From NCBI GenBank assembly GCA_017469355.1, contig JAFUGM010000021.1, positions 1 to 37,334 on the forward strand: 37,334 bases of DNA, read 5' to 3'. Of the stretch, positions 1-37,334 are shown one piece after another. This DNA comes from Solobacterium sp. (GTDB taxonomy: Bacteria > Bacillota_I > Bacilli_A > Erysipelotrichales > Erysipelotrichaceae). The notes beneath the pieces were generated by a model that searched no databases, had not been told where the DNA came from, and was given only the letters and a program-made list of their open reading frames with translations. Numbering within the stretch: position 1 is the first letter of the stretch; every line of letters starts with the position of its first letter. Made by a program: the position numbers and the translations under genes.

Positions 1-111
1 AACCGCTATCAGCCGACTGCTGAGAAACAACGAGAGCTCCGGGATATTCAGAATCGAAGAAAGCGCCAGAGAGAAGAAGAAAAACGGATGTCATTTATCG
101 CAAATGCGTAA
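1..111 (+). CDS. C-terminal tail of an unidentified protein (partial, cut by window edge)
   Basis: Frame 1 is open from the first base to a TAA at 109-111 and gives 36 residues. The tail is very rich in Arg, Lys, Glu and Gln and ends in SFIANA. Such a charged helical tail occurs in many unrelated proteins, including some transposases and other nucleic-acid-binding proteins, so I do not assign a function. It runs opposite to the next gene and has no visible partner. The real start lies left of the window, and chance openness over this length cannot be excluded. Confidence 0.4.
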   Translation, partial: NRYQPTAEKQRELRDIQNRRKRQREEEKRMSFIANA

Positions 112-209
112 CTTCCACCCATTATCGATACAGAAGAGCCAAGTGTATTACCCCTTTTCTTTTATAAATGATGAGTGTGCTGTCCTGGTTCTGACAGCGT
201 CCACTTTCA

Positions 210-1166
210 TTACCATAATCTGTTTCTCCACGTTTCCGAGAGAGATTCCATGATCCGAACAATTTCCGTCGTAATTTGACAACTTGTGACAATACTTTCC
301 GTTAACCCCTGCGCAATACAGGAATTGAAGTGTTCCACTTCATATACCAGTTCATGCGCGCATGGATGATCAAACGTCAGTGTTTCACCATTGTTCAGCG
401 TCACATATGCGGTTCTGGCCTTCCAGTAATCCGGGACTCGTATGGAGCCGTTATCACCCCAGATAACCAGTCCATTTTCCGCCAGTACATTGGTGCTGAT
501 CCGTGACACCCCAAGGATTTTACCACCAATATTCATATTTAGAACACATTGTTCTTCTACCTGACTGTTCCCGAATGTCGCAAGGCCTGTAACTTCACTC
601 AGCTCGCCTCCCAACATCCGTGCCAGGCTCAGAGAATATCCCGCATTGCCAAAGAGCGCACCGCCTCCAGCTTCTGCGGAATGAAGCCAGCCGTTATAAG
701 TCGCCGCACAGGAGGAAGAGAAGTCCATCATATGCACGGTGCCAAGTTTTCCTTCCTTGAGAAACTGGAGTATGTCCTGATAGACCGGGAGGAAGACCGA
801 CTTCTGTGCTTCGGTAATAAATAAGTTCTTTTCCTTCGCAAGGCGGAACAGTTCTTCCGCTTCTTTCACATGCAGGGTCATCGGTTTTTCCACAATGACA
901 TGTTTCCCTGCTTCCAATGCCTTCTTTGCGTATTCGTAATGAAGGCTGTTGATCATCGCCACATAAACCGCATCGATTTCCGGGTCCTGAAACAGTTCAT
1001 CATAGGAACCGTATGCCTTGGGAATGCCAAGCTGTTCCGCTGCCTGCTTCGCCGCTTCTAGATTTCTTGAGGCAATCGCAGCTGCGGTTCCGGTTCCGCT
1101 GTCATTCAGCGCAGCCACAAACCTGGGCACGATGGATGCGGTACTGAGTATTCCGTATCGAATCAT
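210..1166 (-). CDS. Gfo/Idh/MocA family oxidoreductase (dihydrodiol dehydrogenase-like)
   Basis: Predicted NAD(P)-dependent dehydrogenase of 318 aa acting on a sugar or sugar-like polyol in the cytoplasm; the substrate is unknown. The N-terminus starts directly with the Rossmann strand (IRYGILSTASIVPRF), where the usual GxGxxA is replaced by G-I-L-S-T-A as in dimeric dihydrodiol dehydrogenase-like members. The family motif EKP (VIVEKPM) sits near residue 93. The C-terminal half carries the sheet domain with GGGALFGNAGY. The start overlaps the stop of the upstream dehydrogenase gene by four bases (ATGA at 1163-1166), so the two genes are almost certainly co-translated. It is clearly a paralogue of the plus-strand gene at 3166-4131: both begin IRYGxLSTASIxPRFV and share the SLHYxYA and EKP blocks. 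Confidence 0.85.
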   Translation of the reverse strand: MIRYGILSTASIVPRFVAALNDSGTGTAAAIASRNLEAAKQAAEQLGIPKAYGSYDELFQDPEIDAVYVAMINSLHYEYAKKALEAGKHVIVEKPMTLHVKEAEELFRLAKEKNLFITEAQKSVFLPVYQDILQFLKEGKLGTVHMMDFSSSCAATYNGWLHSAEAGGGALFGNAGYSLSLARMLGGELSEVTGLATFGNSQVEEQCVLNMNIGGKILGVSRISTNVLAENGLVIWGDNGSIRVPDYWKARTAYVTLNNGETLTFDHPCAHELVYEVEHFNSCIAQGLTESIVTSCQITTEIVRIMESLSETWRNRLW

Positions 1167-2194
1167 TCACTTTTCTCCCGTTCAATCGTTACAGTTTTGC
1201 CAGTCTCAATGGACTCATGGACTGCTTCAGCGATCTTTTCCGCTTCAATTCCATCTGTGGTATCTGCCAGAAACGGTTCTCCCGTCCGCAGGCAGCGAAG
1301 GAAGTCGTACATCGGGTTATATCCAAAGCCGATCGCCCTGCCGTTGAATTCCTGCATGAATACGTAGTTTGGTGTACCGTATTTCTGCTCATTGTAGATC
1401 TCAACGCCACGGTACTGACTGTCTACCCGCAGGAGTTCATGCTCAGTGATGATCTGGGTTCTTCCATCATTGTTTTTGGAGAAACCATCCGGGAGAATCC
1501 AACTGTTTTCTACCGTCCACGTACATCCATTTTCAAAGGTGAGAATTGCGGTTGCGCTGTCGAGTGTATCTGCCCCAAGCGAGGAAAGATATCCTTTATG
1601 CCCTACCGCATAGACCTGCGTCACTTCACATCCCATATACCAGCGGATCAGATCATAACAATGCGTTCCAAGGAAATGAACCGGAGATGAATTATTTGAC
1701 CATTTGAACCACTTCGTCGGAACATCGATGATATCGTCCATGGACATATATCCCCGAATCGGAGCACCGCACTTCGGATCCGCAAGGCGGTTCTTGATTG
1801 CGATGGAAGCCGGGTCCCAGCGCTTGTGATAATCTACTGCGACTCTGACGTTGTATTTCTTCGCCTCGGCGATGATTTCTCTTGCGTCTTGCAGGGTTGT
1901 CGCCAGCGGTTTTTCGATTAATACCGGAATCCCATGACGGATCGCGCTCAGGGCAGGGTCCTTATGATAGCAGTCCGGTGTCGCTACCGTCACTGCGTCA
2001 AGATGTTCCTGCTCAATCATTTCATCCACACTCTCATACGTGTGAACTCCGAACTCCGCCTCTACTTTCGCCCGCAGTTCCGGGTTGAGATCACATACCG
2101 CGCAGAGCTCTGCTTCCTCGCATGTGGAGAAGGCCTTCAGATGGTTATACCCATAGATGCCAGCACCCACAACACCGACTCGTTGTCTGTCCAT
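1163..2194 (-). CDS. Gfo/Idh/MocA family oxidoreductase (inositol/sugar dehydrogenase type)
   Basis: Predicted NAD(P)-dependent dehydrogenase of 343 aa. The Rossmann fingerprint GVVGAGIYGYNH is at residues 6-17, followed by ATPDCYH and the EKP motif (VLIEKPLATT, about residue 97). DYHKRWDP is the usual catalytic-region block of myo-inositol/glucose dehydrogenase-like enzymes. I chose the ATG at 2194 because an AGAGGA ribosome site precedes it and the Rossmann fold begins there; the open frame continues to 2335 but that stretch encodes nothing family-like and crosses the rpiR terminator. The gene overlaps the next dehydrogenase by four bases. Together with the regulator upstream it probably forms a small sugar-catabolism unit. 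The substrate cannot be read from the sequence. Confidence 0.85.
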   Translation of the reverse strand: MDRQRVGVVGAGIYGYNHLKAFSTCEEAELCAVCDLNPELRAKVEAEFGVHTYESVDEMIEQEHLDAVTVATPDCYHKDPALSAIRHGIPVLIEKPLATTLQDAREIIAEAKKYNVRVAVDYHKRWDPASIAIKNRLADPKCGAPIRGYMSMDDIIDVPTKWFKWSNNSSPVHFLGTHCYDLIRWYMGCEVTQVYAVGHKGYLSSLGADTLDSATAILTFENGCTWTVENSWILPDGFSKNNDGRTQIITEHELLRVDSQYRGVEIYNEQKYGTPNYVFMQEFNGRAIGFGYNPMYDFLRCLRTGEPFLADTTDGIEAEKIAEAVHESIETGKTVTIEREKSE

Positions 2195-2269
2195 AATCAG
2201 TTCCTCTTTCGTTTCTACGTCTGGAGTATAATCCCGAACTGACCCGCCTCCTGTTTTTTTCAAAACATG

Positions 2270-2295
2270 AAAAAAGATGGAATTTTCACCATCTT
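2270..2295 (-). terminator. Rho-independent terminator after the rpiR-type gene
   Basis: Read on the minus strand, AAGATGG pairs with CCATCTT across an 8-base loop, and the second arm runs into a T tract. It lies 16 bases past the regulator stop, so the dehydrogenase pair downstream would need its own promoter or read-through. Confidence 0.7.
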
Positions 2296-2310
2296 CTGTT
2301 CCAGTATTCG

Positions 2311-3087
2311 TTATTGATTCTTCTTCGCGTAGCACCTTAACAACAACATCTTTTCCAATATGAACAAGGAGAGATTTCCACCGGTCAATCCCATTCCGGT
2401 ATCACTGTTAATCAATACATCCACCGCTTTAGAGGTTGAATGACAATCCGATGTAATCATGATAATCTTCGTATTCGCTGGTTTCCGAAAACGGACCGTA
2501 TCCTGGAAGAAATCGCGGAAGAAGTTTCCACTGCAGGAAAAGATAATCAGACAATCGCCTTCTTTCATGGAGCGAAGATATTCCGCCTGCTCATCCACGC
2601 CGGTAATTGGCGTACAGTCGATCCCAAGATACAGAAGATCATGGGATAACTGCAGTGCCGCATCTCCACTGTGCCAATGGCCCATCGTGAACACAGAGTG
2701 GGATTGAAGTATCGCTTCGGCTGCCTGATCCAGCAGGTCTTCCGATACCACCTGCTTCATATGTTCTACCTGTTTCTGCAGGTCATCTTCAAACGGAAGA
2801 ATCGTTCCTTCCTGAAACCGCGAGAAGATTTCCATTCCGTTCTGTGTCTGGGCCGCAAGTTCATTGAGGTCCTGTTTCAGGTCAAAGAAATCATCATAGC
2901 CAAGTTTTCTTACAAACCGGCTGACACTGGCATAGGAAACATTACATGCCTTTGAGATATCGGTTAGTGAAGCGTTATGAAGATGCGAAAAGTTATGGCG
3001 GAGATAGGTGCCAATCGCATAATCCACCGTTCCTGCCTCTTCCGTATTCAACAGTCCTTCAATTCTTACCAGAAGCCGTCGTTCCAT
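2311..3087 (-). CDS. RpiR/MurR family transcriptional regulator
   Basis: Cytoplasmic DNA-binding regulator of 258 aa, a normal family length. Residues about 1-80 form the HTH_6 domain (SLTDISKACNVSYASVSRFV, then RKLGYDDFFDLK, the typical RpiR signature). Residues about 115-245 form a SIS sugar-phosphate-binding domain (FTMGHWHSGDAALQL, then DCLIIFSCSGN). Family members sense a phosphosugar and repress or activate linked catabolic genes. The position between two dehydrogenase genes on its own strand and a divergent dehydrogenase at 3166 suggests that it controls all three. The start at 3087 has an AAGG sequence just upstream. The intergenic space to the divergent gene is only 78 bases, so any operator must be there; I could not identify a convincing palindrome. 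Confidence 0.85.
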   Translation of the reverse strand: MERRLLVRIEGLLNTEEAGTVDYAIGTYLRHNFSHLHNASLTDISKACNVSYASVSRFVRKLGYDDFFDLKQDLNELAAQTQNGMEIFSRFQEGTILPFEDDLQKQVEHMKQVVSEDLLDQAAEAILQSHSVFTMGHWHSGDAALQLSHDLLYLGIDCTPITGVDEQAEYLRSMKEGDCLIIFSCSGNFFRDFFQDTVRFRKPANTKIIMITSDCHSTSKAVDVLINSDTGMGLTGGNLSLFILEKMLLLRCYAKKNQ

Positions 3088-3165
3088 ACCTTATTGTTAT
3101 ATCATTTTCCTTCCCTTCAATGCGTTTCTATCGTCCATTCCGCTTCGGTTCGGTATGATGGAGAT

Positions 3166-4131
3166 ATGGAACACAGAATCAGATATGGAGCACTGTCCAC
3201 CGCCTCCATTCTTCCTCGCTTTGTGGGTGGAATGAATGAGACGGAAAACGGATGCGTTGAGGCAATAGCGTCAAGAACATTAGAAAAGGCACAGCGTACC
3301 GCACAGGAACTTGGCATTCCAAAAGCCTATGGTGACTATCATGAGTTACTGCAGGATCCCGAACTGGATGCGGTATATATTCCCGTCATGAACTCTCTGC
3401 ACTACAGTTACGCATACGATGCGCTTAAAGCAGGAAAACATGTGGTGATGGAGAAACCATTTGTCCTTCATACCTGGCAAGCCGAAGAACTGCAGGAACT
3501 AGCGGTATCCAACAGTCTCTTTTTGACCGAAGCGATCAAGACACCATTTTTACCGGTCTATGCGGCTGTGAAACACTATCTTGAACAACATCCTTCCAAT
3601 CGCATCCGCTATATGGAATTCAAGCAGTCCTATACCGGAGGCTCCTATATTTCCGGATGGAATAAAGAGAAGGAAAGCGGCGGTGGCGTCCTTTATGGAA
3701 ATGAAGCGTATTTCTTCCGCATGGCTGAATTCTTTGGTGGACTGGTTGAAGAATGTTATGGTACTGCGTCCGTTGGGCAAAGCGGTGTCGAAGATCAGAT
3801 CTCGCTTTCTGTCCGTTTACAGGATGGAATCCTTGCGGCCTTACAGGTATCCACAGAGGTGTTATTTGATAACGGCCTGACCATCTACCTTGATGAAGGA
3901 AGAATTGTCATTCCTGACTATTGGAAAGCAACCCACGCATTCGTAATAGAAGAAGGAACTGTTATTCAGGAATTTCATTTCCCGCATGACTTTGAATTAT
4001 GTTATGAACTGAGCCACTATAACGACTGTATACAAAACGGACTGACCGGAAGCCCGGTCAATCCGCTCTCATCAACGATTCGTTATATCGGTTATTGTGA
4101 AACTCTCTATCAGAGTTGGGACAAAAAATGA
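3166..4131 (+). CDS. Gfo/Idh/MocA family oxidoreductase, divergent paralogue
   Basis: Predicted NAD(P)-dependent sugar dehydrogenase of 321 aa, transcribed away from the RpiR-type regulator. The N-terminus IRYGALSTASILPRFVGG and the block SLHYSYAYDALKAGKHVVMEKP match the minus-strand protein at 210-1166, so the two arose by duplication or fill related roles. The ATG at 3166 was chosen because the Rossmann strand begins five residues later; the frame stays open further upstream but encodes nothing family-like. The ribosome site is poor: GGAG ends two bases before the ATG, while a TATGAT hexamer at 3154-3159 would place transcription start at or near the ATG, so leaderless expression is possible. 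The gene ends inside the shared terminator at 4124-4150. Confidence 0.85.
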   Translation: MEHRIRYGALSTASILPRFVGGMNETENGCVEAIASRTLEKAQRTAQELGIPKAYGDYHELLQDPELDAVYIPVMNSLHYSYAYDALKAGKHVVMEKPFVLHTWQAEELQELAVSNSLFLTEAIKTPFLPVYAAVKHYLEQHPSNRIRYMEFKQSYTGGSYISGWNKEKESGGGVLYGNEAYFFRMAEFFGGLVEECYGTASVGQSGVEDQISLSVRLQDGILAALQVSTEVLFDNGLTIYLDEGRIVIPDYWKATHAFVIEEGTVIQEFHFPHDFELCYELSHYNDCIQNGLTGSPVNPLSSTIRYIGYCETLYQSWDKK

Positions 4132-4150
4132 GCAGAATCTGCTCATTTTT
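4124..4150. terminator. Bidirectional intrinsic terminator between convergent genes
   Basis: AAAAATGAGCAG (4124-4135) pairs perfectly with CTGCTCATTTTT (4139-4150) around a 3-base loop, with T-rich sequence on the right and A-rich sequence on the left. The plus-strand dehydrogenase stop codon (4129-4131) lies inside the left arm, and the prs stop begins at 4154. It can therefore stop transcription from both sides. Confidence 0.85.
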
Positions 4151-4153
4151 GTT

Positions 4154-5128
4154 TTACACCAGACGATTATCGTAGAGATCGTAAACTCTGGAAACACTCT
4201 TGTGGTTCTGAATCGCTTCGATCGTCTCTGCCAACATATCTGCGATCGTCAGCTGCGTAATCTTTGTGGTTTTACTGCGCACTTCATCAGACAGCGGAAT
4301 GGAATCCGAGATTACCATTTCCGTAATCGGAGAAGCTTCAATCTTATCTACCGCATCACGGGAGAATACGCCATGGGTAACACCGACATAAATGTTCTCT
4401 GCCCCATGATCCTTAAGAATCCGACATGCGGCACAGAGTGAACCGGCCGTATCACAGATATCATCTACGACAACGACGTCTTTTCCATTTACGTCACCGA
4501 TGACGTTCTGCGCCTCAACCTCATTCGGTCTCGGTCTGCGCTTATCGACAATCGCAATGGGTGCACCATTCAGCGTTTCCGCCAGACGTCTTGCGCGTAC
4601 GGTTCCGCCATGGTCAGGAGAAACAACAACGAGTTTTCCATCGGGGATGTTCTTTTCCCGGAAATACCGTCCCAGCATCGGGATGGCTGTAAGGTCATCA
4701 ATCGGAATATTGAAGAAGCCCTGAATCTGCGCTGCGTGCAGATCTACTGTAACGATACGGTCCGCTCCAGCAACCATAAGCAGATCCGCTACCAGTTTGG
4801 AAGTGATCGGCTGATGACTTGCGGCCTTGCGGTCCTGACGGGCATAGCCGTAATACGGCATGACCAGTGTGATTTCTCCGGCAGATGCTCTCTTACAGGC
4901 ATCGATACATACCAGAACTTCCATCAGACGTTCTGTTACCGGAGGACATGTGCTTTGAATGATAAAGACGGATTTACCGCGGACAATTTCCTGCGGTGTG
5001 ACCATGATTTCACCGTCTGCGAAATGTTCAACTTTGATTTTCCCAAGTCCCAGTCCGAGTTCCTTCGCAATTCTGGACGCAAGATCTGTACTGGATGTCA
5101 ACGCAAAGATGACCGTTTCCTTCACCAT
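4154..5128 (-). CDS. prs: Ribose-phosphate pyrophosphokinase
   Basis: Makes PRPP from ribose 5-phosphate and ATP for nucleotide, NAD, histidine and tryptophan synthesis; cytoplasmic. Length 324 aa is typical of class I enzymes. Diagnostic blocks are PYYGYARQDRKA (flexible-loop and ATP-binding region), VVSPDHGGTVRAR, and the PRPP loop VVVVDDICDTAGSL. The start at 5128 has GAGGTGG eight bases upstream. It lies 68 bases downstream of the glmU-like gene, the same order as glmU-prs in Bacillus, and probably shares its transcript. Transcription ends at the hairpin directly after its stop codon. Confidence 0.97.
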   Translation of the reverse strand: MVKETVIFALTSSTDLASRIAKELGLGLGKIKVEHFADGEIMVTPQEIVRGKSVFIIQSTCPPVTERLMEVLVCIDACKRASAGEITLVMPYYGYARQDRKAASHQPITSKLVADLLMVAGADRIVTVDLHAAQIQGFFNIPIDDLTAIPMLGRYFREKNIPDGKLVVVSPDHGGTVRARRLAETLNGAPIAIVDKRRPRPNEVEAQNVIGDVNGKDVVVVDDICDTAGSLCAACRILKDHGAENIYVGVTHGVFSRDAVDKIEASPITEMVISDSIPLSDEVRSKTTKITQLTIADMLAETIEAIQNHKSVSRVYDLYDNRLV

Positions 5129-5196
5129 AACTTAACCACCTCTTCTAATCCCGGTTTGGATACTACAACATATTCCGTCGTGTGTCTATATTACAA

Positions 5197-6147
5197 TTAT
5201 GCAATTTCGGTGTTCTCATATACTCCTGCAGAAACAACCGCACCATCTCGTACCGTTACATTTCTGAGGAAGGACCCTGGCATAATTGTCACATGATTTC
5301 CGATGATCGTATCGCCATAGAGATATACATTCGGATACAGTTCACAATCTGTACCGAACGTCACAAACGGACCGATATAAGCGGTAGAGGGGTCAGCCAT
5401 CTGCACACCCTTCTTCATCCATAAGGTGTTGATATGATCACTGAGCCAGTGGTTTGCCCGGGCAAGTTCCACACAGTCATTGACACCCTGAACTTCTCCT
5501 ACATCCCCCGCCTGCACAGCAGTGACTCGCCAGCCTTTCTTACGGAAGATTTCTACCAGATCCGTGATGTAATACTCCTTCTGAGCATTGTCATTGGTCA
5601 GTTCCTTCAATGCCTCAAATAACTTCTGGTTATTGAAGGCATAGATTCCGGTATTGATTTCATGAACCTGCGCTTCTTCCTTGGTGCAGTCCTTGAACTC
5701 CACAATCCGAAGCACATCTCCCGCTTCATTTCGAATGACTCTTCCATACGCACCCGCATCAGGAAGCGATACAGTAAGCACGGCCATATCTGCCTGCTCC
5801 ACCGAAGCGTAGAGATTAGACAGTGTCCCGGTCTGGATTGTCGCCGCATCCCCATTGACAACCAGGGTTGCGCCGGTTTCTTCTTCCAGCTGTTTTGCCT
5901 GCATCACCGCATGCCCGGTTCCGAGCTGTGGTTCCTGCACCGCAAATTCACACTGGCCCTCCAGTGCTTCCATGACGGCTTCTCTTCCATACCCGACAAC
6001 GGAAACGACCCGTTCCGCGCCGCAGTTTTTCAAATTTCTTACAATCACTTCAACCATCGGTGTATCCCCGACTTTATGAAGCACTTTTGGCAGATCACTA
6101 TGCATACGGGTTCCTTTCCCCGCCGCAAGTACAATCGCATTTCGCAT
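5197..6147 (-). CDS. glmU: UDP-GlcNAc pyrophosphorylase, GlmU lacking the acetyltransferase domain
   Basis: Uridylyltransferase for UDP-N-acetylglucosamine, the peptidoglycan precursor. The whole N-terminal domain is present: LAAGKGTRM at 7-15 with the LPKVLHK lysine region, QEPQLGTGHA at 71-80, NGD with Asp100 at the metal-binding position, VEFKD, EINTGIYAFN and VQGVND. Full GlmU proteins are about 450 aa; this one stops at 316, after only the first few left-handed beta-helix repeats (from about residue 245). The residues that catalyse acetylation in E. coli GlmU lie beyond this point and are missing. The 68 bases to prs cannot encode the rest, so this is not a simple frameshift within the window. 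The start at 6147 has GGAGG ten bases upstream. Acetylation of glucosamine 1-phosphate must be done elsewhere if the pathway is standard. Confidence 0.88.
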   Translation of the reverse strand: MRNAIVLAAGKGTRMHSDLPKVLHKVGDTPMVEVIVRNLKNCGAERVVSVVGYGREAVMEALEGQCEFAVQEPQLGTGHAVMQAKQLEEETGATLVVNGDAATIQTGTLSNLYASVEQADMAVLTVSLPDAGAYGRVIRNEAGDVLRIVEFKDCTKEEAQVHEINTGIYAFNNQKLFEALKELTNDNAQKEYYITDLVEIFRKKGWRVTAVQAGDVGEVQGVNDCVELARANHWLSDHINTLWMKKGVQMADPSTAYIGPFVTFGTDCELYPNVYLYGDTIIGNHVTIMPGSFLRNVTVRDGAVVSAGVYENTEIA

Positions 6148-6169
6148 GAGTTTTCGTCCTCCGCCTGCT

Positions 6170-6175
6170 ATTATA
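6170..6175 (-). promoter_or_regulatory. glmU: Candidate -10 element of the glmU promoter
   Basis: The minus strand reads TATAAT, a perfect -10 hexamer, 22 bases before the glmU start. A transcript would begin near 6163 with a short leader containing the GGAGG site. No good -35 is seen at 16-18 bases, so the call rests on the -10 alone. Confidence 0.45.
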
Positions 6176-6205
6176 CCGAATCACAGGAAACGATGTGAGC
6201 CCGAT

Positions 6206-7171
6206 ATGTTAGAATTGAGCCCGATGAGAAGAAAACAGGACGAAAAACAGAAACCGATTCCAATTACCGCTTCCTTTACGGTAAAGAGAAGCTGTGAACT
6301 GCTGGAATTTCTGCTTTCCAAATATAACGGAAAGCTTTCCCGCAACAGTGTTAAGAAACTGCTGAGTGAGCACAAGGTGCTGGTCAATGGGGCTGTGACA
6401 ACGCAGTATAACTTTCCGCTTGCGAAAGATGATGAAGTTAAGATTGCGAAAAGTTCGGTGAAGAGCGCCCCAAATCCCGCTAAATCAAAGTCCCGCCCTG
6501 CTTCGACCCCCGCATTAAAGCCCTACATCATTTATGAAGATGATGACTTTCTTGCGATTAATAAACCTGCTGGTCTGCTTTCCGTTCAATCTGACAAGGA
6601 ACGCCATTGCGCTTATACCATGGCGGTTGAATATCTCAAAGAAACCAGTCCTTCCGCAAGACCCTATATTCTTCATCGCATCGATAAAGAAACCTCTGGC
6701 GTTCTTGTATTTGCGAAGAACATCAAACTTCACTCCATGTTAAAGACACACTGGAATGATGTCGTTACCATGCGTGAATACTATGCGGTTGTAAGTGGAA
6801 CCCCAGAGGAGCCCTCTGGTCACCTGGTTCATTACCTGAAGGAAAACGATCTTCATATGGTCTATGTCTCCAAGGATCATCGAGGACGTAAGGCGGTAAC
6901 GGATTATGAAACAGTGAAATCCTCCGGAACCTGTTCCCTTCTTCGTGTCGTTATTTCCACGGGACGGAAGAATCAGATCCGTGCCCAGTTGAATGAAATC
7001 GGACATCCTGTCCTTGGGGATGATAAGTTTCATTATGTGGAGTCTCCGATCGGACGTCTTTGCCTGCATGCGTCCATTCTGGAATTTCTTCATCCCATCA
7101 CAAAAAAACCGATGCGCTTTCACGCACCGGTTCCAACTGAATTCAAAACCCTGGTTGGGAAGAATCGATAA
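6206..7171 (+). CDS. RluA-family 23S rRNA/tRNA pseudouridine synthase
   Basis: Isomerises uridine to pseudouridine in RNA. The protein is about 321 aa. An S4 RNA-binding domain covers roughly residues 25-80 (LSRNSVKKLLSEHKVLVNG). The catalytic domain follows, with IYEDDDFLAINKPAGLLS and the signature RPYILHRIDKETSGV, whose Asp is the nucleophile. RKNQIRAQLNEIGHPVLGD is the usual C-terminal motif. The start is uncertain: ATG 6206 has only a weak GTGAG site, ATG 6224 is an alternative, and the open frame extends to 6146, where it would overlap glmU. It is the only plus-strand gene in this conserved block, is divergent from glmU and converges on ispE with a 29-base overlap of coding ends. RluA paralogues cannot be assigned to a specific uridine from sequence. 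Confidence 0.9.
   Translation: MLELSPMRRKQDEKQKPIPITASFTVKRSCELLEFLLSKYNGKLSRNSVKKLLSEHKVLVNGAVTTQYNFPLAKDDEVKIAKSSVKSAPNPAKSKSRPASTPALKPYIIYEDDDFLAINKPAGLLSVQSDKERHCAYTMAVEYLKETSPSARPYILHRIDKETSGVLVFAKNIKLHSMLKTHWNDVVTMREYYAVVSGTPEEPSGHLVHYLKENDLHMVYVSKDHRGRKAVTDYETVKSSGTCSLLRVVISTGRKNQIRAQLNEIGHPVLGDDKFHYVESPIGRLCLHASILEFLHPITKKPMRFHAPVPTEFKTLVGKNR
7102..7132 (-). terminator. Terminator of the tatD-rnmV-rsmA-ispE run, inside the rluA-type coding sequence
   Basis: On the minus strand AACCG and TGCG arms pair across a CTTTCA-type loop with one A/C mismatch, and the second arm is followed by seven T. It lies 11 bases past the ispE stop yet within the last codons of the convergent pseudouridine synthase gene. 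Confidence 0.75.
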
Positions 7172-8000
7172 TCTTTGTCCGCCGAACAAAGTAACCATTT
7201 GCCCGCATCAGATCGGAAGCCTCCCGAACTAATCGCGGGCTTTTTGTAATGCCAAAGACGGTGGATCCGCTTCCGGACATCAATACCCCATCAAATCCAA
7301 AGGCATCCAGTTCTTCTTTCACATCACGAATCGCCTTTACAAGATTCACTGAAACATCTTCCAGACTGTTCCCAAGACGGGATACCACACCTTCATAATC
7401 TCCTGATTCAAGTGCGGTTTTCATTCCGTCCACATCCGGATGAATCAGCGTGTCGAAGTTCAACCCGCCAAACGCCGCCTTCGTACTGACACCCATACGG
7501 GGTTTTACTAACAGAATTTCAAACTCAGTAGTACAGGTAAATGGAGTGAGCAGTTCCCCGATGCCTTCCACTAACGATGGTCGGTTCATGACACAGAATG
7601 GCACATCCGCCCCAACTTCCTTGGCCGTTTCAATCAGCTCACTGCGGGACAGATTCAGCCGCATCATCCGGTTCATCATCCGGATCGCGGCCGCCGCATC
7701 TGCACTCCCTCCCGCAAGACCTGCCTGAGTAGGAATATGTTTCTGTAAATTACAGGCAAATTCCTGATGGAAGCCATAGCGTTCCTGCATCACATGTATC
7801 GCCTTGATTACCGTGTTTTTATCATTGACTGGAAGATAGGAACGATTCACGCTCATAGTCGTCTCATCGGCAGGCGTCATTTCCAGCACATCATAAAAGT
7901 CCACCGGAACCATGATCATCCGCAGATCGTGATAGCCGTCTTCTCTTCGCTGTACAACATCAAGACACAGATTGATTTTCGCAAATGCGCGTTCTTTCAT
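7143..8000 (-). CDS. ispE: 4-diphosphocytidyl-2-C-methyl-D-erythritol kinase
   Basis: Phosphorylates CDP-methylerythritol in the non-mevalonate isoprenoid pathway, so this organism very probably makes isoprenoids by the MEP route. Length 285 aa is normal. The GHMP kinase ATP loop PTQAGLAGGSADAAAAIRMM lies at about residues 90-110; the N-terminal KINLCLDVVQRREDGYHDL and the C-terminal MSGSGSTVFGI are family blocks. The start codon overlaps the rsmA stop by four bases, continuing the tightly coupled run tatD-rnmV-rsmA-ispE. The 3' end overlaps the convergent rluA-type gene, and its terminator is in that gene. Confidence 0.96.
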   Translation of the reverse strand: MKERAFAKINLCLDVVQRREDGYHDLRMIMVPVDFYDVLEMTPADETTMSVNRSYLPVNDKNTVIKAIHVMQERYGFHQEFACNLQKHIPTQAGLAGGSADAAAAIRMMNRMMRLNLSRSELIETAKEVGADVPFCVMNRPSLVEGIGELLTPFTCTTEFEILLVKPRMGVSTKAAFGGLNFDTLIHPDVDGMKTALESGDYEGVVSRLGNSLEDVSVNLVKAIRDVKEELDAFGFDGVLMSGSGSTVFGITKSPRLVREASDLMRANGYFVRRTKIIDSSQPGF

Positions 8001-8845
8001 CCTTCGATCCTCTTCTTTGTCTGATACAGTCTTACAAACTCATCCGGGCTCAGCTCCTGCGCCCGTACTCCCGCCTCAAATCCTGATTCTCTGATCAGAG
8101 TTTCCGCCATATCTGAAGAGCCGGTATATTCTTTCAGATTATTATACAGAGTCTTGCGGCGCTGATGGAATGAAGCTCGGATCAGCTCGAAGAATTCCCG
8201 ATCTGCCACAATGCCTGGACGCCGTTCAAACTGAATGACCGCACTGTCCACGTTCGGGGAAGGCGAAAATGCGGTACGGGGAACCGTAAACAGTTTCTTC
8301 ACACGATACAGCACCTGACTTTCCACTGACAGCGCACTGTACTCTGAACTGCCCGGTTCTGCACTGAAGCGATCCGCTACTTCTTTCTGAATCATTACAG
8401 TGATATATTGAACCGCTTCCGGTCCTTCAAACAGCTTGAATAAAATCGGAGTCGTAACATAGTACGGAAGATTCGCGCATACGCTTACTGTTCCATAGCG
8501 CGCTTCCAGTTTCTTCACCGTCACTTCAAGATCACAATTCAGGAAATCCTGCAGAATGATTTCAATATTGTCATATTCCCTGAGTTCTTCTTCCAGTACT
8601 GGTAATAAGCGCTCATCGACTTCATAGCTGCGTACGTGTCTCGACCGTAAGGCGAGCTGTTCGGTCAATGATCCGATGCCTGGGCCAATCTCAATCACCG
8701 CGCCTTCGCAATGAGACGCATCTGCCGTTCTTGCGACAACGGAGACATCAATCAGAAAATTCTGCCCGTAGCTTTTTCTTGCGCGCAGTTCATACGTAGT
8801 TAATATTTCTCTGGTTCTGCTTGCCGAAGCAATCGGCTTACTCAT
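7997..8845 (-). CDS. rsmA: 16S rRNA dimethyladenosine transferase
   Basis: Also known as KsgA. It dimethylates the two adenines of the 3'-terminal helix of 16S rRNA during small-subunit assembly. Length 282 aa. The SAM-binding motif is VIEIGPGIGSLTEQLA, preceded by KSYGQNFLID, and the catalytic NLPY motif occurs in CANLPYYVTTPIL. AFSPSPNVDSAVIQF and FHQRRKTL are characteristic C-terminal blocks. It starts eight bases before the rnmV stop, with AAGGAG upstream, and ends with a four-base overlap into ispE. The rnmV-rsmA pair is the conserved Bacillus arrangement. Confidence 0.97.
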   Translation of the reverse strand: MSKPIASASRTREILTTYELRARKSYGQNFLIDVSVVARTADASHCEGAVIEIGPGIGSLTEQLALRSRHVRSYEVDERLLPVLEEELREYDNIEIILQDFLNCDLEVTVKKLEARYGTVSVCANLPYYVTTPILFKLFEGPEAVQYITVMIQKEVADRFSAEPGSSEYSALSVESQVLYRVKKLFTVPRTAFSPSPNVDSAVIQFERRPGIVADREFFELIRASFHQRRKTLYNNLKEYTGSSDMAETLIRESGFEAGVRAQELSPDEFVRLYQTKKRIEG

Positions 8846-9377
8846 CTTCCAGCAATCTCCTTACTTCTTCTTCCGTTATACCAAGACGATTCAGTTTTGT
8901 GCGCATGGTTTTCGCACTTCCATACCCGATATGCAGTTTCCGTCCAAGCCGTTCCCGTTTCATGGCACTGTCTTCCTGCCCAATCAGACCCAGTTCATAA
9001 AACTGTGCGGAGGAAATCGTTTCCTCCTTAAATTCATCAAAGACACATACATGACGCAATGCCTCAAGCAGCACCTCACAGGAAGCGTGTTCCACACCGA
9101 CTTTATATTCGGTACGGGCATCTTCCTTCATGACATACGCATGCGCACATCCAGGAACCGCATCGTCAATCTTTTTTCGTATGGCATTGCCCGGGGAATC
9201 GGGATCGGTAAACACGATGACACCGCACCGTTGTTTTGCGGCACGGATTTCATCCATGACTTCTTCCGTGATTCCGCTGCCTCCGGTAATGATTGTCTCA
9301 CAATCAAAATAGCGTTTCAGATGGGCGCTGTCATGAAACCCTTCCACAACAATCGCCTGTGCTATCACCGGTTTCAT
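8838..9377 (-). CDS. rnmV: Ribonuclease M5
   Basis: Final maturation nuclease for 5S rRNA in Bacillota, working on the precursor bound by ribosomal protein L18. Length 179 aa is typical. The TOPRIM fold is visible as VVEGFHD (catalytic Glu), GGSGITEEVM, and VIVFTDPDSPGNAIRKKI (the DPD metal site). A C-terminal helical region follows with LGRKLHIGYGSAKTMRTKLN. Start and stop are each coupled to neighbours: the start overlaps the tatD stop by four bases and the stop overlaps rsmA by eight. Confidence 0.95.
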   Translation of the reverse strand: MKPVIAQAIVVEGFHDSAHLKRYFDCETIITGGSGITEEVMDEIRAAKQRCGVIVFTDPDSPGNAIRKKIDDAVPGCAHAYVMKEDARTEYKVGVEHASCEVLLEALRHVCVFDEFKEETISSAQFYELGLIGQEDSAMKRERLGRKLHIGYGSAKTMRTKLNRLGITEEEVRRLLEDE

Positions 9378-10153
9378 TTCAACTCCAGAAACCGATGCCA
9401 GTTATCTATGATCTGCTTTGACAGCTCTTCTGTACTTACACCCCGGCACTCTGCCATTCTTGCGGTAATGTATGGAATATTAGCTGGCTCATTTCTTGTG
9501 CCGCGAACGGGTTCCGGTGCCATATAAGGGCTGTCGGTTTCCGAAAGCAGATAAGATACATCCATGGAAGTTACGACTTCTCTTGCGTGCCGGGCATTCT
9601 TAAAGGTGACTGGCCCGCCAAGCGATAAATAATATCCGAGCTTTACGAATTCCTTTCCCATTTCTTCACTTCCGGAAAAGGAATGCATTAAGCCATGACA
9701 GCGATGTTCCTTCATGATGTCAAAGGTATCCTGAATCGCATCCCGGCTGTGTACACAGATCGGTTTGTTTACTTCATTCGCCAGTGCGATCTGGCGGATG
9801 AACAGTTCCCGCTGCTTTGCCCGATTCGCTTCCTCTTTTTCCCAGTAATAATCAAGACCGATCTCTCCGATACAGGTACAACGTTCATCCCGCATAACCC
9901 GTTCAAACCGATTCCATGTTTCTTCATCAAGCTCATTCACATCGGTCGGAAATACTCCACAGCTGACCTTGATGTGTTCGGGATCCTGTTCCGAATAGGC
10001 CATGGCTTCGATCGCTTCTTCCACGGAGGTACACATGATATTCAGAAAGAGAACACCTGCTTCCCTGGCCCGATCAAATACCGCTTCCCGATCTTTATCA
10101 AATTCATCTGAAAACAGATGACAATGAGAATCCAGATATACAAGTTCACTCAT
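9374..10153 (-). CDS. tatD: TatD-family metal-dependent hydrolase/DNase
   Basis: Predicted cytoplasmic TIM-barrel metallohydrolase with 3'-exonuclease activity in characterised relatives, of about 259 aa. Metal ligands are in YLDSHCHLF, CIGEIGLDYYW, KPICVHSRDA, LMHSFSG and SETDSPYMAPEP. I selected the ATG at 10153: the barrel starts there, a GGGG ribosome site lies upstream, and it sits one base after the mnmE stop codon; the frame extends to 10189, but that stretch overlaps the mnmE end. It heads the tatD-rnmV-rsmA-ispE run. Confidence 0.93.
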   Translation of the reverse strand: MSELVYLDSHCHLFSDEFDKDREAVFDRAREAGVLFLNIMCTSVEEAIEAMAYSEQDPEHIKVSCGVFPTDVNELDEETWNRFERVMRDERCTCIGEIGLDYYWEKEEANRAKQRELFIRQIALANEVNKPICVHSRDAIQDTFDIMKEHRCHGLMHSFSGSEEMGKEFVKLGYYLSLGGPVTFKNARHAREVVTSMDVSYLLSETDSPYMAPEPVRGTRNEPANIPYITARMAECRGVSTEELSKQIIDNWHRFLELK

Positions 10154-10154
10154 A

Positions 10155-11474
10155 TTATTTCCCCAGGCAGAACCGGCTGAAGATCTCATCCAGGAGATCT
10201 TCCCTTCCTGCCTCTCCCGTTATTTCCTTTAATGCAAACCAGGCGTTGTGAAGATCTACAGTAACCAGATCAATTTCATCCCCATTCCGCAGGGAATCCT
10301 GAACTGCTTCCATGGAGTGCTTTGCCTGAATCGCTAGACCAATCTGTCGCTCGTTATTCAGAGTCGATTCTTTCGCCGCAAGAATCCCATCCTGATACAT
10401 GGTTCGAATTTCATGGATTAATGGTTCCAGTTCTCCATTCTTTGCGGAAACGGAAATCACGCCTTCCAGATGATGTCGATCATCCTTGTTATATACCACA
10501 ATACGGCGATAAGATTCACTGAGCTTCAACAGTTCCTGATCTTCTTCCGTCAGCCCTGCTTCACTGTCAATTACCACGATGACGAGATCTGCCTGTTCCA
10601 GCGCTTTGCGGGATTTTTCGATTCCGATCGATTCAATCCGATCATCTGACTCATGAATTCCTGCAGTATCAATCAGGTTCAGTGTAATGTCATCAATGCG
10701 TACCGTCCCTTCCACAAGATCTCTTGTGGTGCCCGCAATCTCCGTAACGATGGCCTTGTCTTCTTCCAACAACGCATTTAACAGCGATGACTTTCCAACA
10801 TTGGGGCGGCCAAGAATTACCGTACGTATACCATTCCGTACACGAACTGCGCTCTGCGCTTTGCGAATCAGCGCATCGATTTCTTCAATCCAGTGCGTTG
10901 TTTTTGGGAGCAGTTCTTCTTCCGATAACTGATGTACATCATCGTATTCGGGATAATCGATATTTACTTCAATCAACGCTACGATCTCACTGAGTGATTC
11001 GATTAACGGTTCCAGAAGTTTACGCACACTTCCCTTTAATCCTCGAACGGCAGATACCGCATTGACTTCATCATAGGCCTTTACTAGGTCATTGACTGAC
11101 TCCGCCTGCGTCAGATCCATCTTTCCATTTAAGAATGCCCGCTGGGTGAATTCCCCACGTCTCGCCTCGTGAATTCCAGTCCCGAATAACAGTGACAGCA
11201 CTTTCCCAGTCACAAACGCCCCGCCATGACCAGAGATTTCCACCATATCTTCTCCCGTATAGGAGCGTGGCGCACGAAATACTGTCAGAAGCACTTCATC
11301 TACCGTCTCCTGACCATCTTTGATTTCACCATAGTGAATCGTATATCCCTCCGCATCAGAGATATCTTTTGAAAAGATCTGATTCGCGCATTCGATCGCC
11401 CGGTCTCCGCTGATGCGGATCACGGACAGCGCGCCACCTGGTGCAGTCGCAATTGCGGCGATTGTTTCATTCAT
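10155..11474 (-). CDS. mnmE: tRNA uridine-5-carboxymethylaminomethyl modification GTPase
   Basis: Works with MnmG to modify wobble U34 of certain tRNAs using a folate-borne carbon. Length 439 aa. The N-terminal tetrahydrofolate-binding domain begins with ETIAAIATAPGGALSVIRISG. The G domain has GRPNVGKS at 222-229, AGTTRD, DTAGI and NKDD. The protein ends FCLGK, matching the conserved FC(I/L)GK tail whose Cys is essential in E. coli. Partner mnmG lies about 14 kb away at 25345, whereas in many Bacillota the two are adjacent. It follows the small membrane protein gene by two bases, so its expression is probably tied to that gene. Confidence 0.97.
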   Translation of the reverse strand: MNETIAAIATAPGGALSVIRISGDRAIECANQIFSKDISDAEGYTIHYGEIKDGQETVDEVLLTVFRAPRSYTGEDMVEISGHGGAFVTGKVLSLLFGTGIHEARRGEFTQRAFLNGKMDLTQAESVNDLVKAYDEVNAVSAVRGLKGSVRKLLEPLIESLSEIVALIEVNIDYPEYDDVHQLSEEELLPKTTHWIEEIDALIRKAQSAVRVRNGIRTVILGRPNVGKSSLLNALLEEDKAIVTEIAGTTRDLVEGTVRIDDITLNLIDTAGIHESDDRIESIGIEKSRKALEQADLVIVVIDSEAGLTEEDQELLKLSESYRRIVVYNKDDRHHLEGVISVSAKNGELEPLIHEIRTMYQDGILAAKESTLNNERQIGLAIQAKHSMEAVQDSLRNGDEIDLVTVDLHNAWFALKEITGEAGREDLLDEIFSRFCLGK

Positions 11475-11476
11475 GA

Positions 11477-12037
11477 TTATCGCTTGGTGTCTCCTGACTC
11501 ATTCCGATATGGATCAATGGAGTGAAGGGTGCCTTCCCCATAGGGGTCAATTCCTTCTACCTTAGCATCTGGGCTTCTAACAACCAGAAACTCCGCAACC
11601 CTTCGTGCCTGGTCTTTGATCGACATTTCTACCGGAAGAACTCCGCCTGCCGTATCGAGATTCAAAAACAGTTTTCCGCCATTCAATTCTGTAAAGGAAA
11701 TGTTCGTCACTTCAGGATAGTGAAGTTCTCTTACCATGCCCTTGTGGTATCCCAACATGCGGTCTTCAAGAAAGAATGCCTGCCCAATCATTATCGCATC
11801 GGAATAATCAGAAAGATTCTCTACTCGCTTCAAAGAACGGGAAGCCCGGATCTTTTCCCGATAATAGAAAAACATGACCACCGCAAGAATGACACCGAAC
11901 AAAAGTCCAATCAGTCGGAATACTTCCTTCCCGCTCATGGTATAGAGAAATGCGCTGACAAACACCATCAGTGCCAACATAGGAAGCACCAATACATACT
12001 TCATTGAAATAAAGGATTGAATATAACGTTTTACCAT
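11477..12037 (-). CDS. Uncharacterised protein with two N-terminal membrane segments
   Basis: I do not recognise this 186-aa protein. Residues about 11-34 (KYVLVLPMLALMVFVSAFLY) and 41-60 (LIGLLFGVILAVVMFFYY) are two hydrophobic helices forming a hairpin with a short polar turn. The remaining 125 residues are soluble and rich in beta-strand-like sequence (FLEDRMLGYHKGMVRELHY, then GGKLFLNLDTAGGVLPVEM), probably cytoplasmic given the positive charges after helix 2 (REKIRASRSLKR). The layout recalls small membrane proteins with a PH-like tail, but that is only a guess. It directly precedes mnmE with a two-base gap, and a promoter-like sequence lies upstream, so it may lead the mnmE-tatD transcript. 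Confidence 0.75.
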   Translation of the reverse strand: MVKRYIQSFISMKYVLVLPMLALMVFVSAFLYTMSGKEVFRLIGLLFGVILAVVMFFYYREKIRASRSLKRVENLSDYSDAIMIGQAFFLEDRMLGYHKGMVRELHYPEVTNISFTELNGGKLFLNLDTAGGVLPVEMSIKDQARRVAEFLVVRSPDAKVEGIDPYGEGTLHSIDPYRNESGDTKR

Positions 12038-12066
12038 AGATCACGACCTGCTTATGTCCTATTCAT

Positions 12067-12094
12067 ATTATCGGTATTTCCTTCGCTTTTCCAA
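12067..12094 (-). promoter_or_regulatory. Candidate promoter of the membrane protein-mnmE transcript
   Basis: The minus strand shows TTGGAA, a 16-base spacer and GATAAT, 30 bases before the start of the membrane protein gene. Both hexamers differ from consensus (4/6 and 5/6), so it is plausible only. Confidence 0.4.
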
Positions 12095-12183
12095 TAGCCG
12101 TCCGGTTTATTGAAAGGATTTTCGGTAGAAGTTGAATTGATTGGGGAGAGATTGATTCATCTTGGGGCAGTGACAGTATTCTT

Positions 12184-12235
12184 AACGCAAACAATGCGTT
12201 CAAATACAAAAATCAATTCTAACGCATCGCATTTT
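12184..12235. repeat. Overlapping inverted repeats in the gap after the MATE gene
   Basis: AACGCA (12184-12189) pairs with TGCGTT (12195-12200) over a 5-base loop, and the AATGCGTT arm (12193-12200) can instead pair with AACGCATC near 12221-12228. The hairpins exclude each other. No T tract follows on the minus strand, so it is not a standard terminator for the transporter gene. The remaining bases of this 209-base gap show no gene. Confidence 0.35.
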
Positions 12236-12246
12236 GCATAACTGTC

Positions 12247-13638
12247 TTATTCGTTTCCTGCAGGTTCTGCGCCCGCTTTCATCACGTGGCGTAGCAGAAG
12301 GAGTGCGAAAACTGCACCGCAGCCTTCTCCCACCGGAAGTGCTGAGGCAAGGCCGATTTCCTGAAACAGGGAATCCAGAAGAAACATGAATGGAATATAG
12401 AACACCAACTCTCTCACAATCGCATGGGCCATGGTTTCTTTTCCTTTACCCATTGCCTGCATACAGTAACTGGAATGATAATTGATAAACTGCATCGGTG
12501 AAGCAACTGCCCGTATTCTCAGGAATATCGCCGCATATCCCAATGTGATCAGTGCGGTCTCCGCATTCCCGGAACTGGTGCTGAGAAATACTTTCGTCAT
12601 GGGTTTGGCAAACAGTTCCAATAACAGAATACTGATCGCTGAAATCACTAACCCACAGACCCGCGCATAGGAAATACAATGTTTCATACGGGTTTTATTT
12701 CCCGAGGAATAGTTATACGCAACAATCGGCAACATCCCCTGACAGATTCCCACATTGATCGCATTCGGGATGCGTTCTACCTTCATGACAATTCCCATAC
12801 CCGCAAGCACGAAGTCGCCATGAGCTGCGGAAAGAATATTCAGACTGATATTTGCGACATCAAATAATCCAGTAAGTATCATGGATGGCACGCCAACGGA
12901 AAACAACCGTCGAAGCTCTGTTGATTCAATCGATGACGCATCCGACATACGCAGACTCAGCGGTGAGGATTTCCCCGCCTTGCGATAAGCATACAGAAGA
13001 TACAGGAATGACACGACATTCGATAACATTGTCGCAAGCGCTGCGCCAGTCACTTCCTGCCCTTTTGGCAATAATACAAACATGAACAGCGGATCGAGAA
13101 TCATATTCAGAATTCCACCGCTGCTTAAGCCGATACTAGCCTGAGAGGAAAAGCCCGCATTCCGCAACAGATGCGCTAAGGTCAGTGAAAGGATAGCAGG
13201 CAGTTCGCCAACAATACATACGAGAATCGTATATTGTCTTGCGAAGGAAAGGGTTTCACTGGAAGCCCCGAGAAACTGCAGAATCGGATTCAGAAATAAC
13301 GCTAAAACAACCGCAAACCCTGCCCCTAATAACAACGCGCCATAGAAACTGAATGCGCTGACATTCCTGCAGGTGTCATTCCGCTTCATTCCCATCAATC
13401 TTGCGCATAGACTTCCTCCGCCAATGCCAAAGAGATTAGAGAACGCCACATTTAACATGACCAGTGTCAGAGTGATTGTGGTCGCGGCCATCATATAGGA
13501 GTTGCCAGTACGGCCGATAAAATACGCATCCACCATGTTGTAGATCAGACTGATCATCTGACTGATGATCGTGGGTACCGCCATGGTTCTAAGTGCGGTA
13601 GATATCGGTGCCTTTTCAAACAGTTCTGTTTTTTCCAT
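12247..13638 (-). CDS. MATE family multidrug/metabolite efflux transporter
   Basis: Inner-membrane antiporter expected to export organic compounds in exchange for Na+ or H+. At 463 aa with about twelve hydrophobic segments it has the full MATE length and two-fold repeat. N-terminal blocks PTIISQMISLIYNMVDAYFI and FGIGGGSLCARLMG are typical of the bacterial DinF/NorM-like group, and their echo in the second half (ILTGLFDVANISLNI, then GICQGMLPIVAYNYSSG) marks the repeat. The substrate cannot be predicted. It sits alone between the ATP synthase terminator and the small membrane protein gene, so it appears to be its own unit. The ribosome site is weak: AAGG ends only two bases before the ATG. 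Confidence 0.9.
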   Translation of the reverse strand: MEKTELFEKAPISTALRTMAVPTIISQMISLIYNMVDAYFIGRTGNSYMMAATTITLTLVMLNVAFSNLFGIGGGSLCARLMGMKRNDTCRNVSAFSFYGALLLGAGFAVVLALFLNPILQFLGASSETLSFARQYTILVCIVGELPAILSLTLAHLLRNAGFSSQASIGLSSGGILNMILDPLFMFVLLPKGQEVTGAALATMLSNVVSFLYLLYAYRKAGKSSPLSLRMSDASSIESTELRRLFSVGVPSMILTGLFDVANISLNILSAAHGDFVLAGMGIVMKVERIPNAINVGICQGMLPIVAYNYSSGNKTRMKHCISYARVCGLVISAISILLLELFAKPMTKVFLSTSSGNAETALITLGYAAIFLRIRAVASPMQFINYHSSYCMQAMGKGKETMAHAIVRELVFYIPFMFLLDSLFQEIGLASALPVGEGCGAVFALLLLRHVMKAGAEPAGNE

Positions 13639-13689
13639 GCCTTGCTATGCTAGCACAAAACGGGTTAATCTGCTCCACTTTTCCCATAG

Positions 13690-13715
13690 TAAAAGCGACA
13701 GAAGAACCTGTCGCT
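13690..13715 (-). terminator. Terminator of the ATP synthase operon
   Basis: AGCGACAG (13694-13701) and CTGTCGCT (13708-13715) form a perfect 8-bp stem with a 6-base loop. Read on the minus strand it is followed by TTTT. It begins 13 bases past the atpC stop and ends well before the MATE start. Confidence 0.85.
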
Positions 13716-13727
13716 CATACGTTTCAC

Positions 13728-16386
<2,659 letters not shown>

Positions 16387-16387
16387 A

Positions 16388-17911
16388 CTATACTCCCTTT
16401 ACCAGCCGGTAATGTTCAAGGACGGCATTCATGGCGTCTTTGATCTTTCCGTCCAGTTCATCACTGAGGGTTTCCGTACGTTCCAGTTCTTCCAGAAGAT
16501 CTGCGTAGTCTTCCCTGAAGCTCCGCAGCATGGTCTTTTCAAATTCCTGTACTTCTGTACTGTTTACCTGATCAATATATCCGTTCTTCGCGGCATAGAG
16601 ACTGAGTACCTGTTCCGCCATGGTCAGCGGCTGGTACTGCGGCTGTTTCAGAAGTTCGGTCAGCCGTGTTCCATGATCGATGATCTTCTTTGTGGTGGGA
16701 TCAAGATCTGAACCAAACTGTGCGAATGCCAGCATCTCATGATACTGCGCAAGTTCCAGCTTCAGCGAAGAAGAAACCTTCTTCATCGCCTTTGTCTGCG
16801 CATGCGAGCCAACACGGGATACCGAAAGACCAGAGTCTACTGCCGGTCTTACACCCGAGGCAAACAGATCCGTCTGAAGGAAGATCTGTCCGTCTGTGAT
16901 GGAAATGACATTGGTAGGAATATAGGCAGAAATATCTCCGGCCTGTGTTTCGATGATCGGGAGTGCAGTAAGTGAACCTCCCCCAAGCTCATCGGAAAGC
17001 TTCGCAGCACGTTCCAGAAGACGGGAATGCAGGTAGAATACATCACCCGGGTAAGCTTCACGTCCGGGAGGACGACGTAACAGCAGCGACATCGTACGAT
17101 ACGCAACCGCATGTTTGGAAAGGTCATCATAGACAATCAGGACATCCTTTCCCTGTTCCATCCATTCTTCACCGATCGCACATCCGGAATACGGTGCCAG
17201 ATACTGCTGAGGAGCGGATTCCGATGCGGAGGCGTTGACGATGGTGGTATATTCCATCGCATCGTTTTCCCGCAGCTTCTGTACCAGACGCGCAACGGTC
17301 GATTCCTTCTGACCGATCGCGACATAGATACAGTAAACGTTCTTGCCTTTCTGATTGATGATCGTGTCAATCGCAATGGCTGTCTTACCGGTTTCTCTGT
17401 CACCGATAATCAGCTCACGCTGACCTTTTCCGATCGGAATCATACTGTCGATAATCTTGAGTCCGGTCATTAACGGCTGGTTGACACCCTTACGTGTCAT
17501 AACGCCAGGGGCCACCCGTTCCACCGGACGGGTCTTTGTGTGTTCAATCGGTCCACGGTTATCGATCGGCTGTCCCAGCGCGTTAACAACACGGCCTAAC
17601 ATGCCATCACCAACCGGAACCTCCACAATCGCACCGGTACGGCGGACTTCATCGCCTTCCTTAATCAGGGTGTCATCACCGAGAAGAACCACACCAATGT
17701 GATCTTCTTCCAGGTTCAGCACCATTCCGTAAACCCCATGCGGGAGTTCCAGAAGTTCTCCGCTCATTGCCTGGTCAATACCCTGTACCATCGCAATGCC
17801 GTCTCCGGTACTGATGACATAACCGACATCATCCGAATGAATCTTCTGATCATAGTTTTTAATCTGTTCCTTGATCAGGGAACTGATCTCTTCCGGTCTG
17901 ATCTGTTTCAT
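16388..17911 (-). CDS. atpA: F-type ATP synthase subunit alpha
   Basis: Non-catalytic nucleotide-binding subunit of F1. Length 507 aa. Walker A is GDRETGKT at 170-177. The C-terminal block is typical: [19 protein letters not shown]. The alpha signature around [17 protein letters not shown] is intact, with the Arg finger in SVSRVG. The start overlaps the atpH stop by four bases, with AGGAGG just upstream. Confidence 0.98.
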
Positions 17912-18450
17912 CTGATTCCTCCTTTCAGGAGTGTTTCCTTCATATCTTCAATCTGCCGCGCTACCGAAACATCCGTTACGGTGGTTCCGGAAGTGACTTT
18001 GATTCCCGCAATCAGGGATTCGTCAATCCGGTTGACCAGACGGATCTGTTTTCCGGTCTTTTTCTCAAGCGCAGCTTTAATTCGCGCCAACTGTTCTTCG
18101 GACAACGGTCTTGCGCTGGCAACCGTCGCTCCTTCAATTCCAAGTTTCTGGTCTGCCCTGGCCAGGAATTCCTTCAGAATATCCTTCAGGCAGTACATCC
18201 GGTCCTTGTCCACCAGCAGTTTCAGAAAGTTTCTGGTCTCCGGATCAAACTCCGCAAAGATATGATCCAGGGCTTCCTTCTTTTCATCGTCCGTGATGCG
18301 TACCGCACGGAAAAAACCCGCAAGTTCTGGAAACTTCTCAACCTGTTCCAGAATGACTTCGGCTTCCGCTTTACGCTCTTCCAGAAGATGTTCTTCTACG
18401 GACAGCTGAAACAGGGCTTCGGCATACCGTCCGGCAATCTCATTCGCCAT
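17908..18450 (-). CDS. atpH: F-type ATP synthase subunit delta
   Basis: Peripheral-stalk subunit that ties the b dimer to the top of F1. Length 180 aa. The N-terminal helical domain starts [15 protein letters not shown], the common delta/OSCP signature. The C-terminal domain has [20 protein letters not shown] and [20 protein letters not shown], which match the conserved end of the family. It overlaps atpF by 11 bases at its start and atpA by four at its stop. Confidence 0.95.
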
Positions 18451-18952
18451 CGGCCGCTTCCCTTACAAAGGCATCAATTGCCTGACGGTCAAGCTCATCG
18501 GCATTGTCTCTGGATAAGAGTCTGCCGGCCGCTGACATGGCAACTTCCACCATTTCCTTCTGCATATCACTGTACATGGCTTCCCGTTCCGCTGCCATCT
18601 GTTCACGCGCTTTGTTTTTCACCTGTTCCGCTTCCCGGTTCGCTTCCGCCAGAATGGTTTCCTTCCGGCTTCCAGCTTCCTTTACCGCGGCAGCCACGAT
18701 CTCTTCCGAACGGGCTCCTGCGGTCTTCAGCTGAATGGCTGCTTCACGGCGGTCATCTTCCGCCGCAATACGTGCCTGTTCCTGCGCATTCAGATCTTCC
18801 TGCATCTTCTCACCGCGTACGGCAAGGAAATTCTTCACAGATTTCCACAGGAATTTCTTCATGAGAAGAAACAGCACGAGTGTACTGCAAAGCTGCGTGA
18901 CAATCGTGAGCGGGTTAGGTACCAGCTGTGCTACGATGTCGACATCAATCAT
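18440..18952 (-). CDS. atpF: F-type ATP synthase subunit b
   Basis: Peripheral-stalk subunit of 170 aa. One hydrophobic membrane helix lies near the N-terminus (TIVTQLCSTLVLFLLMKKFLW, about residues 17-37). A long charged helix follows, rich in Ala, Glu, Lys and Arg, as expected for the right-handed coiled coil of the b dimer. The gene follows atpE and overlaps atpH. Only one b-type gene is present, so the stalk is presumably a homodimer. Confidence 0.95.
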   Translation of the reverse strand: MIDVDIVAQLVPNPLTIVTQLCSTLVLFLLMKKFLWKSVKNFLAVRGEKMQEDLNAQEQARIAAEDDRREAAIQLKTAGARSEEIVAAAVKEAGSRKETILAEANREAEQVKNKAREQMAAEREAMYSDMQKEMVEVAMSAAGRLLSRDNADELDRQAIDAFVREAADGE

Positions 18953-18968
18953 TGTGTCTTATCTCCGA

Positions 18969-19208
18969 TCAGAGGTTCGGGTATACGAAGATCAGCAGAA
19001 TCGCAACCAGAAGTCCGTAAATCGCAACGGTCTCGGACAGAGCAATACCGAGAATCATTGTGGAACGGATCTTGGATTCCGCTTCCGGATTCTTTCCGAT
19101 CGCGTCACATGCGTGAGCCGCAACCAGACCTTCGCCAAGACCTGTCAGCATACCTGCCATAATCGCAAGTCCTGCGCCAATCGCAATTAAACCTTTGTTG
19201 ATATCCAT
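18969..19208 (-). CDS. atpE: F-type ATP synthase subunit c with two membrane carboxylates
   Basis: Proteolipid of the rotating c-ring, 79 aa, with two membrane helices and the polar loop GKNPEAESKIRS (about 38-49). The coupling carboxylate is Glu59 in helix 2 (LSETVAIY). Helix 1 carries a second acid, Glu26, in GLGEG, at the place where the Na+-type subunit of Ilyobacter has Gln32. The two-acid arrangement is known from Na+ ATP synthases such as that of Fusobacterium nucleatum. The neighbours of Glu59 are Thr60 and Val61, where those enzymes have Ser and Thr; Ser-to-Thr keeps the hydroxyl but Val61 loses one. The coupling ion is therefore undecided. A strong GGGAGG site precedes the start. 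Confidence 0.96.
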   Translation of the reverse strand: MDINKGLIAIGAGLAIMAGMLTGLGEGLVAAHACDAIGKNPEAESKIRSTMILGIALSETVAIYGLLVAILLIFVYPNL

Positions 19209-19220
19209 ATTTCTACCTCC

Positions 19221-19934
19221 CTATGCGATACCTTTTCTAACATCCTCGGGAATGTCATTCCCGATCAGAACCATTGTTAATGTGACAAATACCAGAGTCT
19301 GAATAAACCCGGAGAATAAATCAAAATATGCATGAAGAATCGGGGCGATCAATGGTCCTACAAAGTTGAAGACCCCGCCCTTTGCGCCAAGGAAGCCAGC
19401 CAGAAGATTGGACAGCCCCTGTGTCGCTCCATATACCAACTGCATCATAATCGAACCGCAGAGAATATTACCAAATAGACGTACCGCCATGGATACCATG
19501 GTGGAGAACTTACCGACAATGTTCATTGGCAACATCACCGCTAATGGTTCCAGGAAGCCATGGAAGTATCCTTTCACTCCCTGATACTTCAATTCCGTAA
19601 TCTGAATTAACAGCCATGTCATAAATGAGAGGAACAGGGTTACGGAGAAGTTGCTTGTTGGAGAACTGAGTCCGAAGAGAGAAATGATATTCGATGTAAA
19701 GATATATGACCATAACACCAGAATATACGGGGTCAGTTTATCCGCGATCCCATCTCCGACATTCGTCGCCACATTCTTCTGTACGCTCTGTATTCCTAAT
19801 AATACCGGCAATAAGATACCCTTGGGTTCACTCAGGGGATCTGCCTGATCGATTTTTCTGGACAGAATGATAATTCCTGCCCCGAGGATAATTGTGATCA
19901 GTATGATGACATAAACTTCCGATTGTATGGTCAT
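19221..19934 (-). CDS. atpB: F-type ATP synthase subunit a
   Basis: Stator membrane subunit that provides the ion half-channels. Length 237 aa with about five hydrophobic segments. The essential Arg that faces the c-ring is in MAVRLFGNILCGSIMMQL, the family's diagnostic helix. The C-terminal helix has FDLFSGFIQTLVFVTLTMVL, including the Gln of the conserved FxQTxVF region. The stop is separated from atpE by 12 bases; the start overlaps the upstream AtpI-like gene by four. Confidence 0.96.
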   Translation of the reverse strand: MTIQSEVYVIILITIILGAGIIILSRKIDQADPLSEPKGILLPVLLGIQSVQKNVATNVGDGIADKLTPYILVLWSYIFTSNIISLFGLSSPTSNFSVTLFLSFMTWLLIQITELKYQGVKGYFHGFLEPLAVMLPMNIVGKFSTMVSMAVRLFGNILCGSIMMQLVYGATQGLSNLLAGFLGAKGGVFNFVGPLIAPILHAYFDLFSGFIQTLVFVTLTMVLIGNDIPEDVRKGIA

Positions 19935-20299
19935 ACCTGGTTCCCCTTTCCTTTAATCAGTCCTTCTAATAATACCGCTGCTTTCATCATTGTCAGTCCA
20001 AGTGCAGCTGTAAATATATTCAATATGGAAGATCTGTATACTGAAACAAGCAGTATCGTCCCCCATAATGCCATATTTAACATGAAGTGCGGCATTCCGG
20101 TTCCCCTTCCTGCCGATCCGGAATCCACGATTCGATTCCAGAATCGAAGATTTCCCTCATAGACTATAACAGAAACCACCGCCCCAAGGAGATATCCATT
20201 TCCGTATTCTATCCCCAAGAGGTAAAACAACAGTCCCGCCGCAAGCAATCCGATTACGAAGGTACGAAGTCTGTGGTTTTCTTCCTTCATGAAAAACAT
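19931..20299 (-). CDS. atpI: AtpI-like small membrane protein at the head of the ATP synthase operon
   Basis: Hydrophobic protein of about 122 aa with four predicted helices (TFVIGLLAAGLLFYLLG, GYLLGAVVSVIVYEG, LNMALWGTILLVSVY, IFTAALGLTMMKAAVLLEG). Size, helix count and position directly before atpB fit AtpI, an accessory protein linked in other bacteria to c-ring assembly or Mg2+ supply. Sequence motifs in this family are weak, so the name rests mainly on context. I place the start at the ATG at 20299, one base past the parB stop; ATGs at 20311 and 20290 are alternatives. The lack of a gap from parB suggests read-through from the partition genes. Confidence 0.75.
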   Translation of the reverse strand: MFFMKEENHRLRTFVIGLLAAGLLFYLLGIEYGNGYLLGAVVSVIVYEGNLRFWNRIVDSGSAGRGTGMPHFMLNMALWGTILLVSVYRSSILNIFTAALGLTMMKAAVLLEGLIKGKGNQV

Positions 20300-20300
20300 A

Positions 20301-21191
20301 CTACTCTTCAATCATTCCAAGCACTTCAAGAATCCGGTTCAGATCCGCTGTGTCGGAAAAATGAATGGTCAGATTCTTCCCGCTGATCGCTACCTTTGTG
20401 CTGAGCTTTGAAGACATGCGGTTTTCAAGATCGCGAATCAGAGGGTCTTTTTCCTTTTCCACCGGTGCCTTTCGTACCGGACGGTTTCCGCCAGTCAGCT
20501 CTTTTACATAGCGCTCTACTTCCCGTACGGACATCCGCTCTTTCTTAATCTTTTCCGCCGCCTCAATCATTTCTTCTTCATCATTCAATCCAAGAAGCGG
20601 ACGTACATGACCCATGGTCAGCTGTTTTTCCGTCACCAGTTCCTGAATCGGCAGCGGCAGTTTCAGCAGCCGCAACATGTTGGCACAGTATTCCCGTGAT
20701 TTTCCAACCCGCTCTGCCAGTTTTTCCTGGGTATAGCCAAGTCGTTTGATCAATGACTCATAGGCCGCAGCTTCTTCAATCGGATTCAGGTTTTCACGCT
20801 GAACGTTTTCAAGAAGGGAGATTTCCATCATCTCTTCATCCGTGAATTCCACTGAGATTGCCGGGACCGTTGAAAGACCCGCAAGCTTTGCGGCACGTAA
20901 CCGGCGCTCTCCCGCAATCAGTTCATATCCCTGCACACTGGGACGTACCAAAAGCGGGGTAAAGATGCCATGAAGACGAATGGAATCCGCCAGTTCATTC
21001 AATGCCTTTTCATCAAATTCCTTACGGGGCTGGTAGGGATTCGCACGGATTTCCGATACAGGAATTTCGACTTCCTTTCGGCCTGGCGCATCCCCGCCGT
21101 TATTCTGAATGTCTTCCAGGAACTGTTCCACATCGGACCCGAAGATGGAATTGAGCCCCCGGCCAAGACCGGTTTTCTTCTTCTCTGCCAT
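20301..21191 (-). CDS. parB: Chromosome partition protein ParB (Spo0J)
   Basis: CTP-dependent clamp that loads at parS and recruits SMC to the origin region. Length 296 aa. The N-terminal CTPase domain has the GERRLRAA and ENVQRENLNP boxes. The helix-turn-helix is TQEKLAERVGKSREYCANML, followed by a C-terminal dimerisation region. Among residues known to separate ParB from Noc specificity, this protein keeps the ParB-type Arg (GKSR) and Gly (TMGHVR). The N-terminal LGRGLNSIF resembles the ParA-activating peptide found in ParB proteins. The ribosome site AGAGGT overlaps the parA stop. A perfect parS lies at 35409-35424. Confidence 0.97.
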   Translation of the reverse strand: MAEKKKTGLGRGLNSIFGSDVEQFLEDIQNNGGDAPGRKEVEIPVSEIRANPYQPRKEFDEKALNELADSIRLHGIFTPLLVRPSVQGYELIAGERRLRAAKLAGLSTVPAISVEFTDEEMMEISLLENVQRENLNPIEEAAAYESLIKRLGYTQEKLAERVGKSREYCANMLRLLKLPLPIQELVTEKQLTMGHVRPLLGLNDEEEMIEAAEKIKKERMSVREVERYVKELTGGNRPVRKAPVEKEKDPLIRDLENRMSSKLSTKVAISGKNLTIHFSDTADLNRILEVLGMIEE

Positions 21192-21194
21192 GAC

Positions 21195-21980
21195 TTACCT
21201 CTTTTCGTTCTGGGCGATCACTTCCTTGACCAGACCCACATATGCTTTCGCGCCTTCGGAACGGGTGTCGTATTCAAAGATACTTTCTCCCCGGCTGGGC
21301 GCTTCGGAAAGACGTACATTCCGCGGAATATAGCAGCGGTATACCTTTTCCTTGAAATACTTCCGCACTTCCTGCTGTACTTCTACGGAAAGCTTGGTTC
21401 GAACATCGAACATCGTAAGAAGTACGCCTTCAATCGAGAGTGCCGGATTCCACAGCTTCTGAACCAGACGAATGGTTGACAGCAGCTGCGTCAGACCTTC
21501 CAGCGCAAAGTATTCGCACTGTACCGGAATCATGACGGAATCCGCTGCGGTAAGCGCATTGGTGTTCAGAAGACCAAGGCTTGGCGGGCAGTCGATGATG
21601 ATGTAATCATACTGATTCCGCACCGCATCCAATTTCTGTTTCAGAAGATGTTCTCTTCCAACTTCATAGAGATTCGAAGCCATTTCGACATCTGCGCCGG
21701 AAAGATCAATCGTTGCCGGAAGCACATCCAGCGGCGGCATATCCAGGGTTACCCGATCCTGTTCTACCGTGTCAGAACCCATCAGTACCTGATAGACACT
21801 GTGGTTATGATCAAACCCGGCAGCGCCTGCGCCGATGCCGTTGGTTGCGTTTCCCTGCGGGTCAAAGTCCACCAGCAGAACACGCTTGTCCGCATAGGCT
21901 AGTCCCGCTGAAAGATTAATAGAAGTGGTGGTCTTTCCAACTCCGCCTTTCTGATTGGCTACCGCAATAATTTTCCCCAT
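21195..21980 (-). CDS. parA: Chromosome partition ATPase ParA (Soj)
   Basis: Deviant-Walker ATPase that dimerises on ATP, binds DNA non-specifically and moves origins together with ParB. Length 261 aa, the short chromosomal type without an N-terminal DNA-binding extension. The P-loop is KGGVGKTTTS (from residue 11) with the signature Lys, followed by LLVDFDPQGNATNGIG and IIIDCPPSLGLLNTNAL. GGAG lies eight bases before the ATG. It sits between noc and parB, in the order rsmG-noc-parA-parB known from Bacillus. Confidence 0.97.
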   Translation of the reverse strand: MGKIIAVANQKGGVGKTTTSINLSAGLAYADKRVLLVDFDPQGNATNGIGAGAAGFDHNHSVYQVLMGSDTVEQDRVTLDMPPLDVLPATIDLSGADVEMASNLYEVGREHLLKQKLDAVRNQYDYIIIDCPPSLGLLNTNALTAADSVMIPVQCEYFALEGLTQLLSTIRLVQKLWNPALSIEGVLLTMFDVRTKLSVEVQQEVRKYFKEKVYRCYIPRNVRLSEAPSRGESIFEYDTRSEGAKAYVGLVKEVIAQNEKR

Positions 21981-21996
21981 AGTCTACACTCCGAAT

Positions 21997-22797
21997 CTAT
22001 CTTGGAAACCGGACGATCACCCGGACATCGGTCATCGATTCTTCCGTCTCCGCAATTACATCAATTCCCATCTTTTTAATCATGCGTACACACCGGTAGA
22101 CGGAATTGATTCCTACCTGTGTGCTTCTTGTGAACCCTTTGGTCTTCTGTTTCCGCTTTGGTTTACTGCGGTCAGAGATCTGTTCAATATAGGCCTCGGT
22201 CTGACGCACATTCAGATTCCGATCTGCCACATAGTGATACGCCGCAACCTGCTTTTCCTGTGGCAATGACAGGAGTGCCCTGGCATGACGCTCTGAGATC
22301 TGCCGGTCCGCCACCGCATCCTGAACTTCCTGTGGGAGATTCAGAAGACGTATCTTATTGGCAACTGCCGACTGCGACTTTCCGACAATCTCCGCCACTT
22401 CTTCCTGGGTGAGGTTTGCCTGCCGCATGATCATCACATAACCTTTGGCTTCTTCCACCGCCGTCAGATTCTCCCGTTGAATATTCTCGACAATCGCCAT
22501 TTCTGCAGCTTCGTTTTCACCAGGAGAAAGTATATAGCAGGGAACCGATTCAAACCCGGCCTTCTGACAAGCCCGCCAACGCCGCTCACCAGCGATAATC
22601 TCATAGTGATCTTCGATTTCCCTTACGGTAATCGGCTGAATCAGGCCGTTAGCTTTAATGGATTCCGTCAGCTCGTTCATCGCCGTTTCATCAAAATGAA
22701 TGCGCGGCTGATACCGGCTGGCTTTTATTTTATCGATCGGGATCCGGATGACTTCTCCAGTATGGTCCCGCTCAAAGATATCAAAGAGGAATGCCAT
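21997..22797 (-). CDS. noc: Nucleoid occlusion protein Noc
   Basis: ParB paralogue that binds chromosomal Noc boxes and, with CTP, attaches to the membrane to block septum formation over the nucleoid. Length 266 aa. It has GERRWRAC and ENIQRENLTAVEEA boxes and the HTH TQEEVAEIVGKSQSAVANKI. Residues that set Noc specificity are present: Gln (GKSQ), Lys (VANK) and Arg (SERHAR). The first residues MAFLFDIFERD could form the short amphipathic membrane-targeting helix seen in Noc. RBS GGAG overlaps the rsmG 3' end. Assignment to Noc rather than a second ParB rests on these residues and on gene order. Confidence 0.93.
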   Translation of the reverse strand: MAFLFDIFERDHTGEVIRIPIDKIKASRYQPRIHFDETAMNELTESIKANGLIQPITVREIEDHYEIIAGERRWRACQKAGFESVPCYILSPGENEAAEMAIVENIQRENLTAVEEAKGYVMIMRQANLTQEEVAEIVGKSQSAVANKIRLLNLPQEVQDAVADRQISERHARALLSLPQEKQVAAYHYVADRNLNVRQTEAYIEQISDRSKPKRKQKTKGFTRSTQVGINSVYRCVRMIKKMGIDVIAETEESMTDVRVIVRFPR

Positions 22798-22799
22798 GT

Positions 22800-23507
22800 T
22801 TACTTCTCCCGCAGCGGCTTCTGTTTGATTCTGGAATACGGCCGCGGATACGCCGCAGGCGTTGGATGAAGTTTCTTCGCAAGAATCAGCGTTCTCTGAT
22901 CTCCCGAAGGCAGTTGGTCCGCAATGACTTTGGGAGCCCCGCAGCCTAACAGCGTTAACGCATAGCGCGCTTCTTCCGCTTCTTCCTGTCCCTTTGCGCC
23001 TTTCATCGCCGCAAAGGTCCCGCCAACTTTCACAAGAGGCACACTCAGTTCGGAAAGCACCGTCAGTCCTGCCACTGCTCTAGCGGTAACGAGATCAAAG
23101 GATTCCCGGGAAATACTTACGTAATCCTCTGCCCGCTCCGATACGATTTCCACATTGTGAAGTCCCATCTTTGAGCTTGCCTCGGAAAGGAAGGTGCACC
23201 GTTTCTTTGTGGGTTCTAACAGCACAAAGGAGGAATCACGCCATACGGATGCCCAGACAAGACCAGGAAATCCAGCACCGCTCCCGACATCGACGATCCG
23301 CTCTGCCTGAGGAATTCGTCCCAGCGGAAGAAGACAGTCGAGAATATGTTTTTCATAGACCTCTTCCGGCTCATCTACCGCTGTCAGATTGAATTTCGCA
23401 TTCCATTCCTTTAACAGTACCGTCAGGGTATGGAAGGCTTCCAGCGCTGCTTCATCCGAAGGAAGAGAGCGCCGGACGATTTCGTTTTTCAGTTCGTCAA
23501 TCGTCAT
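22800..23507 (-). CDS. rsmG: 16S rRNA (guanine527-N7)-methyltransferase
   Basis: Also known as GidB; it methylates G527 of 16S rRNA using SAM. Length 235 aa. Blocks include FNLTAVDEPEEVYEKHILDCL and the SAM loop RIVDVGSGAGFPGLVWA, then VTARAVAGLTVLSEL. The ribosome site is poor: no clear purine run precedes ATG 23507 after the 43-base gap, so translation may be modest. The gene heads rsmG-noc-parA-parB. The protein end (YPRPYSRIKQKPLREK) is a family tail. A Noc-box-like palindrome lies inside the gene at 23101-23114. Confidence 0.95.
   Translation of the reverse strand: MTIDELKNEIVRRSLPSDEAALEAFHTLTVLLKEWNAKFNLTAVDEPEEVYEKHILDCLLPLGRIPQAERIVDVGSGAGFPGLVWASVWRDSSFVLLEPTKKRCTFLSEASSKMGLHNVEIVSERAEDYVSISRESFDLVTARAVAGLTVLSELSVPLVKVGGTFAAMKGAKGQEEAEEARYALTLLGCGAPKVIADQLPSGDQRTLILAKKLHPTPAAYPRPYSRIKQKPLREK
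23101..23114. promoter_or_regulatory. Candidate Noc-binding site within rsmG
   Basis: The sequence GATTCCCGGGAAAT matches the B. subtilis Noc box ATTTCCCGGGAAAT at 12 of 14 positions and lies about 300 bases upstream of noc itself. The right half is perfect. It overlaps coding sequence, so chance cannot be ruled out. Confidence 0.35.
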
Positions 23508-23550
23508 TTCGAGTTTATTTTACACTGAGGTTTTTTTCCTTGGAAGACTA

Positions 23551-24783
23551 TCACTGCGCATTCAGGAAACTTTTAATGTGGAGAATTTCGTTTTCCACAA
23601 TTTCAATGGTTTCCTCATCCGGGGCGAAGAAGCTGCTGTAGGAAAAATACACCACTCCATCACACCCTTCCGCAAGCGAAACCTCGGTTTGTGATGCCAT
23701 CATATCGTCATGGCTCACCCATTCCATATTCACATCCTCATCTTCAGAAAGCTGATAGCGCACCCCAATCGCATACGCCGCAAGTCCTGTAAGCAGACGC
23801 ACATCAGAGTCTCCAACGACTGCTTTCCACTCCTGCAGTGTCGGTTCAAATGGCTTGATGGGATGAAGGAATCCCCAGTAGATCTGAGGAATCAGATAAT
23901 CTACGGTTCCCTGTTCCACCCAATGATAGGGATTGGCATATAACAACTGAATACAGTTATCGATATTCCCAGCCGGAGAAATTCCAAACTCCACTTTCTC
24001 ATCAAATTCCTTCACGATGTCATGAAGTTCTTTCACCATCTGATCCACATTAGCCATACGGAAATCTTCCAGGGTCAGATCTTCCTGTTCTTCCTGGGCC
24101 AGAGAATAGATATAAGCATCGAAATTCTTCTGGGTATCATACGGGTAGAAGTAATCATCCAGATGAATTCCATCCGGGTGGTATTTCTCCAGCAGCTCCT
24201 GCACCACCGATCCAATCAGGGCACGGACTTCCGGGTAAGCCGGATTCAGATAGTACCTGCCATTATTCTGACGCACCCGTTCATCATTGGAGTCAATCCA
24301 GGTCCGGATGATGAAGTCTTCCGGAAGATTCTCTGCTTCTTCTACCGTAACCGAGCGCATCGGGTTGATCCAGGCATGAACTGCCAGCCCTGCTTCTTTG
24401 GCCGCAGTGGAAAAGATCGCATAGGGGTCGTAGTCAATGTCGGGAAGAATAGCGGTATGGGGATAGATGGAAGAGTCATAGAATGCGTCCGTGAAGGCAA
24501 TCGTATGAAGGTAAAGGGTATTTATCCCAAGATCCTTCATATTAGATACGGCTTCTTCACAGAATTCACGGAATTCTTCTTCCGTCATTCCCTGACACAT
24601 CCTCTGGTATTCCAGATAGGAAAACCAGATACCGATGACCGGTTCCTGTTCTTCATCAATCACTTCCAAAGCCGCTTCATTATTTACCTGCGGTTCTTCA
24701 GCAGGTTTTGAGGAACAGCCGCCAAAGAATCCTGACACAGCTATGGACAGGATTAGTATCAGTTTTAGGAATCGCTTATTCAC
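23551..24783 (-). CDS. GHL10-type (glycoside hydrolase-like, PF02638) lipoprotein
   Basis: Predicted surface lipoprotein of about 410 aa. The N-terminus has a positive end (MNKRFLK), a hydrophobic stretch (LILILSIAVSGFFGG) and a lipobox Cys followed by SSKPAEEPQ. The body matches the GHL10/DUF187 barrel: GIWFSYLEYQRM, GINTLYLHTIAFTDA, LAVHAWINPMR, HPDGIHLDDYFYP and GISPAGN. The substrate is unknown; relatives are thought to act on cell-surface or dietary glycans. I chose GTG 24783 as start: it yields a clean signal peptide, has GGAG 11 bases upstream and overlaps the preceding stop by eight bases. The frame also opens at ATG 24816, which would bury the signal behind 11 residues. Position before rsmG is unusual. 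Confidence 0.85.
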   Translation of the reverse strand: MNKRFLKLILILSIAVSGFFGGCSSKPAEEPQVNNEAALEVIDEEQEPVIGIWFSYLEYQRMCQGMTEEEFREFCEEAVSNMKDLGINTLYLHTIAFTDAFYDSSIYPHTAILPDIDYDPYAIFSTAAKEAGLAVHAWINPMRSVTVEEAENLPEDFIIRTWIDSNDERVRQNNGRYYLNPAYPEVRALIGSVVQELLEKYHPDGIHLDDYFYPYDTQKNFDAYIYSLAQEEQEDLTLEDFRMANVDQMVKELHDIVKEFDEKVEFGISPAGNIDNCIQLLYANPYHWVEQGTVDYLIPQIYWGFLHPIKPFEPTLQEWKAVVGDSDVRLLTGLAAYAIGVRYQLSEDEDVNMEWVSHDDMMASQTEVSLAEGCDGVVYFSYSSFFAPDEETIEIVENEILHIKSFLNAQ

Positions 24784-25348
24784 GGGTGAGGTACTCCGAT
24801 CCGGGCAAGGTCTCAATCCAATCGCAGAAGGCCTGCCATTCCGGCAGCCGGTTTCTGCGGCGCAGACTGTAGATCGTCTTGAGCTGACGATAGTTGGTAT
24901 TCATGCGTGCAGTAAGGCGAAAGCCAGCCGGGTTGGAATACAGCAGTTCCAGATAGCTCTGCTTTGCGTGGTCATTCAATGTGGTAGTGTCTTTCCCTTC
25001 TTTATTCAGACGGGCAATGTCATCCTGCAGGGAATTATAGGCCGCTGTCTTTTCTGCCATGATCGCAATGATTCTCGAATCCACATAATCGATATACGCT
25101 GAGGAAGGATCAAGAGACGTAATCAGACGTCCAGGAGATTGGGATCGAACAAATTCAAAGAACTGATAATGTTCTGCCTCAACCCATGCTTTATTGGTAA
25201 AAGTCAGATCAAACTGAACAATGATTCCATTTAACATGTTTTCACTATCCCCGGTGCTTACTTCCTGGGAAATTGGATAGTCGGTTCCGTTTACGGTTTC
25301 TTCCAGTCCGTAAATATTCACATTAGAAACTACTTCCTGCCAATTCAT
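24776..25348 (-). CDS. Uncharacterised 190-aa protein, faintly like flavin-dependent thymidylate synthase
   Basis: I do not recognise this family with certainty. The strongest feature is near the C-terminus, residues 150-172: Asn152, Arg154, Leu156, Leu162, Arg163, Arg167 and Trp171 are spaced much like the N-x-R-x-L...LR...R..W helix of ThyX proteins. The central segment (FVRSQSPGRL, 67-76) is at the place where ThyX has its RHR...S motif, but that motif is not intact. No signal peptide or membrane helix is visible. The style also recalls small phage-encoded proteins. It overlaps mnmG by four bases upstream and the lipoprotein gene by eight downstream, so it is translated as part of this operon. 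Treat the ThyX idea as a hypothesis. Confidence 0.7.
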   Translation of the reverse strand: MNWQEVVSNVNIYGLEETVNGTDYPISQEVSTGDSENMLNGIIVQFDLTFTNKAWVEAEHYQFFEFVRSQSPGRLITSLDPSSAYIDYVDSRIIAIMAEKTAAYNSLQDDIARLNKEGKDTTTLNDHAKQSYLELLYSNPAGFRLTARMNTNYRQLKTIYSLRRRNRLPEWQAFCDWIETLPGSEYLTRE

Positions 25349-27231
25349 TCGCTTGCCTTCTTTCGTTGTTTGATCGCCACCGCAAGCACCGCAATATCTG
25401 CCGGATTGACACCGGAGATCCGGGATGCCTGCCCGATGGTGGCGGGTTGATATTCTTTGAGTTTCTGTCTGCCTTCCAGTGACAGATGGTCAATCGCGTC
25501 ATAATCGAAGTCTACCCCAAGTGTCACCTGTTCCATCGACCGCAGACGATCCGCTTCCCGCTTTGCTTTAGCGATATAACCGCTGTACTTGACTTCGATG
25601 TCACACTTTTCCGCAATGGAGGAATCTACTGATTCTCCAATCGCATTCAGTAAGGCTTCCGTTGTAACGCCTGGTCGTTTAATCAGTTCATATCCACTCT
25701 CACCACGATGTTCCGGAGTGAAATTGGAATCGGTTTCCAGCAACTCCTTTACCCGTTCATCATCCAGGTGTACCCGGACTTCCTTCAGGTGGTCTTCCAG
25801 GTCTGCTGTTGCCTGCTGTTTCTTCTCATAGTCTGCGTAGCGTTCTTCACTGATTAACCCGACAGCTCTTCCTTTATCGATCAGCCGCTGTTCCGCATTA
25901 TCATGGCGCAGCAGCAACCGGAATTCCGCTCTTGAAGTTAATAAGCGATATGGCTCTTTCGTTCCCTTTGCGGTAAGGTCATCAATCAATACACCAATAT
26001 AGGCTTCATCCCTTCCAAGAATCAGTGGTTCTCTTTCTTCCAATAACATCGCCGCATTAATTCCCGCAATGATGCCCTGGCCTGCCGCTTCTTCATAGCC
26101 TGAGGTTCCATTCACCTGACCGGCAGTAAACAGGTGATCAATGATCTTGTTTTCCAATGTCGGTTTCATCTGAATTGGATCAATGGCGTCATATTCAATC
26201 GCATAGGCGTATTTCTTAATGACACAATGTTCAAAACCAGGAAGGCTATGGGTCATCGCTTCCTGTACGTCGCGTGGAAGGGAGGTGGAAAACCCCTGAA
26301 CGTAGGTGGTATCCAGTGAACGGCTTTCCGGTTCAAGGAATAACAGATGTCTCGGCTTATCCGCAAAGCGCACCAGCTTATCCTCAATGGATGGGCAGTA
26401 TCTTGGCCCAACCCCTTTTACTACACCCGAATACATGGAAGACCGATGCAGGTTGGCACGGATGATCTCGTGGGTTTCCGGAGTAGTCCAGGTCATATGG
26501 CAGCTGATCTGGTCCTGATAGGGACGAATGGATCGGGTTGTCTCAGAGAAATGCACAAAACGATCCGTTCCCGGCTCCAGTTCTGTCTTTGAAAAATCAA
26601 TGGAAGAGGTCAATACGCGCGGTGGGGTTCCGGTTTTCAGACGGAACGTCCGTAATCCTGCATCCCGCAGGGATTGCGAAAACGCTTCGGTCGTCGGTTC
26701 TCTGTCCGGCCCACCTGGGACCACTTCATCCGAAATCATGTTCAGACCAGCCATATAGGTGCCGGTTGTAATGATGACGATTTCCGCAGATAAAAACGAT
26801 CCATCCGCAAGCGTTACACCACGCACCCGATTTCCGCTTGTCACAAGCTCTACCGCCATTCCTTCCAGAACGTCGAGATGTTCCGTATGGGTGACAATTT
26901 CCTGCATGCGGGCAGAATAGGCAAGCTTATCTGACTGCACACGCAGGGCCCGGACTCCCGGACCCTTTGCGGTATTCAGCATTTTAAACTGAAGTGCGGT
27001 TTCATCTGCCGTAATCGGCATCTGTCCGCCCAGCGCATCAATTTCCCGTACAACAATTCCCTTGGCAGGCCCGCCTACGGATGGGTTGCATGGCATCTTT
27101 CCGATATTTTCTTTTCGCAGTGTCAGTAATGCGGTGTGATGTCCGAGCCGAGCCGCCGCAAGGGCCGCCTCGATTCCCGCATGACCGCCACCGATCACGA
27201 TGATTTCATAATCCGATGTTGTCGGCCGCAT
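25345..27231 (-). CDS. mnmG: tRNA uridine-5-carboxymethylaminomethyl modification enzyme, FAD-dependent
   Basis: Also known as GidA; FAD/NADH partner of MnmE for wobble uridine modification. Length 628 aa. The FAD loop is IVIGGGHAGIEAALAAARLG at the start. PCNPSVGGPAKG and the block GTSGYEEAAGQGIIAGINAA are diagnostic, and the C-terminal MnmE-binding region has YSGYIAKAKREADRLR. ATG 27231 was chosen because FAD binding begins there and an AAGGAG site lies ten bases upstream; the open frame extends to 27459 but without family sequence. The first 26 bases overlap the preceding gene at 27206-28111. The gene ends with a four-base overlap into the 190-aa protein gene. Confidence 0.97.
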   Translation of the reverse strand: MRPTTSDYEIIVIGGGHAGIEAALAAARLGHHTALLTLRKENIGKMPCNPSVGGPAKGIVVREIDALGGQMPITADETALQFKMLNTAKGPGVRALRVQSDKLAYSARMQEIVTHTEHLDVLEGMAVELVTSGNRVRGVTLADGSFLSAEIVIITTGTYMAGLNMISDEVVPGGPDREPTTEAFSQSLRDAGLRTFRLKTGTPPRVLTSSIDFSKTELEPGTDRFVHFSETTRSIRPYQDQISCHMTWTTPETHEIIRANLHRSSMYSGVVKGVGPRYCPSIEDKLVRFADKPRHLLFLEPESRSLDTTYVQGFSTSLPRDVQEAMTHSLPGFEHCVIKKYAYAIEYDAIDPIQMKPTLENKIIDHLFTAGQVNGTSGYEEAAGQGIIAGINAAMLLEEREPLILGRDEAYIGVLIDDLTAKGTKEPYRLLTSRAEFRLLLRHDNAEQRLIDKGRAVGLISEERYADYEKKQQATADLEDHLKEVRVHLDDERVKELLETDSNFTPEHRGESGYELIKRPGVTTEALLNAIGESVDSSIAEKCDIEVKYSGYIAKAKREADRLRSMEQVTLGVDFDYDAIDHLSLEGRQKLKEYQPATIGQASRISGVNPADIAVLAVAIKQRKKASE

Positions 27232-28111
27232 ATTGAAGGAACTCCTTCCTTTCTTCCGTCTCCTCGGTAAGTATGACAAACCGGAGAGTTCCCCGCAGTC
27301 CCTGTTTCTTTGACTCCAGCTGATAGCACAACAGCTTCCCAAGGGTATTGCGTACCTGAATGGCACGGTCATTCCCCGTCGCCGCAAAGGGAACTGCGAT
27401 GATGACCTGCCCTTCGCATAAGCAGAATAGATCGGTAGTACTTCCCCGAATCGGTTCATAGCCTTCTGCTAATAACGGACGAACAAGCTTCTTCGCCCGA
27501 CGGAGTTCAGAAGACGTGTATTGATCCGGTGCGATCTGCGTATGAATTAATGCCAGTTCCTGACGAACTTCATCAAGTTCAAAGATGGTGTCCGGTTCAT
27601 AGTTCTGACTTCCTGCCCAGATATCGATTCCCCGCTTTTCCGCAATGCGTAATACACGTACGGTTGCGGTGGGGTCATTCCGGTCAAGATAGGTATAACT
27701 TTCCAGCTTGTCATTAATGCGAAGCCCAGCCTCTTCCGGATAGATTGGTGAACTGAAGTAGACGCAGTCTTTCAGATAGAGACAGTTCATGGTTTCAGGA
27801 ACATTGCCATCTCTTGCGGCGAGGGTAATCGCTTCCTTCAGTTTCTGCTTACTGCTGTAGCCGTTAAAGGTTTTATAGCGCTTCCACATCTCATCGAGTG
27901 AGAGACGGTTGGTGCTGTCATAATGGGCATACCCCACAAGGCCCTTCTTCCGTTTCGTTGGTCCATACGCATAGAAAAACAGGAGATCTCCGCGATGAAA
28001 ATCGGAGAATGAGGCCCGTGAGGAAAGCCGCCAGAAATTTACATCCCGGTTTCCGCAAAGGCGATGATATTCAATCATTTCCTGATCTGTTGTATAGACA
28101 ATCGAACTCAT
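27206..28111 (-). CDS. Uncharacterised protein with EVE/PUA-like N-terminal domain
   Basis: Protein of 301 aa that I cannot name. Residues about 1-65 have the look of an EVE/PUA-like fold: an aromatic (NFWRLS), then FHRGDLLFFYAYG (a Gly-Asp followed by strand) and KGLVGYAHY, the pattern of base-reading PUA-superfamily domains. Residues about 66-140 add a mixed helical part. The C-terminal third (ELRRAKKLVRPLLAEGYEP, then STTDLFCLCEGQVIIAVPF) could be a small alpha/beta nuclease-like domain, but no complete catalytic triad is clear. It lies between fhs and mnmG, overlapping mnmG by 26 bases, so it is translationally linked to that tRNA modification gene. A role in nucleic-acid reading is an inference. 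Confidence 0.75.
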   Translation of the reverse strand: MSSIVYTTDQEMIEYHRLCGNRDVNFWRLSSRASFSDFHRGDLLFFYAYGPTKRKKGLVGYAHYDSTNRLSLDEMWKRYKTFNGYSSKQKLKEAITLAARDGNVPETMNCLYLKDCVYFSSPIYPEEAGLRINDKLESYTYLDRNDPTATVRVLRIAEKRGIDIWAGSQNYEPDTIFELDEVRQELALIHTQIAPDQYTSSELRRAKKLVRPLLAEGYEPIRGSTTDLFCLCEGQVIIAVPFAATGNDRAIQVRNTLGKLLCYQLESKKQGLRGTLRFVILTEETEERKEFLQYAADNIGL

Positions 28112-28121
28112 AATGTTTTAC

Positions 28122-29789
28122 TCAGAATATCCCGTAGCTGTTGCCATGGTCATCCACACCCATATGAACCGCAGCCGGTTCCACTGGAAGTCCCGGCATG
28201 GTCAGAATGGATCCGGTATAGGCAACGATGAATCCCGCACCCCGGGAAATCGAGAAATCCGTGACGTGAATTGTAAATCCTTCCGGGCGCCCTTTCTGTT
28301 TTGGATCATCCGTTAAGGAAAGTGGAGTCTTTGCCATACAGATGGGAACCTGATCCCAACCCAGCGCTTCATACTGACGAATCTTTTCCAGTGCAGTTTC
28401 ACTGTATTCCACGCCAGATGCGCCATAGATGGTTTTCGCTACCGCCAGAATCTTATCGGGGATGGATTCCTTCACATCATAGATCGGCGCATAGCCGCTC
28501 TCTTCTTCACAGATCGATACTACGTGTTTAGCAAGGTCAATCGTTCCGTTTCCGCCATTTGCCCAGCCATCACTTTCTTCAACGGGATAGCCGTGTTCTT
28601 TACACCATTCAAACAGTGCTTGTACTTCCGCTGGTGTATCAGACGCGAATTTATTGATCGCTACGATAAAGGGAATATGGAACGCCTGAACGCTTTCGAT
28701 ATGTTTCTGAAGATTCTTTGCGCCTTCGATCATCGCTTCGATGTTTTCCTGCGAAAGATCCTTCTCTTCTACGCCGCCATGCATTTTCAGCGCCCGTACA
28801 GTTGCGACTACCACAACCGCATTGGGTTTGAGTCCGCCTAACCGGCATTTGATATCAAGGAACTTCTCTGCCCCAAGATCTGCGCCGAATCCCGCTTCCG
28901 TCACAACATAGTCCGCTAGCTTCAATGCGGTTGTTGTGGCAATCAGGGAGTTACAGCCATGGGCGATATTCGCAAATGGTCCGCCATGAACCAGCACCGG
29001 TGTATGTTCCAGCGTCTGAACCAGGTTTGGCATGACCGCATCCTTCATCACTACCGCAGCGGCACCATCTACACCCAGATCCTTTACCGTCACAGGCTGG
29101 TTGTCATAGGTATAGGCAACGATACAGCGGCTGATCCGCTCCTGAAGATCATTGAGATCTTTGGAAAGACAGAGAATCGCCATGATTTCCGTTGCGACGG
29201 TAATGACGAAGTGATCTTCCCGCTCAACGCCATTGACCTTACTTCCCTGACCGATCGTAATCGTACGCAAGGTGCGGTCATTCATATCCAGGCATCGTTT
29301 CCATTCCACCCGGGTCGGATCAATATTCAGCGGGTTTCCCTGGTAGATGCTGTTATCAAGTGCTGCGGCAATCAGATTTGTCGCCGTCGTAATCGCATGC
29401 ATGTCTCCTGTGAAATGAAGATTGATCGATTCCATCGGAACAACCTGGGCATAACCACCACCGGCTGCGCCGCCCTTCAGCCCGAATACCGGCCCAAGGG
29501 ATGGCTCTCGAAGACACGCCATGACATTAACACCGATCTTAGACAGTCCATCCGCAAGACCAATGGTTGTCGTGGACTTTCCTTCTCCCGCCTTGGTTGG
29601 ATTGATTGCCGTCACAAGAATCAGCTTTCCATCCGGATTGGCATTCACGGTATCCTTAATCTTCAGGGAAATCTTTGCTTTATCATTTCCATAAGGAATG
29701 ACAAATTCCCGGGAAATCCCCGCTTTTTCGGCAATGGTGTAAATATCTTCCAGGACAGCAGACTGGGCGATTTTCAGATCGTTGTTCAT
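28122..29789 (-). CDS. fhs: Formate--tetrahydrofolate ligase
   Basis: Makes 10-formyl-tetrahydrofolate from formate, ATP and tetrahydrofolate, feeding purine and formyl-methionine synthesis and, indirectly, the folate pool that MnmE uses. Length 555 aa is standard. The P-loop region is NPTKAGEGKSTTTIGLADGL. Further blocks are REPSLGPVFGLKGGAAGGGY and ITEAGFGADLGAEKFLDIK-like (here VTEAGFGADLGAEKF). The C-terminal end is GLPVEPAAVHMGVDDHGN. The start at 29789 has AAAGGAG seven bases upstream. It follows recR by 12 bases, not the Bacillus arrangement, and may be co-transcribed with dnaX-ybaB-recR. Confidence 0.97.
   Translation of the reverse strand: MNNDLKIAQSAVLEDIYTIAEKAGISREFVIPYGNDKAKISLKIKDTVNANPDGKLILVTAINPTKAGEGKSTTTIGLADGLSKIGVNVMACLREPSLGPVFGLKGGAAGGGYAQVVPMESINLHFTGDMHAITTATNLIAAALDNSIYQGNPLNIDPTRVEWKRCLDMNDRTLRTITIGQGSKVNGVEREDHFVITVATEIMAILCLSKDLNDLQERISRCIVAYTYDNQPVTVKDLGVDGAAAVVMKDAVMPNLVQTLEHTPVLVHGGPFANIAHGCNSLIATTTALKLADYVVTEAGFGADLGAEKFLDIKCRLGGLKPNAVVVVATVRALKMHGGVEEKDLSQENIEAMIEGAKNLQKHIESVQAFHIPFIVAINKFASDTPAEVQALFEWCKEHGYPVEESDGWANGGNGTIDLAKHVVSICEEESGYAPIYDVKESIPDKILAVAKTIYGASGVEYSETALEKIRQYEALGWDQVPICMAKTPLSLTDDPKQKGRPEGFTIHVTDFSISRGAGFIVAYTGSILTMPGLPVEPAAVHMGVDDHGNSYGIF
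29704..29717. promoter_or_regulatory. Candidate Noc-binding site within fhs
   Basis: AATTCCCGGGAAAT differs from the B. subtilis Noc box ATTTCCCGGGAAAT at one position. It lies within the first codons of fhs. With equal base frequencies a match this good is expected about 0.006 times in the window, but coding bias makes that only a guide. Confidence 0.45.
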
Positions 29790-29801
29790 GATATTCTCCT
29801 T

Positions 29802-30395
29802 TTACATCTTCCTTCTGTCCTGCAGCGCATGGGATAAGGTAATCTCATCCGCATAATCCAGCATTCCTCCCGAAGGCAGTCCATGGGCGATTCTTGTCAC
29901 AAGAACCTCCGGGCACTCCTTCTTTAAGAGACGATCGAGATACATCGCTGTAGTCTCCCCATCCATCGTAGTGCTGGTCGCGATAATCACTTCCCTTGCG
30001 CCGCGGGCGCGCTGGATCAGATCTTCCAGATTCAGGTCTTCGGGCAGAATTCCTTTTGAGGAAGAAATGAGTCCGTTCAGTACGTGATAAACTCCGTTGT
30101 ATTCTCCGGTACGCTCCATCGCCGAAACATCCTTCGCCGACTGAACCACAAAAATCTGTCCCTTGTCACGGGACTCTGTCCGGCAGATGGAACAGGTATC
30201 TTCATCAGTCAGATTTCCGCATACCGGGCAGTGATGCAGTTTCTGTTTTACCTGAATCAGAGCGTCCGCGAACCGCTGTGCATCCTCGGAAGGCTGTTCC
30301 GCGATCATCAGCGCATAACGCTCCGCCGTTTTCTCCCCGACTCCAGGAAGGCGGCGGAACTGTTCGATCAGCTCCTGTAAACTGGCCGGATACAT
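29802..30395 (-). CDS. recR: Recombination mediator RecR
   Basis: Ring-forming protein that works with RecO (and RecF) to load RecA at gaps. Length 197 aa, normal. It starts with the HhH region (EQFRRLPGVGEKTAERYAL). The Cys4 zinc finger CPVCGNLTDEDTCSIC comes next, and a TOPRIM domain follows (FVVQSAKDVSAMERTGEYNG, then EVIIATSTTMDGETTAMYL). It lies three bases after ybaB, the standard dnaX-ybaB-recR order of Bacillota. Confidence 0.97.
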   Translation of the reverse strand: MYPASLQELIEQFRRLPGVGEKTAERYALMIAEQPSEDAQRFADALIQVKQKLHHCPVCGNLTDEDTCSICRTESRDKGQIFVVQSAKDVSAMERTGEYNGVYHVLNGLISSSKGILPEDLNLEDLIQRARGAREVIIATSTTMDGETTAMYLDRLLKKECPEVLVTRIAHGLPSGGMLDYADEITLSHALQDRRKM

Positions 30396-30398
30396 TTC

Positions 30399-30707
30399 TT
30401 ACAGCCCCGGAATGGTTACGCCCTGTGTAATGGCGCCCATCTTTTCTTCCCGGTCTACCCGGGCCTGTTCGACTGCGTTATTGAACGCAAGCAGAATCAT
30501 ATCCTGCAGCATATCCTTATTGTCCTTATCCAGAAGATCATCGTGAATGTTTACTTCCAGGGCATCGTTGTTTCCGTTGACCTTTACGGTGACGCCTTCA
30601 CTTCCGCCGCTGTTTCCCTCATACACCTGTTCCTGCAGTTCCTGCTCTACCTTCTTGAGCTGTTTCTGCATCTTCTGTGCCTGTTCCATAATTCTTCGCA
30701 TGTCCAT
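30399..30707 (-). CDS. ybaB: YbaB/EbfC family nucleoid-associated protein
   Basis: Small dimeric DNA-binding protein of 102 aa that coats or bends DNA; its precise role is unclear in most species. The sequence has the typical N-terminal helix (RRIMEQAQKMQKQLKKVEQE), then the beta part EGVTVKVNGNNDALEVNIHD and a C-terminal helix. ATG 30707 was chosen because AAGGAG lies nine bases upstream and the family starts here; an earlier ATG at 30728 would overlap the dnaX end. It sits four bases after the dnaX stop. Confidence 0.95.
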   Translation of the reverse strand: MDMRRIMEQAQKMQKQLKKVEQELQEQVYEGNSGGSEGVTVKVNGNNDALEVNIHDDLLDKDNKDMLQDMILLAFNNAVEQARVDREEKMGAITQGVTIPGL

Positions 30708-30711
30708 AGGT

Positions 30712-32403
30712 TTATTCTCCTTCGTCAATTACTTCGACATTGTCTTTGCCAAATAATTCAAATACTGCATCTTCCTGCTGTTTCAGCTGATCCTCTTTTG
30801 AAGGTTCCAAGTCCTGAAAGCGGACTATTTTCCTGGGCGCAGGAAGTGTATTAGCCCGGGCACGGTTTCGGAATTCCTCCACCGCTTCACCATAGCGGGA
30901 TGTGGTTACCGCAAACGGCACTCGATCTAATCCGCCTTCTTTCAGATATTCATAGAACTTCTCTTTGAATTCCGCCTCTTCTGCCATATGGGCCGCCGCC
31001 GCAGATCCACTCAGCAGTAATACATCCTTACCAGCAGCGCAGAGTTTCATCTGCCGTAACAACGCGTTGAATCGATTCATTCCAGGGGTGGATAACAACC
31101 GGTTCAATACCTGTTCCGCATTCGCCTTTTCCACCTTATCGCACTGTACCAGCAGTTCCAGAACATCTTCATTGCTTAATTCTTTCGTCTCCGGCTCACT
31201 CACAGTCGCCGTCTTAGGTGGCTCAGGGGTACTCGGCGCACTGATCGGAACACTATGCTCCGGTTCCTTTACTGGGACCGCCGCTGGTGCTGCGAGGGGT
31301 GGAGCGGGTATACTCTCCTGCACTTTGGTGGTGGAAAGATTCATGAGTTCAAGACAGGCAATCTCAAATACTGAAGTGACCGATACCGCCGTGCGGTAAC
31401 GATCTTCCGCTTTCATAAACACATCAATCATCGCCAACATACGGGATACCGGAACCGACTGTAACATCATGGCCTGTTCTTCCCGCAATACATGAAGACT
31501 GCCGGTCTCCCTGGTGTACTGGTAGATAATGCCATCCTTTAATGCGGTGATGAGATCTTCCGTAAGACGCCTCAGATCCGTACCATGTTCTTCACAATTG
31601 CGAATCTGCGCCAGTACGGCACTGAGGTTTCCCTCCATGATTCCCTTCAGAAGATTCAGCTGCTCTTCTGTTGACGCAAGTCCAAAGATGGAGTCAATGA
31701 CTTCTTCTGTGATCTCACCATTCCCATAAGCTCTTGCCTGTTCGAGAATTGAAAGCGAATCACGCATTCCTCCATCCGCAAGTTCCGCAATCTTACGAGC
31801 TGCTTCACTCTCCAGAAGAAATCCTTCCTGCACTGCGATGTTCAACAAATGGGCCTGAATCTTATCGATCTCCACTTTGGAGAAATCAAACCGCTGACAG
31901 CGGGAGATGATGGTCTTCAGAAGTTTCTGCGGGTCTGTTGTCGCAAGAATGAAAATGACATGTTCGGGAGGTTCTTCCAGTGTTTTCAACAATGCGCTTG
32001 CGGCACTGGAAGAAAGCTGATGAACCTCATCGACGATGTAGATTTTGTTTTGTCCCATCATCGGAGAGAGCCTTGCCCGATCAATCAGGTCACGGATGTC
32101 CTCAACATGGGTCTCGTTCGCCGCATTGATTTCAATGATGTCGGGATGCGTTCCTTCCATGGCCGCTTTACAGTTAGCGCACTCATTACATGGGGCACGG
32201 TCTGGATGTTCGCAGTTTACAGCCCGCGCAAGGAGTCTTGCCATAGAGGTTTTTCCCGTACCTCTGGGTCCGCAGAAAAGATAGGCATGTCCTACCTTGT
32301 TCTCCTTTACGGCGTTTCGGACTGCCCGAACGACATATTCCTGGCCAACCAGTTCATCAAAGGACTGTGACCGGTATTTCTGATACAGTGCTGTGTTACT
32401 CAT
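30712..32403 (-). CDS. dnaX: DNA polymerase III subunit gamma/tau
   Basis: Clamp-loader ATPase and organiser of the replisome. Length 563 aa. Walker A is GPRGTGKT at 45-52, the zinc site is the Cys cluster in CEHPDRAPCNECANC, and the Walker B region reads KIYIVDEVHQLS. The SRC motif occurs in IISRCQRFDF. A Pro/Ala-rich linker at about 370-410 (PAPPLAAPAAVPVKEPEHS) separates the ATPase from the tau-like C-terminal part. I see no obvious slippery A-run for programmed frameshifting, so only the full-length form is supported. The ribosome site is weak. It leads the dnaX-ybaB-recR run. Confidence 0.96.
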   Translation of the reverse strand: MSNTALYQKYRSQSFDELVGQEYVVRAVRNAVKENKVGHAYLFCGPRGTGKTSMARLLARAVNCEHPDRAPCNECANCKAAMEGTHPDIIEINAANETHVEDIRDLIDRARLSPMMGQNKIYIVDEVHQLSSSAASALLKTLEEPPEHVIFILATTDPQKLLKTIISRCQRFDFSKVEIDKIQAHLLNIAVQEGFLLESEAARKIAELADGGMRDSLSILEQARAYGNGEITEEVIDSIFGLASTEEQLNLLKGIMEGNLSAVLAQIRNCEEHGTDLRRLTEDLITALKDGIIYQYTRETGSLHVLREEQAMMLQSVPVSRMLAMIDVFMKAEDRYRTAVSVTSVFEIACLELMNLSTTKVQESIPAPPLAAPAAVPVKEPEHSVPISAPSTPEPPKTATVSEPETKELSNEDVLELLVQCDKVEKANAEQVLNRLLSTPGMNRFNALLRQMKLCAAGKDVLLLSGSAAAAHMAEEAEFKEKFYEYLKEGGLDRVPFAVTTSRYGEAVEEFRNRARANTLPAPRKIVRFQDLEPSKEDQLKQQEDAVFELFGKDNVEVIDEGE

Positions 32404-32423
32404 AGTTTTTTCTTTACGGCATC

Positions 32424-32429
32424 ATTATA
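32424..32429 (-). promoter_or_regulatory. dnaX: Candidate -10 element of the dnaX promoter
   Basis: Read on the minus strand the sequence is ATATATAAT, containing a perfect TATAAT 20 bases before the dnaX ATG. The -35 is unclear: an ATGACA hexamer is four bases too far upstream. The -10 is flanked by two copies of GATGCCG. Confidence 0.4.
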
Positions 32430-32452
32430 TATGATTGCGGCATCTCTTTCTG

Positions 32453-33922
32453 TCATTCCGTCGTAAGATTTTCAATCGTTATATTCTCACAATTACGTAA
32501 TACAGGCTCTTTGATTGACCCTGTGATATGACAGTCGCGAATCACTGCGTCCTTTAACGCATGCCCAGGGATATCAAATCCTTCCAGTTCAATGGGTGGA
32601 ACTTCCAGAACTTCTCCTTCGATCGTATGAGCAATTCCGCTGAGCGTCAGCCGCTCAAAGCGGAAGCGTTCAAAGATCGGTGCAGTCGGAGCCGGAATTC
32701 CGTCATCGTTATAGGGTACAGAATGTGCGATGATTCTCGGCAGCTTACAATCACTGACTTCAATATCTCTGACATAGCCTCCTCGCTTAGGCGTACCTTT
32801 GATTAATACCCCAAATCCGGAGGTTTCAAAGTCACAGTCATAGATTTTCACATCTTCCACCCCACCGGAAATCTCACTTCCGATCGCAATGCCATGGCCA
32901 AAGGTGCTGACACAATCAAAGACATGGATGTGTCTGGTGGGACGGTTGATCTGATTCCCTTCCGGATTCTTTCCGGATTTAATCGCCACCGCATCATCTC
33001 CTGTTTCAAACCGGCACGCAAATACGGCACAGTTCTCCGAGGAATCCGGATCCCATCCATCTCCGTTCCACACCCCTTCTGAGATAAACGTGCAGTGGTC
33101 GGTAACGATGGAATCACTGTAAATCATATGAACATTCCAGCAGGCCCCATTTTTCAGTGTCAATCCACTGATCCGAACATTCTCTGTATTACTGAGATTA
33201 ATGAGCCTTGGCCGAACCCGACCCGGAATTGTATTATCGTTTTCACAGCTTTCCACCAGTTCCTGATGTTCTTCAAGATAGGTCTTCAGCCGCTCCCGCT
33301 CCTGTTCAATCACTGCCAGCGCCAGTTCCTGGCCGCCGCTTTCGATTGTCCCATGTCCGTAAATCAACACATTTCCAGAGGTCGGACCGCTGTTATGGTC
33401 CAGTGTTCCTAGATTCAACAAGGAACTGTAGCACTCTCCTTCAATGCCTTCAAAGCGGCTTGGAATTCTTGGCAGATAATCTTTCGGACACGCTGTTCCC
33501 TTTAATACTGCCCCTGCTTCAAGGTAGAGTGACATGTCACTGTGTAACCGCAGTGCCCCCGTACAATAGATGCCTGGTGGAAGTACAACCTCTTCATTTT
33601 TTCCACAGGCATCCAATGCGGCTTGAAGGGCTTCCGTATCCATGGTGGTTCCATCCCCTGTCGCACCATACTCTCTGACGTTATGGCGAACCGAAATTGA
33701 TCTTGTGCTGCAGGTACCACTGCCAAGAAACTGTTCTCCCATCAGAACTTCGACTGTATACTCTGTCTCTGGTGTTAAGGAAACAAAAGTATGATGCGTA
33801 CGATGTACTTCTGTTGTTGTCCCATTCAAAGAGATGGTATAGGTAGTTTCTCCGTCTGCGCCCTCTGGTTTTTCAAACCAGACGGTCAATGATGTGGATG
33901 TTGTAAGAAAATTCAGCCGCAT
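32453..33922 (-). CDS. Glycoside hydrolase family 28 protein (polygalacturonase-like)
   Basis: Predicted pectin-type glycosidase of 489 aa with a right-handed beta-helix fold. Residues about 1-80 form a fibronectin III-like domain (SLTVWFEKPEG, then YTVEVLMGEQFLGSG). The GH28 part begins at NVREYGATGDGTTMDTEALQ and has the active-site motifs NGDGWDPDSSENC (catalytic Asp pair), TGDDAVAIKSG, and GHGIAIGSE. There is no signal peptide, so it probably acts on imported oligosaccharides in the cytoplasm. ATG 33922 was chosen because a GGAGGAG site lies six to seven bases upstream; an earlier ATG at 33943 is less likely. It interrupts the tadA-dnaX neighbourhood known from Bacillus, suggesting acquisition. 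It could supply sugars to the dehydrogenases at the left end. Confidence 0.9.
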   Translation of the reverse strand: MRLNFLTTSTSLTVWFEKPEGADGETTYTISLNGTTTEVHRTHHTFVSLTPETEYTVEVLMGEQFLGSGTCSTRSISVRHNVREYGATGDGTTMDTEALQAALDACGKNEEVVLPPGIYCTGALRLHSDMSLYLEAGAVLKGTACPKDYLPRIPSRFEGIEGECYSSLLNLGTLDHNSGPTSGNVLIYGHGTIESGGQELALAVIEQERERLKTYLEEHQELVESCENDNTIPGRVRPRLINLSNTENVRISGLTLKNGACWNVHMIYSDSIVTDHCTFISEGVWNGDGWDPDSSENCAVFACRFETGDDAVAIKSGKNPEGNQINRPTRHIHVFDCVSTFGHGIAIGSEISGGVEDVKIYDCDFETSGFGVLIKGTPKRGGYVRDIEVSDCKLPRIIAHSVPYNDDGIPAPTAPIFERFRFERLTLSGIAHTIEGEVLEVPPIELEGFDIPGHALKDAVIRDCHITGSIKEPVLRNCENITIENLTTE

Positions 33923-33959
33923 AGCACTCCTCCGCATGATCATTCACGCATGCATACCT

Positions 33960-33965
33960 ATTATA
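33960..33965 (-). promoter_or_regulatory. Candidate -10 element of the GH28 gene promoter
   Basis: The minus strand has TATAAT 38 bases before the GH28 start, just past the tadA terminator. No recognisable -35 is seen because the position is occupied by the terminator stem. Confidence 0.4.
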
Positions 33966-33972
33966 AAGAAGA

Positions 33973-34003
33973 AACCCGTGGAAGTACGCATGTTCCGCGG
34001 GTT
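33973..34003 (-). terminator. Terminator of tadA
   Basis: AACCCG-T-GGAA and TTCC-G-CGGGTT form an 11-bp stem including one G/T pair, with a 9-base loop. On the minus strand it is followed by TTTCTTCTTT. Its first base is the last base of the tadA stop codon. Confidence 0.75.
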
Positions 34004-34482
34004 CATTTCTGTTTTGTCAAAGCGCGTTTTTCCCGGAAAAACGATGTCAGAATCTCAGCGCATTCCTCTTTGAGAATTCCACCGGTCAGTTCTTTGGGAT
34101 ATACACCGATATGAGGAATCTGTTTTACCTGAACCCGACTGACGGTTGCGCCGCCTTTGGGGTCTTCGGTTCCGTAGTACAGATGATGAATTCGTGAGAG
34201 ACTGATCGCTCCGGTGCACATCATGCATGGTTCCAGCGTGACATACAGATCACAATCCGAAAGATTCCAGCTGTTCAGTTTCTTCGAAGCCTTCTGAATG
34301 GCGAGAAATTCCGCATGCGCGCTTGCCTGCTGGTTTTTTTCACGCAGGTTATGAGCCCTTGCGATCACAGCTCCGTCTTTTACGATCACCGCTCCCACCG
34401 GAACTTCATCCATCTGCCGGGCTTTCTCTGCTTCACGAAGCGCAAGGCGCATATAGTCTTCTGCTGTCTTTTCTTTCTTCAT
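34003..34482 (-). CDS. tadA: tRNA-specific adenosine deaminase TadA
   Basis: Converts A34 to inosine in tRNA-Arg(ACG), a wobble change required for decoding. Length about 159 aa. The zinc-binding deaminase motif is intact: HAEFLAI with the catalytic Glu, and PCMMC in LEPCMMCTGAISLSRI. ATG 34482 gives the normal family start (MKKEKTAEDYMRLALREAEK). No Shine-Dalgarno is visible upstream because the ATG is eight bases past the end of the SRP RNA T tract; translation may begin on a read-through or leader-poor transcript. ffs-tadA adjacency is the usual Bacillota arrangement, though here dnaX is separated by the GH28 gene. Confidence 0.95.
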   Translation of the reverse strand: MKKEKTAEDYMRLALREAEKARQMDEVPVGAVIVKDGAVIARAHNLREKNQQASAHAEFLAIQKASKKLNSWNLSDCDLYVTLEPCMMCTGAISLSRIHHLYYGTEDPKGGATVSRVQVKQIPHIGVYPKELTGGILKEECAEILTSFFREKRALTKQK

Positions 34483-34489
34483 AATAATC

Positions 34490-34573
34490 AAACAAAAATG
34501 GTACACGCAGACAGAGGTTTGTATGGCTGCTTCCTTCCGGACCTGACCAGGTTGTATACATGGCTGCTGTACC
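34490..34573 (-). ncRNA. ffs: Signal recognition particle RNA, small bacterial type
   Basis: Read on the minus strand the RNA contains the near-invariant SRP apical region GGTCAGGTCCGGAAGGAAGC with the GGAA tetraloop and the internal loops that bind Ffh. The 5' end GGTAC-A-GCAG pairs with the 3' end CTGC-GT-GTACC (to 34500), closing a single long hairpin. A T run (ATTTTTGTTTG, 34499-34489) follows as a terminator. The body is about 74 bases, short even for this class. A TATAAT box precedes it at a suitable distance. Confidence 0.93.
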
Positions 34574-34579
34574 GCAGTT

Positions 34580-34585
34580 ATTATA
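34580..34585 (-). promoter_or_regulatory. ffs: -10 element of the ffs promoter
   Basis: Perfect TATAAT on the minus strand, six bases before the inferred 5' G of the SRP RNA at 34573. The -35 at a 17-base spacing reads TTTTGT, which is weak. Confidence 0.6.
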
Positions 34586-34599
34586 ACAGAACTCCAGCA

Positions 34600-34628
34600 A
34601 AAACAAAACCAGACGCAGCGTCATGCGT
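34600..34628 (-). terminator. Possible weak terminator of the ydcF-like gene
   Basis: On the minus strand ACGCA pairs with TGCGT over a 6-base loop, and after CTGG comes TTTTGTTTTT. The stem is short and the T run is offset by four bases, so termination may be partial. It overlaps the ffs -35 region. Confidence 0.35.
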
Positions 34629-34633
34629 GCATG

Positions 34634-35425
34634 TTAAATTCTGTGAATCAGCCAACTGTCAAGAATCCCATACATTTCCCGTATCACACATGCGCCAACA
34701 CTCCACCATGGCGTACTTGAAGTCACTGCACGTGCGGTTAAGCCATTTCGTTTTGCATATAGACAGGAGCGATACGCATGAAAGTTGCTGGTAACGATCA
34801 CGACATGGGTTGATAACCCTTCTGCGTGAATCAGTGTTGCAGAATAACGAAGGTTTTCCGCGGTCGATGTCGATTCATCTTCCAGATAGATTCGTGATTC
34901 ATCAATTCCCGCATCCATCAGCGCCTGTTTCATAGATTCTGCTTCGGTAATCGGAATATCGCCACCGATTCCGCCACCGCTCACGATAATCGGAGCCTCC
35001 AAATGCGATTTGAGGTAGTCCACTGCCGCATCTACCCGTCCCTGCATCAGAATGGATGGCTTACCATCGGAATCAACGCCTGTCCCAAGAATAATAACCA
35101 CCGCATCCTCTGAAACATCATTGGCAGGGATTCCAAATGTCATTACGCCCAATGTAATCACTGCGCAGCCCGCAAGTAACCCGCAACAACCTCTAAGAAC
35201 GCTCGTTGCTTTTGAATGTGCTGCTTTCCACGCATCCCATTGGGACGCATGACTCCATTTCAACGCCAATGTAATAGAAACCAGCAGTCCGGTCCAGCTT
35301 CCGATATTGTCATAATGAAGTCCGATTTCGCAGAGAAAATACACTCCGGCAATGATCGTGGCCATAGTGAAGAATTCATACCGTTTTTCTCTGTTCTGTG
35401 TTCTCATTTGTTTCACGTGAAACAT
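34634..35425 (-). CDS. YdcF/DUF218 family membrane protein
   Basis: Membrane protein of 263 aa. About three hydrophobic helices occupy residues 20-105 (FFTMATIIAGVYFLCEIGL, GSWTGLLVSITLALKW, GLLAGCAVITLGVMTFG). The rest is a DUF218 domain: VVIILGTGVDSDG, GRVDAAVDYLKSHLEAPIIV, SGGG, ITEAESMKQALMDAGI, and STSTAENLRYSATLI. SanA/YdcF/ElyC-like relatives are linked to envelope integrity, but the activity is unknown. The start ATG 35425 makes the first residues MFHVKQ, which are encoded by a parS site. A later ATG at 35407 is possible. The ATG is ten bases from the 3' end of the group II intron, so the natural leader and ribosome site lie in the upstream exon, outside the window. Confidence 0.85.
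   Translation of the reverse strand: MFHVKQMRTQNREKRYEFFTMATIIAGVYFLCEIGLHYDNIGSWTGLLVSITLALKWSHASQWDAWKAAHSKATSVLRGCCGLLAGCAVITLGVMTFGIPANDVSEDAVVIILGTGVDSDGKPSILMQGRVDAAVDYLKSHLEAPIIVSGGGIGGDIPITEAESMKQALMDAGIDESRIYLEDESTSTAENLRYSATLIHAEGLSTHVVIVTSNFHAYRSCLYAKRNGLTARAVTSSTPWWSVGACVIREMYGILDSWLIHRI
35409..35424. promoter_or_regulatory. parS: parS, centromere-like ParB-binding site
   Basis: TGTTTCACGTGAAACA is a perfect 16-bp palindrome identical to the B. subtilis parS consensus. It is the only such site in the window. It encodes residues 1-6 of the YdcF-like protein and lies about 14 kb from parA and parB, in keeping with an origin-proximal location. Confidence 0.95.
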
Positions 35426-35506
35426 TCATTGTTTGTCGAGTAGGCATTCTCGACACTCCTTTCAAACAAAATAAACTTGTGAAAGGCTTGCCTGACACCC
35501 CTCACA

Positions 35507-35539
35507 GAACCGTACGTGCGATTCTCCCGCATACGGCTC
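35507..35539 (-). ncRNA. Group II intron domain V
   Basis: Minus-strand sequence begins GAGCCGTATGCGGG and ends CGCACGTACGGTTC, a 33-base hairpin with the catalytic triad region and closing pairs typical of domain V. It starts two bases after the RT stop codon. Confidence 0.85.
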
Positions 35540-35540
35540 T

Positions 35541-36821
35541 TCAAACAACCATTGGATTCCAACCCCAAATATTGACATTGAGGCGAGGTGGCTTCATGTA
35601 GAAGTCCCAGATTCGAAGAAAGCTGTCCAGTTTCATCTTGCCTTTCTGATCTCTGCGATTGAACATTCGGTAGGTAGTGAACTTCACATACCACGTGAAT
35701 TTCCTGATTGACTCAAAGTTTCCAGAAATTCCATAGTAGTTGTAATGCCCTTCAACCTTCCTGTGCAGCGTCATCATAGTTTCCGCAATCGGTTTTGTCA
35801 GCCGCTGTCTCAACCACGCTTTTACCGCCTGTCTCTTCGCTTTCATCTTCTTGGCACTGCTTTTGATTCCTACTCGGTATTTGCCTGTTCTGGTCATGGT
35901 ATTGAAGAACGTAAATCCTAAGAAGTCAAACGACTCCTTCGTTCCCTTATACCTGCCGAACGGCAGTATCCTCGTTTTGTCTTCGGCTACCTCAAGCCCG
36001 AATTTTGCCAATCGCTTAGGAAGTACTTCCATAACAGCTTTGGCGTCACTCTCCCTTTCGAACAGTATCAGGAAGTCATCTGCGTATCTTACATAATGCG
36101 CTTCTCCGGTCAGGTTCCCTTTAACGTACTTCTCGAACCAGAGATCGAGCACATAGTGCAGATATACATTTGCGAGTACTGGAGAGATCAAGCCTCCCTG
36201 TGGGGTTCCTTTGTCTGCTTCCAATAACTCTGTGCCTTCCATGATTCCTGCCTTCAGGAATCTGGTGATGTACCGCAGAAAGTTCTTATCCGATATGTCA
36301 TTCTCAAGAAACTTCATCATCCACTCGTGGTCGACATTGTCAAAGAATCCTTTGATGTCTGCCTCAAGTACATAATTCACCTTCTTCGTCATGACAGTCT
36401 GATTGATGAATCTGACCACATCATGCGCATTCCGTCCCTCTCGAAATCCATAGGAACAGTCCAGAAATCTCGGCTCATACACCGCGCTCAGTATGTCTGC
36501 CATTACAGATTGGACTAATTTGTCCTCATAAGCAGGTATACCTAACGGTCTCATCTTGCCATTTGCTTTGGGAATATACGTCCTTCTGACTGGCTGTGGG
36601 TGATACGAGAACGTCTTCATCTTCTTTACCAGATTCTGAATACTCTGTTCCACGTTTTCCTCATACACGTCTTTCGTGACTCCGTCCACTCCCGCTGCTT
36701 TCTTTCGTAACTGTTTCCGATGTGCTTCCATGAGTGTTACTTCATTCACATTGCGCATCAGATTCTGTACTTTCTCGTACATCTTAGACTGGTTTCGTAT
36801 TTCTTCCGTTTTCGTTGACAT
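35541..36821 (-). CDS. ltrA: Group II intron-encoded reverse transcriptase/maturase
   Basis: Protein of 426 aa that helps the intron RNA splice and copies it into new sites. RT motifs are in order: RRTYIPKANGKMRPLGIPAY, DCSYGFREGRNAHD, EADIKGFFDNVDHEW, KGTPQGGLISPVLANVYLH, and YVRYADDFLILFE with the YADD catalytic site. The thumb/maturase X domain follows (GFTFF, then RQRLTKPIAETMMTLHRKV). The protein ends without an HNH endonuclease domain, so mobility would use nicked or replicating DNA, as in other endonuclease-less RTs. An AGGAGGT site (36837-36843) lies 15 bases upstream, a little far. No frameshift or lost motif is visible. The subclass was not determined. Confidence 0.97.
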   Translation of the reverse strand: MSTKTEEIRNQSKMYEKVQNLMRNVNEVTLMEAHRKQLRKKAAGVDGVTKDVYEENVEQSIQNLVKKMKTFSYHPQPVRRTYIPKANGKMRPLGIPAYEDKLVQSVMADILSAVYEPRFLDCSYGFREGRNAHDVVRFINQTVMTKKVNYVLEADIKGFFDNVDHEWMMKFLENDISDKNFLRYITRFLKAGIMEGTELLEADKGTPQGGLISPVLANVYLHYVLDLWFEKYVKGNLTGEAHYVRYADDFLILFERESDAKAVMEVLPKRLAKFGLEVAEDKTRILPFGRYKGTKESFDFLGFTFFNTMTRTGKYRVGIKSSAKKMKAKRQAVKAWLRQRLTKPIAETMMTLHRKVEGHYNYYGISGNFESIRKFTWYVKFTTYRMFNRRDQKGKMKLDSFLRIWDFYMKPPRLNVNIWGWNPMVV

Positions 36822-37330
36822 TCGTTTTCTTTTCTGACCTCCTGTGCCTTGAATGTTTCCACTTCAGAAACGATTGTTTGTCCGACCCTTCCCTCCGCAT
36901 GGTCTCTCCATGTTTCCTCGGTACTATGGTCGAATCCGACTTCTGTAGCCCCTTAACGATCTCTCCAATTACAAGTCTTCAATCACGCTTAGCCTTAACT
37001 TCCGGCAGAACTACAGACCTCCCAGGTACCCCAGTAATACCTTGCACACTTACCGTTCCCTAAGACCCCGGTGGAATCTCTCCATACTCGCTTATCGCAT
37101 GGTTCTTACTGCCTGCTGTTTAGAAGCAAACATCGGCTTCCACTCTGTATAGATTACGAGGCGGATCGGACTCGTCCCTCTTACGAGGCACTGCGGTCCG
37201 TGTGCTTCTCTGTCTACGCTTAAACCTCACCTCACGGCTCTGGCTCCAAGACTGAGTACCGGCTGTCCGCTACGACTTTACCGGACAGGGAGTTTCACCC
37301 TGTTATATTACTGACGCCGAACTGGCGCAC
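36822..37330 (-). other. Group II intron RNA, domains I-III and start of IV
   Basis: This 509-base stretch contains no protein gene. It starts with the intron 5' end and should fold as domains I to III, holding the exon-binding sequences. With only four bases of 5' exon in the window I could not match EBS1 or EBS2 to target DNA. Confidence 0.75.
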
Positions 37331-37334
37331 CTTC

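Follow-up and report, generated by a model that had tools for sequence, protein, structure and literature searches.

On its sequence, the 16-bp palindrome at 35409-35424 of the window (the whole 37,334-nt stretch of DNA analysed here, which is the complete contig C17) is a real, conserved ParB-type site, and the gene adjoining it did not decide where it lies. We estimate a probability of roughly 0.85 for the whole account, in which this site would belong to a parS pair positioned by serS, the other member of the pair would double as a hairpin of the serS T-box riboswitch, and a group II intron would have entered the ydcF leader next to its promoter.

The parS pair and its position beside serS

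The window contains a single perfect parS, namely TGTTTCACGTGAAACA without a mismatch at 35409-35424; the chance expectation for matches with up to three mismatches in the window is 0.23. Across the 2.69 Mb and 92 contigs of the genome, two perfect copies are present, at 35409-35424 and at C79:43040, and no one-mismatch copies were detected. Two parS-like sites with two mismatches were also observed on another contig (G000:C46:5273 and C46:21655). In keeping with a ParABS system, the 16-bp palindrome occurs in a genome that has parA and parB near the origin, its position beside serS is kept in relatives, and dnaA lies on the same contig as serS (compared in this genome alone). Genes for ParB, ParA, and a Noc-like paralogue share the window with parS, at 20301-22797.

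35409-35424, no strand assigned: perfect 16-bp parS, the pair member downstream of serS; position kept across the genus
20301-21191, minus strand: ParB/Spo0J-type protein (PF02195, TIGR00180)
21195-21980, minus strand: ParA/Soj-type ATPase
21997-22797, minus strand: Noc-like ParB paralogue (TIGR04285, 300.7 bits, just under the cut-off of 315)
34484-34583, minus strand: small SRP RNA gene (RF00169), the next conserved landmark past parS in relatives

In this genome, serS is located on contig C79 together with dnaA, dnaN, gyrB, and gyrA, and the end of this contig falls within the same group II intron as that of the window. Intron-free relatives have serS adjoining ydcF, with one parS on each side of serS. 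The order C79-intron-C17, which was deduced from gene order in these relatives across a join spanned by no read, is likely for two reasons: joining the C79 and C17 flanks minus the intron gives a parS-parS distance of 1457 bp, which fits the 1397-1466 bp of ydcF-bearing relatives, and the intron-free relative G001 retains AAGAAG/AAAC at the insertion point.

At least one perfect parS, and mostly exactly two, was found in 63 of 70 genus members, many of these genomes being incomplete and the related species not independent. Two parS sites flank serS in the genus loci that we read, mostly 1372-1466 bp apart (~1.4 kb). For 59 genus and family loci in which a parS lies downstream of serS, this site begins 0-80 nt past the serS stop codon in 56, and either ydcF or the SRP RNA comes next; in many genomes, the SRP RNA directly follows the downstream parS with no ydcF in between. 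This indicates that parS is tied to serS. As far as the compared loci tell, the ydcF start merely overlaps a parS that is anchored to serS, and ydcF did not set its position.

Some genomes have other layouts. A third parS is present ~2 kb further on in G027 (L104) and the second parS of G002 (L112) lies 854 nt after serS, which suggests insertions in the interval. In G009 (L095), the parS behind serS is placed within a longer hairpin, CATCCCAAT-parS-ATTGGGATG, that is possibly part of the serS terminator.

The two sites flanking serS next to dnaA-gyrA would thus be the ParB loading sites of the chromosome, a role suggested by their sequence and conservation and by the presence of parAB. Their positions would be set by serS, with the upstream site in stem III of the T-box and the downstream site just behind the serS stop codon or terminator.

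The upstream parS and the serS T-box

Rfam alignment puts the upstream parS in the helix immediately before the antiterminator, i.e., stem III, which together with the antiterminator forms the discriminator domain of T-boxes (PMC10482949). By this alignment, stem III of the serS T-box has the upstream parS at its apex; with the 16-bp palindrome as the apical half of this stem, the same bases would therefore be both a DNA site and an RNA hairpin. A T-box motif and stem III are present ahead of an aminoacyl-tRNA synthetase gene, as in T-box leaders. The T-box of this genome scores 92.3 bits against an RF00230 gathering score of 93, and the serS leaders of relatives score 96.5-108.5. In all 37 genus loci where both elements stand side by side, the T-box motif follows parS by 9-14 nt.

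The stems show the covariation of a structured RNA around a core that hardly changes. When right flanks were swapped among 67 stems, the mean MFE was -7.5 kcal/mol, compared to -11.5 kcal/mol for the true stems (z = -17.6). Pair counts were made on 35 stems chosen for gapless alignment, whereas the swap test took all 67; 70 cells changed on both sides compared to 28.7 after shuffling, with compensatory changes in seven of seven flanking pairs and invariance of four of the six pairs inside parS. The inner 16 bp of stem III, matching parS, are thus nearly invariant and the flanking pairs covary. Some relatives carry TGTTCCACGTGGAACA, in which both sides have changed and the palindrome is kept. 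Flank pairing is much weaker at the downstream parS, which served as a control (z = -2.8 versus -9.2).

It is extremely improbable that the upstream palindrome is a mere T-box hairpin that resembles parS by chance. Such a hairpin would account for flanks that covary as RNA, but not for inner 16 bp that hardly vary and are an exact parS, although RNA alone would tolerate changes there as it does in the flanks. Moreover, the same 16 bp recur behind serS without T-box context, and a genome usually has only two perfect parS, of which the upstream site is one. Nor is overlap with parS demanded by the T-box, since stem III is not parS in the serS T-boxes of the relatives G284, G235, and G139.

We also surveyed how widely the double use of the palindrome extends. 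The combined parS and T-box pattern is present in 54 of 70 genus genomes; a one-mismatch parS occupies the same place in four genus genomes that lack the combined pattern. At the order level, a wider pattern was matched in 73 of 316 genomes and 7 of 80 genera, with no matches for the reversed-pattern control. A phylum sample gave 16 of 392, in families f1, f7, f22, and f27, to which the order-level search added f2, such that the arrangement is known from five families. SerS is encoded next in 15 of 15 loci tested from these pattern searches. The strict T-box pattern misses genera with ACCACG and AACACG variants, and further genera carry the arrangement with the T-box variant GGGTGGCAACACG.

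A chromosome centromere site would in this way be written into a regulatory RNA, its bases fixed as a DNA site atop a covarying RNA stem. No published mention of parS doubling as a T-box hairpin was found in the open-licence literature on parS with T-box or serS. The location of parS within the serS riboswitch makes possible a direct test of ParB loading against transcription of an essential gene. A speculative and rather improbable extension is that the centromere and serine sensing interact via the shared palindrome, with ParB on the leader hindering serS transcription, or serS transcription clearing or limiting the loading of ParB and SMC at the origin.

The ydcF start codon and the group II intron

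The following features lie at the end of the window where parS meets ydcF and the intron.

34634-35425, minus strand: gene for a DUF218/YdcF-like membrane protein; the ATG that overlaps parS is at 35425, with a second in-frame ATG at 35407
35425-35434, minus strand: ten bases between the intron 3' end and parS, AAACAATGAA
35435-37330, minus strand: full-length group II intron, 1896 nt (RF02005 and RF00029), one of four copies inferred for this genome
35541-36821, minus strand: intron-encoded reverse transcriptase/maturase (PF00078; TIGR04416, 381 bits, cut-off 300)
37331-37334, minus strand: last four 5' exon bases, GAAG; the remainder is at the end of C79 (L043), with the join taken from the gene order of relatives

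The original prediction held that a perfect parS overlaps the ATG of a YdcF-like gene, which we confirmed at 35409-35424 with 0 mismatches. On the minus strand, ATG TTT CAC GTG AAA CAA (35425-35408) begins a 263-aa ORF that matches PF02698 with 97.5 bits (cut-off 27.6), as is typical of YdcF/DUF218 proteins; a search of named genomes for related loci yielded only two distant YdcF proteins. Of 14 ydcF loci, 11 have the parS-overlapping NTG in frame with ydcF, compared to a one-third chance (P = 0.0007; 9 of 12 non-duplicate loci, P = 0.004), where the P values are to be read with the shared ancestry of the ydcF genes, which makes the loci non-independent. This NTG is out of frame in the other three (G010-C132, G032, and G018), and translation must therefore begin downstream there. 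Conversely, a start inside parS is likely in seven loci (G010-C182, G022, G028, G030, G013, G008, and G071) because no in-frame ATG occurs within ~65 nt behind parS. In G008 and G071, the ydcF ATG overlaps the serS stop codon. Shine-Dalgarno support is strong in G010-C182 alone. In this genome, the 35425 start has a weak match after splicing and the 35407 start has none, and position 35425 is the better guess for the predicted ydcF start.

These comparisons divide what had been claimed for the site. Its proposed role as a ParB nucleation site that also codes for residues 1-6 was borne out insofar as the site is a conserved ParB-type site; it is not a ydcF feature, being present both with and without ydcF. 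The suggested comparison of the MFHVKQ start with relatives gave the parS NTG in frame at most loci and out of frame at some; a downstream start is required in the three out-of-frame loci, and a start in parS is the likely one in the seven loci without a nearby in-frame ATG. Coding by parS is optional. Where ydcF follows serS, its short leader and initiation codon would overlap parS, and in most, though not all, of these species translation likely starts at the NTG. The idea that parS evolved to encode the ydcF N-terminus was rejected, given the lack of a shared frame in 3 of 14 loci and the presence of parS without ydcF.

The intron runs from GTGCGCC at 37330 to 35435 and has the 5' GUGCG, catalytic D5/D6, and intron-encoded reverse transcriptase/maturase of group II introns; no endonuclease domain was detected in the encoded protein (35541-36821). 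The Rfam end at 35435 and three other 3' ends in the genome agree, which makes the 3' exon AAACAATGA-ATG and upholds the predicted intron end 10 bases from parS. Also as predicted, the insertion left parS intact, with all 16 bp free of mismatches, and the ydcF leader and promoter appear to lie beyond the intron: a -10-like TATAAT is found just past the intron 5' end on C79, 12 nt before the 5' splice site and 22 bp before parS once the flanks are joined. The intron would hence have inserted within the ydcF leader, past the -10 box but short of parS, leaving both parS sites intact. It separates the putative promoter from ydcF, so the native leader would be restorable only by splicing; if unspliced, just nine native leader bases precede the ydcF ATG.

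We compared the insertion sites of this intron subfamily with those of a sister subfamily.

Subfamily 5' ends surveyed: L037-L040, L158-L163, L171-L182, and the window, 35435-37330
Sister-subfamily sites: L164, L165, L166, L167, L169, L175, L177, L179

At all 17 distinct genus sites of the subfamily (excluding one distant element, L168), a TA...T hexamer like TATAAT precedes the insertion by 9-12 nt, compared to a frequency of 0.039 at random positions; none of eight sister-subfamily sites has it at that distance. The sister subfamily (GTGCGCCAGTTCGG, with a different continuation) lies directly after an ATG with a Shine-Dalgarno-like stretch before it at all eight sites. From its sites, the subfamily looks like one that inserts just after promoters, and an intron placed beside a -10 box could be transcribed from host promoters. 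A -35 element was not enriched at the insertion sites of the subfamily, so the intron or its protein could recognise the TATAAT-like motif as a target without the motif being a promoter. The insertion targets given for bacterial group II introns are homing sites, terminators, and attC only (PMC4424553), and a preference for sites after a TATAAT-like hexamer is not among these three.

Two further explanations concern the neighbours of the downstream site. The parS at the ydcF start could be a ydcF control element, with loaded ParB blocking transcription or initiation and MFHVKQ a conserved N-terminus. This is in line with the excess of in-frame loci, several of which have no ATG close behind parS, with the 22 bp between the -10-like box and parS, and with P. 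aeruginosa, where ParB acting from parS represses PA0011 and PA0013 (PMC7022226). However, parS keeps its position in genomes without ydcF, three loci are out of frame, and the frame counts come from ydcF genes of shared ancestry; TATAAT directly abuts parS in G003 and G030, so transcription may begin inside parS. ParB effects near parS are direct at parS3/parS4 of P. aeruginosa and small in B. subtilis, where genes near parS respond little to Spo0J, and in S. pneumoniae (PMC7022226). We consider ydcF control unlikely and favour a parS pair positioned by serS. Even less probable, and very unlikely in our judgement, is that the intron came to lie 10 bp from parS by chance or was drawn by it: just one intron copy adjoins a parS, but at the three remaining 5' junctions of this genome parS is absent and a -10-like box is always present at 11-12 nt. 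Attraction by parS was rejected on account of these other copies, and the near miss is likely better explained by the insertion preference of the intron than by avoidance of parS.

Comparison with known systems

The partition locus resembles the Spo0J-parS type of B. subtilis: an identical 16-bp palindrome lies close to dnaA and gyrBA, and the region also contains parA, parB, and a noc-like gene. It differs in that only two perfect sites are present, both tied to serS, one in the riboswitch leader and the other just behind the gene. The leader has the stem I, pseudoknot region, stem III, and antiterminator of the serS T-box (RF00230) in the known order ahead of serS; in contrast to the usual T-box, stem III is capped by a nearly invariant parS and not by a hairpin free to vary. 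At parS3 and parS4 of P. aeruginosa, upstream of PA0011 and PA0013, parS likewise stands before a gene, the expression of which is lowered by ParB (PMC7022226), whereas the site described here overlaps an initiation codon and any repression would be by analogy. Finally, the intron shares its GUGCG start, D5/D6, and a reverse transcriptase without a detected endonuclease domain with bacterial group II introns, including class C. Unlike class C introns, which insert after terminators, it does not lie directly after a terminator hairpin, the serS terminator being well upstream on C79, and the sites of its subfamily follow a -10-like hexamer.
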